Shown here: positions 1-64,000 of the stretch, one piece after another
Numbering within the stretch: position 1 is the stretch's first letter
Layout of the letters: the number at the start of each line of letters is the position of its first letter
Source: Staphylospora marina
GTDB taxonomy: Bacteria > Bacillota > Bacilli > Thermoactinomycetales > Thermoactinomycetaceae
Reading direction: 5' to 3'
DNA: 64,000 nucleotides
Assembly (NCBI RefSeq): GCF_003856495.1
Contig: NZ_CP034118.1
Span: forward strand, 1,716,001-1,780,000
Notes under the pieces: generated by a model
Told to the model about the DNA's origin: nothing
Databases searched by the model: none
The model's input: the letters and a program-made list of their open reading frames with translations, nothing else
Made by a program: the position numbers and the translations under genes

Positions 1-197
1 CGGAAACGCTGGAATCGGACGTCATCCGTGTCAGGGCGTCCGTCCGGTCGGTCCCCGTCGACCGTTCCCCCGTCGCGGTCAGACTTCACACTGCGGACTC
101 CCGTGAGATCGATATCCACTTTCTCGACGGGATGGTCATCAGAATGGATGATCGAACCCTGTACATCAGCGGCAAGGTGTTCGACATCTTCGGATAG
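1..197 (+). CDS. C-terminal end of an unrecognised protein (partial)
   Basis: An open frame runs from the window edge (first full codon at base 3) to a TAG at 195-197, giving the last 64 residues of a protein that begins upstream. Codon use resembles the neighbours, with C or G in most third positions. The tail ends in ...KVFDIFG and is rich in beta-type alternation (Val, Ile, Arg). I do not recognise a family. A hairpin followed by T residues at 324-352 could be its terminator. Confidence 0.5.
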   Translation, partial: ETLESDVIRVRASVRSVPVDRSPVAVRLHTADSREIDIHFLDGMVIRMDDRTLYISGKVFDIFG

Positions 198-203
198 AAA
201 AAA

Positions 204-227
204 GCCCCATGAACGTTCGAATGGGGC
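204..227 (-). terminator. Terminator of the PAP2 gene
   Basis: GCCCCAT...ATGGGGC hairpin. On the minus strand the stem is followed by six T (complement of 198-203). It lies beyond the stop of the minus-strand gene at 359. Confidence 0.6.
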
Positions 228-323
228 AAAGGGAAGATGGGCTAATTCTGATTGTACCACAACTTTCGGAGCATGGTAAGGAAAATCCTCGGATTTTCCG
301 GAACTTCCCGTACCGCCTTGAAT

Positions 324-352
324 CACCCGATGTCATGACAGGACATCGGGTG
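324..352 (+). terminator. Terminator for the plus-strand gene ending at 197
   Basis: Perfect 11-bp stem (CACCCGATGTC/GACATCGGGTG) followed on the plus strand by TATTTTTC. It ends just before the stop codon of the converging PAP2 gene. Confidence 0.6.
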
Positions 353-358
353 TATTTT

Positions 359-898
359 TCATGCCACAAACCGCTCGAACATCCAAGCGGTCATAACCGC
401 AAAGCCGGACCCGAGGCAACCTCCGATCAACACGTCGGTCGGATAATGAAGGGCCAGATAGATCCGGGAGATCCCCACCGTCACGGCGTAGGGGAGCAGA
501 ACAATCCCGGAGTCCGGCACATGAAGGAAAAACGTGACGGCAACGGAAAAGGCCGCGGTCGTATGCCCGGACGGGAATGACCAATCCGTCAGCGGATTGG
601 GGAAGGTATGCAGATTCCCCAAACGCAGGTAAGGACGAAGTCGGGGCTTCCAGGCCTTGATTCCCCGAACGGCCAGATGGCTGCCACCCAATGCCGTCAA
701 TCCCTCCACGGACCACCATTTCACGGAATCCGGGGCGAACATCAGCCACAGAAGCAAAAAACCGATCGTGGCGGTGGCCCCGCCCAAATGGGTGAATCTG
801 GGCATCAACCAATCCAGCAGCCGGCACTTCCATTGACAGTTGACCCATTGAATCAAGGTATGATCATACCGGATCAACCAGGCGGCAAAATGTTTCAA
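359..898 (-). CDS. PAP2-family membrane phosphatase (undecaprenyl-pyrophosphatase-like)
   Basis: A 179-residue integral membrane phosphatase. All three PAP2 signatures are visible: KAWKPRLRP (KxxxxxxRP), then PSGH, then SR-x5-H-YP-x-D, the last carrying the nucleophile-activating histidine and aspartate. About five hydrophobic segments surround them. Bacterial relatives of this size (BcrC/YwoA type) dephosphorylate undecaprenyl pyrophosphate or phosphatidylglycerophosphate outside the membrane; which substrate applies here cannot be told. I chose the TTG at 898 because GGAGG sits 8 nt upstream; a GTG at 907 would overlap that ribosome binding site. It converges on the gene ending at 197. Confidence 0.85.
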   Translation of the reverse strand: MKHFAAWLIRYDHTLIQWVNCQWKCRLLDWLMPRFTHLGGATATIGFLLLWLMFAPDSVKWWSVEGLTALGGSHLAVRGIKAWKPRLRPYLRLGNLHTFPNPLTDWSFPSGHTTAAFSVAVTFFLHVPDSGIVLLPYAVTVGISRIYLALHYPTDVLIGGCLGSGFAVMTAWMFERFVA

Positions 899-1029
899 CC
901 GCCCCACCTCCGTCCCTCATTCAAACGCATCCTTCAAACACTTCTGTATGATATCATGCTGACTGAAGAAATTGAAGAGAAAACAAAGAAGGTGTCAACC
1001 TTCGGTAAAAGATCAACACCCGGGTTTCC

Positions 1030-2238
1030 TCACTCTGTTTCGCGACTGTTCGCTTGGTTGTTTCGATTGAACACGGTTTCCAAAATCCAACGTCTCTCTT
1101 CCATGCCGTACGGTTTCCAGAAGGGTTCTCCGTACAGCAAAATGTCCAGATGCAAATGCAATCCTTGATTCGTTCCCTTTGCTCCGTCACTGGTTCCGGA
1201 GTTTCCGACGTATCCGACAATCTCCCCCGCCTTGATTCTCGTTCCCGGTTTCACTTCGGGAACGATCCGGTCCAGATGACAGTAGCGAACCATCACGCCG
1301 TTTTCATACTGAATCCAGACCTGTCTCCCCCTGAGTTTGTCCAAGATGGGTTCAGGAGTCTGGCCGTCGTTGTTTTTCCCGATCTCAAGCAGACGATTCC
1401 GCTCCCGGGTCGCCATCTCCCGGTATTCGTGATCGGCGCGGACCACCACCCCGTCCGCCATGGAGCGAACCGGCGTGTTCCGGTCGATTCGGACTCCCGT
1501 TCCGTACGAATACCAGTCAATGCCTTCATGGATTCCGCCCCGGTACGTGCGGGCGGCACCCGGCATGTGGGAGTCCAGCGTACTGACGTGCGCCCCGTCG
1601 ATCGGAGTGCGAAGGAACGAAAGGATCTCCACCATTTTTGCCGCGGGAATGGCACCCGGATGTTTGCCGGGGGCTTTGGACGGCAAGCGGGCAGGGTTGC
1701 TTCCGAGCGTGACGGTGGTACCGGACGTCGTGACCGTCTGATTCAGCACCTGTTTGATGAACGTCACCGGCACCCATGCCTCTCCGTCCTTCACCACCGG
1801 AGCGGGATTCAAAGGTTCAAACACCCCGTTCCTGTTCACCACGGGCACTTCGTGAAACATTTCAAACCGGACTTCTCCGTGCATCAACACGATTTTGCCG
1901 TCAGGCATGAACACATGGGACTCCACCGGAAGCACTTTGGAAAGATCGTCCACCTTGACGTACAGATCTTTTCCGTTTCGCATTGCGGTCAGTTCCTGAC
2001 GGTTCTTTTGCGCCGGTTGGGTGGACACCGGAACCGCTTGTTCCGCCTCCGACGGGGTTTCGGAACGGTCCTCGGCCACGGGCGACGACGATTGCTTTCC
2101 CGCCGATTTCGTCTTTTCCGTCCCCAGATTCATGACGGCTTCCCATTTGGCAAGCCACGCCTTGTTGCTTGGAGGAAGAAACACGATCATCAGTGTCAAA
2201 CCAGCGGTCGCAATGAGGAAAGTCGGATGTCTCATCAT
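1030..2238 (-). CDS. M23-family peptidase with N-terminal membrane segment
   Basis: A 402-residue envelope protein. It has a hydrophobic N-terminal signal or anchor (residues about 5-22), a Ser/Lys/Glu-rich linker, and a middle region (about 85-190) resembling the copper-amine-oxidase-N-like domain of many Gram-positive wall proteins. The C-terminal LytM/M23 zinc endopeptidase domain shows HEGID for the first zinc pair and HLHLD (HxH) near the end. M23 enzymes cut peptidoglycan cross-bridges. The ATG at 2238 follows GGGAG; the open frame extends 67 codons further upstream, but that part looks non-coding and contains a structured leader (see 2283-2426). Substrate is inferred from the family. 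Confidence 0.85.
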   Translation of the reverse strand: MMRHPTFLIATAGLTLMIVFLPPSNKAWLAKWEAVMNLGTEKTKSAGKQSSSPVAEDRSETPSEAEQAVPVSTQPAQKNRQELTAMRNGKDLYVKVDDLSKVLPVESHVFMPDGKIVLMHGEVRFEMFHEVPVVNRNGVFEPLNPAPVVKDGEAWVPVTFIKQVLNQTVTTSGTTVTLGSNPARLPSKAPGKHPGAIPAAKMVEILSFLRTPIDGAHVSTLDSHMPGAARTYRGGIHEGIDWYSYGTGVRIDRNTPVRSMADGVVVRADHEYREMATRERNRLLEIGKNNDGQTPEPILDKLRGRQVWIQYENGVMVRYCHLDRIVPEVKPGTRIKAGEIVGYVGNSGTSDGAKGTNQGLHLHLDILLYGEPFWKPYGMEERRWILETVFNRNNQANSRETE

Positions 2239-2644
2239 CACAATCTCCCTGTCACCAGGACTTTGGCACGTTGATCCCACTATTCCCGAACCGTACAGAA
2301 AAACACACCCCTTACGGAGTGCAATCTTGCTGACACATCGCAATCTGCCGCTCGGCGCCGGTTCATCTTTCTTTTTTCCGCAGCCGGCAAGTCCACCTTC
2401 CATCGCATGAAGAAACGGTTCGGGAACACGCGCTTCCACCCCGCATTTGCGGATGGAGTGCGTCCCGCCTCTTATGTTTCCTCATTTTATCGATTCTCCC
2501 GGAAAGGGTCAAGCAACGTGAATCTTCAATTTGTCGACAATCCTGTGCCTTCTTTGAGACGATCCGTCGCGATCCGACGACAAGAGGATTTCTCCTCCGC
2601 AAAACGGAATGTTTTGATAAAAAAGGCAATCGAGGAGGAACTTC
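2239..2644. other. Divergent 406-nt intergenic region with a long-range inverted repeat
   Basis: No convincing gene. It holds the control regions of the M23 peptidase (minus) and rmuC (plus). A perfect 12-bp inverted repeat pairs 2283-2294 with 2415-2426, enclosing 120 nt that could fold in the M23 leader transcript. A good SD (GAGGAGG) precedes rmuC at about 2633-2639. Confidence 0.5.
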
Positions 2645-3856
2645 ATGCTTGAGTTTTTGGTGACACTGGCCGTTGTTCTCGTCGCAGCCGGTTTGTACAT
2701 GCAATGGAAGAACCGGTCGCACGACACGGTTCGCGACGAATTCCTTCAAATCCGGGAGATGTTGAAAGAAACGGCCCGACATCACGATCAACAGCTGAGG
2801 GAAAACCGGGAAGTGATCCGGGAATCGATCAGGGACATGAAAGATGACGTCCATCAGGCGATCAGCCGTTCCGTTCAAAATCAGGCCCATCTCCTTCGGA
2901 TGGCCGTGGAGCAAGTCCATCAGCTCAAGACCGACGTGGAAAAACAGATGGAGCAAATCCGGAAGGAAAACAACGAAAAATTGGAACACATGCAAAAAAC
3001 CGTCGATGAAAAACTGGAGATCACGTTGAAAAGGCGGTTGGATGATTCATTCAGCAAGGTGAGCGAACTGTTGACCCAAGTCAACGTCAATCTCGGACAG
3101 GTCCACTCGCTCACGGACCATGTTTCCACCCTCAACCGCATGCTCAACAACGTGAAGCAACGCGGAAATTTCGGGGAGATCCAGTTGGAAAACATCCTGG
3201 AAGACATTCTCGCGCCTGATCAATACATCAAAAACTGCGAGATTCAAGGTCGGCAACGCGTGGAGTTTGCCATCAAGTTGCCGGTGACGGATGAAGAGCG
3301 TTCTTTCCAATTGTTGCCGATCGATGCCAAGTTTCCCGAAGCCGACTATCAGAAGCTGAGAGATGCCCAGGAAGCCGGAGACCGGCGCCGGGTGGAAGAG
3401 GCACAAAAAGCACTGGCCCGGAAGATCCGGGATGAAGCCAAAAACATCGAAAAATACATCGTTCCTCCGCTGACCACCGAATTTGCCGTCATGTTTCTGC
3501 CGACGGAGAGTCTGTTTGCGGAAGTGCTCCGCATTCCGGGACTGCTTGATGAAATCCGGAGGAACAAAGTGATCATCACCGGTCCCGTCACCCTTGCGGC
3601 GTTTCTGCACAGTTTGCGGATCGGCTTCAAAGCCGTCGCCATCCGGAAACAGACCAATGAGATCCTGAACCTTTTGGAAAGCATCCAGAACGATTTCGAC
3701 AAATTCGGTCAATCCCTGGAGAAAGCCCGAAAAAAACTGGAAGACGCAGAAACAGCGATTGACAAGGCATTTACGGACACTCAAAAAATCCGCGTGTCTC
3801 TGCGTCGCGTCCAGCATGTATCAATTTCCGACCGTTCATCCGCTTCCGGTACCTGA
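2645..3856 (+). CDS. rmuC: DNA recombination protein RmuC
   Basis: 403 residues. An N-terminal membrane segment (about 3-19) is followed by a long coiled coil (about 35-175, Glu/Gln/Lys rich). The conserved RmuC nuclease-like core (about 180-375) has the GNFGEIQLENIL and LPIDAKFP motifs. RmuC limits recombination at inverted repeats in E. coli and has a restriction-endonuclease-like fold; its exact substrate is not settled. The start is supported by GAGGAGG 6 nt upstream. It stands alone and converges on the ATP-grasp gene. Confidence 0.93.
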   Translation: MLEFLVTLAVVLVAAGLYMQWKNRSHDTVRDEFLQIREMLKETARHHDQQLRENREVIRESIRDMKDDVHQAISRSVQNQAHLLRMAVEQVHQLKTDVEKQMEQIRKENNEKLEHMQKTVDEKLEITLKRRLDDSFSKVSELLTQVNVNLGQVHSLTDHVSTLNRMLNNVKQRGNFGEIQLENILEDILAPDQYIKNCEIQGRQRVEFAIKLPVTDEERSFQLLPIDAKFPEADYQKLRDAQEAGDRRRVEEAQKALARKIRDEAKNIEKYIVPPLTTEFAVMFLPTESLFAEVLRIPGLLDEIRRNKVIITGPVTLAAFLHSLRIGFKAVAIRKQTNEILNLLESIQNDFDKFGQSLEKARKKLEDAETAIDKAFTDTQKIRVSLRRVQHVSISDRSSASGT

Positions 3857-3858
3857 CG

Positions 3859-3903
3859 AATCCCCGGTCCCCGCTCCCCGACCGGAGGGAGCGGGCCGGA
3901 GTC
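3859..3903. terminator. GC-rich hairpin between converging genes
   Basis: CCGGTCCCCGCTCCC pairs with GGGAGCGGGCCGG, leaving one bulged base. No T-run follows on either strand, so terminator function is only suggested by its position between the rmuC and ATP-grasp stops. Confidence 0.3.
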
Positions 3904-3941
3904 ATCACACCGATCCCCGGATCCTGCTTGCTGAAAATCCC

Positions 3942-5150
3942 TCATTCCGACCACCGGGAACGACGATCAAACAAATCCTTCACATGTTTCAGACGTTCAA
4001 GGACCTGCTGTTCAGACTGCCCTTTCACGAGAAAAGTGGCCGCATAATCGACACTGGTGTGAGGACCGTCATACGCTTCCCCCGGTCGGGAGATCAAACG
4101 GTATTCCGTCACCCATTCGGGAAGCTCGTCGGCCGTCGGCCCGGACAAAAACACGCCCTTCCGGGGAGGAATGCCGATGAATCCGAATTGGCTGACAGGC
4201 TCGTTCGTGATTCGGAGGCGGTCCGGCAAGTGCGGACGAATGCCGCATTGTGCCTGCACGGCCAGTTTGGTCAGATCCAGACCGAATGCTTGGCGAAACT
4301 CCTCGGAAATCCGGGACCCGCCGGTTCTGCAGGCAATTTCGCACAGAACGAGTTCATCATTGGGGGTGTGAAACACTTCCGCGTGAAAGGAGGTATGTTG
4401 CGGTGTGGGGAGAATGCGGAGAACGGCGGTGACGAAGTTTCGCAAACGGTTCGTGAGAGGATTTCCGGGTTCGAGCAGATAGCTGCCGAGAGCCATCCCT
4501 TCATGGAAGGACAGGCAATCGTTCAAGTATTTCGACGGCCAGATGTGCACCGGTTCCCCGTCCAGCACCAAGCCGTCAATATGGTACATTTCCCCGTCAA
4601 TGAATTCTTCGACTTCCATCCCTTTCGGCAAGCCATTGGCAAGCCAACGGGCCGTTTCACCGTCATTGCGGAGAATCTCCGTATCGCGGGATCCCATGCC
4701 TTCCTCCGGCTTCACCACCACCGGATATCCGCGGTTTCTGACAAACCGGTACAGGTCCACGACAGATTCAAGCGGAGAAAAATCGGGAACCCGCACACCC
4801 GCATTCCGGAGAATGTCTTTCATTTTGACCTTGTTCCGGAACGACAACGCACTTTCCAGGGATTGCCCCGGAAGCCCCAAATACTCGCGAAGATAAGCCG
4901 CCCGCAACACATCCCGCTCCGCCGTCGCCACGACCACGCGGAACGGTTTTTCTTCATGGAGCAGAAGCGCCGTAAACTCAACCGCCGCGTTGAAGTCATA
5001 GTTTTCGAAAGCCAGGACGCGGGCATAGCCCCTGAAATCCTTTGCCAACTGCTTGGAGGTCAGCAAAACCACTTCTTCATTCAGTTCCTCCAACCATTCG
5101 GCATAAGGGGCATCATATTCCGGCAGGCGATTGAAAATCAGAATGGCCAC
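3942..5150 (-). CDS. ATP-grasp domain ligase-like protein
   Basis: 402 residues. The N-terminal third resembles a pre-ATP-grasp Rossmann-like region. The central ATP-grasp fold has a lysine-bearing strand (YPVVVKPEEGMGS), an acidic EEFIDGEMYHIDGL segment, and the metal-site motif ELVLCEIACRTGGSRI. The nearest described groups are ATP-grasp carboxylate-amine ligases of the carnosine-synthase/BL00235 type, which join a carboxylate to an amine using ATP. The true substrates are unknown and no pathway neighbour helps. The start is GTG at 5150, behind GGGGG. A consensus promoter lies 171 nt upstream, so the mRNA has a long leader. Confidence 0.75.
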   Translation of the reverse strand: MAILIFNRLPEYDAPYAEWLEELNEEVVLLTSKQLAKDFRGYARVLAFENYDFNAAVEFTALLLHEEKPFRVVVATAERDVLRAAYLREYLGLPGQSLESALSFRNKVKMKDILRNAGVRVPDFSPLESVVDLYRFVRNRGYPVVVKPEEGMGSRDTEILRNDGETARWLANGLPKGMEVEEFIDGEMYHIDGLVLDGEPVHIWPSKYLNDCLSFHEGMALGSYLLEPGNPLTNRLRNFVTAVLRILPTPQHTSFHAEVFHTPNDELVLCEIACRTGGSRISEEFRQAFGLDLTKLAVQAQCGIRPHLPDRLRITNEPVSQFGFIGIPPRKGVFLSGPTADELPEWVTEYRLISRPGEAYDGPHTSVDYAATFLVKGQSEQQVLERLKHVKDLFDRRSRWSE

Positions 5151-5320
5151 TGATCCGTTCCCCCTTTAAATGATGTCGACACCGGGGACGAAATCCACCC
5201 AACTCATCCATGTTGAAATCGGCTTTTGACGGGGGCATATTCGCCGATTTCCGTTCCGGACCGGATCGGTCATGATTGGAAAAACTGCCTTGAACCGGCA
5301 ATAAAGAGTGTTTCTTATAA

Positions 5321-5349
5321 ATCATATAATTTTGACCAGTTGATGTCAA
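5321..5349 (-). promoter_or_regulatory. SigmaA promoter for the ATP-grasp gene
   Basis: Reading the minus strand: TTGACA (5344-5349), 17-nt spacer, TATGAT (5321-5326), inside an AT-rich island that contrasts with the GC-rich surroundings. A second TTGACA overlaps just upstream. Predicted start of transcription is about 5314, giving a leader of about 165 nt with a 35-codon uORF (5166-5273) lacking a good SD. Apart from this, 5151-5538 shows no gene I can support. Confidence 0.7.
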
Positions 5350-5538
5350 TAAAATTATTGTCAATTCAAATATTTTATCCCATTCTTCCGGCAGTTTGAT
5401 CCTTCTATCCATCGGTGATTCCCGGCGGTCGATCCACAGGACAAGTTCCGTCCCGATCACCGACCTTTCAAAAAAAATACAAAAACCGCCTTGAAGATCG
5501 ACGGCACGGATGATCCGAAGCGAAACGCACATGTAAAA

Positions 5539-5561
5539 AGCCCCGTCATTTGGACGGGGCT
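5539..5561 (-). terminator. Terminator behind tRNA-Val copy 1
   Basis: AGCCCCGTC/GACGGGGCT stem followed on the minus strand by TTTTT. Confidence 0.75.
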
Positions 5562-5568
5562 GCGTGTG

Positions 5569-5643
5569 TGGTGGGCAGTATAGGAATCGAACCTATGACC
5601 TCTTCCGTGTCAAGGAAGCGCTCTCCCTCTGAGCTAACTGCCC
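5569..5643 (-). tRNA. tRNA-Val(GAC), copy 1
   Basis: Full cloverleaf: acceptor GGGCAGT/ACTGCCC, anticodon stem CTTCC/GGAAG with loop TTGACAC (anticodon GAC), T-loop TTCGATT, discriminator A and encoded CCA. It differs from copy 2 at one base in the variable loop. It has its own promoter at 5679-5707 and its own terminator. Confidence 0.95.
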
Positions 5644-5678
5644 GCGGATTCATTTGCTGTCCGCTTGGGACAATTTTG

Positions 5679-5707
5679 ATTCTACAACGACCCTTTCTCC
5701 ATGTCAA
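5679..5707 (-). promoter_or_regulatory. SigmaA promoter for tRNA-Val copy 1
   Basis: TTGACA (5702-5707), 17-nt spacer, TAGAAT (5679-5684) on the minus strand, placed about 36 nt before the tRNA 5' end. Confidence 0.65.
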
Positions 5708-5846
5708 CCACCATTTTGATGTTTGAGTTTTCTGTGCAATCAGCCAAAAACGCTCCGATGCGCTTCCCGTGCCTGGAAATGAAACGGACTGTTCACGGGG
5801 ACAAGGCGCTTCATGAAGATCGGAAAGCCGGACATGCACGAAAAAA

Positions 5847-5865
5847 CCCCGTCATTTGGACGGGG
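5847..5865 (-). terminator. Terminator behind tRNA-Val copy 2
   Basis: CCCCGTC/GACGGGG stem followed by six T on the minus strand; part of the duplicated tRNA-Val unit. Confidence 0.7.
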
Positions 5866-5874
5866 CTGCGTGTG

Positions 5875-5949
5875 TGGTGGGCAGTATAGGAATCGAACCT
5901 ATGGCCTCTTCCGTGTCAAGGAAGCGCTCTCCCTCTGAGCTAACTGCCC
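5875..5949 (-). tRNA. tRNA-Val(GAC), copy 2
   Basis: Same structure as the downstream copy with one base change in the variable loop; encoded CCA. It is the last tRNA of the fMet-Asp-Met-Val transcription unit. Confidence 0.95.
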
Positions 5950-5965
5950 GAGTGAGAATTGAAAA

Positions 5966-6041
5966 TGGTGGGCCCAACAGGACTCGAACCTGTGACCGAT
6001 CGGTTATGAGCCGACTGCTCTACCAACTGAGCTATAGGCCC
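5966..6041 (-). tRNA. tRNA with CAT anticodon (elongator Met, or Ile2)
   Basis: Acceptor GGGCCTA with its matching 3' strand, anticodon loop CTCATAA, T-loop TTCGAGT, encoded CCA. Unlike the fMet tRNA it has a paired first acceptor base pair, so it is an elongator-type CAT tRNA. Whether it is Met or lysidine-modified Ile cannot be decided by eye. Confidence 0.9.
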
Positions 6042-6047
6042 GAAAAG

Positions 6048-6124
6048 TGGCGGAGCTGACGGGATTCGAACCCGCGATCTCCAGCGTGACAGGCTGGCAT
6101 GTTAGGCCTCTACACCACAGCTCC
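6048..6124 (-). tRNA. tRNA-Asp(GTC)
   Basis: Acceptor GGAGCTG, anticodon stem CCAGC/GCTGG with loop CTGTCAC (GTC), T-loop TTCGAAT, discriminator G, encoded CCA. Confidence 0.95.
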
Positions 6125-6127
6125 GAG

Positions 6128-6205
<78 letters not shown>

Positions 6206-6253
6206 GCAGTTGGTTCATGTTTGACAACCGCCTCATCAGCGGCGACATCTATT

Positions 6254-6282
6254 ACTATACACGATTGGATCGGAAAGTGCAA
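6254..6282 (-). promoter_or_regulatory. SigmaA promoter of the tRNA operon
   Basis: TTGCAC (6277-6282), 17-nt spacer, TATAGT (6254-6259) on the minus strand, about 48 nt before tRNA-fMet. Confidence 0.75.
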
Positions 6283-6292
6283 CAGTTTTTTT

Positions 6293-6538
6293 CTATTTTT
6301 TTTTCCAAACGTAACGAACGCCGTATCGTCCCTTGCGGGAACGGAATACCTCCACTTCTTCCGGACAATCGTAACCGTACAGCCACCAGTCTTCCCTCAT
6401 TCTGGTGGCAAGGCATCTGGCCTGAAAATGGCTGTTGTACAATTTGGCCCAATAGACCCAACGACCCATTCGGCCGACCCTCCTTGTTCCCGTACCATTT
6501 CGCGTGCTTTTATTTTGCCTTTTTCCCGTCCGTTTCAT
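6293..6538 (-). CDS. Small basic, Trp/Tyr-rich protein of unknown function
   Basis: 81 residues if read from the ATG at 6538, which has AAGGAT 5-6 nt upstream. The sequence is rich in Arg/Lys and aromatic residues (RWVYWAKLY, DWWLYGYD, ending YVWKKK). No transmembrane segment, no recognised family. Composition looks like a real small protein rather than a shadow, but no other frame here supports or excludes it. It lies between pgpA and the tRNA operon promoter. Confidence 0.4.
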   Translation of the reverse strand: MKRTGKRQNKSTRNGTGTRRVGRMGRWVYWAKLYNSHFQARCLATRMREDWWLYGYDCPEEVEVFRSRKGRYGVRYVWKKK

Positions 6539-6658
6539 GCCGGATCCTTCCGGGATCACAAAGAGTCTTTGGCGGCCTTTTTTCGCCGACGTGAAGGCCG
6601 ACGTTTCGGGCGCCGACCTTTCACGCGGAGAATGTTTCAGGAGAATTTTTCGAATGGA

Positions 6659-7195
6659 TCAGTTCGCTTGGGCATTTCTCCCGTCCTCACCGTTTTGTTC
6701 TTCCTCATCCCTCAGCCGGTGCGCGAGACGGCTGGAAGCGGCTGCCGCGATGCTGGCCACGAGATCGTCCGTGAACGTGTGGACGGGTCCGTCTTTCTTC
6801 GTGTCAAGCTGCCGGATGATGCCGATCTTCTGCTTGTCCAAGTGACCGAACGTGGTGACCGCGATGCTTCCGTATCCGAACACGGAACCGAGAGCCAGCG
6901 TTTCGTCACACCCGAACAACCCTTCGTCATCCCGGACAAGGGAAAGGAGAGGTTCGGAAAGAAGATTTCTTTCAGCGAGCATATCCAGTTCCACACCCAC
7001 CAGGATGGCATGTTGGATTTCTCTCTTGTTGAGAACGGCCAGGACACTTTCCACGCAAGCTTCCAAGGTCAGATCTTCTTTGTACGGAGACTGCATGTGA
7101 TAGACAATCTCGGCAATTGCGTCGATCGTGACACCCCGGTCTTTCAATCGGTCCATGGCCGCCATTTTCACTTCTTGGCTGTGAATTCTCTTCAT
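6659..7195 (-). CDS. Phosphatidylglycerophosphatase A-family protein (YutG type)
   Basis: 178 residues. Resembles the soluble PgpA/YutG family: an N-terminal helical part, NKREIQHAILVGVELD, a central DDEGLFGCDE acidic segment, and G-YGSIAVTTFGHLDKQKIGIIRQLD near residue 110-130. PgpA removes the phosphate from phosphatidylglycerophosphate to give phosphatidylglycerol; YutG itself is less well characterised. SD AGGAGG precedes the ATG at 7195. Transcribed divergently from yjcG. Confidence 0.8.
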   Translation of the reverse strand: MKRIHSQEVKMAAMDRLKDRGVTIDAIAEIVYHMQSPYKEDLTLEACVESVLAVLNKREIQHAILVGVELDMLAERNLLSEPLLSLVRDDEGLFGCDETLALGSVFGYGSIAVTTFGHLDKQKIGIIRQLDTKKDGPVHTFTDDLVASIAAAASSRLAHRLRDEEEQNGEDGRNAQAN

Positions 7196-7290
7196 CCGTT
7201 TCGCCTCCTGCGGTTCGTGGTAAATCTTACCTGTATCTTATCACAACAGAATGAACTTTCTCACCGGTCGCTTTATTTTAAAGTGAAAGT

Positions 7291-7296
7291 TATAAT
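7291..7296 (+). promoter_or_regulatory. Likely -10 element for yjcG-yjcF
   Basis: Perfect TATAAT in an AT-rich stretch 75 nt before the yjcG start; the -35 region is weak. Confidence 0.35.
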
Positions 7297-7370
7297 AAAA
7301 GAAATGTCTGTTTGGAGCGACTGTACCAACTACTTGACTCAGCCAACTACTCAGAGGAGGGTTTCTGACC

Positions 7371-7880
7371 ATGTACTTTGGAATTGCCGTATTTCCGCAA
7401 AAACACGTTCAAGATGTCGCCAACTCGTACCGAAAGCGTTATGATCCCCACTATACGCTGATCCCTCCGCACATCACCCTGATGGACCGGTTTGAAATGG
7501 CGGAGGAGGAAGCGGAAAAACTGGTTCCCGAACTGGAACGGATCGCATCCGAAACGGAGGCGTTTCGCATTCGTCTTCACAAAGTCAGCAATTTCTACCC
7601 GGCCAGCCACACCATTTATCTCGCCGTCGAAGACAGCGCTCCGCTCGTCACTTTGCATAAAAAAATCAAAAGTGTGGTCGGACGGGTGGAATCTCCCTAT
7701 GAATTCATCCCGCACCTGACCATCGGACAGAAACTGCCGCAGGATGAACTGCATGACATCTACAGCAGCCTGCGGATGACCACGTTTGACCTGGAGACGA
7801 AAATCGACCGGTTCCATCTCCTTTATCAGCTGGAAAACGGGTCGTGGAACATCTATCAATCGTTCCTGCTGAAGCGCTGA
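7371..7880 (+). CDS. yjcG: 2H phosphoesterase superfamily protein YjcG
   Basis: 169 residues with the two HxT motifs of the 2H/2'-5' RNA ligase-like superfamily (HITL near residue 36, HLTI near 117). B. subtilis YjcG has this fold; these proteins act on 2',3'- or 2',5'-phosphodiester RNA ends, but the physiological substrate is not established. GAGGAGGG lies 8 nt upstream of the ATG. yjcF follows 25 nt after the stop, matching the yjcF-yjcG pairing known in Bacillus (there in the other order). Confidence 0.9.
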   Translation: MYFGIAVFPQKHVQDVANSYRKRYDPHYTLIPPHITLMDRFEMAEEEAEKLVPELERIASETEAFRIRLHKVSNFYPASHTIYLAVEDSAPLVTLHKKIKSVVGRVESPYEFIPHLTIGQKLPQDELHDIYSSLRMTTFDLETKIDRFHLLYQLENGSWNIYQSFLLKR

Positions 7881-7905
7881 TTTCCGATCCGAGAGGAATG
7901 ATCCG

Positions 7906-8346
7906 ATGGAGATTTTCATCAAACAGGCCACGACTCCGCCCGAATTGGAACAGGCATGGGCCATCCGGCGTGAAGTGTTCGTCATCGAACAGCGCGTTCC
8001 GGAAGACTTGGAAATCGATCAGTGGGAATCGACGTGTACCCATTTTCTCGCTCTGACCGGCACCTCTCCGGTCGGAACCTGCAGACTGCGCATGCTGGAT
8101 CCGTCGACGGGAAAAGTGGAGCGGGTGGCCGTTTTGAAATCCGCACGATCCGCCGGAGTCGGGAAAAGGCTGATGGAAGCTTGCGAGCACCATGCCCGGG
8201 AATGCGGCGCATCTCTTCTGGTGCTGAATGCGCAGATGCAGGTGGTTCCCTTTTACGAAAAACTGGGGTATTCCCGAACGGGGGAACCGTTTGAGGAAGC
8301 GGGAATTCCTCATGTCAAAATGAGCAAGCGCTTGATCAATGCGTGA
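7906..8346 (+). CDS. yjcF: GNAT N-acetyltransferase YjcF
   Basis: 146 residues of GNAT fold: N-terminal REVFVIEQRVPEDLE segment, central beta-strand VERVAVLKSARSAGVGKRLM with the acetyl-CoA-binding (R/Q)xxGxG/A loop, and a C-terminal FYEKLGY. YjcF-type proteins belong to the ElaA-like acetyltransferases of unknown acceptor. Likely cotranscribed with yjcG. Confidence 0.88.
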   Translation: MEIFIKQATTPPELEQAWAIRREVFVIEQRVPEDLEIDQWESTCTHFLALTGTSPVGTCRLRMLDPSTGKVERVAVLKSARSAGVGKRLMEACEHHARECGASLLVLNAQMQVVPFYEKLGYSRTGEPFEEAGIPHVKMSKRLINA

Positions 8347-8389
8347 CCGGAAGGTGCAAGGCGGACCGGGGCATCGGCTCCACCGCCGT

Positions 8390-9238
8390 TCACCCCTCCC
8401 GGTTCTTTTCGGCCCGCTCTTTCAGCAGGAGCGCCCGTTCCCATTCCAGACGACAGGTCCCCAGCGGAGCATGGTACATGGAACCGTTGCGCTCTCCGTG
8501 AAAATCGGAACCGGCCGTGACGGCGAGATTCCATTGTTCCGCCAGCCGCAAGTATCGGGCTTTGTCCTCTTCCGTGTGGTCCGGATGGTTCACCTCGATG
8601 CCGTCCAACCCGTTTTCCACCAGCCAAGGAAGGATCTCATCCATCCCGTACAATCCCGGATGGGCGATGACTGCGGCCCCTTTGCTCCGGTGAATCAACC
8701 GGATCGCTTCCACCGGAGAAATTCGGTCCGGCGTCACGTATGCCAGTCCGTTTTTCCCCAGGTATTTGTCAAACGCTTCTTCCATGGAGCGAACGATTCC
8801 TTTTTCCATCAACACTTCCGCAATATGAGGCCGGCCGACGTTCAGGTCGGCTTTTCCTCTCTTTTTGGCTTCCACTTCTTCCAGTGTCAAATCGATGCCC
8901 AACTCATTCAGCTTGTCGATCATCATCAGGTTTCTGCGCCTTCGGACGTCTCTGAGCTCCTCCAGTTTCTCCAACAAGCCGGGATCCTTGTGATCGATGA
9001 ACAATCCGAGCATGTGAATTTCCCGGCCCTGCCACAACGTGGAGATCTCCACGCCGGGAATCACTTCCATGCCCCATCTCTTTCCGGCTTCCAGTGCTTC
9101 CTCCACACCGTCGACGGAATCGTGATCGGTCACGGCCACCGCATAAAGACCGGCATCCCGGGCGATCCGTACCACTTCCGTCGGTGAATGCAGCCCGTCC
9201 GATGCAGTGGTGTGTGCATGACAATCTGTCATTCTCAT
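8390..9238 (-). CDS. PHP-domain phosphoesterase (RNase AM/TrpH-like)
   Basis: 282 residues. Metal-binding PHP motifs appear in order: D-CHAHTTASDG at the N-terminus, VTDHDSV, GVEIST, a mid-protein GRPHIAE insert domain, IAHPGLYG, and AGSDFHGE near the C-terminus. The E. coli relative YciV/TrpH (RNase AM) hydrolyses nucleoside 3',5'-bisphosphates and trims RNA 5' ends. Start ATG 9238 has GGAGG 8 nt upstream; the 13 codons before it are unlikely to be used. Converges with yjcF, leaving 43 nt between the stops. Confidence 0.9.
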   Translation of the reverse strand: MRMTDCHAHTTASDGLHSPTEVVRIARDAGLYAVAVTDHDSVDGVEEALEAGKRWGMEVIPGVEISTLWQGREIHMLGLFIDHKDPGLLEKLEELRDVRRRRNLMMIDKLNELGIDLTLEEVEAKKRGKADLNVGRPHIAEVLMEKGIVRSMEEAFDKYLGKNGLAYVTPDRISPVEAIRLIHRSKGAAVIAHPGLYGMDEILPWLVENGLDGIEVNHPDHTEEDKARYLRLAEQWNLAVTAGSDFHGERNGSMYHAPLGTCRLEWERALLLKERAEKNREG

Positions 9239-9408
9239 GATGAACCTCCGACATGTGATTTCAAAAAAACACCCCAACAGTATTCTACCAATGATTCATG
9301 AATTTCGTATCATTTTTCATGGACCTCTTGTACAATGATCCCCGTCCTCCCATGCATCCGCTTTCCCGTGTTCCGCCTGGAGTCCGGGGCTGCCCGGTGA
9401 ATGTCAAA

Positions 9409-9438
9409 AGGCAGCCGTCCCACAGGGGCAGGCTGCCT
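9409..9438 (-). terminator. Terminator of the SEC-C gene (possibly bidirectional)
   Basis: AGGCAGCC...GGCTGCCT hairpin flanked by T-runs on both strands (TTTTG on minus, TTTTT on plus), immediately after the stop at 9441. Confidence 0.7.
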
Positions 9439-9440
9439 TT

Positions 9441-10871
9441 TTACGGATTTCCCAATACTTTCAACTGCTTGTCCGGCAACAGGACCGGGTACACGCCGTC
9501 CACCCGGCTGATCCGGCATCCTTCATCATCGAGTTCAAACCGCCCGCGAACCCAGAAACGTTGGTTCGTCCACGGAAAACCGGCCAGATGAGCCGGAACC
9601 CAGCGATCGTTCACCCGGAGAACCGGTCCGGTCGAAGACATCGCCAACATCACCATGACGGATTCTTCATCGTTTCTCTCCCCGGAAGGAGAAAGCCCGT
9701 GTTGACGGATCCAACGGCCTGCTTCCACCGCCGTCGGCAAAGCGTGAATCAGGGTCACGTACAGTTTCCGGAACCGCTCATAGACATCGCAAATCCCTTC
9801 CTGATCAAGCCAACGAAAGAGATGTTTCAGCGTGTTGAGAAAAATCCTGCTTCCTCTCGTGGTGGTTTTGGCATGATCGATGTACCATACGGCGAGGAAA
9901 TGGGTCAGTGTCTCCTCGTCCAGCATGTTCCAGTCGAACCGCTGTCCGAATCGCGCCGCAAGATACTTGTAAAGAAGTTCCAGAGAATGGTTGTAGAACT
10001 TTTGCGTTCCCTTTTGAAGCGGGATCACGTGATTCATGTGAAATTGCTCCAGTTGCTGCATGATTCTGACAGGGAGATCTTCTTCCTTGGGCTCCACGAC
10101 CGGCCAAAGCGGCATGGCTTTGACGGTCTCCGGGAGCTCGGACATGGACGGAACGGACGGTTTTTCGCTCCGGTCCCTCTCGGCCGCTCTCTGAATCGTC
10201 CAGCCGAGAATTCGAAATTCATTCTCCCATGGCGCGGTACGGGTTTCTTCCGAACGGCGGTCATATTCCTCGAGTTGCAAGAGTATCTCCCCTCTCATCT
10301 CATGCGAAAAAGCTGAATACGGTCCCAACGGTTCATAGCGGTTGCCAATCCGGACCAACCTGGCAAAAACAATGGTGTCAAGGGGGAGTTCCGGCCCTTG
10401 TATGACTTCAAATTCCTTGCCGTCATCCAGCCGACGCCAGATCACGCTTTCCCCGCGGTGCTCCGCGACTTCATGAATCCGGAATCGGGAACCGGCAAAG
10501 CTGCGGGCAATCCGTTCCCTGGCTGTCTGCTTCCGAACGGTGGACATCCACAACTCAATGGGGCGCTGCCGGTTGAGACACGGAGCGTCAAACAGAAGCC
10601 AATACTGGAAGAATGCGGACCATTCCGGTGTCACCGGCCGGTCAAGGGGGAGTTCCAACAACTGTTTGAATCGGCGCTCCCATTCACACTTGAGTTCATA
10701 GGAAAACCGTTCGGAAAACCAGCGGATCAATTCCCTGATCAGCTCGTTCTTCAACCGTCCATCCCGTTCTTCGCGGCTTTTTTCGGCGGCGGCGAGAGTG
10801 ACGACACGTTCGCAACATTTCTTGTACTTTTTGCCGCTCCCGCATGGACATGGTTCATTCCGGCCTGTCAT
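9441..10871 (-). CDS. SEC-C zinc-motif protein with a recombinase-like SAM region
   Basis: 476 residues. The N-terminus is a perfect SEC-C zinc motif (NEPCPCGSGKKYKKCC, residues 4-19), as found at the end of SecA and in many small proteins. The middle is unassigned. Roughly residues 270-385 read like the helical SAM-like core-binding domain of tyrosine recombinases (YNHSLELLYKYL, LTHFLAVWYI, LNTLKHLFRWLDQEGI), but no catalytic R...HxxR...Y domain follows; the C-terminal 80 residues look beta-rich. GAGGTG precedes ATG 10871. Function unknown; nucleic-acid binding is my inference. Confidence 0.7.
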   Translation of the reverse strand: MTGRNEPCPCGSGKKYKKCCERVVTLAAAEKSREERDGRLKNELIRELIRWFSERFSYELKCEWERRFKQLLELPLDRPVTPEWSAFFQYWLLFDAPCLNRQRPIELWMSTVRKQTARERIARSFAGSRFRIHEVAEHRGESVIWRRLDDGKEFEVIQGPELPLDTIVFARLVRIGNRYEPLGPYSAFSHEMRGEILLQLEEYDRRSEETRTAPWENEFRILGWTIQRAAERDRSEKPSVPSMSELPETVKAMPLWPVVEPKEEDLPVRIMQQLEQFHMNHVIPLQKGTQKFYNHSLELLYKYLAARFGQRFDWNMLDEETLTHFLAVWYIDHAKTTTRGSRIFLNTLKHLFRWLDQEGICDVYERFRKLYVTLIHALPTAVEAGRWIRQHGLSPSGERNDEESVMVMLAMSSTGPVLRVNDRWVPAHLAGFPWTNQRFWVRGRFELDDEGCRISRVDGVYPVLLPDKQLKVLGNP

Positions 10872-11004
10872 CTTCACACCTCGGCTCCGTTTTTCCTTGA
10901 AACAGTATATCTGAAACAAAAGATGAAAACAAAGGGAAATTTGCAGAATCATCCAATTTGTTTCTTCTTCCTTCCTGTCGTGTATATTTCCCGTTTTGCA
11001 AAAA

Positions 11005-11038
11005 AATTCCCTGCAATGTCAGAGCATTGCAGGGAATT
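11005..11038 (-). terminator. Strong terminator of the 3D-domain gene
   Basis: Perfect 14-bp stem (AATTCCCTGCAATG/CATTGCAGGGAATT), 6-nt loop, T-runs on both sides. It follows the stop at 11044. Confidence 0.85.
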
Positions 11039-11043
11039 TTTTC

Positions 11044-12021
11044 TCATTTGAGGATCTGAATGGTGACGGTGCGCCGTCCCCACTTCAAAGCCTCGGCACG
11101 CGTTTCGAAAAACAGGTCGATGATCAGCCCGTCCACCGCGCCACCCGTATCCTCGGCCACACCGTAACCGTAACCGGGTATGTACAACTTGGTACCGAGC
11201 GGGATCACGCTGGGATCCACGGCGACGGTTCCGCGTTTGGGCCAAGTGCCCATGTACGTCCGGTTTCCCGTGTGCGTGTACCCGGTGGCTTGCACCGTAA
11301 GCGTGCGAACGGCGGCAAGATTGACTTTTTCCTTTTGGGCCAGTTCCTTGTTGGTTCCGATTTTCACGATTTTATCGACAGGTTTGACAGTTTCGACCAA
11401 TCGTTCTTCGATGACAGGCTCCCCGTTTTCCTCCACCGGTTCTCCGTTTTTGAAGAGAGCGACCACCTGAAAAATCTTCTTTCCTTCCTTGCCTTCTTTT
11501 TCGACTTTCTTTTTGCCTTCAGCCAACTGGTCGTCTTTCTCTTCTTTCGTATTGAAAGGGATTTTTTCCACTTTCTTTTGAATCCGCTGTTCATAGCGGT
11601 CCACAACCACCGTCATCCCGTCGGTGATTTTGGCGTCCGGTGAACTGCTCAACTCATCCCACGCCGTCAGTTCCACTTTTTTCTCCTTCAGGAAATCGCG
11701 GACCGTGGGAGCGGTGGTTTGAAACGTTCCAAGCTCTTTTCCCGCCACGTGAAGTGAAACCTTGCAATTGCAGCGCAGTTCCACTTTCCCGCCGGAAAGA
11801 GGTTGATCCCAGGAAACGGGAGCCTTGTATTTCTTTTTCAATTCAGGGACGTTCATGCCTTGATCTTCCAAACCCTCCGCCAATGTGTCCCCGGGGTCGA
11901 GCTTGACGGTCCCGGCTTTGTCACTGAACGTGACCGTCACTTCCCCCGAGGAGCATCCGGCCATGAAGGAAAGGGCGAAGACAAGCGCGGAAGCCAGGCT
12001 GTTTCGAAGGATTCGATTCAT
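11044..12021 (-). CDS. Lipoprotein with DUF348, G5 and 3D domains (YabE/resuscitation-factor-like)
   Basis: 325 residues. Lipobox LSFMAGC at residues 17-23 makes it a lipoprotein. A ubiquitin-like DUF348 region follows (about 25-150), then a G5 domain (about 150-235, with a Lys/Glu-rich segment), then the C-terminal 3D domain with TGYTHTG, GTVAVDPSVIPLGTKLYIPGYGYGVAEDTGG and the final aspartate motif GLIIDLFF. YabE-type proteins are cell-wall lytic or remodelling factors. SD AGGAGG lies before ATG 12021. A strong terminator follows. VanW lies upstream on the same strand, so the two may share transcription. Confidence 0.9.
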   Translation of the reverse strand: MNRILRNSLASALVFALSFMAGCSSGEVTVTFSDKAGTVKLDPGDTLAEGLEDQGMNVPELKKKYKAPVSWDQPLSGGKVELRCNCKVSLHVAGKELGTFQTTAPTVRDFLKEKKVELTAWDELSSSPDAKITDGMTVVVDRYEQRIQKKVEKIPFNTKEEKDDQLAEGKKKVEKEGKEGKKIFQVVALFKNGEPVEENGEPVIEERLVETVKPVDKIVKIGTNKELAQKEKVNLAAVRTLTVQATGYTHTGNRTYMGTWPKRGTVAVDPSVIPLGTKLYIPGYGYGVAEDTGGAVDGLIIDLFFETRAEALKWGRRTVTIQILK

Positions 12022-12152
12022 GCGTAACCTCCTTCAGAAAATAGCCCTTACAATGGTTCCCATTATAGCAGAACATCCGCGTCGAATCCATGAATCTTCC
12101 CTGTTTGTCATAGAATCATCTTTTTTGATGGTGCATAACGGTCATGCATGAG

Positions 12153-13214
12153 TCACGATTCCTGCCGACGGTTTCCGATATTTGCTTTTTTCAAGGGTTT
12201 GTCTTTTGTATGTTTCACCGGTTTTTTGGAAGGTTTTTTGTCGGGAACCGCTTCTTCCTCATCCGCCGCATACTTGCCCGGAGCCTGCGGAACGTGCCGG
12301 GGCATGTGTTTCGTCGACCTTGGGGCGTACACGGAGATGCTCAGACGACCGCCGTTTGCGGATGCCACGATCAGCACGGGCTCATCCAGTTGATTTTGAA
12401 AGCGGAAATCAGGTCCTCCCCATGAAACCGTCGCATCTCTTCCGGACGGAACATATCCCACTTTCCGACTGTGACTGACCCGCTGAACGATTTTCAATCC
12501 CGCTTTGTCGACGCAATTGTACAGCGTGGATGAAGTCTGGCAGATTCCTCCCCCCACTCCTTCGCTGTATTCCCCTTTGACAATGATCCGCGCCGGGCGG
12601 TATCCCCTTGCAGGGGTCCGTACACCGACTGTCTGATTGAAAGAAAAGATCTCTCCCGGCATTACCACCTTATGATCAATGGACGCCACCGATAACCGGA
12701 TGTTGTGCGCCCGGTTGACATTGCGGGGGTTGTACCACGTGGTGTACGTGGCCAGTCTCTTTTCTTTCAGCCGGATCAGCCGGTCCAACGTCAAGGCGGG
12801 CTCGATTCTTTTCACCGGCAGATGAACGGGCCTGCCCATCACATCATGAATCCGGTCCGGCCACAGCTCCAGCTCGTCACGATCCACCATCACACCGTCC
12901 TGATGAGGAACGGGCTTCCGGTTGACAAAACGGGCGGATACCGGCGGACGGTTCACCACGCTTTCCACGGTGAGTGAAATCCAGTCCATCCACTGGTCCC
13001 GATCCAGGGTGGTCGGATCAATTCCGTCAAATCCGATCTCTTTCAAAGGAAGGGCCCACTGCCGGTTCTCATGTTCCATGATCAAGACCGGCGGCCGCCC
13101 TTCTTCCACGTGGTACCCCGAAGCCCTGACCGGGGCTTCAACCGTCGCGGCAATCGTCAGCGCGAGCACGATGACGACGGCAAAAAAGCTTCGGATGACG
13201 GATGCAAGCATCAT
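12153..13214 (-). CDS. VanW-family secreted protein
   Basis: 353 residues. N-terminal signal segment (about 5-30), then a region resembling the peptidoglycan-binding-4-like part, then the VanW domain (about 170-290) with LSVASIDHKVVMPGEIFSFN, GGGICQTSSTLYN and SVSWGG-type motifs. The tail is very Lys/Pro rich (KKPSKKPVKH), perhaps wall- or membrane-associated. VanW proteins accompany vancomycin resistance loci, but their biochemical role is unknown; B. subtilis YoaR is similar. AAGGAGG precedes two tandem ATGs. Confidence 0.9.
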   Translation of the reverse strand: MMLASVIRSFFAVVIVLALTIAATVEAPVRASGYHVEEGRPPVLIMEHENRQWALPLKEIGFDGIDPTTLDRDQWMDWISLTVESVVNRPPVSARFVNRKPVPHQDGVMVDRDELELWPDRIHDVMGRPVHLPVKRIEPALTLDRLIRLKEKRLATYTTWYNPRNVNRAHNIRLSVASIDHKVVMPGEIFSFNQTVGVRTPARGYRPARIIVKGEYSEGVGGGICQTSSTLYNCVDKAGLKIVQRVSHSRKVGYVPSGRDATVSWGGPDFRFQNQLDEPVLIVASANGGRLSISVYAPRSTKHMPRHVPQAPGKYAADEEEAVPDKKPSKKPVKHTKDKPLKKANIGNRRQES

Positions 13215-13289
13215 GACTCCTCCTTCCCCCGTTTATTCTGTTTCAATTCAAGTGCTTCTATCAGAAGGCGGCATGTTTCGGATCCAAAA

Positions 13290-13316
13290 AAAGCGGCGCC
13301 TGTCCGGCACCGCTTT
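13290..13316 (-). terminator. Terminator of the C26 amidotransferase gene
   Basis: AAAGCGG-GCC/GGC-CCGCTTT hairpin with seven T on the minus strand; lies 9 nt beyond the stop at 13325. Confidence 0.7.
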
Positions 13317-13324
13317 TTCCAATC

Positions 13325-14068
13325 TCAGGACTTTTCCTTGCCTGTTTGTTCCTCGTTTCGCCATTTTCTTTTTCCGCAAGCCTTGACGAATTCCTCAAAC
13401 AGCTTTTCCGCTTCTTCCGATGAGCTTGTCATGCACTCCGGATGCCACTGGACCCCCAGCACAAACGATCCGGAAACGCTTTCGATCGCTTCCACCACTT
13501 CGTCCGACGACTTGGCGGAAATTTTCATTCCGGGCGCAACCATGCGGACGGCCTGATGGTGAAAACTGTTGACTTTGATCGATGTTTTTCCCAATATCGA
13601 ATGAAGCAGTGAACCTTCATGGATCTGCACACTGTGGGAAGCATGGGAGCGGGGTGCCCGCTGGCTGTGCTGAATCACGCAAGCCCGTTGCGCCTGCAAA
13701 TCCTGATACATGTCGCCACCCAGTGCGACATTCAGGATTTGACACCCCCGACAGATGCCGAAAACCGGTTTGTTCATGTCCACGAAGCGTCTGACCAGCG
13801 CGATTTCCATTTCGTCCCGTTCCGGCACGATTTCACCCAATCCCGGATGCGGTTCTTCTTCAAACAGAGTGGGGTCGATGTCACCGCCCCCCGACAAAAT
13901 CAATCCATCCAACTGCTCACTGAACCTTTTGATCACTTCGTCGTCCGTGCAAAGCGGGATCATCACCGGCAATCCTCCGGCTTTGAGCACCGAATCGCTG
14001 TAATCCCTGGACAAGGTCAGCTTCCGCTCGTCTTCCAGCGATACGGTAATCCCGATCAACGGTACCAA
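13325..14068 (-). CDS. Gamma-glutamyl-gamma-aminobutyrate hydrolase-family (class I glutamine amidotransferase, C26)
   Basis: 247 residues from a TTG start. Motifs: VPLIGIT at the N-terminus, LDGLILSGGGDIDP, the nucleophile elbow GICRGCQ(I), and the His-Glu pair in VQWHPE. PuuD-type enzymes hydrolyse gamma-Glu-GABA in putrescine breakdown; related enzymes cleave other gamma-glutamyl bonds. TTG 14068 has GGGGTG 6 nt upstream and matches the family's usual N-terminus; the frame stays open to 14173, where an ATG would add 35 residues without homology. Start is therefore moderately certain, the family is firm. Confidence 0.85.
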   Translation of the reverse strand: MVPLIGITVSLEDERKLTLSRDYSDSVLKAGGLPVMIPLCTDDEVIKRFSEQLDGLILSGGGDIDPTLFEEEPHPGLGEIVPERDEMEIALVRRFVDMNKPVFGICRGCQILNVALGGDMYQDLQAQRACVIQHSQRAPRSHASHSVQIHEGSLLHSILGKTSIKVNSFHHQAVRMVAPGMKISAKSSDEVVEAIESVSGSFVLGVQWHPECMTSSSEEAEKLFEEFVKACGKRKWRNEEQTGKEKS

Positions 14069-14191
14069 AACAATCACCCCGGTTTTTCCCTGATTGGAAA
14101 CAGTCGGCAGGGACACGGTGACCCTGAGCTGTTTGCCCTTTCTCATCATATGGGCTTCCGGGGGCACATGCAATTCTGAAATTCAAACAAA

Positions 14192-14217
14192 AACTCCAGA
14201 CTTCACAGCCCGGAGTT
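14192..14217 (-). terminator. Terminator of the DUF378 gene
   Basis: AACTCC...GGAGTT hairpin followed by TTTTGTTTG on the minus strand, just after the stop at 14233. Confidence 0.65.
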
Positions 14218-14232
14218 GTCATCCAGCCGCAT

Positions 14233-14448
14233 TCACCGTTCGTCGGCGGTTACGCGATCGTCAAAGAAGAAACGGATCGAGTAAATGCCGGCCAGACCGA
14301 CCAGCGCATAAATAAGCCGACTGAATGCGGAAGATTCCCTGATCGTGTCTCCGCCGAACACAGCCGCCACCAGATCCCATTGGAAAATACCGACCAGGAG
14401 CCAGTTCAGCGCTCCGATGATCACAAGCGCCAGTGCCAATCTTCTCAT
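14233..14448 (-). CDS. DUF378 small membrane protein (YuzA-like)
   Basis: 71 residues with two hydrophobic segments (about 5-25 and 42-60) joined by the FGGD-TI loop: ALNWLLVG, VAAVFGGDT, RLIYALVGLAGIYS. This is the classic DUF378 pattern; function unknown. SD AAGGAGG before ATG 14448, single-gene transcript with its own terminator. Confidence 0.88.
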   Translation of the reverse strand: MRRLALALVIIGALNWLLVGIFQWDLVAAVFGGDTIRESSAFSRLIYALVGLAGIYSIRFFFDDRVTADER

Positions 14449-14570
14449 GCGTATCCCTCCTTCTCATCGGGTGAGTCAGCTATATTATGCGGACGGGAAA
14501 CGGGACTTATGCATCCCGGAAAAAACTCGCCGGAGGCACGCCGACAACCCACGGCCGGATGCCGAAAAAA

Positions 14571-14602
14571 AGATTCAGGCTCCCCGGGGGGAACCTGAAT
14601 CT
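14571..14602 (-). terminator. Terminator of ispG
   Basis: AGATTCAGG/CCTGAATCT stem, GC-rich inner loop, seven T on the minus strand. Confidence 0.75.
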
Positions 14603-14622
14603 CTTTCACGTGACATGATCCG

Positions 14623-15735
14623 TCAGATATGAACTTCTTCCTTCCCTTTGCTCTCTTCCGCCTGTTTCCGAACATATTCTTCGGCCAGTTTGTCGATCTC
14701 CTTTTTCAATTCGGTGACCAACTCTTTCTCGGGGATTTTCCGAATGATCTTGCCCTTTCGGAACAACAGACCTTCGCCCCGCGCCCCGGCGATTCCGATG
14801 TCCGCTTCCTTCGCTTCTCCCGGTCCGTTCACGGCGCAACCCAACACGGAAACTTTGATGGGGGCCCGGACCTTCGCCAGGTACTCCTCCACTTCATTCG
14901 CGATGGAGATGAGGTCGATTTCGATTCGGCCACAAGTCGGACAGGAGACCAACGTTGCCGCATTGGCGGCCAGTCCGAACGTTTTGAGCAGTTCTCGCGC
15001 CACCTTGACCTCTTCCACCGGATCGGCGCTGAGACTGATGCGAACGGTGCTTCCGATTCCGTGGGAGAGCAGAGCACCGATTCCCGCCGCACTCTTGATG
15101 GTTCCCGAAAACAACGTTCCCGCTTCGGTGATGCCGAGGTGCAACGGATACCGGAAGGTTTCGGCCGCCTTTTTGTAAGCGGCGATGGCCAGATTGACTT
15201 CCGACGCTTTCAGGGAGACCACGATGTCATGAAAATCAAGGTCTTCCAGGATGCCGATGTGGTACAGGGCACTTTCCACCATGCCTTCCGCCGTCGGATA
15301 ACCGTACTTTTCCAAAATTCTCTTCTCCAGGGATCCGGCGTTCACCCCGATGCGAATCGGAATGTTCCTTTCCTTGGCGGCTTTGACCACCGCCTCCACT
15401 TTTTCTCTCTTCCCGATGTTTCCCGGATTGATCCGGATTTTGTCGATTCCGTTTTCGATGGCTTTGAGGGCCAGCTTGTAGTCAAAATGAATGTCCGCAA
15501 CGAGCGGAACGGATATTTCTTTCTTGATCTCCTTGATGGCTTCGGCCGCGCGCATGTCGGGGCAGGCGACGCGGACAATCTGGCATCCGGCTTCTTCCAA
15601 GCGCCGGATCTGTTCCACCGTGGCTTTGACATCATGCGTTTTGGTGGTCGTCATGCTTTGAATGACCACCTGATCGTTCCCGCCGATCTGGATGTTCCCC
15701 ACTTTGACCGGACGCGTTTCGGTACGATGGTACAT
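14623..15735 (-). CDS. ispG: 4-hydroxy-3-methylbut-2-en-1-yl diphosphate synthase IspG (GcpE)
   Basis: 370 residues, the usual length for the bacterial two-domain form. It converts MEcPP to HMBPP, the penultimate step of the MEP isoprenoid pathway, using a [4Fe-4S] cluster. N-terminal barrel motifs [28 protein letters not shown]-terminal cluster cysteines in SCPTCGR and [12 protein letters not shown] 15735 fits the family N-terminus; the AGGAG is about 10 nt upstream. The C-terminal 30 residues are highly charged. Monocistronic, between the comG operon and DUF378. Confidence 0.96.
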
Positions 15736-15918
15736 AGAGGAGTCTCTCCTTCTCCGGTGGTTGAAAAAATATTGAAAATCAGGACGAATCGATGAGCTCA
15801 CGGGTAAAGTATATCACACTCCGAAAAAAATGGGAGTGCACCCGGTCTTTGGCCAAACATCTTCAACATTCGGTTTCCCTTTGGCCAGGCGACAAGGACG
15901 GGGAGGAAAACAAAAAAC

Positions 15919-15978
15919 AAGTGCCGGTTCCCGCCCGGATCCCGCGAGGGAAATGAGCGTGAATCAATACCGGCACTT
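15919..15978 (-). terminator. Probable terminator of the comG-aroK-yqzE operon
   Basis: AAGTGCCGGT (15919-15928) pairs with ACCGGCACTT (15969-15978) across a 40-nt loop; on the minus strand it is followed by GTTTTTTGTTTTCC. Confidence 0.55.
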
Positions 15979-16026
15979 TCAGGACAACATCCGCCGATGC
16001 CACCGGGCCGCGGCGGCTTGCACCCG

Positions 16027-16179
16027 TCAGGACGATGACGTTTTGGACCAAGCGATCAATGCGACATCTTTGCCGAGCAATCCGGAAAGTTCTTTTTCCG
16101 CGTTTCGGAGGCGCTGAAGCACATCCTCCCGATGGTCCAAACGGACCAATTGGAAAGACCGATCCGCATCCTGTTTCAT
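16027..16179 (-). CDS. 50-codon gene downstream of yqzE, unknown function
   Basis: 50 residues, soluble and charged (MKQDADRSFQLVRLDHRED...). ATG 16179 shares its A with the yqzE stop (TGATG) and has AAGGAGG 8 nt upstream, strong signs of a translated, coupled gene. No family recognised. It closes the comG-aroK-yqzE operon before a probable terminator. Confidence 0.6.
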   Translation of the reverse strand: MKQDADRSFQLVRLDHREDVLQRLRNAEKELSGLLGKDVALIAWSKTSSS

Positions 16180-16370
16180 CAGGCCTTCCTCCTTGATTTG
16201 GGGCGTCGGCTGTCCACATACATTTTCAAGGAAAACGGGATCATGCCGAACCAGCGTACACTCCACGGAAGCCTCGACGCCATTTTGGCTTCCTTTCTCT
16301 CATGGCGGGGGGTCTCCATGTACCAGACAAGCCGTTTGAGGAGATAGGCCACCCAATCTTGGAATGACAT
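16179..16370 (-). CDS. yqzE: YqzE-family small protein
   Basis: 63 residues, basic. Matches the YqzE pattern (FQDWVAYLLKRLVWYMETPRHERKE, ...WFGMIPFSLKMYV). In B. subtilis yqzE sits directly behind the comG operon, as here behind aroK; its role is unknown. ATG 16370 is preferred because AGGTGG lies 5 nt upstream; a GTG at 16379 would add three residues. One weak hydrophobic segment (RWFGMIPFSLKMYV). Confidence 0.8.
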   Translation of the reverse strand: MSFQDWVAYLLKRLVWYMETPRHERKEAKMASRLPWSVRWFGMIPFSLKMYVDSRRPKSRRKA

Positions 16371-16395
16371 GTGTCCCACCTCTCTCTGAGCAGTT

Positions 16396-16938
16396 TCACC
16401 GATTCGGCTTCTCTTTAAACATCCGTCTCCACTTGTTCAAGATGAACCGGACGGTTTGTTCCGCCGAGAGTTCGTCGGTATCCACCGTCCAATCCGCGAA
16501 ATCATAGATCCCTGCCCGTTCCCGGCAGAGCGTGCGCACCCGTTCCTCCGTGTTCCCGGTCAACAAAGGCCGGATTTCCCGTGATCCGGCCAGCCGACGG
16601 ATCAGTGTCTCCGGCGCGGCTCGCAGAAACACCACCCATCCTGCCCGGCTCATCCGTTCCCGGTTTTCCGGCCGAAGGACCGAACCTCCGCCGGTCGCAA
16701 TGACATGCGACCGTTTTTGCGACAGCCACCTCTTCAAGACGCGGACTTCCGCGTCACGAAACGCTTCTTCTCCCTTTTTGCGAAACAGAAGATCCACCGT
16801 CATTCCTTCGCTCTTTTCAATCTCCGCATCCAGATCGACGAACGGCATGTCCGATTCAGCGGCCAGCATTCTGCCGACCGTGCTTTTTCCGGATCCCATC
16901 ATTCCGATCAGGATGAGGTGCCGTTTTTCCGATGGCAT
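16396..16938 (-). CDS. aroK: Shikimate kinase
   Basis: 180 residues. It phosphorylates shikimate at the 3-hydroxyl with ATP, the fifth step of chorismate synthesis. Walker A GMMGSGKST at residues 12-20, VDLDAEIE shikimate site, FRDAEVRVLK, ATGGGSVLR (the GGG shikimate-binding loop) and the lid arginines in REIRPLL. ATG 16938 chosen (GGTGA about 8 nt upstream); a GTG at 16953 adds five residues. Position behind comGG and before yqzE mirrors B. subtilis. Confidence 0.95.
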   Translation of the reverse strand: MPSEKRHLILIGMMGSGKSTVGRMLAAESDMPFVDLDAEIEKSEGMTVDLLFRKKGEEAFRDAEVRVLKRWLSQKRSHVIATGGGSVLRPENRERMSRAGWVVFLRAAPETLIRRLAGSREIRPLLTGNTEERVRTLCRERAGIYDFADWTVDTDELSAEQTVRFILNKWRRMFKEKPNR

Positions 16939-16977
16939 GAAACATTCACCCACATCATGGAATGGAATGATTCCATC

Positions 16978-17358
16978 TTACCGGATGCGTCTTTGGATGA
17001 CCAGTGATGCGGGATCCAGCTCCGCTTCCGCGGACTTTCGGATTCCCGACGGTCCCGTGGCAACGGCGCGGAGCCGGAGTTGACCGGTTTTCCGTTCCGC
17101 TTTCACCTCCACCAGATATTCCCCGAGCCGAAACCGGCCGGAATCCGCTTCCGGCCGTTCGCGCAATCGCGTCTTCATGACTTCCATGCCGCTTTCCGCG
17201 GCGTAACCCGCTTGAACTCCTTCCCACCACAACCGTTCCGTCTGCCTGCTTCGAATGTTCATCGACACCATGATGGTGAGAAGAATGAAGATCATGGAGG
17301 AGACGGCAAGCACGACCGGCAATGCGGCTCCCCGTTCATCCCGCATTGTCTTGTTCAT
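16978..17358 (-). CDS. comGG: ComGG-like protein of the competence pilus operon
   Basis: 126 residues: short N-terminus, one hydrophobic helix (ALPVVLAVSSMIFILLTIMVS), then YAAESGMEVMKTRL, a segment typical of PilX/ComGG-type proteins whose N-terminal helix resembles a pilin without a clear prepilin peptidase site. ComGG is needed for assembly of the transformation pseudopilus. Overlaps the end of comGF by 23 nt. ATG 17358 has the AAAGGA almost adjacent; ATG 17346 (MRDERG) is an alternative. Assignment rests largely on position. Confidence 0.7.
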   Translation of the reverse strand: MNKTMRDERGAALPVVLAVSSMIFILLTIMVSMNIRSRQTERLWWEGVQAGYAAESGMEVMKTRLRERPEADSGRFRLGEYLVEVKAERKTGQLRLRAVATGPSGIRKSAEAELDPASLVIQRRIR

Positions 17359-17806
17359 TCCTTTCCGATAGATACAGGGTGACGTCCATGGATGAGGTCC
17401 AGTTTTGGAGGCCGAGCTCCACTTCCACCCCTCGGTCGTCCGGCATCCACGCCGCAAAATACACATTGTCCAGCACGATCATCGTCCCGCCGAACGATGA
17501 ATCCGTGGGTTCCTTGACACTTCTTATCAGTCGTCGATTTCGGTGTTCATACCGAACGGAGGATCCGTCCGGAAATCCGATCACCAAAGCCTCCCCTTCC
17601 TTCCGGAAGTGGCTTGCCCGTTTCACGTCCTGTTCCAAAAGCGGCACGAAAGACAACACTTCAGCCTCCAGCCTTTGCCGGCCGGCCTGTTTGCCGATCT
17701 CTCCTTCAAACGTTCGCGTCGCCAGGAACAGCGATGGAATCAAAAGCACCAACACGGACAGGGAAATGATCACTTCGACGTAGGTATACCCTTTTTCGTC
17801 TCTCAT
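17336..17806 (-). CDS. comGF: ComGF-like minor pseudopilin
   Basis: 156 residues. The N-terminal MRDEKGYTYVEVIISLSVL carries a prepilin-type G|Y-x3-E signal and hydrophobic helix. The C-terminal part (FLLEQDVKRASHF-like, GTMIVLDNV) resembles the ComGF family. SD GGAGGG and a 4-nt ATGA overlap with the upstream gene couple its translation. Confidence 0.75.
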   Translation of the reverse strand: MRDEKGYTYVEVIISLSVLVLLIPSLFLATRTFEGEIGKQAGRQRLEAEVLSFVPLLEQDVKRASHFRKEGEALVIGFPDGSSVRYEHRNRRLIRSVKEPTDSSFGGTMIVLDNVYFAAWMPDDRGVEVELGLQNWTSSMDVTLYLSERNEQDNAG

Positions 17807-18168
17807 GGAATCGCCCTCCAGGCGGACAACCGTCGCACCTGTTCCCCTTGCGGTCCTCGCCAACGAATCTCCACTTCGTGCCGGACCAGTCCCGGCGTTT
17901 CTTCGAAACAATGCCAGCGAAGCCGATAGACTTGATGCACGTATGCCCGGCTTCGAACTTGTTCCTCCCCGACACAGTCGCTCCCGAACGAGTCTCGGAT
18001 TTTCTCCATCCGCTGCTGGAGAAGCAAGCCGGCTTCGACCAAAGACGTTTGTCTTTGACCCATTGCCTTCAACTCACCCACGACGGGGATGGCCATGAAG
18101 AGCAAAACCCCGAGCACGAACATCGCCGTAACCGTTTCGGACAAGGTAAAGCCCCTTTCCCCATGCAT
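17803..18168 (-). CDS. comGE: Pseudopilin with prepilin signal (ComGE position)
   Basis: 121 residues; MHGERGFTLSETVTAMFVL is a prepilin signal (G|FTLSE) with a following transmembrane helix; two cysteines later (SDCVGEE, WHCFEE) could form a disulfide. The ATG shares its A with the comGD stop. Symbol given by operon position; sequence similarity among minor pseudopilins is weak. Confidence 0.7.
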   Translation of the reverse strand: MHGERGFTLSETVTAMFVLGVLLFMAIPVVGELKAMGQRQTSLVEAGLLLQQRMEKIRDSFGSDCVGEEQVRSRAYVHQVYRLRWHCFEETPGLVRHEVEIRWRGPQGEQVRRLSAWRAIP

Positions 18169-18605
18169 CAAGGCAACCACTCCGCAACGGGAAGCCCCGA
18201 CGCAACCTGAATCCGAAGGAGGCCCACCACCCGGCCGTCCAGCATGAGCCGAACGGTTCCTCCTCGCGCCTGACCGGTTTTCGCAAACAAAATCCCGTCC
18301 GGATAGTTGCTTTCCAGCCGGTATTTGGGAGGAACGGAAACGGTTCGAAGTTCCGATCCCCCCTGAATCACCCGGATCGATGTCTCCTCCAGAAGAACGC
18401 GGACTTCCTGCTCCCTGGCGAGTGCTTCCATCCGGGCATATTGCAATTCGGAGGCAAGAAACCTCATGAACATTTCCCGTTCCAAACGTTCACCGATCCG
18501 GGCCATGGCAGGAACGCTGAGCGAAAACAAAAGGCCCACCACGAAAAGGGTCATCGTCAATTCCGCCATCGTCCAACCCCCTTCCCGAAAGCGGGCGCCA
18601 CTCAT
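18168..18605 (-). CDS. comGD: ComGD-like minor pseudopilin (GspH type)
   Basis: 145 residues. Near-canonical prepilin region REGGWTMAELTMTLFVVGLL; Gly-Trp-Thr before AELT suggests processing by ComC. The rest (FLASELQYARMEALAREQEVRV, VRLMLDGRVVG) resembles GspH/ComGD. ATGA overlap of 4 nt with comGC. Confidence 0.8.
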   Translation of the reverse strand: MSGARFREGGWTMAELTMTLFVVGLLFSLSVPAMARIGERLEREMFMRFLASELQYARMEALAREQEVRVLLEETSIRVIQGGSELRTVSVPPKYRLESNYPDGILFAKTGQARGGTVRLMLDGRVVGLLRIQVASGLPVAEWLP

Positions 18606-18931
18606 CGCTTGCAGGTCACCCGCTCTTCAGCCGGTACGTCCGGTTTCCGATTGATCACGTAGGTTCCTCCTCCCGGGCACTTGGGAACGGAACGGAGATA
18701 ATTGGTCTTCACCAGTTCTTCCACGCTGGCGGGATAAGTGCCGTACTCCAAAAAATAATTGTCCGCCTGGGAAGCGATCAACCGCCTGTTGGCACGGTCC
18801 GCCTGACTGCTCGCCTTTTCTCCGGCCGCCTTCAGATTGGGAATGGCGATGGCCAGAATCAATCCGATGATAAACAGAACCACAAGCATCTCGATCAGGG
18901 TGAATCCTTTTTCGTCTGTTGCTTTCCTCAT
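18602..18931 (-). CDS. comGC: ComGC major competence pseudopilin
   Basis: 109 residues, the usual ComGC size. EKGFTLIEMLVVLFIIGLILAIAIPNL is an ideal type IV prepilin leader and helix (trimmed in this entry's summary as G|FTLIE). Two C-terminal cysteines (KCPGG and VTCKR) fit the ComGC disulfide. It builds the extracellular pseudopilus that brings DNA to ComEA. ATG 18931 has AGGTGAAGGG upstream. ComGD overlaps by 4 nt. Confidence 0.92.
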   Translation of the reverse strand: MRKATDEKGFTLIEMLVVLFIIGLILAIAIPNLKAAGEKASSQADRANRRLIASQADNYFLEYGTYPASVEELVKTNYLRSVPKCPGGGTYVINRKPDVPAEERVTCKR

Positions 18932-18964
18932 CCCTTCACCTCTCCTCGCTTTCAACGTGTCGGT

Positions 18965-20008
18965 TCAGAGTGCGCGAACCATCTGCAACATCGGCAAAAA
19001 CAGCGCGATCACCATGGCCGCGATCAACAGTCCCACGCCGAAGATCAACAGCGGCTCCAGCCCCCGGGTGAATTTTTCCGTCTTCGACGTGATGGCCGCC
19101 TCGGTTTCCCGCGCCAACATCAGAAACGCGTTGTTCACGCTGCCGATGCTTTCCGCCAAAGCCACCAGTCTGGGCAACGACGGCAAAAAGAGATCTCCCG
19201 CTTCCTCCCGGATGGCCAGATGCAGCGGACTGCCGGACTCCACACGCATGCGGATCCGCCGCAATCCGGCGGACAGACAGACCCACGGAGTTTCCCGTTC
19301 CACCAGCTCAAGCGCGTTTCGGAGAGGAACGCCGGCATTGAGCAGCGATCCCAGTTGCACGGAGACATATTGCGTCATCCGAAGCATCCGGAGATCTCCG
19401 ATCACGGGAATCCTGAGAAGCGCTTTCTCCCATGCCTCCCTCCTCCCGGAAGAACCCGTCCCCGAAATGCCGTGCAGGATGAGAAGCATGCCGATCCCCG
19501 TACCGATCACACCCGCCGGCCAGTACCAGTGATCACGGACGGCGAACAACCACCGTGTGGCCAATGGAAGCGGAATTCCCATCGCACGGTACAGGTCGGC
19601 AAAGCGGGGCAACACCACGGACGTGAGAAAGAGAAACGAGATCAAGACCATCAAAAACACCACGGCCGGATAGAGAATCGCTCTCCACATGTCCCGGATC
19701 CACTTGCTGCGGGCCGAATAGTAAGTATCACATTGCCGAAATCCGAAGGAATAGTCCCCGTGTTCTTCCGCCGCCCGGATGAATGAAACGAACAAGGCGG
19801 GAAAACCGGAGACCCGCAGTGCATCGGAAAGACGCTCCCCCCGCTGCAACCGGTCCTTCAGCGTTCCGTACAAGAATGACGGAATCAGCTGTTGTTCATG
19901 AAGCAGATCCAGTGCGTCCAGAAGAGGAACGCCGTTCTCCAACAAACCGGCCGTTTGCTGCGCAAATTGAGCCAGCTGCTCAACCTTCCACCGTTTCTTC
20001 CACCACAT
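18965..20008 (-). CDS. comGB: ComGB, polytopic membrane protein of the competence pilus
   Basis: 347 residues of the GspF/PilC family: cytoplasmic domain, TM near residue 115-135 (LYPAVVFLMVLISFLFLTSV), second domain, and C-terminal TMs ending ...IALFLPMLQMVRAL. Typical ENGVPLLDAL and GSLLNAGVPLRNALEL repeats. It anchors the pilus assembly platform next to the ComGA ATPase, with which it overlaps by 29 nt. Confidence 0.93.
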   Translation of the reverse strand: MWWKKRWKVEQLAQFAQQTAGLLENGVPLLDALDLLHEQQLIPSFLYGTLKDRLQRGERLSDALRVSGFPALFVSFIRAAEEHGDYSFGFRQCDTYYSARSKWIRDMWRAILYPAVVFLMVLISFLFLTSVVLPRFADLYRAMGIPLPLATRWLFAVRDHWYWPAGVIGTGIGMLLILHGISGTGSSGRREAWEKALLRIPVIGDLRMLRMTQYVSVQLGSLLNAGVPLRNALELVERETPWVCLSAGLRRIRMRVESGSPLHLAIREEAGDLFLPSLPRLVALAESIGSVNNAFLMLARETEAAITSKTEKFTRGLEPLLIFGVGLLIAAMVIALFLPMLQMVRAL

Positions 20009-21080
20009 CTCCGATCACCCTCATCCATTCCTCCCGGGTCGTCAGTCCCTGATCCATTTTCCGCTTCACGGCTTCTCCCAGCGAAACAACTCCCTGTTTC
20101 CGCAAATGGCGACGAATTTCGTGAACCGGATCTCCCCGCACGATCATTCGTTCCAACCGTTCATCGGAAACCATGACCTCGAACACGCCGGTTCTTCCGC
20201 AATAGCCGGTTTTCATGCACCCTTCGCATCCGCTTCCCCCGCAATTCCAGCAAACGAGACGGACCAGCCGCTGTGCGATGACACCCGCCAACGCCGCGGC
20301 AACCCGGTACGGCTCCACACCCATGTCCACCAAACGGGTCACGGCGCTGGCCGCATCGGCCGTGTGGAGCGAAGACAGAACCAGATGACCGGTCAATGCC
20401 GCCGAAGCCGCGATGGCGGCCGTTTCCGCATCACGGATTTCCCCGATCATGATCACGTCCGGATCTTGCCGGAGAACGGCTCTGAGCCCACGCGCAAACG
20501 TGAGACCTGCCCGGGGATGAATCCGGATCTGGTTGATTCCTTCCAATCTCCGTTCCACGGGATCTTCCAGGGTCACGATGTTCGTCTCGGGCCGGTTCAA
20601 CTCTTCGGCCATGGCATACAACGTGGTGGTCTTTCCGCATCCCGTCGGACCGGTCACCAACAAGAGGCCGTTGCTTCGTTTGAGCAGCCGCTTCACGGTT
20701 TCCAAGGTCGCCATCTCCATTCCCAGTCCGTCGAGTGAAACCGGCCGTGCATGGCTCTTCATCAACCGCAGCACCATTTTTTCTCCGTAAAGCACCGGAA
20801 CGGTGGAAATCCGAACATCAAAGCGTTCACCGTCCTTGTCCAGCGTGAGGGATCCGTCCTGGGGCATGCGCCGTTCCCCGATGTCCATCCCGCTCATCAC
20901 TTTGATGCGCGACACCAGGGGAGACGCCCACTCCGGAGGAAACGAACGAACCTCCACCAGAAACCCGTCCACCCTTTTTCGGATCCGTACCCTGTCCGGA
21001 AGCGGCTCGATGTGAATGTCACTGGCCCCCCATTCCACGGCTTGTCCGATCAGTTGTTCCACGCAGGCAACCACATCCAA
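19980..21080 (-). CDS. comGA: ComGA, traffic ATPase of the competence pilus
   Basis: 366 residues. GspE/PilB-type secretion ATPase of the short ComGA form. Motifs: GASDIHIEP, Walker A GPTGCGKTTT, Asp box LEDPVE, Walker B VIMIGEIRDAET, His box LSSLHTADA, and a tetracysteine zinc site (CWNCGGSGCEGC). It powers pseudopilus assembly. The only usable start is TTG 21080 (in-frame TAA four codons upstream) with GGGAGGG about 12 nt away. First gene of the operon; no clear ComK box (AAAAN5TTTT) seen in the 170 nt upstream. Confidence 0.93.
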   Translation of the reverse strand: MDVVACVEQLIGQAVEWGASDIHIEPLPDRVRIRKRVDGFLVEVRSFPPEWASPLVSRIKVMSGMDIGERRMPQDGSLTLDKDGERFDVRISTVPVLYGEKMVLRLMKSHARPVSLDGLGMEMATLETVKRLLKRSNGLLLVTGPTGCGKTTTLYAMAEELNRPETNIVTLEDPVERRLEGINQIRIHPRAGLTFARGLRAVLRQDPDVIMIGEIRDAETAAIAASAALTGHLVLSSLHTADAASAVTRLVDMGVEPYRVAAALAGVIAQRLVRLVCWNCGGSGCEGCMKTGYCGRTGVFEVMVSDERLERMIVRGDPVHEIRRHLRKQGVVSLGEAVKRKMDQGLTTREEWMRVIGDVVEETVEG

Positions 21081-21211
21081 TGCGCGTCTTTACCCTCCCT
21101 TCATTTTTTCATTCGTCAATATTTTCCGAATTCTTCCTTCTTTTTCCTTTTCCTGCTTTCTTTCGACAACATTTGCGCATGACACGAATTTCTCTCCGAA
21201 GAGATGCATAT

Positions 21212-21240
21212 TTGACATGGCCCGGAGACATACTTTTACC
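21212..21240 (+). promoter_or_regulatory. Possible promoter of tRNA-Gln
   Basis: Perfect TTGACA at 21212-21217; 17 nt later only a poor -10 (TTTACC). Confidence 0.35.
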
Positions 21241-21251
21241 AGATGCAACGA

Positions 21252-21326
21252 TGGGGAATAGCCAAGTGGTAAGGCAACGGACTTTGACTCCGTGATTCGC
21301 AGGTTCGAATCCTGCTTCCCCAGCCA
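21252..21326 (+). tRNA. tRNA-Gln(TTG)
   Basis: Acceptor TGGGGAA/TTCCCCA, anticodon stem ACGGA/TCCGT with loop CTTTGAC (TTG), T-loop TTCGAAT, discriminator G, encoded CCA. Confidence 0.96.
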
Positions 21327-21331
21327 ACGCA

Positions 21332-21365
21332 AAAGCGGCTTTCCGATCCATCGGAAAGCCGCTTT
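21332..21365 (+). terminator. Terminator behind tRNA-Gln
   Basis: Perfect 15-bp stem AAAGCGGCTTTCCGA/TCGGAAAGCCGCTTT with a 4-nt loop. It could also serve the converging terC. Confidence 0.65.
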
Positions 21366-21491
21366 GCCATGTCAATCGTCATTCTTCTTGAAGCGTGCGT
21401 CAAACACGAAAAAGGAATCGGGAATCCGCAGGTTCTTCGGGGAAAAAATGACAACGGCTTCCGCCTCGGAGGCCGGTTCAAGCCGTTTGTC

Positions 21492-22184
21492 TCAGGCCGT
21501 TTTCTGTCGTCCGATCGCTCTCCGGACCACAAATCCCGCGAGGACGGAAAGAACGGCCAGCGCCATCGGCACCGCCAAATCCAAAAACCTCAGATTCGCC
21601 GGTACCAGCCCGGATATGAACGGATCCTTCAAAATCAGCTCTCCGGCCGTGTACCCCAGAATGGCCGATCCGAGGTAAACCAGCCAAGGCAACCGGTTCA
21701 TGATGGAGGCGATCAGTTTCGAACCCCACATGATGATGGGAATGCTGAGCGCCAGACCGAACAGGATGAGCAGCAAGTTGCCGTGAGCGGCACCGGCCAC
21801 GGCCAACACATTGTCGAGACTCATCACCACGTCCGCGATGACGATGGTTTTGATCGCGCTTCTCATCGAAGAGCCGGCGGTGACTTGTGTCGACTCCTCT
21901 TCATCCACCAGCAATTTGACGGCGATCCACAACAGCAGAAGCCCTCCCACGCTCATCAGGAACGGGATATTGAGCAGATACGCCGCCACGGCGGTGAGAG
22001 ATGCCCGGAGAAACACCGCCGCCGCCGCACCGAACAGAATGGCTTTTTTCCGCTGGTGTTCGGGAAGATTGCGGGCGGCCATCCCGATCACGACCGCGTT
22101 GTCCCCGCTCAGGATGATATCAATGATGATGATGTTCACGAACCCCAGCCAAAACGCCGTATCACTCCACATGGTCGCTTCCAT
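21492..22184 (-). CDS. TerC-family integral membrane protein
   Basis: 230 residues with about seven TM helices. TerC signatures: IIIIDIILSGDNAVVIGMAA, LRASLTAV, and a second MSLDNVLAVAGAAHG; the paired acidic residues in membrane segments likely bind a metal ion. Bacillus relatives (YceF/MeeF, MeeY, YkoY) export Mn2+ to metalate exoenzymes. No yybP-ykoY riboswitch is visible in the 61 nt upstream. It lies 61 nt downstream of rocB. Confidence 0.9.
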   Translation of the reverse strand: MEATMWSDTAFWLGFVNIIIIDIILSGDNAVVIGMAARNLPEHQRKKAILFGAAAAVFLRASLTAVAAYLLNIPFLMSVGGLLLLWIAVKLLVDEEESTQVTAGSSMRSAIKTIVIADVVMSLDNVLAVAGAAHGNLLLILFGLALSIPIIMWGSKLIASIMNRLPWLVYLGSAILGYTAGELILKDPFISGLVPANLRFLDLAVPMALAVLSVLAGFVVRRAIGRQKTA

Positions 22185-22245
22185 TGCCCAACTCCTTTTG
22201 CCAGCAAGTACCCTTCCGCCTGGCCGAACCCGGGGACGGGAACGT

Positions 22246-23889
22246 TCATCGGAACAGATGTTGAATGACGCCGACCGTCAACCGGGGAGCGATCTCCATG
22301 GACCAATCCGTTTCCACCCGTTCCCACTTTTTGTGGGCGTCTTTTCCGTAAGGGCCGATATTGACCACCGGAACATCCAGGCGGCGAATCGCTTCCACCG
22401 GAAGGCGGTATTTCACTTCCCACGCCGGCATGTTCACCGTGAATGCTTCCAGATCCCCTTCATTGTCGGAGATCGCCACAAAACTCATGTCGGAAATGTA
22501 CGGGAAAAACTTGCGAATCTCCACGGGCCGGGAAACATGAGGCCGAATGTCGTCCACCGCTTTCCGGACGGCCGTCATCAACCTCTCTCCCCTCTCCTCT
22601 TCCTCGCTGAGCACCACCCTCGGAATATACGGGGAAGCATAAAACACGATGACGGCCGGCTCGGCATCTCCCGCCCGTTTCCACAATTCTTCCACGGCTT
22701 TCACCGAAAACTCCCGCAGATCCAACCGGTGGTCCCCGGACAGGGATTCGAGGCATTCCCTCCATTCACGCTCAAAGGCGGCGCCATGCTTTCGCAGCGC
22801 TTCCCGCAACAGTTCCGCGTACGAAAACACCCGGACCTTCGGGGTCCATCCGGATGGAGGAAGTCCGGTTCTCCCCGCATGAACGTCCCGATGACGGACA
22901 AACCTCCCGACCGCGGCCGCAAACGCTTCTTCCGCCAACGATTTCATTTTCCGCATCACGTCAGCCGGTGACATTCCGTGCACGAAAAAATTGAACCAGG
23001 CAACGGCTCCGTGCGGGGTCTGCACGTCATACCGCAACTTGAGATCGGTCTGTTTGAGAGAAACGGGCGGCATGGTCGTCTCGCCGAACAATTCATCGCA
23101 AAGATCCGTATTGTAATCGATGCGTGACGTCAATTCGGCGATGACGAGGTTCGGATCGAATCCTTCAAACACCTGTCCCGCATGCGTTTCCTTGCCCGTC
23201 ACGTAAAACGCGGGGAGCAATTTGCCCACGGTTCCCAGGTAAATGTACCGGTTGGGGTCTCCTTCCCAGCGGGGAGAAGTGTAATCGGAATTGATGGCCG
23301 CCACATACTCCAAATTCTCCCTCACGGCCAACGGGTGGACATCTTCCACCGCCGAAAGCATGCCCCGCGAATCGTTTTCCTCGTCACAGGCAGCGATGAA
23401 CAGCAGATTGCCGCGAAGTTCTTCCCTGCGGGACGCGAATTCATGCAGAACGGCCATGTTGATCGCGATTCCGCTTTTCATGTCCACGGATCCCCGGCCG
23501 GGCATCCACCGGCCCGACTCCAGATCCTGTCTGACTTCTTCCGGAAGCGGCTCGGATCGCCACGCCTCGATCAGTTTGTCGGGCGAAAAAGCCAGGTCCT
23601 GCCATTTGCCGTAATCTTCCACGCCCACCGTGTCAAAGTGCCCCATCAGGATCACGGTTTCACGGTAATGTCCGTCACCGCCCTTCACGAGCGCGAGGAC
23701 ATTGTACCGTTCACGGTCGTCATCCCGGGTGGGCAACACCATCAAGTGGTCGGGGTGTTCCCCGAAATACGGATGTTCCGCCAGCATGTCGCGAATCAGA
23801 AAGGCCAGGTCACGCTCTCCGGAGGTGCCGACAATACTCGGATGTTCCACCAACTTGCGGGTAAACCTCATCACCGTATCCCGAAACAT
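22246..23889 (-). CDS. rocB: RocB-like M20-family peptidase/amidohydrolase
   Basis: 547 residues, matching RocB of B. subtilis (about 566). Metal ligand motifs of M20: MGHFDTV, G-RGSVDMKSG, ACDEENDS and a late D-AHKK-WERV segment. RocB belongs to the arginine-utilisation regulon, but its reaction is not defined. No other roc gene is near, so the arginine link is by homology only. GGGAGGAG lies 10 nt before ATG 23889; thiI ends 39 nt upstream. Confidence 0.88.
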   Translation of the reverse strand: MFRDTVMRFTRKLVEHPSIVGTSGERDLAFLIRDMLAEHPYFGEHPDHLMVLPTRDDDRERYNVLALVKGGDGHYRETVILMGHFDTVGVEDYGKWQDLAFSPDKLIEAWRSEPLPEEVRQDLESGRWMPGRGSVDMKSGIAINMAVLHEFASRREELRGNLLFIAACDEENDSRGMLSAVEDVHPLAVRENLEYVAAINSDYTSPRWEGDPNRYIYLGTVGKLLPAFYVTGKETHAGQVFEGFDPNLVIAELTSRIDYNTDLCDELFGETTMPPVSLKQTDLKLRYDVQTPHGAVAWFNFFVHGMSPADVMRKMKSLAEEAFAAAVGRFVRHRDVHAGRTGLPPSGWTPKVRVFSYAELLREALRKHGAAFEREWRECLESLSGDHRLDLREFSVKAVEELWKRAGDAEPAVIVFYASPYIPRVVLSEEEERGERLMTAVRKAVDDIRPHVSRPVEIRKFFPYISDMSFVAISDNEGDLEAFTVNMPAWEVKYRLPVEAIRRLDVPVVNIGPYGKDAHKKWERVETDWSMEIAPRLTVGVIQHLFR

Positions 23890-23928
23890 GCCTCATCGAC
23901 TCCTCCCGCTTGCAGTGATCACATGGTG

Positions 23929-25134
23929 TCAAAAATAGGAGAATTCTTCTTCCCCGTCCTCTTTCCGCTCGGTCAGAACCAGTGTCTCCGTTCCTTCGAC
24001 CGCCTCCCGGACCAAACGTTCCACGTCAAGCCGCGCTTCCTCATCCCTGGCGGTTTGCAGGTCGGGACGGGTTTTCGGCGACTTCGGCAAAAACACCGTA
24101 CAGCAATCTTCATATGGCAGAATCGATGTTTCATATGTGCCGATTCGCCTCGAAATCTCCATGATTTCCTGCTTGTCCAATCCGATCACCGGGCGAAGGA
24201 TGGGCATGTTGGTCACGTCATTGATGGCCGTCATGCTCTCCAGGGTCTGGCTGGCCACCTGACCGAGACTTTCTCCGGTGACTAGCGCCAGCGCACGATG
24301 CTTTCGGGCCAATGCTTCACTGATCCGGAGCATGAACCTGCGCATCACGGTAATGGAATAGGAACGGTCGCAATGTTTGTTGATTTCGGTTTGAATTTCC
24401 GTGAACGGCACCACGTGCAAACGGATCTCTCCGGCATATCGGGTCAGGATTTGCGCCAAATCCACCACTTTCTGCTTGGCCCGTTCACTGGTGTACGGAT
24501 AGCTGTGGAAATGGACGGCATGAAGCTCGCCCCCCCGTTTGAGCGCCATCCAGCCGGCCACCGGGCTGTCGATCCCGCCCGACAGCAGAAGCATGACCCG
24601 GCCGCTGACTCCCACCGGCAATCCACCGGGTCCGGGGATGTCGTTACCGTAAATATATGTGGCTGTGTTGCGAACTTCGACGTGAAGATTCAAATCGGGC
24701 CGATGCACGTCCACTTTCAACCCCGGGACCGTTTTGAGCAGAAATCCGCCCAGACGGTGGTTCATTTCCTGCGAGGGAATCGGAAAACTTTTGTCGGAGC
24801 GTTTGGCCGTCACCTTGAACGTTCGTGCATCGGGACACCGCGACTGCACGTATTCCCTTGCCGCCTCTTTGATCCGCTCCCAATCGGAGTCAACGCGGAT
24901 GGCGGGACTCATGCCGACCAGTCCGAAAACCGTTTGCAATTCTTCCAGAATCGGCTCCACCGGTTGGTCTCCCGGCTCCACAAACAGGCGCCCGTACGTG
25001 CGGGTGACCCGGACGCCGGGGAATTTGTCCAGTTTCGCCCGGATGTTGGCGATGAGCCGGTTTTCGAAATCGGTCCGGTTTTTTCCTTTCAGAGCCAATT
25101 CTCCGTATCTGAGCAAAATGCAGTTCTCTTTCAT
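23929..25134 (-). CDS. thiI: tRNA 4-thiouridine synthase ThiI
   Basis: 401 residues: NFLD plus THUMP region (to about residue 170), then the PP-loop ATP pyrophosphatase motif LLSGGIDSPVAGW. It makes s4U8 in tRNA and donates sulfur for the thiazole of thiamin. As in Bacillus there is no C-terminal rhodanese domain, so sulfur is expected directly from the desulfurase encoded immediately upstream (ATGA 4-nt overlap). C-terminal EEEF acidic tail. Confidence 0.96.
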   Translation of the reverse strand: MKENCILLRYGELALKGKNRTDFENRLIANIRAKLDKFPGVRVTRTYGRLFVEPGDQPVEPILEELQTVFGLVGMSPAIRVDSDWERIKEAAREYVQSRCPDARTFKVTAKRSDKSFPIPSQEMNHRLGGFLLKTVPGLKVDVHRPDLNLHVEVRNTATYIYGNDIPGPGGLPVGVSGRVMLLLSGGIDSPVAGWMALKRGGELHAVHFHSYPYTSERAKQKVVDLAQILTRYAGEIRLHVVPFTEIQTEINKHCDRSYSITVMRRFMLRISEALARKHRALALVTGESLGQVASQTLESMTAINDVTNMPILRPVIGLDKQEIMEISRRIGTYETSILPYEDCCTVFLPKSPKTRPDLQTARDEEARLDVERLVREAVEGTETLVLTERKEDGEEEFSYF

Positions 25135-26288
25135 TGTTTCCGCACCTTCATCACTTGTGTGAGTGGCGGGATCACGCGAATGAGAGCATCCGCGGCCCGC
25201 GTCAGGTCGTCTTCCGACGTCTCCAGTCCCATGCTGATGCGGATCCCTCCAAGCGCTTCCTCATCGGTTCTTCCCATCGCCTTCAGGATCCGGCTCGGCG
25301 TTTCCTTTTTGGAGGAACAGGCCGATTTGCTGGAAACATACACGCCTTCCCGTTCGAGGGCGTGAACGATCACTTCCGATTTCAGCCCGGGAAAAGACAG
25401 ACTGATGATGTAAGGGGCATCCTGCTCCGGATCGCCGTTCACCACCACGTCGGGGAGATGATTCGTCACTTTCCGGAGAAACTCCCGTTTCCACCGGCGG
25501 GTTTGTTCGAGAAACGCCTCCCGTTTTCCTTCCGCCAGGGCCACGGCTTTGGCCAATCCGGCAATCCCGGGGACGTTTTCGGTTCCGGACCGGATTCCCC
25601 GTTCCTGGTCTCCCCCGTGCACGATCGGAAAAATTTCCAGTCCCTTGCGGATGTACAAAAATCCGGTCCCCTTCGGGCCATGCAATTTGTGTCCCGACGC
25701 CGACAACAGATCAATTCTGCATTCGGCGGGAATCAGCGGAATTTTTCCGAACGACTGGACGGCGTCGACATGAAAAATCACGCGGGGAAACCGCTCAAGT
25801 CGCCGTCCGATTTCGGAAACGGGCTGAATCGCGCCGGTTTCGTTGTTCACGTGCATGACGGAAACCAGCACGGTTTCATCCGTGATCGCCTTCTCCACTT
25901 CATCCGGAGACACCCGTCCCGTGGAGTCGACGGGCAGCCAAGTGACCTTCCACCCTTTTGATTCCAAACGGCGAACGGCTTCAAACACGGACGGATGTTC
26001 CACCATGGTGGTGATCACGTGCCGACCGCGCTCGCGCCAACGTTCCGCCGTCCCCAGAATCGCCAGATTGTTGGCCTCCGTCCCGCCGGATGTGAAGAAA
26101 ATCTCTCCGGGAGAGCAGGAAAGGGTCCCGGCGATCCGTTTCCTGGCCTGTTCCAGGAGACGTTGGGATTTGGCGCCGATTCCGTGGAGCGATGAAGGAT
26201 TTCCGAACACGTTGTGCATCACGTCCGCCATCACCGACACCACCTCGGGATGGGTACGGGTGGTGGCACTGTTGTCCAGATAGATCAC
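25131..26288 (-). CDS. nifZ: Cysteine desulfurase (NifS/NifZ type) paired with ThiI
   Basis: 385 residues, PLP aminotransferase class V. IYLDNSATT N-terminus, TSGGTEANN, HVNNETG, HVDAVQSFG, PLP-lysine motif SASGHKLHGPKGTGFLYI, and active-site cysteine loop SSKSACSS near residue 325. It removes sulfur from cysteine as a persulfide. The 4-nt overlap with thiI is the arrangement seen for Bacillus NifZ-ThiI. GTG 26288 has GGGGGG upstream; the frame continues upstream to 26756 but has no domain there. Confidence 0.93.
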   Translation of the reverse strand: MIYLDNSATTRTHPEVVSVMADVMHNVFGNPSSLHGIGAKSQRLLEQARKRIAGTLSCSPGEIFFTSGGTEANNLAILGTAERWRERGRHVITTMVEHPSVFEAVRRLESKGWKVTWLPVDSTGRVSPDEVEKAITDETVLVSVMHVNNETGAIQPVSEIGRRLERFPRVIFHVDAVQSFGKIPLIPAECRIDLLSASGHKLHGPKGTGFLYIRKGLEIFPIVHGGDQERGIRSGTENVPGIAGLAKAVALAEGKREAFLEQTRRWKREFLRKVTNHLPDVVVNGDPEQDAPYIISLSFPGLKSEVIVHALEREGVYVSSKSACSSKKETPSRILKAMGRTDEEALGGIRISMGLETSEDDLTRAADALIRVIPPLTQVMKVRKQ

Positions 26289-26351
26289 GGAGATCCCCCC
26301 TTTTCCCTGTATTCTCTGCTGCAACTCCCTCATTCTATCAAAAAAAGCAAA

Positions 26352-26371
26352 CACCTGACAGGGGTCAGGTG
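26352..26371 (-). terminator. Terminator of the LacI-family regulator gene
   Basis: CACCTGAC/GTCAGGTG stem followed by TTTGCTTTTTTT on the minus strand. It separates the regulator from the desulfurase-thiI genes. Confidence 0.7.
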
Positions 26372-26449
26372 AGCGAGATGCCAAGACGGGCCGAACGCTT
26401 TTTCCGCACCCTTCCGGAAAAAACGCCGGCCCGGCCCGATTTGCCGTTC

Positions 26450-27490
26450 TCAGCCCCGGATCGAATCCGGGGTTTTCAGTCGACAACTCGATCGGCGCAC
26501 GATCAGTTCGGACGGCAAAATGATTTCTTTCATGGTTCTCGGCTTGTTCGGCGACGCCAACGTATCCAGCAACAATTCCATCGCTTCCGTTCCCAGTTCG
26601 TAGGCAAGGATTCGCACGCTGGTGAGCGGAGGATGAATGAACGGCATGAGCGGTGAATCGTTGAATCCGACGATCCCGAAATCTTCGGGAATCCTGAGTC
26701 CGAAATGTTCGGCAAAACGAATGGCACCGAGCGCAAGCAGGTCGTCGGCGGCGCACACCGCGTCAAACGGCACTCCCCGTTCCCGCAGCTCACGAAGCGC
26801 CCGGAATCCGCCTTCGATTGAAAAATCAGCTTCGATGATCCGCATTTGATCCACCGGAAGATCCCGTTCGATCAAAGCCTGTTTGTAACCGTTCAATCGG
26901 TCACGGCTCACCACCAGACCGGAGTCGCCGCTGACGAAGACGATGTTTTCATATCCTTGATCCAAAAGATGAAGGGTGGCCATTTTCGCGGCCTGCACAT
27001 TGTCATTGTTCACGGAAAGGACGGGTCGCTCCGCACACCGGCCGATCAACACGAACGGAACATCTTCCTCCAGCAACGTGCGGATCAGCGGATCGTTGAT
27101 CCGGGAGGTGGAAACGATGAGCCCGTCCACCCGGCGTTCCCGGATCAGCTGCAGACACTTTTCCCGTTCCTCTTCGATGGTCCGGCTGATCGAAATCAGA
27201 ATATTGTAATTGCGGGCCTGAGCCACCGTGGACATGCCTCGCATCACTTCCGGAAAAAAGGCATTGGAAAAAGCCTGCTCGGCCTGACGGGCAATCGTGA
27301 ATCCGATCGTCCAGGAGTTTGCCCGGGCCAGGCTGCGGGCCGCCGCGTTGGGCACATAATTCAGCTCTTCCATGGCGCGCAGCACGCGCGCTCTCGTCTC
27401 CGCACTGATCCGGTTGCTTCCGGCGATCACACGGGAAACGGTGGAAGGAGAAACGCCCGCCAACTTTGCCACATCTTTGATGGTGGTCAT
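26450..27490 (-). CDS. LacI-family transcriptional regulator of the mal locus (MalR-like)
   Basis: 346 residues. N-terminal helix-turn-helix TIKDVAKLAGVSPSTVSRVI, hinge helix NAAARSLA, then a periplasmic-binding-protein-like sensor domain (GLIVSTSR, FVLIGR, AADDLLALGAI, VGFNDSPL). It most likely represses the adjacent maltodextrin genes and lets go on binding a sugar. AAAGGAG precedes ATG 27490. It has its own promoter with a TGCAATCGTTCTCA operator-like site, suggesting autoregulation or CcpA control. Confidence 0.9.
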   Translation of the reverse strand: MTTIKDVAKLAGVSPSTVSRVIAGSNRISAETRARVLRAMEELNYVPNAAARSLARANSWTIGFTIARQAEQAFSNAFFPEVMRGMSTVAQARNYNILISISRTIEEEREKCLQLIRERRVDGLIVSTSRINDPLIRTLLEEDVPFVLIGRCAERPVLSVNNDNVQAAKMATLHLLDQGYENIVFVSGDSGLVVSRDRLNGYKQALIERDLPVDQMRIIEADFSIEGGFRALRELRERGVPFDAVCAADDLLALGAIRFAEHFGLRIPEDFGIVGFNDSPLMPFIHPPLTSVRILAYELGTEAMELLLDTLASPNKPRTMKEIILPSELIVRRSSCRLKTPDSIRG

Positions 27491-27510
27491 GAAAAAATGC
27501 TCCTTTACCG

Positions 27511-27524
27511 TGCAATCGTTCTCA
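27511..27524 (-). promoter_or_regulatory. cre-/LacI-type operator in the regulator promoter
   Basis: TGCAATCGTTCTCA matches the cre consensus TGNAARCGNWWWCA at 12 of 14 positions. It lies just past the predicted transcription start, where binding would block transcription. Confidence 0.45.
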
Positions 27525-27530
27525 TCTCTG

Positions 27531-27561
27531 ATTATAACACCGTGAGACTTTCCCGTGCCAA
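27531..27561 (-). promoter_or_regulatory. Promoter of the LacI-family regulator gene
   Basis: TTGGCA (27556-27561), 19-nt spacer, TATAAT (27531-27536) with the extended -10 TG on the minus strand. Confidence 0.6.
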
Positions 27562-27681
27562 ACTTCAGAAAAACCGATGATCCGACGGAAAAAACGGGTG
27601 GGCGGAGTCGCACATGAACCGCCCGGCCCGTGCAAACGTTGCAACTCCCGACGGCCCGGCGCCGGAAATCACCGAATCATG

Positions 27682-29643
27682 TTACTCCGCTCCATCCACG
27701 GTCAATGCGTCCAAAGAAACACCCGCATCCACCAGCTCATGAACCGTGAGCACCAACATGGCATGGGACCAAGTGAGCGGAACCACCCATGCCGTCTCTC
27801 CCGTGTGACGATCCACCTGTTCGGGCAGGAGATCCAACGCGGTGCGATGCCGAACCGCCCACTCCAGCAGCCGCACGGCTTCATTCGCTCTGGATTGCCG
27901 AATCCGAATCATCGCCAGCCACAATGTGGTGAGAATCCAGGGATTTCCTCCGATGTATCTGTCATCCTCGTACCGGCGAATTCCTCCCACGGGACTGGAC
28001 AGGAGCGTTTCCACCGCTTCGGAAGTGGCTACCATCCGCGGATCATCGGCGGGAATCAACTCAAACGGCAAGGAAACTCCCAGCAAAGACGCATCAATCA
28101 CGTCATCCTCCCACAACCTCCATACCACGTATCCTTTTCCGTCCCTTTCCCGGATCACCCGGCGTCCTTTCGCTTCCGCCTCCCGGGCGGCCCGGGCATC
28201 CACCGCCCGTTTCAATCCCCGGAAGAAGGCGTTTCTTTTTTCATTCCACAGACGCTTGAGCACCGCGGAACGAACGGTTTCGGCCGCCTGCTTCCACTCC
28301 CGTGCCAAACCGTCGAAGCCGAGACGATCCGCCATCTGCGCGGCGGCGCGAAGCCCTCCGCAGACGGCCGCTGCGGAATAGGTATGTTCCCCGTCGCGTT
28401 CTTCCCAGAGATCTTTGCTCGGAAGCGGCAATCCCGTCTCCGGATCGAGAAACGATGCAAGGAACTCGGCCCCTTTCCGGACGGCCGGCCAGATTTCTCC
28501 CAGAAATCCGTCATTCTCTTCTTTCCGGACAAACTCCCACATTCCCCAAAGGATAGAGCCGGTCTCATCGATTTGAAGCCCCCACTGGGGAGCGGGACGC
28601 CCGTCAAGGTAGTGCCTCTGTTCCCAGGAACCGTCCGGACTTTGCGCCCGGACCGTCCAACGGTAGAAATCCCGGACCATTTCCCTGTAACCGGCACGGT
28701 CGATCGCCGTGGCGATCCAGGCCGCATCCCTTCCCCAACAATAGGCGTATCCTCCGCAGCGGGAAAAATCCTCGTCAAATTCCGGAGCCGCGATCATGCT
28801 CCCTTGTGTGAGATCCGTCATCAGACGAAACACGATGAGGGAGCGACGGTACAGGCGGTCAACCGTTTCATGTCCGGTGGATACCGGTTTTGCCTCCTTC
28901 AGATACTCCTCCCACCATCCCGTTGTCTGTGCGAGCAAAGTCGATCTCCCTGTCCGCCTCGCCCCGTCCAGTTCAAGAAGCGCCGCTTCGGGATGGTCTC
29001 CGAACGAGATCCACAGCGTGATCTCCCAAGTCTCTCCGGGATTCAGGAGTCCCGTGTCCCAGCTGAGAACCCCCTCCGGACTCATGTCGATTTCCGTTCC
29101 GTCCGGTTTTCCCGACTCCGCCGCTTCCGTTGCTCTTCCGGCCTGGAAGCCGCTGACGGGACGATCCGCACCGACCGCCGCGGCAAATTCATTCCGAAAA
29201 TGGACCAGGGCCTCGCGTTCACGATCAAACCGGGTGGTGTTATACCGTTTCAGCTCTCCCATCTCAAACGAGGAAAGCAGCAAAAAATCCGCTTGAAGCG
29301 GCGATTCCCCTTCGTTGATGATCCGATAAGCGCGAACCATCACGGAGCATCCCGGGACCACGAAATCCGTGCATGTCACTCTGAGTGATCCCGGCATCAC
29401 GGCTTCCGTCTTCAAGACGGCCGTATCTCCCTCCCAGGCTTGTCGATGCTTCCATTCATTCCCGTGCAACCAGCGGACGCCATGTTGTCCGTTCAGCCGA
29501 AGTCCGATCCAAAACCGCCGGACGTGTTGGGCATGGTCCGGTCTCGGCCACCACAGCCGGTGGAGCTGTCCGCGCCGGTCCAGCGTGCCGAGCATCCGCC
29601 CGTTGCCGACCACCGCATCCATCAAATATGGTTTCCTCTCCAT
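27682..29643 (-). CDS. Glycoside hydrolase family 15 glucoamylase-like enzyme
   Basis: 653 residues: N-terminal beta-sandwich (about 1-265) and C-terminal (alpha/alpha)6 barrel of the prokaryotic GH15 type. Barrel markers: GGYAYCWGRDAAW, the general-acid region QIDETGSILWG, and near the end LLPEQVDRHTGE...PLTWSHA with the base glutamate. GH15 enzymes release beta-glucose from maltodextrin ends by inversion. No signal peptide, so it works on imported sugars. GGAGGG is 12 nt before ATG 29643. Last structural gene of the mal operon, 145 nt behind the GH13 gene with a strong hairpin in the gap. Confidence 0.9.
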   Translation of the reverse strand: MERKPYLMDAVVGNGRMLGTLDRRGQLHRLWWPRPDHAQHVRRFWIGLRLNGQHGVRWLHGNEWKHRQAWEGDTAVLKTEAVMPGSLRVTCTDFVVPGCSVMVRAYRIINEGESPLQADFLLLSSFEMGELKRYNTTRFDREREALVHFRNEFAAAVGADRPVSGFQAGRATEAAESGKPDGTEIDMSPEGVLSWDTGLLNPGETWEITLWISFGDHPEAALLELDGARRTGRSTLLAQTTGWWEEYLKEAKPVSTGHETVDRLYRRSLIVFRLMTDLTQGSMIAAPEFDEDFSRCGGYAYCWGRDAAWIATAIDRAGYREMVRDFYRWTVRAQSPDGSWEQRHYLDGRPAPQWGLQIDETGSILWGMWEFVRKEENDGFLGEIWPAVRKGAEFLASFLDPETGLPLPSKDLWEERDGEHTYSAAAVCGGLRAAAQMADRLGFDGLAREWKQAAETVRSAVLKRLWNEKRNAFFRGLKRAVDARAAREAEAKGRRVIRERDGKGYVVWRLWEDDVIDASLLGVSLPFELIPADDPRMVATSEAVETLLSSPVGGIRRYEDDRYIGGNPWILTTLWLAMIRIRQSRANEAVRLLEWAVRHRTALDLLPEQVDRHTGETAWVVPLTWSHAMLVLTVHELVDAGVSLDALTVDGAE

Positions 29644-29749
29644 GGTTCCATCCAACCCTCCATGACAAAATGATGCAAACAATGCGCAACCGATTTCACG
29701 CGGAACCGGACAAAGGGCTGTCAATGCGACGGAAACGGACCGCGGCTTC

Positions 29750-29772
29750 AAGCGCTCCGCGACGGAGCGCTT
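29750..29772 (-). other. Intra-operon hairpin between GH13 and GH15 genes
   Basis: Perfect 10-bp stem AAGCGCTCCG/CGGAGCGCTT with a 3-nt loop and no T-run. It may stabilise the upstream mRNA or temper expression of GH15. Confidence 0.5.
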
Positions 29773-29788
29773 GCCGGGCCATTCTTGC

Positions 29789-31543
29789 TCACGCCATCTC
29801 AAACACGGCTCCCTCATACGGACCGAGATCCACGCTCAGCTCCCCGTCCGTCACCGTGTGCCGACGTCCTCCGAGCAGATCCCTCACATCCGGACCGATT
29901 CCCGGCTCCACCGGCAACTTCACCGTGCGCGGCTGATCCCCGTTGTTCAAAACGATTCCGACCGCACGGCTTTCATCCTTCCGGATGAATGCGAAGATCC
30001 CGGAACTTCGATCCGCATGCCAAGTGCGAACCCGTCCCCGCCTGAGCGGTGTCAACCGGTTGCGGAGACGGATGAGCCTTTGAACAAATTCCAGCAACCC
30101 GCGATTTTGCGCTTCCGGATCCCAGATCATCGGACGGCGGCAATCGGGGTCGGGTCCTCCCTGCATTCCGACTTCGTCTCCGTAATAGAGCATCGGCACT
30201 CCTTGCCAAGTCAGCAGGAACAGGAGGGCCAGCTTCATTTTCCGGTCATCGCCGCCACACAGAGTCAGAAAACGTTCCGTGTCATGCGAGCCGATCAGGT
30301 TCCACATCACCCGGTGAACGGGTTCCGGATGCCTCATGCGAATGCGGCAAAGCTGCTCGTCGAACGTTTGCGCATCGATCGATCCTTCCGCAAAAAACCG
30401 GACCACGCAGTCCCGAAACGGATAGTTCATCACGGAGTCAAACCGGTCTCCCCGCAGCCACTCACCGGCATCATGCCAAATCTCACCCACGATCAGGATG
30501 TCGGCACGGACGGCTTTCACCGTTTGGCGGAATTCCCTCCAAAACGCGTGATCCACCTCATTGGCCACATCGAGTCGCCACCCGTCAATGCCGGTTTCCG
30601 TCCAGAACCGGGCCACATTCAGCAGGTACCGTCTCACCTCCGGATGTTCGGTACGCAATTTCGGCATGGTGGTCACACCGTTGGCAAACGTTTCATAGGT
30701 CGGTTCCGGTTCCTGTTCCACCGGGAAGCGGTCGATGAAAAACCAGTCTTTGTACCGCGACCGCGGTCCGTTTGCCAGAACGTCCCGAAAAGCGAAGAAG
30801 CGGTCTCCGCAATGATTGAACACCGCGTCCAGAATCACCCGGATTCCCGAGCGATGCGCCCTGTCCACCAGCTCCCGGAACAACCGGAGATCTCCGAACG
30901 AGGGATCGATCCGAAAGTAATCTTCCGTGTCGTATTTGTGATTGGACGGGGAAAGAAAGAGCGGCGTGAAATAAATCGTGTTGACGCCAAGATCCCGCAA
31001 ATGGGGGAGTTTGTCGATCACCCCCGCCAAATCGCCGCCGTATACACTGTCCGGGCGCGGCCTCGCATCCGGCGACCACGGCTCCGCATGCACCGGATCA
31101 TCGGCAGACTTGCCTCTTGCAAACCGGTCCGGGAAAATCTGATACACCACGGCATCCCCGGCCCACTCGGGAATCTGAAACAAACCGGATTCATGCAGGT
31201 AGGCGAACTGAAAAACGCCCGCATCCCGCATCGATCGTCCGATGCCCCGTTCCCCGCAGAGCAGCACTTCCCCGTTTGCTGTTTCCAGACGAAACTGGTA
31301 TTGAAGACGCTTGGAGGGGACGTCAAGTGACGCTTCAAACCAGTCAAACAGGTCATCCGTCGCGATCTTTTCCGCTTCCGTCCAAATCGCGTTCTCCTCA
31401 AAAGAGACATAACGGTCGGAACCGCCGACCCGGCAACTCTTCACATCCCCTTTTCCGACCCGGATCCGGACGCGCACCCTGCTGAGGCTTTCAGGCCAGA
31501 TCCATGGATCCGAAGCCGCATGATACACCGCTTCCCGTCTCAA
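29789..31543 (-). CDS. GH13 neopullulanase/cyclomaltodextrinase/maltogenic amylase
   Basis: 584 residues, typical GH13_20 length. N-terminal CBM34-like domain (about 1-120), catalytic barrel beginning DAVVYQIFPDRFA, region I DAVFNH, nucleophile region GWRLDVANE, acid/base VGEIWHD, third carboxylate IGSHDTER, then a C-terminal beta domain. These enzymes act inside the cell on cyclodextrins, pullulan and maltodextrins. No signal peptide. Only 18 nt separate it from malG. Confidence 0.94.
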   Translation of the reverse strand: MRREAVYHAASDPWIWPESLSRVRVRIRVGKGDVKSCRVGGSDRYVSFEENAIWTEAEKIATDDLFDWFEASLDVPSKRLQYQFRLETANGEVLLCGERGIGRSMRDAGVFQFAYLHESGLFQIPEWAGDAVVYQIFPDRFARGKSADDPVHAEPWSPDARPRPDSVYGGDLAGVIDKLPHLRDLGVNTIYFTPLFLSPSNHKYDTEDYFRIDPSFGDLRLFRELVDRAHRSGIRVILDAVFNHCGDRFFAFRDVLANGPRSRYKDWFFIDRFPVEQEPEPTYETFANGVTTMPKLRTEHPEVRRYLLNVARFWTETGIDGWRLDVANEVDHAFWREFRQTVKAVRADILIVGEIWHDAGEWLRGDRFDSVMNYPFRDCVVRFFAEGSIDAQTFDEQLCRIRMRHPEPVHRVMWNLIGSHDTERFLTLCGGDDRKMKLALLFLLTWQGVPMLYYGDEVGMQGGPDPDCRRPMIWDPEAQNRGLLEFVQRLIRLRNRLTPLRRGRVRTWHADRSSGIFAFIRKDESRAVGIVLNNGDQPRTVKLPVEPGIGPDVRDLLGGRRHTVTDGELSVDLGPYEGAVFEMA

Positions 31544-31561
31544 CGTTCGGTCATCCTCCCC

Positions 31562-32407
31562 TCAACCTTTGGTCGCACCCGCTGTCAGTCCGGTGATGAA
31601 GTATTTCTGCAGGGCCAGAAAGACCACCGTCACCGGCAACGCAACAAGGACGGAACCGGACGCGAACAACGTGTACTGTTTCTTGAAATCATTGTTGATG
31701 AAATTGAAAAGCCCCACCGCCAGCGTTTGGTTTTCGGGATTGGTCAACACGATCTGGGGCAGCAGGAAATCCGTGGCCGGCCCCATGAAGTTGAACAGAA
31801 AGACCACGGCCACGATGGGCTTTGCCAGCGGCATGATCACTTTCCAAAACGTGGTCCAGTGACCGGCGCCGTCGATTCTGGCCGCCTCGTCCAAGCTGCG
31901 GGGAATCGTGTCAAAATACCCCTTCACCAGCCAGGTGTTGAACGGGATCTGCATGCCGGCGTACACCAGCAGAAGACCCCAGTGGGAGTCCAACAAATTC
32001 AGAAGGTTCAAAAGCAGATAGATGGCCACCATCGTCATCGAGGCCGGGAACATCTGCAGGGCAAGAAAGGCGATCAGCCCGTATTTCCGGCCGTAAAAAC
32101 GGTACCTCGAGAAGATGTAGGCGGTTCCGGTGGTGAGGATCACGGACAACACGGCATTGAGAAAGGAAATCTTGAGCGTGTTGGCATACCAGGTTTTGTA
32201 ATCGCTCTCCGGGCTGGTGAACAGCCAGCGATAATGATCCAACGTGGCGTTTTCCGGGATCAGGGTGGTGGAAAAAATGCTGTCTCCCGGAGACAGGGAC
32301 GCCCCGATCACCCACAGGACGGGATAGACGGAAACCACCACCATCAGCAGCAAAAACGCGTAAATCAACAAGAGAGAGATTCTTTTTTTCCAGGTCGGCT
32401 TCCTCAT
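31562..32407 (-). CDS. malG: Maltodextrin ABC transporter permease, MalG type
   Basis: 281 residues, six TM helices. The EAA loop EAARIDGAGHWTTFWKVIMPLAKP contacts the ATPase. Pairs with MalF in the importer. ATGA overlap of 4 nt with malF. Known MdxG/MalG proteins carry linear maltodextrins. Confidence 0.93.
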   Translation of the reverse strand: MRKPTWKKRISLLLIYAFLLLMVVVSVYPVLWVIGASLSPGDSIFSTTLIPENATLDHYRWLFTSPESDYKTWYANTLKISFLNAVLSVILTTGTAYIFSRYRFYGRKYGLIAFLALQMFPASMTMVAIYLLLNLLNLLDSHWGLLLVYAGMQIPFNTWLVKGYFDTIPRSLDEAARIDGAGHWTTFWKVIMPLAKPIVAVVFLFNFMGPATDFLLPQIVLTNPENQTLAVGLFNFINNDFKKQYTLFASGSVLVALPVTVVFLALQKYFITGLTAGATKG

Positions 32408-33705
32408 TCGATCATCCCCTCTTCCCGGAACGCCCGCATCCTGCGGAACTGCAGGAAGGACACGGCGGCGACGACCAGCCCGATCACGATCGAAATCGCT
32501 GCCGCATAGTTGAATTTGAAGGTGTTGAACGTCAGCTTGTACACCCAGGAGATCAGGATGTCCGTTCCTCCGGCGGTGCTTCCGGGCACGGGCGGATTCC
32601 CCTTGTTGAACAGGTAGATCACGTTGAAGTTGTTGAAATTGCCCACATACTGGACGATCAGGAGCGGACCGGTGGCGTACAGGGCCATGGGCAGGGTGAT
32701 GTTGCGGAACTTTTGCCAGGAAGTGGCACCGTCCACGTCGGCCGCCTCATACAGATCGTGGGGAATGGACTGGAGAACGCCGGTGTAAAGCGCCAGGCTG
32801 AACGGAAAACCGAGCCAGAACTGGATGAGCAAAACGGCCACCTTGCTCCAGAACGGATCGGTCAACCATGGGACCGGACCGATCCCGACTTGTTGAAGCA
32901 GCTGGTTGATCACGCCGAAGTTGTCGTCAAACATGCCCGAAAACACCACGATCGTCACGAAGGACGGAACGGCCCACGGAAGGATCAGAATGGTGCGAAA
33001 CACTTTTTTCAGGCGGATGCCCCGCTGATGGATGAACACAGCCAGAAACAGGCCCAAGGCCACCTGAACCGTGGTCGAAACGAACGTCCAGACGATCGTC
33101 CACGCAAACACGCTGAAGAACGAATCTTTCCAGAGGTCCGAGCGAATCAGGTTGACGAAGTTGTCCAATCCCACATAATCCACCAGCTTGGCGGGAGGCT
33201 GGTGGTAAAGGTCATAGTTGGTGAATGCCAGCATCACCATGAACAAAATCGGAAACAGGACCACAAACACCAGCAGAATCATCGAGGGAGCAATCACCAG
33301 ATACGGAAAACCCTGATCCGTCAGCTGCTTCCAGGTCTCTGACAAAGAGGGCGGCCGTTGTCCTCCGTCACGGAGCGCTCCGATCCGGTAAGCATCCACG
33401 ATGTTGAGCGCATAAAACAGCAATCCGATCAGGATCAGCAGGATCGAAATCAACCCCATGGCCAACAGCTCGATCGAGTGATCCAGCACGGGGATTTCCC
33501 CGAGGGTGATGATTCCCCACAGACCCAGATGAAAAAAATCGAAAAAGACGACGAGAAACAGAGCCTGAAACAGGAGAAACACAAGTCCTTTGAGCCATTG
33601 GCCGTTGTAGCATTGGCCGAGACCCATCCAGAGCGCGGAAAGGATCGCGGCCGTCCGCTTCCCGTTTCTTCCCGTCATGCGTTCATCGGCGCCGCTTGCC
33701 ATCAT
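32404..33705 (-). CDS. malF: Maltodextrin ABC transporter permease, MalF type
   Basis: 433 residues, about eight TM helices, longer than simple sugar permeases, as usual for MalF/MdxF. N-terminal TM hairpin (LWMGLGQCYNG...), EAA loop EAADVDGATSWQKFRNITLP. Tandem starts GTG 33708, ATG 33705, ATG 33702 follow GGAGAAGGG; 33705 chosen. The stop of malE is 65 nt upstream. Confidence 0.92.
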   Translation of the reverse strand: MMASGADERMTGRNGKRTAAILSALWMGLGQCYNGQWLKGLVFLLFQALFLVVFFDFFHLGLWGIITLGEIPVLDHSIELLAMGLISILLILIGLLFYALNIVDAYRIGALRDGGQRPPSLSETWKQLTDQGFPYLVIAPSMILLVFVVLFPILFMVMLAFTNYDLYHQPPAKLVDYVGLDNFVNLIRSDLWKDSFFSVFAWTIVWTFVSTTVQVALGLFLAVFIHQRGIRLKKVFRTILILPWAVPSFVTIVVFSGMFDDNFGVINQLLQQVGIGPVPWLTDPFWSKVAVLLIQFWLGFPFSLALYTGVLQSIPHDLYEAADVDGATSWQKFRNITLPMALYATGPLLIVQYVGNFNNFNVIYLFNKGNPPVPGSTAGGTDILISWVYKLTFNTFKFNYAAAISIVIGLVVAAVSFLQFRRMRAFREEGMIE

Positions 33706-33770
33706 CACTCATCCCTTCTCCATGCCTCATGGATCAAAGGCGCGATGGAAACCCACCGCGCCCGAACGGT

Positions 33771-35024
33771 TCATTGTTGTTGCGTCTTGATCTTCTCCTT
33801 GATGATCTTGACCGCATCATTCAGAGCTTGCTCCGGATTTTGCTTTCCGGTCGCGATGAAGTTGAAGGCATTGTTGATCGGCTCCCACACCTGGTTCATC
33901 TCGGCAATGTTGGGCATCGGAACGCCCATGGCGGCCTGTTTGGCAAATCCGCTCACCACCGGATCGTCCGCGATGACCGGATCGTTGATCAATTCCTTGT
34001 GCGGCGGAATTTCTCCCGTTTCCAGGAACCGCGATTTGAGCGCTTCCTTGCCGGTCAAAAATTGCATCAATTCCAGGGCCTCTTTGGGGGCTTTGCTGTA
34101 CGCGGACAGATACCAGCCTTTCACCCCGATGAACGTGCGGGCATCCTTGCCGTTCACTTTGGGAATGGGGGCCACTCCCACGTCAATGCCGGCCTGCTTG
34201 TAATCCAGCACGGCCCATGGACCGTTGATGACCGCCGCCACCTTCCCTTCCTTGAACAGACCGTTGATCGTGTCCCCTTTCAGTCCGTTCGGCAAAAGCC
34301 CTTCCTTGAACCAGCTCTCCACTTCCTTGCCGGCTTCCACGGCGCCCGCATTGTTCAGACCGATGTCGGACGGATCGTACTTGCCGTTTTCATGTTTGAA
34401 TACGTATCCGCCCTTGGCATCCACGAGAAAATGATTGAAATACAGATTGTTGATCTCAAACATGACGCCGTACTTTTTCTCGGCCGGCTTGGTGTAAGAC
34501 TTGGCGAAAGACTTCAGCTCTTCAAAAGTGGCCGGAGGATTGGGCATCAGTTTCTTGTTGTAAATGAGAGCGATGCTCTCCGTCACTTTGGGCAGACCGT
34601 ACAATTTGCCGTCGACGGTGAGCGCGGACAAGGCCGATTCATCAAACTGTCCGGTGACGGACGCATCGGGCTGGATCGGCTGGACGAGTCCCTTGATCAC
34701 CGCCGCTCCCAACTGGTCGTGCGGCCAGGTGACCAGATCCGGACCTTTTCCCGCCGGACCGTCGAGCGTCAGTTTCTCCTGTTGTTTCAATATCGCGACG
34801 GGAACCACTTCCACTTTGATGCCGGTTTTTTTCTCGAATTCAGCCGCAAGCTTCTTGGTGTGTCCCAGTTGCTTTCCATCGTCCGCATTTTCCCAAACGA
34901 CCAATTTTTCCGACTTTTCCCCGCCCGTCGTCGCCTGTTGCCGCTCCGGCGCGCATCCGGCGAGCACGCTCAGCGCCAGAGCCAGCGACATGGTTGCGGA
35001 AAGCCATTTTTTCCCCAACATCAT
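33771..35024 (-). CDS. malE: Maltose/maltodextrin-binding lipoprotein, MalE type
   Basis: 417 residues. Lipobox SVLAGC near residues 20-25; mature domain of the SBP_bac_1 fold with KLVVWENADDGKQL, DLVTWPHDQLG, AVINGPWAVLDY, ARTFIGVKGWYLSAYSK, all MalE-like. It captures maltodextrins outside the membrane for MalFG. First gene of the operon; GGGGGG precedes ATG 35024. Promoter with overlapping operators directly upstream. No malK/msmX ATPase is found in the window. Confidence 0.93.
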   Translation of the reverse strand: MMLGKKWLSATMSLALALSVLAGCAPERQQATTGGEKSEKLVVWENADDGKQLGHTKKLAAEFEKKTGIKVEVVPVAILKQQEKLTLDGPAGKGPDLVTWPHDQLGAAVIKGLVQPIQPDASVTGQFDESALSALTVDGKLYGLPKVTESIALIYNKKLMPNPPATFEELKSFAKSYTKPAEKKYGVMFEINNLYFNHFLVDAKGGYVFKHENGKYDPSDIGLNNAGAVEAGKEVESWFKEGLLPNGLKGDTINGLFKEGKVAAVINGPWAVLDYKQAGIDVGVAPIPKVNGKDARTFIGVKGWYLSAYSKAPKEALELMQFLTGKEALKSRFLETGEIPPHKELINDPVIADDPVVSGFAKQAAMGVPMPNIAEMNQVWEPINNAFNFIATGKQNPEQALNDAVKIIKEKIKTQQQ

Positions 35025-35041
35025 TGCAAGACCCCCCTTGT

Positions 35042-35057
35042 TGCGCAAACGGTTGCA
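35042..35057 (-). promoter_or_regulatory. LacI/MalR-type operator O1 in the malE leader
   Basis: TGCGCAAACGGTTGCA, near-palindromic around the central CG (GCAAAC/GGTTGC). Closely like the pneumococcal MalR operator family (GCAAACGTTTGC core). It lies between the predicted start of transcription and the malE SD. Confidence 0.6.
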
Positions 35058-35082
35058 CAGATTCGCAAAAATAAATCCATTG

Positions 35083-35096
35083 AGGAAGCGTTTTCA
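35083..35096 (-). promoter_or_regulatory. cre site at the malE transcription start
   Basis: AGGAAGCGTTTTCA agrees with cre TGNAARCGNWWWCA at 13 of 14 positions and covers about +1 to +15, the usual place for CcpA repression. Confidence 0.6.
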
Positions 35097-35103
35097 ATCC
35101 TAT

Positions 35104-35131
35104 TGTATAATCTGTCATCCCCCAATGACAA
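35104..35131 (-). promoter_or_regulatory. SigmaA promoter of the mal operon
   Basis: TTGTCA (35126-35131), 16-nt spacer, TATACA (35104-35109) on the minus strand; predicted start near 35097. Confidence 0.7.
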
Positions 35132-35162
35132 GACTTTTTTCTCAGTTCTGTAAATAATCTTT

Positions 35163-35183
35163 TTGTTGAAACCGTTTGAACAA
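35163..35183 (-). promoter_or_regulatory. Upstream palindromic operator O2 of the mal operon
   Basis: 21-bp inverted repeat TTGTTGAAAC-C-GTTTGAACAA with one mismatched pair, centred about 43 bp upstream of the -35. With O1 it brackets the promoter. Confidence 0.5.
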
Positions 35184-35346
35184 CTACAAAGAACTTTCTT
35201 TCGAAAAAGGAAGAGATCGCGCTTGCGTGGAAATAAACAGAAAAAACGGAAATCCGTTGAACCACCGTCACGGCAACCTCTCTCACGGCTTTTTTCGGTT
35301 CCCCGATCAAAGCACCTCATCCACACCTCTGAAAGGAGTCCCACCC

Positions 35347-35475
35347 ATGCCTTCGGAAATCGCGATGATGTTGAAGGAGTTGTCCGTCTGTGTGGCGTCC
35401 GTGTTCACCGCTTGGCTGGTGATCGAATTTCTGGAGTACAAAGGCTGGATCCGCTTCCATCGGGAAGATGACTGA
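35347..35475 (+). CDS. 42-residue putative membrane protein
   Basis: ATG 35347 has AAAGGAG 8 nt upstream. The product has one hydrophobic helix (CVASVFTAWLVIEFLEY) and a charged C-terminal tail (FHREDD). No family recognised. It converges on the actin-like cassette, whose terminator begins 10 nt later. The SD and clean composition argue it is real. Confidence 0.5.
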   Translation: MPSEIAMMLKELSVCVASVFTAWLVIEFLEYKGWIRFHREDD

Positions 35476-35485
35476 AAAAAAACAA

Positions 35486-35500
35486 GAGTCCCGTGGACTC
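35486..35500 (-). terminator. Terminator of the actin-like ATPase cassette
   Basis: GAGTCC/GGACTC stem followed on the minus strand by TTGTTTTTTTTC. Confidence 0.6.
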
Positions 35501-35549
35501 CCCGTTGTCTCCGGATCGCTCCCTTTATTCATGTTGCTTCTCTTCTTTC

Positions 35550-35780
35550 TCACCCGAACGGCAGGCCGCTGGAGCGAATCTCCTGCACATTCTTTCCGGA
35601 TTCCCGGCGCCGTCCCGGCACCTCCACATCGATCCATCCGTTCTGCCAGGCAAACAACAGATGTTTGACCAGATCGCCCACATTTCGGGTTTTCCTTTCC
35701 AGAAACCGGTACAGTTCCCGTTCAAGCGGATCGGTCAAATCAAACGTCACCCATACGCTTTTGCCCGTCTTCCCGTTCAT
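35550..35780 (-). CDS. Small ParR-like, ribbon-helix-helix-type protein
   Basis: 76 residues. N-terminal beta-strand (SVWVTFDLT) followed by two helices (DPLERELYRFLERKT, NVGDLVKHLLFAWQNG), the layout of RHH DNA-binding proteins including ParR, then a basic Arg/Lys tail. Starts with a 4-nt ATGA overlap at the end of the actin-like gene, exactly where ParR follows ParM in plasmid segregation operons. DNA binding is inferred from fold pattern and context. Confidence 0.65.
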   Translation of the reverse strand: MNGKTGKSVWVTFDLTDPLERELYRFLERKTRNVGDLVKHLLFAWQNGWIDVEVPGRRRESGKNVQEIRSSGLPFG

Positions 35781-36565
35781 GAAATCAGCGCCTTCCCGAC
35801 TTCGTAAAATCCCAGCACATTGGCCATCTGAGGGCTTCTGGCCGCAAAGGCATGCCGGAAATGCCCCTGCATGTGCCGCTCCAGGCGTTTGGCCATCCCG
35901 CCGATCAGCACGACCACATCATCCGAATGCCACTTCTTGGAGAGCGCGGCGGCGATCGCATCGGCCATTTCCCGTTCATTGCTCTCACGCAACGTTTCCC
36001 ATCCGATGGGCAGGGTTCCGGAATCCCGGTCAATGAACACTTTGTCTTTGAACGTGGCGTAATTGGTCGTTTTCGCCCCCACGTCGACAATTCTCACCAA
36101 CCCCGACCTTGGATCGGCGAAAAACGCCCCTCCTCCCTCGATCGTGGTATACACGCGCCGGATCCGGAAACGGGCGGTCCGTCCGTTGACCGTCACCTCA
36201 TGATCCCCTTCCAGAAGGCGCCTCACCGCCATTCGCTCCGCTTCCGTGTAATGAATGATGGGCAAGCCGGTCACGAGGTCCACGTTCCCGTTCGCCCCGG
36301 CCTGGTGGACCGCCGTGACCGTGAGGAGCAACGTTTCTTCCACCGCCTTGGTATCTTGCATGGCCTGACGGGTGAATTCTCCCTCCCGTTCCGCCAACTG
36401 TCCGACAAACCAGCGTTGACCCCGATACACCACTTCCATGTCACCTTCGAGATCCTGCCGGTAATGCCGGTTCCGCCACGCACTCACCTTGCTGGGGAAC
36501 ATGAAGGAATTGCGTTCGGTTTTCACTTTGACAAAACTGCGTCCGCAATCGACGGCTACGAGCAT
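35777..36565 (-). CDS. ParM/StbA-like actin-family ATPase
   Basis: 262 residues. Actin-fold signatures: phosphate-1 AVDCGRSFVKVK at the N-terminus, phosphate-2 IVDVGAKTTNYA near residue 165, adenosine motif VVVLIGGMAKRLE near 225. Size and motif order fit the ParM/StbA/Alp7A branch rather than MreB or FtsA. Such proteins polymerise to move plasmid DNA; this copy lies among housekeeping genes. GGAGGGG is 6 nt before ATG 36565. Cotranscribed with the small gene downstream; msrA upstream has its own terminator. Confidence 0.75.
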   Translation of the reverse strand: MLVAVDCGRSFVKVKTERNSFMFPSKVSAWRNRHYRQDLEGDMEVVYRGQRWFVGQLAEREGEFTRQAMQDTKAVEETLLLTVTAVHQAGANGNVDLVTGLPIIHYTEAERMAVRRLLEGDHEVTVNGRTARFRIRRVYTTIEGGGAFFADPRSGLVRIVDVGAKTTNYATFKDKVFIDRDSGTLPIGWETLRESNEREMADAIAAALSKKWHSDDVVVLIGGMAKRLERHMQGHFRHAFAARSPQMANVLGFYEVGKALIS

Positions 36566-36631
36566 CTGACACCCCTCCGCTTTCATGTTTACGGGGTGGT
36601 CCGCGGCGATATGCCACGGTCAAAAAAAATA

Positions 36632-36653
36632 CCGGTTCCCCCATGGGAACCGG
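36632..36653 (-). terminator. Terminator of msrA
   Basis: CCGGTTCCC/GGGAACCGG stem with a 4-nt loop and TATTTTTTTT on the minus strand. Confidence 0.85.
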
Positions 36654-36764
36654 ATTTGTCCAAGGTTGCCGGACACTCTTTCGCCTGACGCCGGGTCGTC
36701 TGACAGATGCCCCGGGGACGCGGAGATCCCCCGTTTTCGAAAGAATGTCCGCCAAGTTTGTCTC

Positions 36765-37235
36765 TCACAGGCTGCACGATCCGAGACCACGCTTTTGCAA
36801 ATAACGCTGGTGATATTCTTCCGCTCTCCAGAACGTTGACGCAGGAGTGATCTCCGTGGCGATCGGATCCTTGAAACGCCCCGACCGCTCCAATTCCGCC
36901 TTAGAACGTTCGGCTGCCTCTTTTTGTTCCTCCGTGTGCCAGAAAATGACGGAACGATACTGCGTGCCCACGTCGGGCCCCTGCCGGTTGAGCTGGGTCG
37001 GGTCATGACTGTCCCAGAACACCTGGAGAAGCTGTTCGTAGGTCACTTGTTCCGGATCGTATTCCAGATGGACCACTTCCGCATGTCCGGTGGTGTCCGT
37101 GCACACTTCCTCATACGTGGGTTGATCTTTCGTCCCGCCCATATAACCGACCGCGGTGTCCAGCACGCCCGGAATTTTCCGGAACGTTTCTTCCACACCC
37201 CAAAAGCATCCCGCACCGAAAGTTGCCTTTGCCAC
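36765..37235 (-). CDS. msrA: Peptide-methionine (S)-S-oxide reductase MsrA
   Basis: 156 residues. Catalytic GCFWG at residues 9-13, central HPTQ-like [20 protein letters not shown], and C-terminal resolving cysteine in LGSCSL. Reduces methionine-S-sulfoxide with thioredoxin. Lacks the MsrB domain. Carbonic anhydrase is 30 nt upstream, so the pair may share an mRNA. Confidence 0.96.
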
Positions 37236-37265
37236 AAAGATCCCTCCACCGATATCGTCATGTTT

Positions 37266-37829
37266 TCAAGGGTTTCTGCCGTCATCAATCAGGGTAAGTT
37301 CTCCCGTGCAGGGATCGATCACCAATCCGTGTACCATCACATCCGGAGGCCAGAGCGGGTGATTGCGGAGCAGGGAGACACTTTCCTTCACCCCGTCCTC
37401 CGCCGTGTTGCATCCGGTGAGCCATCGATCCACATCCACTCCCCGGTTCCGAAGCTTTTGCACATTCTCCGGGGGCACTCCGCGGGACCTCAGTCCGCTC
37501 AACACCGGCTCCGCGGAAAGACCGACCATTCCGCAGCCATGATGCCCGATCACCCACACTTCATCCGCCTTGAGCAACGTGACCGCGACCAGCAAACTGC
37601 GCATCACGCTGCCGTAAGGATGCGAGATGAGCGCTCCGGCCGTCTTGATGATTTTGACATCCCCGTTTTTCAGATTGAGTGCCTTGGGAAGAAGCTCCGT
37701 CATCCGGGTGTCCATGCACGAAACGATCACCAGTTGCTTGCGGGGATACTTGCCGGCCAGATAAGGCTCGTATTCCCGATTTTCCACGAACTTCCTGTTG
37801 AATGCCAACACTTCGTCCAGCCTGCTCAA
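37266..37829 (-). CDS. Beta-class carbonic anhydrase
   Basis: 187 residues. Zinc ligands in SCMDTRM (Cys, Asp/Arg pair) and GHHGCGM (His-x2-Cys). Interconverts CO2 and bicarbonate. The family type is the short Firmicutes YvdA/YtiB-like form. SD AGGAGG before ATG 37829. Confidence 0.93.
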   Translation of the reverse strand: MSRLDEVLAFNRKFVENREYEPYLAGKYPRKQLVIVSCMDTRMTELLPKALNLKNGDVKIIKTAGALISHPYGSVMRSLLVAVTLLKADEVWVIGHHGCGMVGLSAEPVLSGLRSRGVPPENVQKLRNRGVDVDRWLTGCNTAEDGVKESVSLLRNHPLWPPDVMVHGLVIDPCTGELTLIDDGRNP

Positions 37830-37939
37830 AGCCCGACCTCCTTTTTCAGGGGTCTGTCAATGTTTTCAATTGTTGGAGACTTCCCGATCCGTTATACTGA
37901 AGAGGACAAATATACAGTCAAAAGGGGTTTTCCATCCGG

Positions 37940-38194
37940 ATGCATACCCGCTTGAAAAAACTATTGCTGAACATTTTCGGCTGGATATTCCTCGTGCTCG
38001 GCATCATCGGATTTTTCACGCCGTTTCTGCAAGGGATCCTCTTCACCCTGATCGGGCTGTCCATGCTTTCCCGGACAAGCCCCTGGGCGAAAAGACTGAT
38101 GGTCAAATTGCGGGAGAAGTATCCCAAGGTGGCGGCGAAATCGGACGAATGGATGGCCAAGTTGCGTTGGCGATCCGGGTCCACCCCGGAATGA
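37940..38194 (+). CDS. Small two-helix membrane protein (PGPGW/YbaN-like)
   Basis: 84 residues: basic N-terminus, two closely spaced hydrophobic segments (LLLNIFGWIFLVLGIIGFFTPF and ILFTLIGLSML), then an amphipathic basic tail (AKRLMVKLREKYPK). Pattern resembles the PGPGW/DUF454-type small transmembrane proteins. Function unknown. AAGGGG sits 12 nt from the ATG; a terminator follows at 38280. Confidence 0.7.
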   Translation: MHTRLKKLLLNIFGWIFLVLGIIGFFTPFLQGILFTLIGLSMLSRTSPWAKRLMVKLREKYPKVAAKSDEWMAKLRWRSGSTPE

Positions 38195-38279
38195 CCGTCG
38201 CTCCTCGGCTTTTCATCCCTTTCCGTTCATCCGAGCCGCCGGACGGCTGTCAGTCGCATAACCGTATGTTCGCAACCCT

Positions 38280-38297
38280 CCCCCGGATTTCCGGGGG
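38280..38297 (+). terminator. Terminator of the small membrane protein gene
   Basis: CCCCCGG/CCGGGGG stem followed by TTTTGC on the plus strand. Confidence 0.65.
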
Positions 38298-38305
38298 TTT
38301 TGCAT

Positions 38306-38935
38306 TCATTTGACGCAAATCACACCCACGCCGTCCCCGATGGGAACCAACAGAGACTCCAGCCTCGGATCTTCGGCGATTCGCCGATTGAACTCCCGAA
38401 TGGCCACTCTTGAGGGGGACTGATCCGACTCATCGAAAATGCGACCTCCCTGGAACAGATTGTCCGCCGTGATCACCGCTCCGGGATTGGCGAGGCGAAT
38501 CGCCTGTTCCAGATAATGATTGTACCCTTGTTTGTCGGCATCGATCAGGAAGAAGTCGAATTTTTCTCCGGAAGCGACCAGTTGCTCCAACCTTTTTGAA
38601 GCATCACCGGTCAGAAAGCGAACTTTTTTGTCGAGACCCGCTTTTTTCACGTTCTCAAGGGCAAAAGCGGCATGCTCCTCTTTCAACTCCAGGGAGATGA
38701 GCTCCCCGTCTTCCGGCAGGGCCCGGGCCATCCAAATGGTACTGTACCCACCGAGCGCACCGATTTCCAGGATTCTTCTGGCGCCGGAAATCCGAACCAA
38801 CAGGTTCAGCAGTTTCCCCACTTCCGGCGGCACGGAAATTCTCGGCATGTTTCGCTCATCCAATCCGGGTGCAATCGAGCTCAACACTTCGTCTTCCCGG
38901 GCATACAAAGAGCGAATATACTCCTTTTCCCGCAC
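38306..38935 (-). CDS. O-methyltransferase, class I SAM-dependent (YrrM-like)
   Basis: 209 residues from GTG 38935 (AAGGGGG 8-9 nt upstream). SAM-binding motif I ILEIGALGGYSTIW, acidic loop ISLELK, DFFLIDADKQGYNHYLE with metal-binding aspartates, and GAVITADNLFQGG, typical of catechol/caffeoyl-CoA-type methyltransferases. In Bacillus YrrM acts as a tRNA hydroxyuridine methyltransferase (TrmR); whether this is the orthologue is likely but unproven. Confidence 0.88.
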   Translation of the reverse strand: MREKEYIRSLYAREDEVLSSIAPGLDERNMPRISVPPEVGKLLNLLVRISGARRILEIGALGGYSTIWMARALPEDGELISLELKEEHAAFALENVKKAGLDKKVRFLTGDASKRLEQLVASGEKFDFFLIDADKQGYNHYLEQAIRLANPGAVITADNLFQGGRIFDESDQSPSRVAIREFNRRIAEDPRLESLLVPIGDGVGVICVK

Positions 38936-39024
38936 GGATCCAGCCCCCTTATTGATTGAGGACACCAAACGTTTCCGGTGCCTTGCTTTCATTTTACCCG
39001 GTTTCCGATTCGCTGTCCAAAAAA

Positions 39025-39054
39025 AGGCATCCCCCTGAATTCAGGGGGATGCCT
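39025..39054 (-). terminator. Terminator of tRNA-Gly
   Basis: Perfect 30-nt palindrome AGGCATCCCCCTGAAT... followed by seven T on the minus strand. Confidence 0.85.
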
Positions 39055-39061
39055 CAATTCC

Positions 39062-39135
39062 TGGAGCGGATGACGGGAATCGAACCCGCGCCGCCAGCTT
39101 GGGAAGCTGGAGTTCTGCCATTGAACTACATCCGC
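39062..39135 (-). tRNA. tRNA-Gly(CCC)
   Basis: Acceptor GCGGATG, anticodon stem CCAGC/GCTGG with loop TTCCCAA (CCC), T-loop TTCGATT, discriminator T, encoded CCA. Confidence 0.95.
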
Positions 39136-39154
39136 ATGTTTTGATTTTGACCTG

Positions 39155-39183
39155 ATTATATCATGTTCCTTCGATTTTTTCAA
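39155..39183 (-). promoter_or_regulatory. SigmaA promoter of tRNA-Gly
   Basis: TTGAAA (39178-39183), 17-nt spacer, TATAAT (39155-39160) on the minus strand. Confidence 0.75.
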
Positions 39184-39216
39184 CCCCCCGCTTTTTTTCT
39201 CCTCACCCGAAAAAGA

Positions 39217-39230
39217 CCCCCGAAAGGGGG
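39217..39230 (-). terminator. Terminator of the DUF4190-like gene
   Basis: CCCCC-GAAA-GGGGG hairpin followed by TCTTTTTC on the minus strand. Confidence 0.6.
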
Positions 39231-39247
39231 CCTTGTGACCGGAATCA

Positions 39248-39598
39248 TCAGAATATGATTCGAAACGGCAGCACCAACGAAGAGATGATCAGAGCGATCA
39301 CGCCCAAAGCCACTCCCCACCATCCCCGGGAGCTTCCTCCCCGGGTCGCGATGACACCCAGGACAATCCCCGCGGGCGCCAGCACGAAGGGCAGCCAGAA
39401 AAACGCCAAAACCGACAAAACAATGGAGGTGATTCCGAGACCTTCGCCCCGATCAGCCTTCTCCTCCCGTTCGTTGTTCATGGACGGATTCCGAACGGGT
39501 CCGGCCGAAGTGATTTCAGCGGCAAATTCTTCGTCACGAACCGGTTCATAACGGTTCGGCCGGTTCAGTTTTGACCGTTTGCGACGATGTTTGCTCAT
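39248..39598 (-). CDS. Small membrane protein with two C-terminal TM helices (DUF4190-like)
   Basis: 116 residues. Highly basic N-terminus (SKHRRKRSKLNR), polar linker with acidic stretch, then LGITSIVLSVLAFFWLPFVLAPAGIVLGVIA and a second helix GVALGVIALIISSLVL. The GxxSIVLSVL...GIVLGVIA pattern resembles DUF4190. GGGAGG precedes ATG 39598. Function unknown. Confidence 0.75.
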   Translation of the reverse strand: MSKHRRKRSKLNRPNRYEPVRDEEFAAEITSAGPVRNPSMNNEREEKADRGEGLGITSIVLSVLAFFWLPFVLAPAGIVLGVIATRGGSSRGWWGVALGVIALIISSLVLPFRIIF

Positions 39599-39669
39599 GG
39601 TTTTCCTCCCTTGATTCCGGTCTTCCCCTAGTATGCGTTGTTTGCCTTGCAAGTACGGTGTCAAAAAAA

Positions 39670-39688
39670 ACCACCCGCAAAGGGTGGT
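39670..39688 (-). terminator. Terminator of the oppA-like gene
   Basis: ACCACCC/GGGTGGT hairpin with TTTTTTTT on the minus strand. Confidence 0.8.
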
Positions 39689-39704
39689 GTCAAAAGGAAC
39701 GTCT

Positions 39705-41312
39705 TCATTTTTCCGCTTTCGTGTAATCGGAAGGCCCCACCGGATGCCGGAGGATTCCCTTCACCCCGGGCTGCTCGATGACCGCGGATGTATAGAAATA
39801 CAGCGGGAAGATCGGCATTTCCTCAAACAGGATCTTCTCGGCTTCGCGGAGATATTCGTCACGCTTGGCGATGTCCGGTTCGGCCGCCGCTTTTTTCAAC
39901 AACTCATCGTAGCGGGCGTTGCTCCAATTGGTCCGGTTCATGGAGTGATCGGTCTGAAAGCTTTCCAGATAGTTGTAGGCATCGTTGTAGTCGGCCAAAA
40001 AGCTGGAGGTGGTCATGATAAAGTTTTTGTTTTTCTGGTCGGCGAGATGAACTTTGCGCTCCTTGGCTTGCAGGACGATCTCCACGCCAAGGTTTTTGCG
40101 GATCATCTCCTGAACGGCTTCGGCCACCTTCTTGTTCTTGTCTGTCGCGTTGCTGTACATCAGCGTCACTTCCGGCAATTTGTTCCAGCCTTTTTCCTTC
40201 ATGCCTTCCTGAAGCAACCGCTTTGCTTCTTCGATGTTCCCGTCTTCGATCAGATTGCCGCCTTTATTGCGGAAATCTCCGGGAACCGAAGGTGCCACGT
40301 ATCCGTAGGCGGGAATTTCCACTCCGCCCAACACCCGGTCGACGATCAAACGGCGGTCAACGGCAAGGGCGAATGCCTTGCGGATCTTGGGATGGGTGAA
40401 CGGTTCCTTTTCCACGTTGAACCTGAAAAATGCCAGCCCGTTCCCTTCCGAGAGCTTCACCTCATTGTTTTTCACCATCTCTTCCAGCAAATCGGAAGGA
40501 ATGGCCCCTTTGCCCACCACATCGAGCTTCCGGGTTTTGAACAGGGAGTACACGGTCTTGCTGTCGCTGATGACGGAGAAGTGGATGCCGTCCGGCTTCA
40601 CGCCCTCTTTGTCCCGATAGTGCTCGTTCCGAATGAATTTCAGATGGGAATCATGCTTCCATTCGGCCAATTTGAACGCACCGTTGGACACCAGCGTGGA
40701 GGCTTCGTGGAAGAGATCCGGATTTTTCTCCACTTCCTTTTTCGGCACGGGAAAATAGGTGGGATAGGCGGTCAGTTGCAAAAAAGCCGGAGTGGGACGC
40801 GCCAGTTTCACTTCCAGCGTCCGGTCGTCCAGCGCTTTCACCCCCACCTGGTCGGCACTGCCTTTCCCGGTGTTGAACGCCTCCGCTCCTTCGATGAAAT
40901 AAAGCAGAAATGCCGGTTCGGCCGCCGTTTCGGGATCAAGCACCCGTTTCCAGGCAAACTCAAAATCGTGGGCGGTCACCGGTTCCCCGTTTGACCATTT
41001 GGCTTGTCGCAAAGTGAACGTGTACGTCAGTCCGTCCTCGCTCACTTTCACATCTTCCGCCGCGGCCGGTTTCGGCTGGTGCCGCTCATCCAGCCGCATC
41101 AGCCCTTCAAACAGATTGTTTACGAGGTCCAGTGAATCCTCGTCAAACGCTTTGGCGGGATCAAGGGAAGGCGGCTCACCGGAAAGAGCGAGGCGAAGCA
41201 CCTTTTCTCCCGCTTCGGGATTGTTCGCTTCCGAGGTGCACCCGGCCATTCCCGACACAACAATCAATGCCAGCAGGACAGAAATGATGCGAAGCCGTCC
41301 CTTTGAGAACAT
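39705..41312 (-). CDS. oppA: Oligopeptide-binding lipoprotein (OppA type)
   Basis: 535 residues. Lipobox SGMAGC (residues 20-25), SBP_bac_5 fold: EPPSLDPAKAFDEDS, FEGLMR, ANWSNGEPVTAHDF-type motif, LVSNGAFKLAEW, ALAVDR. Captures short peptides for an Opp/Dpp ABC importer. No permease or ATPase genes adjoin it, so it either serves a system elsewhere or acts as an orphan sensor. Own terminator. Confidence 0.93.
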   Translation of the reverse strand: MFSKGRLRIISVLLALIVVSGMAGCTSEANNPEAGEKVLRLALSGEPPSLDPAKAFDEDSLDLVNNLFEGLMRLDERHQPKPAAAEDVKVSEDGLTYTFTLRQAKWSNGEPVTAHDFEFAWKRVLDPETAAEPAFLLYFIEGAEAFNTGKGSADQVGVKALDDRTLEVKLARPTPAFLQLTAYPTYFPVPKKEVEKNPDLFHEASTLVSNGAFKLAEWKHDSHLKFIRNEHYRDKEGVKPDGIHFSVISDSKTVYSLFKTRKLDVVGKGAIPSDLLEEMVKNNEVKLSEGNGLAFFRFNVEKEPFTHPKIRKAFALAVDRRLIVDRVLGGVEIPAYGYVAPSVPGDFRNKGGNLIEDGNIEEAKRLLQEGMKEKGWNKLPEVTLMYSNATDKNKKVAEAVQEMIRKNLGVEIVLQAKERKVHLADQKNKNFIMTTSSFLADYNDAYNYLESFQTDHSMNRTNWSNARYDELLKKAAAEPDIAKRDEYLREAEKILFEEMPIFPLYFYTSAVIEQPGVKGILRHPVGPSDYTKAEK

Positions 41313-41412
41313 GGTTCCCTCCTTGAAATATTGAGGAATCGAATCGATACTGACAGACTTTTTCGATAAAAATCTTCAAAACCCTTTACGTTTCTCCGAA
41401 AATCACGGGCCG

Positions 41413-42753
41413 TCATTCCGTTTCTCTGAGCAAAACCCGGATGAACCGGTCCTGAAGCTGCTCTCCCCGGAATCCGGACAGCAATCCGCAGATCATCAGG
41501 GAGAACGAGTGGCTCACCTTTCCGTCTCTGAGCAGGTATCCGGACAACGTCTTCACGCCGCTCAGCGTCCCCGTCTTGGCGCGAACCGTCCATCCCTTTG
41601 GGAGAGGCGGCCGATTTTTCAGGGTTCCGGACTTTCCGTATTCGGGAAGACTGCTGAAAAAAACGGGAAATGACGGATGATGCCGCATGCCCGTGAGCAG
41701 CCGGCACAAACTGTCCGGCGACGACAAATTGTACACGGACAGGCCGGATCCGTCCGCAGAAAAAGCAGGCCCCTCGAATCCTGCCGACTTCAGGATTTTT
41801 CCTGCGGCGGCAATCCCCGTTTCCCGTTCCGCCTTTCCCTCTGCATCAAGACCGATCATCCGAAGCAGCACTTCCGCCGCCAAATTGCGGCTTTCCCGGT
41901 TGATGATGCAAAGCACGTCCCGCAGCGGGGAAACGGACAGGTCCGCTCCGTGTTTTTCCCATTCTTCGGGGATGCTCCCGCTGATCCACCGGCTGACGGA
42001 GACCCCGGCTTTTCCCAAGAGATCGCCGAACACGGTACGGAACAAAGAGAGTCCGGGTCTGACCGCACACTCGATTTCTTCCTCATCACGATGAATCATG
42101 CCGCTGATCCGGTAACGAAATTTTCCCGTTCGCAGGATGCTGCAGCGTGAATCAGGATCATCGGAAAACCTCAAACCGGAGAAGTCCGCGAACAGGCGAT
42201 GAGCCGCGGGACCGGTCGGAACCGGAACGGGACGATCATCCTTTCCTTTCTTGACGGAAACCGTCACTCTGTTGTATTCGAGGTTCAGCGCATGAACGGG
42301 TGCCGCCCAACCGGCATCCAAATCATCGACGGTCCAACCTGGCGCATGGCGTTCGGGAGGAAACAGGGAATCATCCAGCCATACCCGTACGGACCGGTGT
42401 CCCCGACGTTTCATCCACCGGACCACCCGCTCCAGGCCGTCCGCGGCGAACAGCGGATCTCCTCCCCCGCGGATCCACAACGTATCCCCGTGCAACCCGA
42501 ATCGTGTCACAAAGGGATGATCCGGGGACCATTTCAGCAATGCAGCCACGGTGACCCAAAGCTTGTGGTTGGAGGCGGGAGGGAAATGTTCCCCTCCATG
42601 CTGTTCCACCTTCAATCCCGTTCGCTCATCCTGTACGGAATATCCGACACGCGCCCCCCTCTCCCCCGTCTCCCGTTTCCAATCCGACACTTCCCGGGCC
42701 AGTGCCCGTTCAAGCACGGGATGCACTTCCGTTCTCTCCGAAACAACCGTCAA
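41413..42753 (-). CDS. Peptidase S13 D-Ala-D-Ala carboxypeptidase/endopeptidase (PBP4/DacC type) without signal peptide
   Basis: 446 residues. The penicillin-binding triad is intact: SNHK (SxxK, near residue 61), SRN (SxN), and AKTG (KTG) near the C-terminus, with the large insert domain typical of class C PBPs. Such enzymes trim or cut peptidoglycan peptides outside the membrane. The N-terminus (MTVVSERTEVHPVLERAL) is hydrophilic with no signal peptide and no in-frame start further upstream, which is unusual. Its start overlaps the preceding DUF1499-like gene by 44 nt. Confidence 0.88.
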   Translation of the reverse strand: MTVVSERTEVHPVLERALAREVSDWKRETGERGARVGYSVQDERTGLKVEQHGGEHFPPASNHKLWVTVAALLKWSPDHPFVTRFGLHGDTLWIRGGGDPLFAADGLERVVRWMKRRGHRSVRVWLDDSLFPPERHAPGWTVDDLDAGWAAPVHALNLEYNRVTVSVKKGKDDRPVPVPTGPAAHRLFADFSGLRFSDDPDSRCSILRTGKFRYRISGMIHRDEEEIECAVRPGLSLFRTVFGDLLGKAGVSVSRWISGSIPEEWEKHGADLSVSPLRDVLCIINRESRNLAAEVLLRMIGLDAEGKAERETGIAAAGKILKSAGFEGPAFSADGSGLSVYNLSSPDSLCRLLTGMRHHPSFPVFFSSLPEYGKSGTLKNRPPLPKGWTVRAKTGTLSGVKTLSGYLLRDGKVSHSFSLMICGLLSGFRGEQLQDRFIRVLLRETE

Positions 42754-43096
42754 GTTGCGCCCAGATCCGGCGGATGATCGACCGGTTCAACCCCGGATCC
42801 ACTCCGAATCTGAGAGCGGCATGAATATCCACCGCGGTTTGCACCGGACTCACCCGGGTGGCCGTGATCACGACATCATGAATGAGTCCCAAACGATTTC
42901 GACACTCCAGCGTGGCTTCCCCCCGCTCCCGGTCCAGATGGACCAGACGGAAACCGGAGAGTCGATCGATGATTTCGGAAATTTTCTCCATGACCGCTCG
43001 CTGCTGTACACGGTAATACCGGGTTTTCAGGTCAGGCTCGGGCGCATGGTCCGTCGTTTCGGTCACTCCCGAAAAAAAACGGCGGAATGCTGACAT
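42710..43096 (-). CDS. DUF1499-like protein
   Basis: 128 residues. The C-terminal half (ATLECRNRLGLIHDVVITAT, AVDIHAALRFGVDPGLNRSIIRRI) follows the DUF1499 pattern, an envelope-associated domain of unknown function. No signal peptide. AGAGGAGGAG precedes ATG 43096. Middle gene of a gpsB-DUF1499-S13 operon. Confidence 0.65.
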   Translation of the reverse strand: MSAFRRFFSGVTETTDHAPEPDLKTRYYRVQQRAVMEKISEIIDRLSGFRLVHLDRERGEATLECRNRLGLIHDVVITATRVSPVQTAVDIHAALRFGVDPGLNRSIIRRIWAQLDGCFGENGSASRA

Positions 43097-43115
43097 AAGG
43101 CTCCTCCTCTGCAAT

Positions 43116-43385
43116 TCAGCGACGGAAATATTGTTCAAGTCGATCAAGCCTCATCAAAATGTCACGGATCACCGCGTCGTATTTGTCCGTATTTCCTTCC
43201 GGTGACCGGGGAGGTTGATTTTCCAATTCTTTGATTTGTTTCTTCAGTTGCTCGTTTTCCTGAAGGACATCTTCATAACTTCTGATGACCTGATCCAGGA
43301 AATCGTTGACCTCGTCCTTGTCATATCCCCGGATGGATTGCTTGAAATCCTTGTTGAAAATATCCATCGGCGTCAATCGTCTCAT
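43116..43385 (-). CDS. gpsB: GpsB/DivIVA-domain cell division protein
   Basis: 89 residues. N-terminal DivIVA/GpsB membrane-binding motif (LTPMDIFNKDFKQSIRGYDKDEVNDFLDQV), a coiled coil (QENEQLKKQIKELE) and a short C-terminal domain ending RLDRLEQYFRR. GpsB links division and elongation enzymes, including penicillin-binding proteins, at the septum. The neighbouring S13 peptidase fits that role. The SD is weak and about 12 nt away; ATG 43385 matches the family N-terminus. Confidence 0.88.
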   Translation of the reverse strand: MRRLTPMDIFNKDFKQSIRGYDKDEVNDFLDQVIRSYEDVLQENEQLKKQIKELENQPPRSPEGNTDKYDAVIRDILMRLDRLEQYFRR

Positions 43386-43472
43386 AGAAAAACTACACTC
43401 CCCGAATGATGAATTCTTCAAAAAATATTATATCAACTTGAAGGACTCATCCAATAGCTATGCAAAAAAAAA

Positions 43473-43497
43473 GGGACCTGATCAAAGGGCAGGTCCC
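43473..43497 (-). terminator. Terminator of the yhcN-like gene
   Basis: GGGACCTG/CAGGTCCC stem with eight to nine T on the minus strand. Confidence 0.75.
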
Positions 43498-43669
43498 TGT
43501 TCGGCGTGACCGGCCGAATCTTTGTCCCGTGAATGCGTCCGGAGGCCATCACCGACTCCGGTCACCGCCGTTCCCCGCCCGCGAAAACCCCATATCCTCC
43601 CGTATCACAGGTTTATGTTCATGCAGCAAGGTTATTCGCGGCTTTGGGCAAGTTCTCCCGAAACCGGGA

Positions 43670-44206
43670 TTATTTCGCTTCGGGGAACGTTCTCCGGATG
43701 ACGTCGGACAGATTGTCGATGATTGCGCTGACCGGGCGTCCCCTGCGAATGTCGTTGGCGAAATTTCTCCATTGCTTCACAAAGTCGGGATTGGCCGATA
43801 CATAAACCGTCCGGATGGAAGGATCCACGCTTTTCACTTTCCCGGCCACCCGGTCTTTGAGCCGTTGGGTCATTTTTCCGCCCATTTTTTGCGGCAGGGT
43901 CACGGCCACATAAGCCACCCGGTTGACGAGGATCACATATGCGTTGTCAATTTCGCGCATGTCCTCCAGTTGTCTGGCGATATCATCGCCCGTCCGGATG
44001 CCCCGTGCCAGGAGATCCCTGTCGTCGGTCACGAAATTCCCCTGTCTTCTGGCGTTTCTGTCGGTATCCCGGTACATTCCGTCGTTGACCCGGGTGATCC
44101 GTTGGATGGTTTGATCTTGATCATGGGCCTGCCGGTTTCCGGCACAACCGATGCCGGTCAAAACCAGCACCGATGCCATCGCGGCCGCGATGATTCGTTT
44201 GTTCAT
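43670..44206 (-). CDS. YhcN/YlaJ-family sporulation lipoprotein
   Basis: 178 residues. Lipobox LTGIGC at residues 16-21. The domain shows RITRVNDGMYRDTDRNARRQG, VILVNRVAYVAV and VKSVDPSIRTVYVSANPDFV, as in YhcN/YlaJ, spore-associated lipoproteins that influence germination or outgrowth. Supports a spore-forming host. GGGGGAAAG precedes ATG 44206. Confidence 0.88.
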   Translation of the reverse strand: MNKRIIAAAMASVLVLTGIGCAGNRQAHDQDQTIQRITRVNDGMYRDTDRNARRQGNFVTDDRDLLARGIRTGDDIARQLEDMREIDNAYVILVNRVAYVAVTLPQKMGGKMTQRLKDRVAGKVKSVDPSIRTVYVSANPDFVKQWRNFANDIRRGRPVSAIIDNLSDVIRRTFPEAK

Positions 44207-44287
44207 GATTCTTTCCCCCTGTTATGGTGTTTGGGGGTTAGTATCGACCGCGAATCGCCGGATATGTACGGAAAAAGACAGGAAAAA

Positions 44288-44318
44288 AGCACCCGTTCCG
44301 GCACGTGGAACGGATGCT
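44288..44318 (-). terminator. Terminator of yugP
   Basis: AAGCA-CCGTTCC/GGAACGG-TGCTT hairpin with six T on the minus strand. Confidence 0.65.
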
Positions 44319-44344
44319 TTTCGAAAACGAGGGACTAAACCCGC

Positions 44345-45040
44345 TCAGTCATCGTTTTGTTGGAGGATGAACAGCAGGATGTACTGCAACAGCTCCATCA
44401 GGGCGATCACGGCACCTGCCACGTAGGTCATGGCGGCGGCTCCCAGCACTTTGTTCACGCCGCGGTCCTCTTCCGCTCCGCTGATCATGTTCATCGAAGA
44501 CATGATGACTTTCGCCCGGGAGCTGGCGTTGAATTCCACCGGAAGGGTGACGAGGTGGAACAGCACCACCACGGAGAAAAAGATGATTCCCAGGAGCAAC
44601 AGACCGCTCAGTTTGAAGAAAATGCCCGCGAGCAGCAGGAACGGAACCGCTCCGGAAGTGATGTTCAGCACCGGAACCATGCGGTGACGAAACACGAGTG
44701 CCCCATATGCTTCTTTGTGCTGAATGGCGTGTCCGCATTCGTGAGCGGCAACGGAAATGGCCGCCACCGAATCTGAATGATACACCGCTTCCGACAACCG
44801 GACGGCCCGAACGGTGGGATCATAGTGATCCGTCAGCTTCCCCGGAACCAACTCCACCGGAACATGGGAAAGTCCGTGTGCATCCAGGATCCTTCTGGCC
44901 ACTTCGGCGCCGGTCAATCCCGAACGTGCCCGAACATTGGACCAACGTTTGAAATTGCCCCGGACGCGGAATTGCGCCCACAGCGCGATGGCAAGTCCCA
45001 GCAGCGATCCCAGCAACAACAAAGGATGAATCACAAGCAT
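44345..45040 (-). CDS. yugP: Neutral zinc metallopeptidase YugP (Zn_peptidase_2)
   Basis: 231 residues. N-terminal TM, SGLTGAEVARRILD, catalytic AAHECGHAIQH (HExxH variant), two central TMs, SLPVEFNASSRA-type motif and a C-terminal TM. Membrane-bound metalloprotease family; substrate unknown. GAGGAGG is 5-6 nt before ATG 45040. Confidence 0.92.
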   Translation of the reverse strand: MLVIHPLLLLGSLLGLAIALWAQFRVRGNFKRWSNVRARSGLTGAEVARRILDAHGLSHVPVELVPGKLTDHYDPTVRAVRLSEAVYHSDSVAAISVAAHECGHAIQHKEAYGALVFRHRMVPVLNITSGAVPFLLLAGIFFKLSGLLLLGIIFFSVVVLFHLVTLPVEFNASSRAKVIMSSMNMISGAEEDRGVNKVLGAAAMTYVAGAVIALMELLQYILLFILQQNDD

Positions 45041-45384
45041 CCGAATCCTCCTCTCAGATCTTTCAATCGGAGACCCATTTCAATGGCCAACTCAAGAAAT
45101 CCGGAAAACGGGTTTGTACCATTATTATCCATACCCGTCCCGTGATCATTCCATGACTTTCGGACCCGCATGATCAAAGGTTCCCCCTTCCAATATAAAT
45201 CAAACCCCCGGGTCAGACAATGATTCACATTGCGATCGAATCCCCGGATTCCTGCAACGTTTCTGTCAGTTCTTTCCGAAACTTTTTCATACGGCGAATG
45301 ATTGTTATAATGGTCCATGGTTTTTTATTCCTACAGGAAGATCGTTTGTTCGGATATTCCGGCGAAAGGAGGCAGGGCAGTTCG
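45041..45384. other. 344-nt divergent region between yugP and the antiporter gene
   Basis: No gene supported. Contains the yugP SD at its left end and the antiporter promoter at 45303-45311; the rest shows no obvious structure. Confidence 0.4.
45303..45311 (+). promoter_or_regulatory. Extended -10 promoter of the antiporter gene
   Basis: TGTTATAAT, a perfect extended -10; the -35 (TTTTTC) is weak. Confidence 0.5.
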
Positions 45385-46602
45385 ATGCAATCGCTTACCG
45401 ATTGGTTCAGCCCCGAGACGTTCAAGGACATGCACTTTCTTTTTGATTTGGCACTCATCGTTTTCATCGTGAAACTGGCGGGTCATCTCAGCCGAAAATG
45501 GGGTCAGCCTTCCGTCATGGGTGAAATCCTCGCCGGCATCCTGGCGGGACCTTCCCTGCTCGGTTGGCTTGAGCCGACCCCGTTCATCCGGGAACTGGCG
45601 GAGATCGGCGTGATTCTGCTGATGTTTCTCGCGGGATTGGAAACGGATCTGGACGAATTCAAAAAGTCGGCCTTCGCCTCCACGTCGGTGGCGGTCAGCG
45701 GAGTGGTGTTGCCTCTCGTCGGGGGCTTGGGCGTGGGCATGATGTTCGGATATGATCTGAACACTTCCGTGTTCATCGGAACCCTGCTGGTGGCCACCAG
45801 CGTCAGCATCTCCGTCCAGACTCTCCGGGAACTGGGCCGGCTCCGCAGCAAAGAAGGCGTCACCATCCTCGGCGCCGCCGTATTGGACGATGTGCTCGGG
45901 ATTCTGATCCTGTCCCTGGTGATTGGCTTTGCCGCCGGCGAAAGCGGCGGTGCGGAAGGCGGAATCGTCGCTCTTCTCATCAAAATCGTCGCGTTCTTCA
46001 TCTTGGTGGTGTTGGTGGGACGCAAGTTGCTTGCGGGGATCATCGAGCGTGCAAATCGATGGCTGTCCGCCGAAGCGGGAGTGGCCGTCGGAATCGGCAT
46101 TGCCCTCCTGTTCGCATTTCTGGCGGAAATGTTCGGCATGGCAGGCATCGTCGGTTCCTATTTTGCGGGATTGATGCTCGGCAAATCGCCTGCGGGAAAA
46201 GCCGTGTTCTCCAAGTTGGAAACCGTGTCCTTCTCATTCCCCGTTCCGGTGTTCTTTGTCAGCATCGGTTTGATTGCCGACATCAGGAACATTGACACGC
46301 AATTCGCCCTGTTGATCGCCATCCTGACCGTCGTGGCCATCCTGACCAAATTGGTCGGCGGTGCGATCGGTGCCAAATTCGCCGGATTTTCCGCCCGAAG
46401 TTCGCTGGGGATCGGAGCCGGCATGGTGGCTCGCGGAGAAGTCGGATTGATCGTGGCCACGATCGGATTGAGCAAAGGATTGATTCCCGGGGAACTGTTC
46501 ACGGCGACGGTGGTCATCGTGCTGGTCACCACTTTGGTCACTCCCCCGATTCTCAAATGGTTTTTCGATCCCACTCCCTCCACCGGGTCCTCATCGACAT
46601 GA
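45385..46602 (+). CDS. CPA2-family cation/proton antiporter (KefB/NapA/GerN type)
   Basis: 405 residues, about 12 TM helices. VMGEILAGILAGPSLLG, FLAGLETDLDEF, and the ion-binding acidic pair in AVLDDVLGIL mark the CPA2 family; two adjacent Asp suggest an electrogenic Na+/H+ exchanger of NapA/GerN kind. No C-terminal TrkA domain. AAAGGAGG is 12 nt before ATG 45385. Confidence 0.9.
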   Translation: MQSLTDWFSPETFKDMHFLFDLALIVFIVKLAGHLSRKWGQPSVMGEILAGILAGPSLLGWLEPTPFIRELAEIGVILLMFLAGLETDLDEFKKSAFASTSVAVSGVVLPLVGGLGVGMMFGYDLNTSVFIGTLLVATSVSISVQTLRELGRLRSKEGVTILGAAVLDDVLGILILSLVIGFAAGESGGAEGGIVALLIKIVAFFILVVLVGRKLLAGIIERANRWLSAEAGVAVGIGIALLFAFLAEMFGMAGIVGSYFAGLMLGKSPAGKAVFSKLETVSFSFPVPVFFVSIGLIADIRNIDTQFALLIAILTVVAILTKLVGGAIGAKFAGFSARSSLGIGAGMVARGEVGLIVATIGLSKGLIPGELFTATVVIVLVTTLVTPPILKWFFDPTPSTGSSST

Positions 46603-46671
46603 ACGCCCGATCCCCGGAAGCTCCGGTCCATGAGAAGCGAAGAACCCGTCCCGACGCGGGAAATTCCATGG

Positions 46672-46706
46672 AAACGCCCCTTGCAGATTGAACGCAGGGG
46701 GCGTTT
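46672..46706. terminator. Terminator between converging antiporter and rodA genes
   Basis: AAACGCCCCTTGC pairs with GCAGGGGGCGTTT (one mismatch). T-rich only modestly on either side; placed to serve both genes. Confidence 0.55.
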
Positions 46707-46720
46707 CGCGGTTCAACGGG

Positions 46721-47878
46721 TCAATCTTCAAACACGGTCCATTCCTTCTCCGGCTCCGGTCTCATTCCGAGGCCCAGCACCATTCCCACCGACACCAGTT
46801 GCGTGATGAGCGAGGTTCCCCCGTAGCTCATCAGCGGCAAAGGAAGCCCGGTGATCGGCATCAGCCCGAGCGTCATGCCGATATTCTGATACACCTGAAA
46901 CAGCAGCATGCCGACAACCCCCGCCGCGATCAAGGACGAAAAGGTGTACCCGGAGCGCATGCCGATCCGGATCAGCCGGTAGATGAGAGCGAGGTACAAC
47001 AGGATCAGCAAACAACCTCCCACAAACCCGAATTCCTCGGCGATGACGGCAAAAATGAAATCGTTGTGCGGTTCCGGAATCCAGTTTCCCATGGACTGGG
47101 TGCCGTTGTGGAATCCCTTGCCCAACATCATGCCCGACCCGATGGCAATCTTGGCTTGCGTCGCCTGATATCCCGCACCGGTGGGATCGGAAGCGGGGTC
47201 CAAAAAAACCTGAATCCGTTCGATCTGGTGCGGCTTGAGCAGGACATGGAGAAACGGGTGATTTTGTCGGTACAACCACCAAAGCCCCGCCACCCCTCCG
47301 GCCAAAACCGCCAATCCTCCCGTGAACCAACGAATGTCCGCACCTCCGACAAACAACATGGCCACCAGAATTCCGGCGAGAACCAATCCCGTTCCCAAGT
47401 CGGGTTGTGCTAAAATAATCAGGAAAGGAATGGCAAACAAGGCGGCAATCGGGATGGACAACCCTTTCAGGCTCCCGAATGTTTCCCGGTGTTCCGTGAT
47501 CAACTTGGCCATCAGAAGAATGAACACCGGCTTGATCAGCTCCGAGGGTTGAAACTGAAGCCCGCCGATGCGAATCCACTGCCTGGCACCGTTCACCTCC
47601 GTTCCCAAACCGGGAACTTCCACCAATAGCAGGAGAAACAACCCGATTCCGTATAAAAGATAAGGAAAACGGCCCTGCCCCCACATGCGCCAGTCCACGG
47701 CCATGGCCACGATCAACCCCGCGAACCCGGCGACCAGCCACATCAACTGTTTTCCCACGAATGACGGATCCCGGGTGTGAGTGGCCGACGAAATGGCCAT
47801 AATGCTGAAGACCGACAGACACACAAGCAGAAGGACGGCAATCCAGTCGATGCGGCGAATCAATCGCATGTTCTTCAT
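46721..47878 (-). CDS. rodA: SEDS-family peptidoglycan glycosyltransferase, RodA type
   Basis: 385 residues, ten TM helices. Signatures: ARQWIRIGGLQFQPSELIK, LAQPDLGTGLV, EPHNDFIFAVIAEEFGF with the catalytic Asp/Glu region, and LPLPLMSYGGTSL. Polymerises lipid II with a class B PBP during elongation. SD AAGGGG before ATG 47878. Head-to-head with a second SEDS gene 72 bp away. Confidence 0.9.
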   Translation of the reverse strand: MKNMRLIRRIDWIAVLLLVCLSVFSIMAISSATHTRDPSFVGKQLMWLVAGFAGLIVAMAVDWRMWGQGRFPYLLYGIGLFLLLLVEVPGLGTEVNGARQWIRIGGLQFQPSELIKPVFILLMAKLITEHRETFGSLKGLSIPIAALFAIPFLIILAQPDLGTGLVLAGILVAMLFVGGADIRWFTGGLAVLAGGVAGLWWLYRQNHPFLHVLLKPHQIERIQVFLDPASDPTGAGYQATQAKIAIGSGMMLGKGFHNGTQSMGNWIPEPHNDFIFAVIAEEFGFVGGCLLILLYLALIYRLIRIGMRSGYTFSSLIAAGVVGMLLFQVYQNIGMTLGLMPITGLPLPLMSYGGTSLITQLVSVGMVLGLGMRPEPEKEWTVFED

Positions 47879-47950
47879 CGGTGATCCCCTTACCGCTGCA
47901 AATTCGTACAAGCGCGTGATACAAAACGGATCTCAAAGGAGTTTGGAAAC

Positions 47951-49108
47951 ATGAAGCGAGACAGACCCGATTATTGGCTGATATTGATCACGTTTCTGTT
48001 GCTGGGGTTTGGTCTGGTCATGGTGTTCAGTGCAAGTTATTTCAAAGGTATCATCGATCCGGACATACAGGATTCCTATTTTTTCTTCAAGCGGCAACTT
48101 CTCTTCGGGGGAATCGGGCTGATCCTGTTTTTCGTCTTCTCCAACATTCCCTACCATACATACCGGAAGAACGTCGGTTGGATTCTGCTGTTGTCCCTCT
48201 TTCTCCTGATCCTGGTCCCTTTGTTCGGAGAAGTGAGAAACGGCGCACGTCGTTGGATCGATCTCGGCATGTTTTCCTTCCAGCCTTCGGAACTGGTCAA
48301 ACTGGGCATGATCATCTACACGGCATCCATCATGGTGAAAAAGCAGCCGGTCATGGATGATTTCAAGCGAGCCATCGTTCCCCCGCTCGTGGTGATCGGA
48401 TTGATCTGCACCCTGCTGGTCATTCAACCTCATTTCAGTGCGACCGTCATCATTCTGGCCACCTGCATGCTCGTGATTTACTGTGCCGGGATCCGCTTCA
48501 AACACCTGTTGGTGCTGTTCGCCGCCGGCGTCCCCGTCTTGATCGGGGTCATGGTCACGGGCAGTTACCGGTTGAAACGCCTGGCATCGCTGACGGATCC
48601 GATGTCCGATCCGTCCGGGAGCGGCTATCAGATCCTGCAATCGCTCTACGCCATCGGACCGGGCGGCCTCACCGGAGTGGGGCTCGGGAAAAGCATTCAA
48701 AAAATGGCATACCTTCCGGAAGCCCATACCGATTTCATTTTTTCCATCATCGCGGAAGAACTGGGCTTCATCGGAAGTGCGTTCCTGATTCTCCTGTTTG
48801 TCGCGCTGATCCTGCGGGGAGTGATGATTTCCGTTCAGGCCCCCGATCTGTTCGGTACGCTGCTGGGCATCGGCATCGTGGGCTTGACGGGCATTGAAAC
48901 CATCTTCAATCTGGGCGTGGTTACGGCCCTGTTGCCGGTCACCGGCGTTCCCCTTCCGCTGATCAGTTATGGAGGAACCGCCCTGCTCATCAAAATGATG
49001 GGCCTCGGAATCCTGCTCAACATCTCCCGATACCGCACCAAAAAAACAAAGTCGTCGAAGGCGACCCGCCCACAACCGACCGGCGCACCGCTGACGGGGC
49101 AGGGATGA
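47951..49108 (+). CDS. SEDS-family peptidoglycan glycosyltransferase, FtsW/RodA type
   Basis: 385 residues, ten TM helices. Signatures GLVMVFSASY, ARRWIDLGMFSFQPSELVKL, IQPHFSAT, PEAHTDFIFSIIAEELGF and VPLPLISYGGTA. The VFSAS and ARRWIDLG motifs lean towards FtsW/SpoVE. Septal or spore-cortex synthesis is possible. AAAGGAG lies before ATG 47951. Divergent from the rodA-like gene. Confidence 0.9.
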   Translation: MKRDRPDYWLILITFLLLGFGLVMVFSASYFKGIIDPDIQDSYFFFKRQLLFGGIGLILFFVFSNIPYHTYRKNVGWILLLSLFLLILVPLFGEVRNGARRWIDLGMFSFQPSELVKLGMIIYTASIMVKKQPVMDDFKRAIVPPLVVIGLICTLLVIQPHFSATVIILATCMLVIYCAGIRFKHLLVLFAAGVPVLIGVMVTGSYRLKRLASLTDPMSDPSGSGYQILQSLYAIGPGGLTGVGLGKSIQKMAYLPEAHTDFIFSIIAEELGFIGSAFLILLFVALILRGVMISVQAPDLFGTLLGIGIVGLTGIETIFNLGVVTALLPVTGVPLPLISYGGTALLIKMMGLGILLNISRYRTKKTKSSKATRPQPTGAPLTGQG

Positions 49109-49190
49109 TGCTTCCCTCGACGATTCTCACGAAACGTTCGCCCGTCCCGGCGCCCATCCGGACGGGCGAATTCCTCTTTGAGCTGTCCGA

Positions 49191-49646
49191 TCACTCCCGC
49201 TCGAGACCGATGAGGAGAATCCCGTCTTTTCCCCAAATCTTTTTCGTCCGGAATCCGTATTTTCGGTAACAGCGGATCGCCGGGCCGTTTTTCATCCCCG
49301 TACTCACCTCAAAGCGGGTGATTCCGGGATGCCCGAGCACCTCCTCAAGGAGGGAAGAAGCCACTCCCCGCCGGAAAAAATCCGGGTGAACGGCAAGACG
49401 GGTAATGGTGAGGACCGAGCCGTTCCGTTCGTAAGAGATCACGCCGGCCACACGGGATCCGCAAACGGCCGCCATCCAGGTGTCCGGAGATCGCCGAATC
49501 TGTTCTTTCCCCTGTCTGAGCGGCGGGAAATCGTCCACTCCAAGCAGTGCCGCCTCCACCCGATACGCGGCGTGCAGCACCTCCACCAATTCATCCACCC
49601 ATTCCCCGCGTCCGGGATGAATCTTCATCACTTCGAAGCGGGTCAT
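49191..49646 (-). CDS. GNAT acetyltransferase (RimI-like)
   Basis: 151 residues: central LTITRLAVHPDFFRRGVASSLLEEV carries the acetyl-CoA-binding R-x2-GxA loop, followed by STGMKNGPAIRCYRKYGF. Acceptor unknown. ATG 49646 overlaps the upstream ferredoxin-like gene by 4 nt (ATGA), so the two are coupled. Confidence 0.85.
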   Translation of the reverse strand: MTRFEVMKIHPGRGEWVDELVEVLHAAYRVEAALLGVDDFPPLRQGKEQIRRSPDTWMAAVCGSRVAGVISYERNGSVLTITRLAVHPDFFRRGVASSLLEEVLGHPGITRFEVSTGMKNGPAIRCYRKYGFRTKKIWGKDGILLIGLERE

Positions 49647-49942
49647 CCGGCGATTTCTCCCTGTGCTTCCACGATGACATCGCCATGTACGAACGGTTGG
49701 CACGCCAACCTTCCGCCATCGGCAAGGGAACCATCCATCAGGCGGAACCATTTCAATTCCGTATGCTCGCTGAGGTGTTCCATGCCTTCCCTGACCCGGA
49801 CCTCACCAGTCCCGCAACGCCCGGTGGTGCACCGGAACGGGACGGGGATGCCCCGGACGGTCGCTTCGAGCCAAAGACCGGCGCCGTTTGCCGCGTTCAT
49901 TTTATAGGTTTTGCCTTCCACCACGATTGTCACACAGTACAT
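49643..49942 (-). CDS. 2Fe-2S ferredoxin-like protein missing one cluster cysteine
   Basis: 99 residues of the plant-type ferredoxin fold. The cluster loop reads FRCTTGRCGTGEV: the first two cysteines (C-x4-C) are present, but the third ligand position is glycine (codon GGT, one base from TGT); the fourth cysteine is in GRLACQ. Family members are small electron carriers. The missing ligand suggests a lost or altered cluster. ATG 49942 has GGGAG 11 nt upstream. Followed by a GNAT gene with 4-nt overlap. Confidence 0.75.
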   Translation of the reverse strand: MYCVTIVVEGKTYKMNAANGAGLWLEATVRGIPVPFRCTTGRCGTGEVRVREGMEHLSEHTELKWFRLMDGSLADGGRLACQPFVHGDVIVEAQGEIAG

Positions 49943-50036
49943 GCAAAAATCCACTCCCTTGCCGGTTCCGTTCACGAAAAAACCATCATCTCCGGACGGA
50001 GGATGATGGCATTCGTTTGCGTCGGGGTCAATGCAA

Positions 50037-50651
50037 TCACTTGGTATCAAACGTCTTTTTGTGTTGCGGATTCCAAAGAATCCAACCGATCCAGGCAGCC
50101 GCGAAGGGCAGTGCCACCAAGACCAGCTTTGTGCCGTATTGGTGAAGGGCGTCAAACACGATTTCCCAATTGGCTCCCAGCACGTACCCCAGGCCGATGA
50201 ATGACGCACTCCAGAAAACGGCGCCGGTATAGGCATAAAGGGCGAACCGCGGGAACGGGATGTTGGAGATGCCTGCCAGATACGCCGTCACGTGGCGAAC
50301 ACCGGGAATGAAGTATCCGAAAAAGAGAAGCAAACTGCCGTATTTTCGAAACAGCACCCGGGTCACTCTCAGCCGTCTTCGCGTGATGAAAATCTTGGGA
50401 CCGTATTTTTTGAGAAAGGGATATCCGAAGGAAAGGCCGAGAACGTAACTGAGTGTGATTCCGCACATGGAACCGACCAACGCACTCAGAAAGGTGGGAA
50501 CCAACTGAAGCCGGCCGACGGATGAAAGATAACCCACAAACGTCATCATGATTTCATCCGGAAGCGGCAATCCCACAATCCCCAACATCAGGAAGAGGAA
50601 TATTCCGATGTAGCCGTATTCCAGCAACAGATCGAAGAGTGCTTGTTCCAT
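50037..50651 (-). CDS. DedA-family membrane protein
   Basis: 204 residues, about five hydrophobic segments. DedA markers: GLPLPDEIMM, FGYFIPGVRHVTAYLAGISNIPF (F/Y-R-x3-P...G-R-x3). DedA proteins recycle lipid carriers across the membrane (undecaprenyl phosphate or PE/PS). The SD (CGGGGTTG) is modest. The ferredoxin-like gene follows 94 nt downstream. Confidence 0.92.
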   Translation of the reverse strand: MEQALFDLLLEYGYIGIFLFLMLGIVGLPLPDEIMMTFVGYLSSVGRLQLVPTFLSALVGSMCGITLSYVLGLSFGYPFLKKYGPKIFITRRRLRVTRVLFRKYGSLLLFFGYFIPGVRHVTAYLAGISNIPFPRFALYAYTGAVFWSASFIGLGYVLGANWEIVFDALHQYGTKLVLVALPFAAAWIGWILWNPQHKKTFDTK

Positions 50652-50731
50652 GGTTCAACCCCGTTTATCCTCTCTTCAAAACACCTATAGCATATCATAC
50701 TTCCAATCGGGACAAAAGATGCTCCCCGTAC

Positions 50732-51460
50732 TCACGGGCGAAGGCTTCTCAACACGCGGATGCCGTTGAGATGCATGTGGTACAGAAACACCAGGTCGAG
50801 GAAGTCGGCATCGTGAGCGGCAATTCCTTCCTTTATGGCGACATCGACGGGCAGATCGTACGTCCTCGAATGGCTGGCCGGAACGATCACTTCCGCCCGC
50901 GCATTTTGTTCATTGGCAAACAGGCGGATACCGGTGGCGTTCTGGTAGATGCACAGATCGGTGCAATCGCCCACGACGAGGAACGTGGCCGGCCCTTGCT
51001 CCAACACGTTTTCCAACCACTCGAAAAAGCGCACCCCTTCTTCATCGGTGCCGAACAATCCGTTTGTGGCGTTTTTCCGGAACACCCGGACACCATCAAG
51101 CGAAGCGAATCGCTGAAGCGGCTCCACCACTTCCGCCTCTTCCGTTCCCCGGATGCAGTGAGGAGGAAACGCGGAAAATTCCACGGCATCCGGCGGATGG
51201 GAATCGTTCAGGAACACGAATCTGCTTGCCGGGACTCCTTTGTCCATCGCCGCTTGCAAAAGTTCGCTCACGTGCGTCACCATTTCCGCCACCCGTTCGC
51301 TGGACAAAGGCCCTGTCTCGCAAAATCCCTTCAATACATCCACCACCACGATCACGATGTGATCCGCCCCGCCCGCATCACGAATCACTTCATCCAACGT
51401 CAATTCGGGGTTTGCCTCCGCCCACTCCTTCAAGTAACGGATGAATGTTTGTTCCCGCAT
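50732..51460 (-). CDS. Isochorismatase/nicotinamidase-family cysteine hydrolase
   Basis: 242 residues. VIVVVDVLKGFCETG carries the catalytic Asp, a lysine sits at FRKNATNGLFGT, and the nucleophile region is VVGDCTDLCIYQNATG (Cys in DLCIYQ), all as in nicotinamidase-like hydrolases. The substrate cannot be settled. ATG 51460 has GGAGGAG 8 nt upstream. The frame stays open for 957 nt upstream through the tandem repeats, but the SD and family length argue for this start. Confidence 0.85.
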   Translation of the reverse strand: MREQTFIRYLKEWAEANPELTLDEVIRDAGGADHIVIVVVDVLKGFCETGPLSSERVAEMVTHVSELLQAAMDKGVPASRFVFLNDSHPPDAVEFSAFPPHCIRGTEEAEVVEPLQRFASLDGVRVFRKNATNGLFGTDEEGVRFFEWLENVLEQGPATFLVVGDCTDLCIYQNATGIRLFANEQNARAEVIVPASHSRTYDLPVDVAIKEGIAAHDADFLDLVFLYHMHLNGIRVLRSLRP

Positions 51461-51542
51461 GAATGTCACTCCTCCTCCGGGCTGATTGCATGGACAATTC
51501 GATCTTATCAGAACGCGGCCGTGACAGGAAGTCAAAACGCGA

Positions 51543-51863
51543 TGGCATTCGGTCTGTCGGTTGCCCATCCCTGCTCGTTTCGTTGCCGGCAAAGGCTCTT
51601 TCAGGAATTGACAGCGGAGAGGCTGGGCTGTACATATTGCATGGCCTGCCGCTGGCAATCCCTGTTCGTTTCGTTGCCGGCGCAAAGGCTCTCTCAGGGG
51701 TGCCAGCCGAGAGGTTGTACGTAATGCATAGTTTGTCGGTTGCCCATCCTGCTCGTTTCGTTGCCGGCGCAAAGGCTCTCTCAGGGGTGCCAGCCGAGAG
51801 GTTGTACGTAATGCATGGTTTGTCGGTTGCCCATCCTGCTCGTTTCGTTGCCGGCGCAAAGGC
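51543..51863. repeat. 87-bp tandem direct repeat (about 3.5 copies)
   Basis: Two complete copies at 51642-51728 and 51729-51815 share an identical 63-nt block; a third copy is cut after 48 nt (51816-51863) with one mismatch, and a diverged copy precedes at 51543-51641. Each contains TTGCCGGCGCAA and CTCTC...GAGAG hairpins. 87 is a multiple of 3, so frames stay open across it on both strands. It fills most of the gap between the isochorismatase and M42 genes. Confidence 0.9.
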
Positions 51864-51891
51864 GTCACTGCCACTCTCCGAATTCTGCCGT

Positions 51892-52953
51892 TTACCACGT
51901 CGTCAGTTGGTTCAGGACGTCTCGGTCCAGCTCTTTGATGGTTTCGACGAGCAATCGGGCTGCATTTTCGAGATCGCGGCGACTGATCATGGAAACGTGG
52001 CTGTGGATGTATCGGGCGGCGACTCCGATGACCAGAGAAGGAACGCCCTTCTTGAACAGATGAAACCGCCCGGCATCCGTGCCTCCGCCCGTGATGATGT
52101 CGATCTGGTAAGGGATCCCGTGTTTTTCCGCCACGCGCACCACAAAGTCCCGCAACTTGAGGTGAGGAATCATGGTGGCATCCAGGAAAGTGATGATGGG
52201 TCCCTGTCTCAGCCTGGCCTTGTTGGTGCCTTCGCTCCCCGGATGGTCCTCGGCCACTCCCACATCCAAGGCGAATGCCACTTCCGGTTCCACCACCCAC
52301 GACGAGGTGGATGCACCGCGAAGGCCCACTTCTTCCTGAACCGTGGCACCGGCGATCACGGTGTTGGGATGCTTTTCCATCCGCAAGCGGGACAAGATCT
52401 CCAGCGCCAACCAGCAACCGACCCTGTTGTCGAGTGCCTTGGCGAGTATGGTGTCACCGTCGGGCATGATTTCAAACGGACAGACCGGTACGACCGGATC
52501 TCCCACGCGAATGCCCCATTCTTTCACTTGTTCATCGCTTTCGGCACCCACATCGATGAACATTTCACGGATCGGCACCAAGCGGTTTCTTTCTTCGGGG
52601 GTGAGCACATGCGGGGGTTTGCAACCGATCACTCCGCGAAATCTTTTCTTTCCGGAAATGACGGTCACTCTTTGCGCCAAAAGAACCTGACTCCACCACC
52701 CCCCGAGCGGGGTGAACCGAAGCATTCCGCTCCGGGTGATTTCCGAAACCATGAACCCCACTTCGTCCAAATGGCCGGCCAGCAAAATGCGGGGGTGTTC
52801 CGTTTCCCCTTTTTTTTCGGCGAAGATGCTTCCCAAACGGTCGTACATGACCGGAAAACCGAGCTTGTCCATTTCGCTGCGCATGATTTGCCGAACTTCG
52901 TCTTCCGCTCCGGGGACTCCCGGGGCTTCCGCAAGTTCCATCAGTCGTCTCAT
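51892..52953 (-). CDS. M42-family metallo-aminopeptidase
   Basis: 353 residues. Di-metal site motifs of M42: AGHLDEVGFMV, ALDNRVGCW, TVQEEVGLRG, FALDVGVAED, and the final RYIHSHVSM. Relatives (YtoP, FrvX, PepA-type glutamyl aminopeptidases) form dodecameric tetrahedral cages that trim peptides. AAAGGAGG lies 8 nt before ATG 52953. The tandem repeat begins 28 nt beyond its stop. Confidence 0.93.
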   Translation of the reverse strand: MRRLMELAEAPGVPGAEDEVRQIMRSEMDKLGFPVMYDRLGSIFAEKKGETEHPRILLAGHLDEVGFMVSEITRSGMLRFTPLGGWWSQVLLAQRVTVISGKKRFRGVIGCKPPHVLTPEERNRLVPIREMFIDVGAESDEQVKEWGIRVGDPVVPVCPFEIMPDGDTILAKALDNRVGCWLALEILSRLRMEKHPNTVIAGATVQEEVGLRGASTSSWVVEPEVAFALDVGVAEDHPGSEGTNKARLRQGPIITFLDATMIPHLKLRDFVVRVAEKHGIPYQIDIITGGGTDAGRFHLFKKGVPSLVIGVAARYIHSHVSMISRRDLENAARLLVETIKELDRDVLNQLTTW

Positions 52954-53119
52954 CCGCGTCCCTCCTTTTCCCATAAGGTCCGCTCTCATCGGGGCGTTTT
53001 ATTCCGGCCCCCACAGACTTAACCACCGGCAGAAATTCACTGTCATGTCGGGAAACGATCCCGCAGACACTATCCCGGGAACATGTGTCGGCCAAACCAC
53101 GGCGAGGAGGTGGCCCCGC

Positions 53120-54760
53120 ATGTCCGAACGATGGCTTCGGAACACAGGTTTTCTGTTAATGGCTCTGATCGTCATGCTGCTTCCTGCCGGCATGCTGCGG
53201 GCGGCTGATTCGACTGAATCCGGGGAGCTTCCGCTTTACCCGATGCTGGCGGACTACGGGGGTGCCATCAGGGAGAAAACGCCCCGGGCCGACGGACATC
53301 GTCACATCGACACGCCCGCTACCATCCGGGAACTCAAACGTTTGCATACGGATACGTATTTTTTCTTGATCTGGGATGCAAAAACGGACTGGGACGACCT
53401 CAGACGGGAGTTTCTTCCCGCGGCTCAAGCTGAGGGGATCCGGGTATTTGCGTATCTCGTACCACCTTCGGAAAGCAAGGCTCGCCGCTCCGAACCGTTC
53501 GGCACCGATTACGTGGCGTGGTTTCGGGAAATCGGCCGTCTTTCCAGGCAGTACCCCAATCTCAAGGGGATGGTGATCGATGACTTCACCGAAAATCTGT
53601 CTCATTTCACGCCGGATCTGATGAAAAAAATCCGTGCGGCGGGAAAAAAGGAAAACCCGAAGATTCTCTTTTATGCCCAAGTTTATCACCCGTCGCTCAC
53701 ACCCGCTTTCATCAAGACCTATGCTCCCCTTGTCGACGGATTGGTCATGGCGTTCAGGGACGGCAGGGATCGCAATACCCAGCGTCTCGACCGGCTGACC
53801 GAACAGATCGACCAAATCCGTTATCAACTGGAGCAATCCCGCCTTCCGCTGATCCTGATGGTCTACGCCAGCCGATTGTCGGCCACGCCGGCAAGCCCGA
53901 GTGCGGAATACGTAAGCGGGGCACTGGTTCCGGCGCTGGAGAGACTCAGATTGGATCGCCTGCAGGGAGTGGTCACGTACGTGACGGAGAAACGCATCCA
54001 ACGCAAGGACGCGGTGGGAGCCGTTTCCGGAAATGCGTACGCGAGCCTGTTCTCCCCCGCTCGGGGAGATGCCCGGCGCGACATGGTGGAATGGGTGCAA
54101 CGGGTCCATGTGAAAAAACCGTCTTCAGGCTCTTTGTCTTTTCAGGTCTTTCAGGTGTCCCCGTCGGGAGCGCCGAAGGGAGCCCATGTCCTCCAATTGC
54201 TGGTCGACGGGAAAACGGTGTGGCAGCAGGACGTTTCCGGACTTCGTCCGTATGCATGGCATGCCCGGACCGTTCACCTGGGCCGTCACCTGCAAGGAAA
54301 GAGCCAGGCGGTGTTGTCATTCCGTCTGGTCCGGACCGGAAAAGGAACCTGGTGTTACACCGGGATCGACGATTTGAGGCCGGAAGGATTCACCGTCAAC
54401 AATGCGGATTTCGAACTGGGGGATCATGGATGGACCGTGGTGGCCGGAAGCAGGGGCATGATCGGCGACGTGATTTATCACGATCCGAACCGGTCCAAAC
54501 GGACGTTTTCGGTGGTGAGCAAATATTACGCGGCGTTCCGGATTTACAAGCTGACTTCGGAACGCACCGGCCCCCGTCTGTCCGCTTCGGCGGATACCCT
54601 TCTGGTCAGGGTTCTTGAAGGGAAACATGAAGAAAGCCTGAATTTGCTGGAAAAGATGATTCCTCTCATTCTCTTTGACAAAAAACTTTCCATCGACGAA
54701 AAACAGCTCCTGGTCCGACTCTGTCATGATTTGCACCGCCGGCTGGAAGACGAACGCTGA
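53120..54760 (+). CDS. Secreted protein with a glycoside-hydrolase-like barrel, unknown substrate
   Basis: 546 residues. Signal peptide (hydrophobic 11-26, likely cut after LRA-A). Residues about 45-320 look like a TIM barrel: YFFLIWDAKTDW, RVFAYLVPP, LKGMVIDDFTEN (acidic pair at a strand end, a possible catalytic site), LFYAQVYHP, LILMVYASR. Residues about 325-460 look like a beta-sandwich (LQLLVDGKTVW, FELGDHGWTVV). The tail is helical. I do not recognise a family; a carbohydrate-active enzyme is an inference. GAGGAGG is 10 nt from ATG 53120. Confidence 0.75.
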   Translation: MSERWLRNTGFLLMALIVMLLPAGMLRAADSTESGELPLYPMLADYGGAIREKTPRADGHRHIDTPATIRELKRLHTDTYFFLIWDAKTDWDDLRREFLPAAQAEGIRVFAYLVPPSESKARRSEPFGTDYVAWFREIGRLSRQYPNLKGMVIDDFTENLSHFTPDLMKKIRAAGKKENPKILFYAQVYHPSLTPAFIKTYAPLVDGLVMAFRDGRDRNTQRLDRLTEQIDQIRYQLEQSRLPLILMVYASRLSATPASPSAEYVSGALVPALERLRLDRLQGVVTYVTEKRIQRKDAVGAVSGNAYASLFSPARGDARRDMVEWVQRVHVKKPSSGSLSFQVFQVSPSGAPKGAHVLQLLVDGKTVWQQDVSGLRPYAWHARTVHLGRHLQGKSQAVLSFRLVRTGKGTWCYTGIDDLRPEGFTVNNADFELGDHGWTVVAGSRGMIGDVIYHDPNRSKRTFSVVSKYYAAFRIYKLTSERTGPRLSASADTLLVRVLEGKHEESLNLLEKMIPLILFDKKLSIDEKQLLVRLCHDLHRRLEDER

Positions 54761-54789
54761 CGGTCCGGCCGCATGATCCACACAAAAAA

Positions 54790-54812
54790 CCGCCGCCCGA
54801 ATCGGGCGGCGG
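54790..54812 (-). terminator. Terminator of the 94-residue protein gene
   Basis: CCGCCGCCCGA/TCGGGCGGCGG stem with TTTTTT on the minus strand. Confidence 0.8.
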
Positions 54813-54842
54813 CGAACCTGAATTCGTTCTCTTCCCGGGCAA

Positions 54843-55127
54843 CTACGCCTCCCGGTAAGGCGCGCGTTTTCGGAAATTGTCCGACGCGTCGGCGATGGCC
54901 AGCTGGTTTTCCAAATCATTGATGATTCCCGTGTAGTACGCGGAAGCTTCGTCCATTTTCCCCATCCGCTCCAAATCCTCCATGGCTTCATAAGCCTTCT
55001 TCAACGCTTCAAACGTCTCCCGGAATTCATCGGGACCAAGAAGCGGAGGCCGGTCATCCCCTTCTTCGGACCAAAACATCCGGTATCGCTCCAAATACGC
55101 TTCATAGGAAGAGAAATCAGGATGCAT
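54843..55127 (-). CDS. Small acidic protein of unknown function
   Basis: 94 residues, mostly helical and acidic (EAYLERYRMFWSEEGDD, RETFEALKKAYEAMEDLERM). Coiled-coil-like; no known domain recognised. ATG 55127 is preferred, with GGGGG about 9 nt upstream (ATG 55133 would be too close). Own terminator. Lies just downstream of rnpB. Confidence 0.65.
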   Translation of the reverse strand: MHPDFSSYEAYLERYRMFWSEEGDDRPPLLGPDEFRETFEALKKAYEAMEDLERMGKMDEASAYYTGIINDLENQLAIADASDNFRKRAPYREA

Positions 55128-55231
55128 GCCCATGTCCCCCGATCGTTCAAGATCTCTTTCTTACCTTTTCCCGGATGGGGGAATTTATGCCGTATGCGTT
55201 TCGGGTCACGCACTTGTCCGGAAAATGAAAA

Positions 55232-55252
55232 AAGACACCGCGACGGTGTCTT
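55232..55252 (-). terminator. Terminator of rnpB
   Basis: AAGACACCG/CGGTGTCTT stem followed by TTTTTTC on the minus strand. Confidence 0.8.
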
Positions 55253-55276
55253 GATGTTTGACTTGCAAGCCGATCA

Positions 55277-55701
55277 GGAAAGCAAACAATAAGCCGAGTT
55301 CTGTTCTCCGGGCGGTACGGTCGACGGCTTGCTCGTCTCCCGCCCCTTGGAGTGGCAATCATCTGTCTGGGCCATGCATTGCTGCATGGCTCTGGCGACC
55401 TACCCGAGATCACTGCGGGCCACAGCTGCGCTGCCGAACGGCAACGCCGATCTCCTACCAGGTCTTGCTCCAGGTGGGGTTTACCTAGCCAGCATGTCGC
55501 CATGCTGCTGGTGCGCTCTTACCGCACCGTTGCATCCTTGCCTGTGAGGCGGAAAGCCTCCATCGGCGGTCTACATTTCTGTGGCACTAGCCTTGGGGTC
55601 GCCCCCACCGGCCGTTAGCCGGCACCCTGCCCTGTGGAGCTCGGACTTTCCTCCCACGGGACCTTGCGGCACTCCGTGAGCGATTGCCTTGTTTACTTTC
55701 C
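55277..55701 (-). ncRNA. rnpB: RNase P RNA (A-type architecture)
   Basis: Catalytic RNA that matures tRNA 5' ends. P1 is formed by GGAAAGTAAACAA and TTGTTTGCTTTCC at the two ends. Conserved cores: GAGGAAAGTCCGAGCTCC, GTGCCACAGAAA, GGTGCGGTAAGAGCGCACC, GGTAAACCCCACCTGGAGCAAG, AGATGATTGCC, ACAGAACTCGGCTTA. The P13/P14 and GCGGTAAGAGC segments follow the ancestral A-type of E. coli, not the B-type of B. subtilis. Mature ends are approximate. Confidence 0.93.
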
Positions 55702-55721
55702 TGTTCACTTACAGGAATTTT

Positions 55722-55750
55722 ATTATAACAAAACGGCACCGGTCACTCAA
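55722..55750 (-). promoter_or_regulatory. SigmaA promoter of rnpB
   Basis: TTGAGT (55745-55750), 17-nt spacer, perfect TATAAT (55722-55727) on the minus strand, start predicted near 55715. Confidence 0.8.
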
Positions 55751-55759
55751 CTGGACAAT

Positions 55760-56359
55760 TCAGGAACGATTCCGGGATGATTCCATCAATCGCACGATGA
55801 CCGGTACCATCTCGTGCGGATCCAATTCCGGATCCACGTGATGCTGCATGAAATATCCGTTGAAAAGGGCAAGGACCGCACTGGCCATCAGCCGGGGGGC
55901 CAAATCGCTGTTCAGGGAACCCGTTTCCTTCAATTGTTGAAAATAATCGGCCAGAAACGCTCGCCAGTTCTCAAAGAGACCTGCCACTTTCTCCCTCACT
56001 TCGGGAATCCGTTTGGTGTTGACCATGAACTCCAACATCATCGGGGTATACAATTCCCTTTTTCCGTCTTCGATCACTTCTTTCCCGATTTCGACGAAAT
56101 CATGGAACACATCAGCTGCTTCCCGTTCAAAAATGCTCTTCATCCGCTCAAACTGCCATTCGATCCGTTCATCCAACACTTCGAGAAAAAAATCTTCCTT
56201 GCTGTCGAAATGGGCGTAGAACGCCCCCTTGGTATATCCGGCAACCTTCATGATTTCATCAATGCTCGTCGAAGCGTATCCTTTCTCCACAAACAACTTG
56301 AAACCCGCGTCCTTGATTTTGCGCATGGTTTGTTGTGATCGCAACTGATGTTTGGACAT
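55760..56359 (-). CDS. TetR-family transcriptional regulator
   Basis: 199 residues. N-terminal HTH: AGFKLFVEKGYASTSIDEIMKVAGYTKGAFYAHFDSKEDFF, the classic TetR pattern. The ligand-binding C-terminal domain is TetR_C-like (QrgR/YdgC kind). Target and ligand unknown; no obvious neighbour operon. Confidence 0.92.
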   Translation of the reverse strand: MSKHQLRSQQTMRKIKDAGFKLFVEKGYASTSIDEIMKVAGYTKGAFYAHFDSKEDFFLEVLDERIEWQFERMKSIFEREAADVFHDFVEIGKEVIEDGKRELYTPMMLEFMVNTKRIPEVREKVAGLFENWRAFLADYFQQLKETGSLNSDLAPRLMASAVLALFNGYFMQHHVDPELDPHEMVPVIVRLMESSRNRS

Positions 56360-56467
56360 GATCTCACCTTTTTTGCAGTCATTTCGCTCAATTCACATTA
56401 TATCACAACTCTTTTCTGCATTTTCCCCCGGACGGATGGGGGACAAGCTCGGACATGAGTACGAAAA

Positions 56468-56500
56468 CCCGCATGCCCTCAGACAGCGAAGGCATGCGGG
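56468..56500 (-). terminator. Terminator of the nif3-like gene
   Basis: CCCGCATGCC/GGCATGCGGG stem followed by TTTTCG on the minus strand. Confidence 0.65.
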
Positions 56501-56516
56501 CTTGAAAGGAAACGGA

Positions 56517-57626
56517 TCAACCCACGAAGCGGAACGGGTCGGTGTTTACGGTGGAAGCGTGAACCGGAACGGCGTCTTTCAGCTCCTCTTTCAACCGTTG
56601 GACCACCCGGTCGACCACCCACCGCTCCACATGATGGCCCGGGTCAACGAGAGCCAGTCCGTGCCGGAGAGCATCCTGGGCCGTGTGATAATCCACGTCA
56701 CCCGTGACGTACACATCCGCTCCCGCCCGAAGAGCATCCGGATAATTGCGCCCGCCGGCTCCGCCGAGCACCGCCACTTTTTTCACGATCCGTGCGGGAT
56801 CCCCCACCATGCGCAATCCGTCGACGCCGAGCCGGTTGCGCACATGGGAAGCGAACTGTTCGAGGGTCATCTCTTCGGGCAAGCGGCCGATGCGACCGTA
56901 TCCTTGCGGCGTTCCCGGAAGATCGAGCGGATAGATGTCGTATGCGACTTCTTCGTAGGGATGGGCGGCAAGCATGGCTTTCACCACCCGGTCCCGGATG
57001 GATGCCGGAAACACCGTTTCCAATCTCACTTCCCGAACTTTCTCCAGTGTTCCCCGCTTCCCGATGAACGGGTTGGTCCCTTCTCCCGGCATGAAGGTGC
57101 CCGTTCCTTCCACATTGAACGTGCAATGGCTGTAATTGCCGATCCACCCGGCCCCCGCTTCACTCACCGCGTTGAGCACCTTTTCATGGTGATCCTCCGG
57201 CACGAACACCACCAGTTTTTTCAGCGGGTCTTCCCGGTACGGGATCAACACCTTCGTCTCCAGCAGGCCCAACCGTTCGGCCAAAACGTCGTTCACGCCG
57301 TCATCGGCCGAATCCAGGTTGGTGTGGGAGACGAACACATTCAGATCGTTCTTGATGAGCCGCGCCATCAATCGACCGACGGGTTTGTCGATGCGGATCT
57401 CCTTGAGCGGCATCCAGAGGGGGGCATGATGGGCCACGATCCAATTGGCTCCCAGTCGAACGGCTTCCTCCGCCACCTTTTCGTCCACGTCCAGCGTCAC
57501 CAGAATGCCCTTCACCTCGGACGCCGGATCCCCGATCTGAAGACCGATGCGGTCTTTTTCCACGGCCAGACCGGGGGGAGCCCAACGCTCCATCACGCGA
57601 ATCACTTCCGTTCCCCGAACAGACAT
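56517..57626 (-). CDS. yqfO: Nif3-like dinuclear metal centre protein (YqfO)
   Basis: 369 residues, the long form with an inserted PII/CutA-like domain (about 125-225, VFVPEDHHEKVLNAV...). Metal ligands in AHHAPLW, SHTNLDSADDGVND and GDVDYHTA...DPGHHVER. Hexameric; reported as GTP cyclohydrolase 1 type 2 homologue, though true function is debated. GAGGGTGA precedes ATG 57626; overlaps trmK by 25 nt, the Bacillus sigA-trmK-yqfO order. Confidence 0.92.
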   Translation of the reverse strand: MSVRGTEVIRVMERWAPPGLAVEKDRIGLQIGDPASEVKGILVTLDVDEKVAEEAVRLGANWIVAHHAPLWMPLKEIRIDKPVGRLMARLIKNDLNVFVSHTNLDSADDGVNDVLAERLGLLETKVLIPYREDPLKKLVVFVPEDHHEKVLNAVSEAGAGWIGNYSHCTFNVEGTGTFMPGEGTNPFIGKRGTLEKVREVRLETVFPASIRDRVVKAMLAAHPYEEVAYDIYPLDLPGTPQGYGRIGRLPEEMTLEQFASHVRNRLGVDGLRMVGDPARIVKKVAVLGGAGGRNYPDALRAGADVYVTGDVDYHTAQDALRHGLALVDPGHHVERWVVDRVVQRLKEELKDAVPVHASTVNTDPFRFVG

Positions 57627-58354
57627 GCGATCACCCTCTCCCATTCCTTGATCTCCGATTCAAGGCGCTCGTACTTTTCACGGGCTTCGACACTTTTTCC
57701 CCGGCGAAGCTGATCCGCCACCTTTTTTTTCGACTCGACAATGGCGGCAAACCGCTCCGGAAGCAAGGGATGCCTGTCTCGGCACAAAACGGGGCCCGCT
57801 TCCAGCAGCACGGACATCGGAAAACCCGTTTCTTCATACGGCGCCCGTGGATCACCCGGCTCCGCGGCGATCACTTCATACAGAATCCCCGCATCCTCCA
57901 CCAGTGATTCCGCGGTGATGGTGAATCCTCCTTCCAGGAGCCACTCCCGCACCCGACGACCGCCGATGTTGGGTTGCAGCACCAACCGGCGAACCCCGTC
58001 CAACTTGTCTTTTCCTGCCTCGAGCAGGTTGGCCATCAGGGTCCCGCCCATGCCGGCGATCACCACCACGTCCGCTTCTCCCGGACGCAGCACGGAAAGC
58101 CCGTCGCCCAGCCGAACGTCGATTCTGGACCGGAGACCGGCTTCTTGCACGCGTCGAAGCGCATTGCTCCAAGGTCCCCGATTCACTTCCCCCACCACGG
58201 CAAACCGGATTCTCCCCGTCAAGGTGAGGTGAATCGGGAGAAATGCGTGGTCGGCGCCGATATCGGCAAGCCTTGCCCCTTCGGGCACCATGGAAGCCAC
58301 TTCCTCCAACCGCGGGGAAAGCCTCCATTCGCTTGAACTGTGCTGGTTTGGCAC
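57602..58354 (-). CDS. trmK: tRNA (adenine(22)-N1)-methyltransferase TrmK
   Basis: 250 residues. LSPRLEEVASMVPEG, SAM motif ADIGADHAFLPIHL, IAGMGGTLMANLLE and LQPNIGGRRVREWL are diagnostic of TrmK (YqfN). C-terminal coiled coil binds tRNA. GTG 58354 has GGAAGGA 8 nt upstream; a TTG at 58375 is the outer alternative. Coupled to the nif3-like gene. Confidence 0.93.
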   Translation of the reverse strand: MPNQHSSSEWRLSPRLEEVASMVPEGARLADIGADHAFLPIHLTLTGRIRFAVVGEVNRGPWSNALRRVQEAGLRSRIDVRLGDGLSVLRPGEADVVVIAGMGGTLMANLLEAGKDKLDGVRRLVLQPNIGGRRVREWLLEGGFTITAESLVEDAGILYEVIAAEPGDPRAPYEETGFPMSVLLEAGPVLCRDRHPLLPERFAAIVESKKKVADQLRRGKSVEAREKYERLESEIKEWERVIACLFGERK

Positions 58355-58441
58355 TCCGATCGTCCTTCCTGTCAAACCTTGCGCCTTTCATTATACATCA
58401 GCCAGGCCCGGGCACCGACAACTTGCGTGCAAAAAAAAACG

Positions 58442-58462
58442 GAAGCGGAAACGGTCCGCTTC
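58442..58462 (-). terminator. Probable terminator of the M1 peptidase gene
   Basis: GAAGCGG/CCGCTTC hairpin followed by CGTTTTTTTTT on the minus strand, 85 nt past the stop. Confidence 0.55.
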
Positions 58463-58547
58463 TTTGAACTTCAGGCCGGAACAAACAAATCCTCCGGACG
58501 CGCACACGGAGACCGCGTTCCCCGTGCCTGAACCGGAGGAAAAGCCT

Positions 58548-60017
58548 TCAGAATCCGGCCGTTTCGGCATCGGCTTCCCGTTTCTTTCCGAACAGGAGCC
58601 ATTCCCGGAAAAACGGTACCAGATCTTTCCCGGCCACTTCACCGGCCACGCGGATGAAGTCACGGGTGGTGGCCGTTTTGAAGCGGTACCGATCATAATA
58701 TGTGCTCATGATTTTCAGCACTTTCTCTTCGCCGATCTCATCCATGAGGCGGAACATCATGGCCGCGGGTCGCAGATAGACCATCAGTCCGTAGACGGAA
58801 TCCGGATAGTCATACAAACGGTCCGCTGCGGTCACGCCCAATGTTTGGTGAACTTCGTCCGCCTTGCGCGATGCCCGCTCCAAAAACCCGGTTTCATCTT
58901 CGTTCTCCTTCTCCTTCATGTACAAAAACTCGGAGAAGGTGGTGAGGCCCTCATCCAGCCACGGTTCTTTCACTTGATCGTTGCCGACGACACCGTACCA
59001 CCACTGATGCGCCAGCTCATGCACCACCACATTGACAGCGGGACCTTGTCCTTTCCGCGTGGGGATGGTCGGAACGGAGGTGACCAGTCCGGGATATTCC
59101 ATTCCGGCAATCCCGAATCCGGTTTCCCCGAGAACCACATCCACTTCATCATACGGATAGGCACCGAATTTCTCGCTGAAGAAATTCATGCCGTTGACCG
59201 CCGCGCGCAACAGCGGCTCTCTCACCGATTCCATTCCGGGCAAATACCACACATTGACGCGAATGCCTCCGGCGTTGCCGCTGACAGACTTGTAGTCGGC
59301 CGTCAATACGGCGGCAAAATCCCGGATGTTGTCCTGGCGGATGGTCACCGTTTGACGGGTTGGTCCACGGTGATCCTTTCCGCTTGAGATGACCCGGTAA
59401 CCGGCGGGAAGCTTGAATGTCACCTCAAAATCGGACATTTGGGTGTAAAACGGATCGCCCGTGGCGGTATACGGATCGGTATGCCACCCTCCGTCATCCT
59501 TGACCGCCAGCATGGGATACCACTGGGCCAAAAACGCGGTCCGCTTGAATCGGTTCAATCGGCTTCCCCCGCGGGGAAGTTTGAGACGGAAATCCATCTC
59601 CACCAGCGCGGAGCGGCCGTTCGTCAGGGGGGCCGGAAGGGGGACCTTCATGGCCGTTTCCCGGATTTCATGCCGGACCTTCTTTCCGTCCACTCTCACA
59701 TGGGAGATGTCAATCCAGCCCGGCTTTTCGGGACGGGATTCATTCCCGTATTTCCAGTTCCTGAACGCATTGGGGTACAGATTGAACCAGATTTCGTTCA
59801 GCGGCTCCTTCCGTTTCTCCGGAAGCCGGACCGCCATCTGTCCGGTCAATTCGTCTTTCCCCGGATTCCAGGAAGCTTCAATCCGGTAATGGGGACGATC
59901 CGTCAGCACGGGATCTTTTTCTTTCACGGCCATCAACGCGCTCCTCGGCGCAGCGCAGTTCAAGACCAAGCTCCCCGTCAAAACGGCGACAAAGAAAAGA
60001 AAAACGCGACGCATCAT
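58548..60017 (-). CDS. M1-family metallopeptidase lipoprotein
   Basis: 489 residues. Signal with lipobox LVLNC near residue 21, beta-rich N-terminal domain, then the gluzincin core: GMEYPGL (GxMEN-like), HELAHQWWYG with the downstream E (LDEGLTTFSEF), ending ...FFREWLLFGK. Zinc aminopeptidase-like; anchored outside, presumably trims extracellular peptides. Terminator-like hairpin follows. Confidence 0.92.
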   Translation of the reverse strand: MMRRVFLFFVAVLTGSLVLNCAAPRSALMAVKEKDPVLTDRPHYRIEASWNPGKDELTGQMAVRLPEKRKEPLNEIWFNLYPNAFRNWKYGNESRPEKPGWIDISHVRVDGKKVRHEIRETAMKVPLPAPLTNGRSALVEMDFRLKLPRGGSRLNRFKRTAFLAQWYPMLAVKDDGGWHTDPYTATGDPFYTQMSDFEVTFKLPAGYRVISSGKDHRGPTRQTVTIRQDNIRDFAAVLTADYKSVSGNAGGIRVNVWYLPGMESVREPLLRAAVNGMNFFSEKFGAYPYDEVDVVLGETGFGIAGMEYPGLVTSVPTIPTRKGQGPAVNVVVHELAHQWWYGVVGNDQVKEPWLDEGLTTFSEFLYMKEKENEDETGFLERASRKADEVHQTLGVTAADRLYDYPDSVYGLMVYLRPAAMMFRLMDEIGEEKVLKIMSTYYDRYRFKTATTRDFIRVAGEVAGKDLVPFFREWLLFGKKREADAETAGF

Positions 60018-60135
60018 CTGTCGTCCTCCCGGTCATTGGTTTCGGTTCCGGTTCAGTATGTCCGGACTTCCGGGAAATTATGACAGGACGCGCCACGCAT
60101 CCGTTCCGGTCAAATCGGGCCGGTCAAGGCATGAA

Positions 60136-61251
60136 TCAGAGATTTCCGCGACGTGCCTGCTCGCGTTCGATGGCTTCGAACAGGGCTTTGAAGTTGCCCT
60201 CGCCGAATCCGCGCGCTCCCTTGCGCTGAATGATTTCGAAGAAGAGCGTCGGACGGTCCACGATCGGCTTGGTGAAAATTTGCAGGAGATATCCTTCATC
60301 ATCGCGGTCCACCAAAATGCTCAGCCGTCTCAGGTCTTCGATTTGTTCGTCGATGTTGCCGACCCGTTCGATGAGATCATCGTAATAGGTGTCCGGCGTG
60401 TACAGGAATTCCACCCCGTTTTTCTTCAGTGTTTCCACGGTTTTCACGATGTCGTCGGTCAAAAGAGCCACGTGCTGCACGCCGGCTCCGCGGTAAAACT
60501 CAAGATATTCCTGAATTTGCGACTTCCGTTTCCCTTCGGCCGGCTCGTTGATCGGGAACTTGATCCGGCCCGTGCCGTTCTGCATCACTTTCGACATCAG
60601 GGCGGAGTACTCGGTGCTGATGTCCTCATCGTCAAAGTGAATCAATTGTTTGAAGCCCATCACTTTTTCGTAGTAGGCGACCCATTCCTCCATGCTTTCC
60701 ACGTTGCCGACCACGTGGTCCACGCCGGTCAGTCCGGCCGATTCGGACGGAATCTCCATTTCGCACGGAACGAATCCGGGCGCGAAAAGACCGGAATAGT
60801 TTTTGCGTTCGATGAGCGTGTGCACGGTGTCACCGTAGGTGCCGATGACGGCTTTGCGAATCGTTCCGTGCTCGTCCTTCACTTCATGCGGTTCCTTGAT
60901 GACGATGCCTCCCCGGGAAACGGCTTCTTTGAAGGCTTTTTCCACGTCATCGACGCGAAGGGCAATGTCTTTCACACCGTCTCCGTGCTTTTTGACGAAA
61001 TCGCTGATCTCGTGCTCGGGGGAGTAGGAACCGCTGATCAGGAAACGGATCGCTCCCTGTTCCACGAGATACGACACTTTCTCCCGGTTTCCGGTTTCCA
61101 GACCGCTGTAGGCCACCGGTTTGAAACCGTACACGCGGCACAGGAAGTATGCGGCTTGTTTGGCGTTGCCGGTATAGTATTCCAAGTAATCAATATCCTG
61201 AATCGGCATGAAATCTTCTGCATTATTAAAGGCAGGATGTTTTTTCTCCAT
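60136..61251 (-). CDS. hppD: 4-hydroxyphenylpyruvate dioxygenase
   Basis: 371 residues. Two VOC domains; Fe(II) ligands His-His-Glu in GLTGVDHVVG, GAGVQHVALLTDDI and LFFEIIQRKGARGFGEGNFKALFEA. Converts 4-hydroxyphenylpyruvate to homogentisate in tyrosine breakdown. ATG 61251 has GGGAGGG 6 nt upstream. No other tyrosine-degradation gene in the window. Promoter contains a cre-like site and an 18-bp palindrome lies further upstream. Confidence 0.96.
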   Translation of the reverse strand: MEKKHPAFNNAEDFMPIQDIDYLEYYTGNAKQAAYFLCRVYGFKPVAYSGLETGNREKVSYLVEQGAIRFLISGSYSPEHEISDFVKKHGDGVKDIALRVDDVEKAFKEAVSRGGIVIKEPHEVKDEHGTIRKAVIGTYGDTVHTLIERKNYSGLFAPGFVPCEMEIPSESAGLTGVDHVVGNVESMEEWVAYYEKVMGFKQLIHFDDEDISTEYSALMSKVMQNGTGRIKFPINEPAEGKRKSQIQEYLEFYRGAGVQHVALLTDDIVKTVETLKKNGVEFLYTPDTYYDDLIERVGNIDEQIEDLRRLSILVDRDDEGYLLQIFTKPIVDRPTLFFEIIQRKGARGFGEGNFKALFEAIEREQARRGNL

Positions 61252-61286
61252 CCTTTTCCCTCCCATTCTCACATTTTCCTGTTTTC

Positions 61287-61316
61287 AGAATACCCCGATG
61301 TATCTGGCTTCCGCAA
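61287..61316 (-). promoter_or_regulatory. Putative hppD promoter
   Basis: TTGCGG (61311-61316), 18-nt spacer, TATTCT (61287-61292) on the minus strand. Confidence 0.45.
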
Positions 61317-61325
61317 GCGCTTACA
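61312..61325 (-). promoter_or_regulatory. cre-like site overlapping the hppD -35
   Basis: TGTAAGCGCTTGCG, 12 of 14 matches to cre with a perfect AAGCGCTT core. CcpA control of tyrosine breakdown would make sense but is unproven. Confidence 0.45.
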
Positions 61326-61338
61326 TTGATGTGCCACC

Positions 61339-61356
61339 GCTTTTGTGCACAAAAGC
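61339..61356. promoter_or_regulatory. Perfect 18-bp palindrome upstream of hppD
   Basis: GCTTTTGTGCACAAAAGC, fully self-complementary. It could be an operator for an unknown dimeric regulator; it adjoins the GNAT terminator. Confidence 0.4.
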
Positions 61357-61361
61357 AAAAA

Positions 61362-61379
61362 AACAGGCCTTCGCCTGTT
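61362..61379 (-). terminator. Terminator of the GNAT gene
   Basis: AACAGGC-CTTC-GCCTGTT hairpin with TTTTTTTGC on the minus strand. Confidence 0.65.
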
Positions 61380-61472
61380 GATTCAAGCTCCCCGCCACGC
61401 GCCGAACAACCTTCCGCGTCGCGAAACCCCCGTTTCCCATGCACCGGCGGCGAATCGCACCGGTTCCCGCCT

Positions 61473-62096
61473 TCAGAAAAACACACTCCCGGACCCGTGA
61501 CGGTGCTTGAGGAGCATCGTCCGGAAGTCTTCGGGAATCATGGAGTAGATGCAGGTGTCCCGGAGCGTTCCGTCCACATCCACTTCATGATTGCGCAAAA
61601 TGCCTTCCAGGCGGTATCCGAGGCGTTCCGCCACTTTCCGGCTGCGAACGTTTCGCTTGTCACAACGGATTTCCACTCTGGCGGCATGGAGCAGTTCAAA
61701 CGCGAAAACGGTGAGGGCACGAACCGATTCCGTGATGTACCCTTTTCCGGTGAATCCTTTCCGACACCAGTATCCGATCTCGAAAGAAGGCACGCTCCAA
61801 TTGATCCGGTGAAGACCGCTGCTCCCCACGAATCGGCGGGTTTCCTTTTCGAACAAATGAAACCTGAGATCGGTCCGCTCCAGGAAACGGACATATGCTT
61901 CCCGGGTCCTGGCTTCCGTCTCCTCCGGAGTCGGCGGTTTTCTGGCCCACGGCATCCACGGCCTCAGAAATTCCAAGGATTCCGTGATCGCTTCATGCAC
62001 CAGGCCACCGTCGCCGGGAAGCGGCAGACGAATCAGCAACCGTTCGGTTTCAAATGAGTCCGGAAAGTCCATCAAGATGGGCGAAACTTCCTTCAT
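61473..62096 (-). CDS. GNAT acetyltransferase, RimJ/RimL type
   Basis: 207 residues. SFETERLLIRLP start, SLEFLRPWMPWA, then FEIGYWCRKGFTGKGYITESVRALTVFAF with the acetyl-CoA loop and NVRSRKVAERLGYRLEG, typical of ribosomal-protein-serine-acetyltransferase-like GNATs. Acceptor unknown. GGAG is about 10 nt from ATG 62096; the frame reaches 62135. Confidence 0.9.
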   Translation of the reverse strand: MKEVSPILMDFPDSFETERLLIRLPLPGDGGLVHEAITESLEFLRPWMPWARKPPTPEETEARTREAYVRFLERTDLRFHLFEKETRRFVGSSGLHRINWSVPSFEIGYWCRKGFTGKGYITESVRALTVFAFELLHAARVEIRCDKRNVRSRKVAERLGYRLEGILRNHEVDVDGTLRDTCIYSMIPEDFRTMLLKHRHGSGSVFF

Positions 62097-62417
62097 GCAC
62101 CGTTGTCTCCGTTTCCGTAGTGGGATCTGTTCCAAATTTTACTGAAAATCGGACACAAAAACAAATAATATTGATCATCGGCGGCCGGCGGAAAACCGCC
62201 CGACAAAGAGCCCCGGCGGCTGACGCTTCCGTCCGGTTCAAGGCAAAGGGATTCGAATCCCTCGCTCCCCGGCGGAAGTCTTCGGATCCGAATCCCTTTC
62301 AACGCGTTTGTTCTGGTCACCGTATTTTTCGCCTCGTCGGCGGATGCCCGGTCCCGTCGACGAACGGGTTCTCATCCGTGCCGCGGCGTACTCCCCGAAG
62401 ACGTCCGTCATTTCCGC
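62097..62417. other. 321-nt gap without a supported gene
   Basis: Contains two AAAGGGATTCG motifs, one inside the perfect palindrome AGGGATTCGAATCCCT (62246-62261). It resembles a tRNA T-arm but no cloverleaf can be built. Some of it may form a terminator for the downstream-transcribed ligase. Confidence 0.35.
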
Positions 62418-64000
62418 TCACTCGGAGGATCCGTTCATATATTCCCGGACATATTGCTCCCTCAGCTTGTATTTCTGGATTTTTCCGCTGGCCGTCATCG
62501 GGTAGGAGTCCACGAACAACACTTTTTCGGGAATTTTGAACCGGGCGATGTTGTTCCGGCAAAAGTCCCGCACCTCTTCTCCCGTCAGGGAAGATCCTTC
62601 TTTCTTGCGAACAAAGGCGACCGGAATCTCCCCGTATTTCGCATCGGGGACTCCCACCACCTGAACATCCAAAATGTCGGGATGGGTGTACAGGAATTCT
62701 TCGATCTCACGCGGATAGATGTTTTCCCCGCCACGGATGATCATGTCCTTCAGACGGCCGGTGATGCGAAAATATCCGTTGGGCTCCATCACGGCCAGAT
62801 CTCCGGTATGGAGCCATCCGTCTTCATCGATGGCTTCCCGCGTGGCTTCCGGCATGTTGTAATATCCCTTCATCACGTGATAACCACGTGTCAACAGTTC
62901 CCCCTGTTCACCGGGCGGGAGTTCCCTTCCGGTGGCGGGATCCACGATCTTCACCTCCACGTGGGGGAGCGGTTTGCCCACGGTGGATACCCTCAGTTCC
63001 AAAGGATCATCGGTTCGGGTCTGGGTAATGACGGGGGACGATTCGGTTTGCCCGTAAGCAATGGTCAGCTCCCGGATCCCCATTTCTCCCGTCACCCTCT
63101 TCATCAACTCGATCGGACAGTTGGAGCCGGCCATAATCCCCGTGCGCAAGCTGGACAAATCCCGTTTCCCGTAGTCGGGATGATTCAATTCGGCGATAAA
63201 CATCGTGGGAACGCCGTGAAGCGCCGTGCATTTTTCTTCTTCCACCGCTTTCAACACCCGTCCCGCGTCGAACATGGTCAGCGGCACCATGGTGGCACCC
63301 ACGGAGACGCAGGCCAAGATCCCGAGCACGCAACCGAAACAGTGGAAGAAAGGCACCGGAATGCACATCCGATCCTGCTCGGTCAACTTCATGCATTCGG
63401 CGATGTTCCGGGCGTTGTTCACGATATTGTTGTGGGTCAGCATCACACCCTTGGGAAACCCGGTGGTTCCGGACGTGTACTGCATGTTGATCACGTCATC
63501 CGCGGAAAGCGACTCCTGCCTTTGTTTGAGCGCCTCATCCGACACCTCGTCGCCCATGGCCAGGATGTCCTCCCAGAGGAACATGCCGGGCCTTCTGTTC
63601 TTTCCGATCAGGATGACATTGCGAAGCCGCGGAAGCCGCTCGGAGCGAAGTTGACCCGGCTCACAGTCGGCCAGCTCCGGGCAGATTTCCATCAACATGT
63701 CGACATAACCGGCTCCCCGTACTTCTTCCTGCAAAATGAGCGTTTCCGTGTCTGATTGCCTGAGCAGATACTCCAGTTCCCGAACCCGGTAATTGGTATT
63801 GACCGTGATCATGACCGCGCCCATTTTGCCGGTGGCAAACTGGGTGATGAGCCATTCCGGCAAATTGGTTGCCCACACGGACACGTGATGCCCCTTGTCC
63901 AATCCGAGTTTCATCAATCCTTTAGCCACCCGGTTGCAAACATCGCGAAATTCACGATAGGTCCAGCGAATGGAATATTCGGGATAGACAACCGCTTCCC
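62418..64000 (-). CDS. AMP-binding acyl-CoA synthetase (FadD-like), N-terminus cut off
   Basis: At least 526 residues; the 5' end lies beyond the window, the frame stays open at 64000. ANL-superfamily motifs: QYTSGTTGFPKG (P-loop), YGQTESSP, HTGDLAVMEPNGYFRITGRLKDMIIRGGENIYP (adenylate and hinge), and the catalytic lysine PMTASGKIQKYKL. Activates a carboxylic acid, most likely a medium/long fatty acid, to its CoA thioester. No fad genes next to it inside the window. Confidence 0.92.
   Translation of the reverse strand, partial: EAVVYPEYSIRWTYREFRDVCNRVAKGLMKLGLDKGHHVSVWATNLPEWLITQFATGKMGAVMITVNTNYRVRELEYLLRQSDTETLILQEEVRGAGYVDMLMEICPELADCEPGQLRSERLPRLRNVILIGKNRRPGMFLWEDILAMGDEVSDEALKQRQESLSADDVINMQYTSGTTGFPKGVMLTHNNIVNNARNIAECMKLTEQDRMCIPVPFFHCFGCVLGILACVSVGATMVPLTMFDAGRVLKAVEEEKCTALHGVPTMFIAELNHPDYGKRDLSSLRTGIMAGSNCPIELMKRVTGEMGIRELTIAYGQTESSPVITQTRTDDPLELRVSTVGKPLPHVEVKIVDPATGRELPPGEQGELLTRGYHVMKGYYNMPEATREAIDEDGWLHTGDLAVMEPNGYFRITGRLKDMIIRGGENIYPREIEEFLYTHPDILDVQVVGVPDAKYGEIPVAFVRKKEGSSLTGEEVRDFCRNNIARFKIPEKVLFVDSYPMTASGKIQKYKLREQYVREYMNGSSE

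Follow-up and report, generated by a model that had tools for sequence, protein, structure and literature searches.

A ParM and ParR-like gene pair held at one chromosomal locus in the Thermoactinomycetales, without a recognisable centromere and with a possible role in sporulation

Introduction

What does a gene pair with the layout of a plasmid segregation operon do between housekeeping genes on a bacterial chromosome? The question arises from a 64,000-nt stretch of the Staphylospora marina genome (hereafter, the window), in which a ParM-like actin gene is followed by a small ParR-like gene. A preliminary description had left two options, a domesticated plasmid remnant or a chromosomal filament system with another role. 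We compared the pair and its orthologues, here called group A, with other ParM relatives in 42 genomes of the order Thermoactinomycetales, and the second option is favoured since the pair is old, under selection and stays at one locus. What was observed comprises the gene order, the conservation, the purifying selection, the missing repeats and a common promoter-like element. The best explanation, to which we give about an even chance, is that the pair is a domesticated ParMR filament system that lacks a recognisable centromere and probably serves in sporulation.

Results

Organization of the gene pair

Both genes lie on the minus strand, which the preliminary description did not state. The parM-like gene occupies 36565-35777 and encodes 262 aa plus a stop, and the parR-like gene occupies 35780-35550 and encodes 76 aa plus a stop; the two share the 4-nt ATGA overlap reported before. 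Within the genome, the parM gene was located at C1:1751780-1752565, on a 2.706 Mb contig beginning with dnaA. A longer parM reading frame of 269 aa is possible from an ATG at 36586, although a GGAGGGG ribosome site precedes 36565.

The neighbours named earlier, msrA and mal, were found as msrA upstream of parM and malE downstream of parR, the latter beyond a convergent 42-aa ORF (35347-35475, plus strand), which is hydrophobic and has its ATG preceded by an AGGAG site. One terminator-like hairpin lies 3' of msrA, upstream of the putative parM promoter (36632-36653, minus strand), and another, followed by a T-run, lies 3' of parR at 35502-35484 (minus strand), where a terminator had been proposed. 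Because of these hairpins, the parMR pair may form its own transcription unit; two such matches in this stretch, against a mean of 1.8 in shuffled sequences, are about what chance gives. An Rfam search of positions 34900-37300 returned no matches, and visual inspection of the ORFs between 33.0 and 39.5 kb revealed no integrase or rep gene, in line with the earlier reading. The accompanying remark that no tRNA attachment site is visible has to be amended, as a tRNA-Gly gene (anticodon CCC; 39062-39135, minus strand) lies 2.5 kb from parM, although the genes in between are syntenic in relatives.

The actin-like protein belongs to the ParM type

The 262-aa protein matched Pfam ALP_N with an E-value of 5.9e-32 (111.4 bits against a cut-off of 26.3) and PHROG 691, a partition protein, with an E-value of 1.6e-50. 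The sequence search of the PDB placed the ParM of pCBH first and AlfA next (7.9e-06). The AlphaFold model was moderate (pLDDT 69.9, low at residues 65-72, 103-105, 143-154 and 164-194), and Foldseek ranks 1 to 13 were taken by ParM, AlfA, Alp7A, Alp12 or CorM and by nothing else, with AlfA first. VIA-align gave CorM of Anabaena (9rmi) as the top match, with Z 16.0 against 14.9 for the next. The assignment to ParM/StbA-type actins made in the preliminary description was thus recovered by Pfam, PHROGs, the PDB sequence matches and the Foldseek ranking of the predicted structure. An MreB or Hsp70 identity was rejected, given VIA-align scores of at most 10.8 for MreB and 9.6 for Hsp70 and the thirteen ParM-type Foldseek leaders; FtsA was absent among the best 50 matches in both the Foldseek and the VIA-align lists.

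Residues D6 and G8, D161, G163, K165 and T166, and G222 and G223 are invariant in ten of ten aligned ParM sequences, and the motifs DCGRS, DVGAKTTN and GGMA are what we take to be the actin nucleotide-site motifs. Since these motifs are kept and purifying selection is strong, ParM presumably still polymerises. Given the ALP_N E-value and the fact that both genes are kept together in relatives, the operon-like pairing is far beyond chance.

The ParR-like protein is recognised by its layout and its tail

The sequence of the 76-aa protein can be read as a strand, two helices (predicted at residues 18-30 and 34-46), a variable linker and a near-invariant tail. The tail, I-R-x-S-G-L-P-F-G, holds six of the 11 invariant columns of the alignment, and in the window it reads EIRSSGLPFG (residues 67-76; 35553-35582, minus strand), the best-conserved segment of the protein. 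The window and all 16 relatives compared share the core SGLPF. Related tails close the proteins of two sister groups, ASG[MI]PFD in group B and GG[ML]P[VI]D in group C, with G[LM]P[FV] in both. By analogy with R1 ParR, the C-terminal peptide of which was solved bound to ParM (PDB 4a62), the tail is the likely hook of ParR on ParM.

The N-terminal end is mostly basic in group A, and the ribbon-helix-helix (RHH)-like layout is kept. After the strand F, 15 of 17 group A proteins have D, the other two being L032 with H and L046 with N; all seven group B and all five group C proteins have N. Apart from one weak PHROG match to a family without an assigned function (E-value 0.0054), the profile libraries searched gave the protein no family name. 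The monomer model was poor (pLDDT 61.5, two helices, the strand absent) and a fold search with it returned no meaningful match, so the RHH claim rests on the sequence pattern and on homology of position. The earlier proposal of an RHH partner therefore stands for position, conservation and strand-helix-helix sequence layout, and it gained neither a library name nor a fold match.

Distribution, synteny and selection

Some ParM relative was detected in 31 of the 42 genomes, and group A orthologues, 64-77% identical, in 18. By family, group A was present in five of 23 genomes of f1, nine of ten of f3, the single genome of f4 and all three of f5; the three genomes of f6 and the two of f2 had none. 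The window's own family (f1) accordingly has 18 of 23 genomes without group A. A contig scan with two group A peptide patterns found at least nine loci, in Polycladospora, Baia, Thermoactinomyces sp. DSM 45892, Croceifilum, Marinithermofilum, Kroppenstedtia, Marininema and Melghirimyces; the scan is not exhaustive, because it missed several carriers known from the genome search. The genera named here are mycelial or filamentous spore formers. All 42 genomes carry the sporulation gene spoIVA, and since 24 of the 42 lack group A, the pair is dispensable for sporulation in general.

The small gene lies directly 3' of parM in the window, in all 16 relatives first examined and in a 17th (L257), and a gene for a PGPGW protein lies within 5 kb in 15 of the 16 relatives and in L257. 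The joint conservation and synteny on which the preliminary description had staked the pairing were therefore found, at a conserved chromosomal locus. In a midpoint-rooted tree of 46 rows, group A formed one clade with support of 94/97, just under the usual 95 mark, and it appeared as one change in 96% of bootstrap trees. Groups B and C each formed one clade, and the members of group A clustered by family. Nine plasmid and phage relatives were placed in another part of this tree.

The dN/dS values of parM were 0.010-0.059 in seven of eight group A pairs, the eighth (window-L032) being saturated, and those of parR were 0.012-0.34. The closest plasmid and phage relatives, which do not exceed 36% identity, are ParM/StbA or partition genes, for the most part from Bacillota; a scan of viral contigs found no relative. 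Taking together the orthologues at the same locus, the purifying selection, the distance of the plasmid and phage relatives and the empty viral scan, the group A pair is an old chromosomal resident, neither recent nor decaying.

The orthologous locus was inspected in 19 of the 24 group A-negative genomes. OMT, PGPGW and msrA were together in 14 of these 19, with parMR missing, and none of the 19 had a ParM or ParR match better than E 0.11. Two group A-negative genomes, G001 and G014, show msrA followed by malE, as in the window. Additionally, further, more divergent ParM-ParR pairs occur in several genomes of the order (L055, L063, L064 and L067), with upstream repeats at L055, L063 and L064 and without them at L067; G025 has four ParM-like matches.

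Centromere-like repeats are found in groups B and C and missing in group A

The sequence upstream of each parM was scored for repeats against dinucleotide shuffles, with a bar of z at least 2.6. None of the 18 group A loci reached the bar, the highest values being 2.5 (L032) and 2.1 (the window), whereas 11 of 12 group B and C loci did (exception L049), as did 15 of the 20 loci of the order outside group A (exceptions L049, L062, L065, L066 and L067). A 9-kb scan (-4 to +5 kb) placed the segment with the top repeat score directly upstream of parM in all three B/C loci scanned; among 10 of the 17 group A loci, it showed no consistent repeat cluster, and none had its top segment directly upstream. 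The plasmid and phage relatives passed the bar in their 200 nt upstream in only four of nine cases, five giving no strong signal. Because these five, and five of the 20 non-A loci, also lack the signal, the missing repeats alone do not prove that a centromere was lost.

According to the preliminary description, the 199 nt upstream of parM contain no parC-like iterons. This holds for direct repeats, of which no family was found at 36566-36764, and the wider search across homologues that it suggested agrees in group A. Nevertheless, an inverted repeat that it did not mention is present between msrA and parM: an imperfect 23-nt repeat (83%; 36661-36760) with arms at 36661-36683 and 36738-36760, 54 nt apart. 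A whole-genome search with the 112-bp region around it found only itself, making it a single genomic copy. The upstream of L032 also carries an inverted repeat.

The same genome holds a group B pair, whose actin (C1:2647593-2648375) is 53% identical to the group A ParM. Its operon continues with a 91-aa partner and a 125-aa gene without a Pfam match, and 58 kb separate it from the contig's far end; as the contig starts at dnaA, the locus would be near oriC if the contig is circular. In five of six other genomes with group B (L050-L054; L049 is the exception), the same neighbours flank the pair, and group C lies between them in two of three f3 genomes (L057 and L058, not L056). The group B upstream in L048 has two 21-nt iteron copies with 90% identity, and an exact search with this 21-nt pattern found two copies in the whole genome, both in the B operon. 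Palindromes GTCNNGAC and TTGTATATACAA stand upstream in others of these loci. The segment G000:C1:2647393-2649044 (L048 7394-9045) is thus a group B parMR with strong parC-like iterons, at a locus shared by two families. The group B ParR ends in SGMPFDF and, like its group A counterpart, the pair is kept at one chromosomal locus in six of seven group B genomes (not L049); unlike group A, it retains parC-like iterons and the third, 125-aa gene. We regard group B as a candidate for a separate chromosomal centromere system. To judge from the missing centromere-like repeats and the changed DNA-facing strand of ParR, a parC site next to the operon has probably ceased to be the cargo of group A.

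A sigma-E-like element precedes group A parM

A promoter-like element lies about 48 nt before group A parM and resembles the promoters of sigma-E, the mother-cell sporulation factor, with a CGTATACA-like part. In the window, it comprises a -35-like element, GCATATC, at 36608-36614 (minus strand) and a -10-like element, CGTAAACA, at 36586-36593 (minus strand), the latter a weak match whose register is uncertain by 2 nt. With all 17 group A upstreams aligned by their ribosome sites, a match to CGTATACATG at nine or ten of ten positions was seen in ten, against none in 49,810 control positions, for a consensus that was derived from the same group A sequences on which it was scored. The spoIVA orthologues of the order show [TA]CATA[AT] about 19 nt before CATATATT.

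Group A was also scanned with a two-block matrix trained only on the upstreams of spoIVA, spoIIIAA, spoIID and ylbJ and seeded with a sigma-E consensus. For each family, 30 loci were sampled from the 38-42 genomes over the cut-off, and those used were 30 for spoIVA, 29 for spoIIIAA, 30 for spoIID, 30 for ylbJ and 29 for gpr, which served as a control. The best matrix site fell at -51 to -46 in 14 of 17 group A loci, and 12 of the 17 exceeded the 95th percentile set by 178 control upstreams. In four leave-one-gene-out trainings, 14-15 of the 17 best sites fell there and 9-11 passed the percentile; 20 null trainings on random control upstreams gave 0-8 and 0-4, and training on gpr gave three and none. 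Median scores were 7.4 for groups B and C and 6.6 for the gpr upstreams, both near the 6.4 of the controls. These promoter counts, like the repeat counts, are not independent, because the loci are related.

The element is uneven among loci. L033-L035, L040 and L043 show a strong match, L039 and L045 have no element, and L046 has its best site elsewhere; the window's own site is weak, with rank 0.275 when any position is allowed and 0.028 when the position is fixed. In the group A copy of G039, a matrix whose training loci lacked orientation correction gave a 12.1-bit site at -47. Matrices built from spoIID alone or ylbJ alone placed 4 and 8 of 17 at the position and did not recover the element, and true sigma-E genes, when held out, passed the 95th percentile unevenly (29/30 for spoIVA; 9/29, 8/30 and 4/30 for the others). 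Consensus strings for eight sigma classes, which gave sigma-E 3 of 17 at the 5% level, are too crude to discriminate. The site yielded no sigma-70-type promoter, which says little because 0.4 would be expected by chance.

According to the accessible text of two reports, sigma-E promoters have a -35 with ATA and a -10 shared with sigma-K (PMC3789822), with a 12-bp gap between wider blocks (PMC517825). The features scored here, a -35 with ATA, a CATATAAT-like -10 and sigma-E spacing, fit the group A element, with a weak match in the window, and suggest that group A is transcribed from a sigma-E-type promoter.

Three further observations concern these upstreams and the sporulation genes. At L032 7586-7631, upstream of 7899 in L035 and at 36570-36598 in the window, a complementary C-rich arm mirrors the parM ribosome site across the -10; in these f1 loci, it is a candidate operator or a candidate hairpin hiding the ribosome site. 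The spore-protease gene gpr is broken in two in G002, G009, G010, G015, G018 and G021, its parts lying about 3.5-11 kb from each other on a single contig (in opposite orientation in G009), and in G017 the parts are on two contigs; this looks as though an element interrupts the gene, possibly one excised at sporulation time, like skin. The spoIID frame of G023 (C1:3469100-3470068) is broken by one TGA.

Discussion

Competing explanations

That the pair is a recent plasmid or prophage remnant, intact by chance, is very improbable and largely refuted. The identity of the closest plasmid and phage relatives and the tRNA-Gly gene near parM would suit it, but those relatives are too distant (at most 36%), the viral scan was empty, the ORFs inspected between 33.0 and 39.5 kb showed no integrase or rep gene, and orthologues of 64-77% identity stand at the same locus in four families with parM dN/dS of 0.010-0.059. 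A role in DNA segregation, in which group A ParR would bind a centromere at another site, either chromosomal or on a resident plasmid, with ParM pushing it as a back-up to ParABS, agrees with the RHH-like layout and basic N-terminal end of ParR, with the imperfect inverted repeat upstream of parM in the window, with the paralogous B operon keeping parC-like iterons near oriC, and with the five of nine plasmid and phage relatives that likewise lack a strong signal. AlfA-type systems can keep their site elsewhere, which also speaks for it. The paralogues, however, have their iterons directly upstream, the -4 to +5 kb scan of 10 of 17 group A loci showed no consistent cluster, and the strand N of all group B and C proteins is D in 15 of 17 of group A; we consider this role unlikely.

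A vegetative cytoskeleton for cell shape or polarity, like FcmB-FcmC or CorM-CorR, with a promoter likeness that is coincidental or reflects stationary phase, strikes us as similarly improbable. These bacteria also grow as filaments, CorM is the top structural match (Z 16.0 against 14.9), and a domesticated ParM/ParR shaping a filamentous bacterium is on record (PMC12645912, in its accessible part). Against this stand the promoter-like element at one position in 14 of 17 loci, the lack of group A in 18 of the 23 genomes of f1, the family of the window, and a score of 26.8 bits against NCBIfam FcmB, whose cut-off is 300.

The favoured reading, a domesticated filament system, would run as follows. 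An ancestral parCMR partition operon would have been captured on the chromosome before several families of the order separated, and inherited since at one locus. Its ParM would still form filaments, driven by ATP, and the small ParR partner would hold the filament or capture its ends through the SGLPF tail, the parC site beside the operon having been lost or changed. Transcription would start from the sigma-E-type mother-cell promoter about 48 nt before parM, from which it would follow that the filament acts during endospore formation, speculatively by moving or shaping the forespore. A narrower version, in which a sigma-E-dependent mother-cell ParM filament with a ParR-derived cap does mechanical work on the forespore, such as positioning, engulfment or release in Thermoactinomyces-like bacteria, is more tentative and rather doubtful, if less so than the segregation and cell-shape alternatives. 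In that version, a plasmid segregation motor would have lost its centromere and been rewired to development, while its sister near oriC would keep one.

Relation to known systems

The AlfA-AlfB system is plasmid-borne and has its own centromere. In length, AlfA of Bacillus subtilis pLS32 (275 aa; PDB 6bqw, 6f95) is similarly short to the group A ParM (262 aa). Measured against parCMR operons, a ParR gene adjoins parM here, whereas neither parC iterons nor carriage on a plasmid or phage was found.

A precedent in organization is FcmB-FcmC of Nostoc punctiforme, which, in the accessible part of its report, is a chromosomal ParM-type actin followed directly by a ParR-like partner, derived from a partition system, kept in filamentous cyanobacteria and considered by its authors nearest to AlfA (PMC12645912). 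Its role there is the rod shape of a filamentous cyanobacterium, and that part of the report draws no link to sporulation (PMC12645912). The FcmB family (NCBIfam NF052678) covers 373 positions. CorM of Anabaena, whose PDB title states that it was solved in the presence of its partner CorR (9rmi), superposes on the group A ParM with an rmsd of 2.7 over 152 aligned residues at 29% identity, with a chain of 336 residues against 262 here.

Functional chromosomal ParMs are described in Clostridia in the accessible text of PMC12270681. Dh-cParM1 and Cb-cParM are chromosomal with a ParR gene, Dh-cParM1 is syntenic across its genus, the cParMs formed filaments and hydrolysed nucleotide in vitro, and Cb-cParR binds the adjacent parC; group A, in contrast, has no recognisable parC alongside. 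The cParM structure 8x1i is only distantly similar to the group A ParM (E 0.00079), and the main text of PMC12270681 does not mention Thermoactinomyces, Laceyella or Desmospora.

Significance

Chromosomal ParMs are thus already known, whereas the proposed link to sporulation appears new: the literature listed for ParM together with sporulation or Thermoactinomyces included no paper on a sporulation ParM or on a ParM of this order. Domesticated ParM systems were discovered only recently, with cyanobacterial cell shape among their jobs. A single genome here carries two sister operons, one with and one without centromere-like repeats and both at conserved loci, which allows a direct comparison. 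If the sporulation promoter is real, this would be a sign that a plasmid-derived actin-like filament takes part in endospore formation, and the role of chromosomal ParMs could be addressed by expression timing alone.
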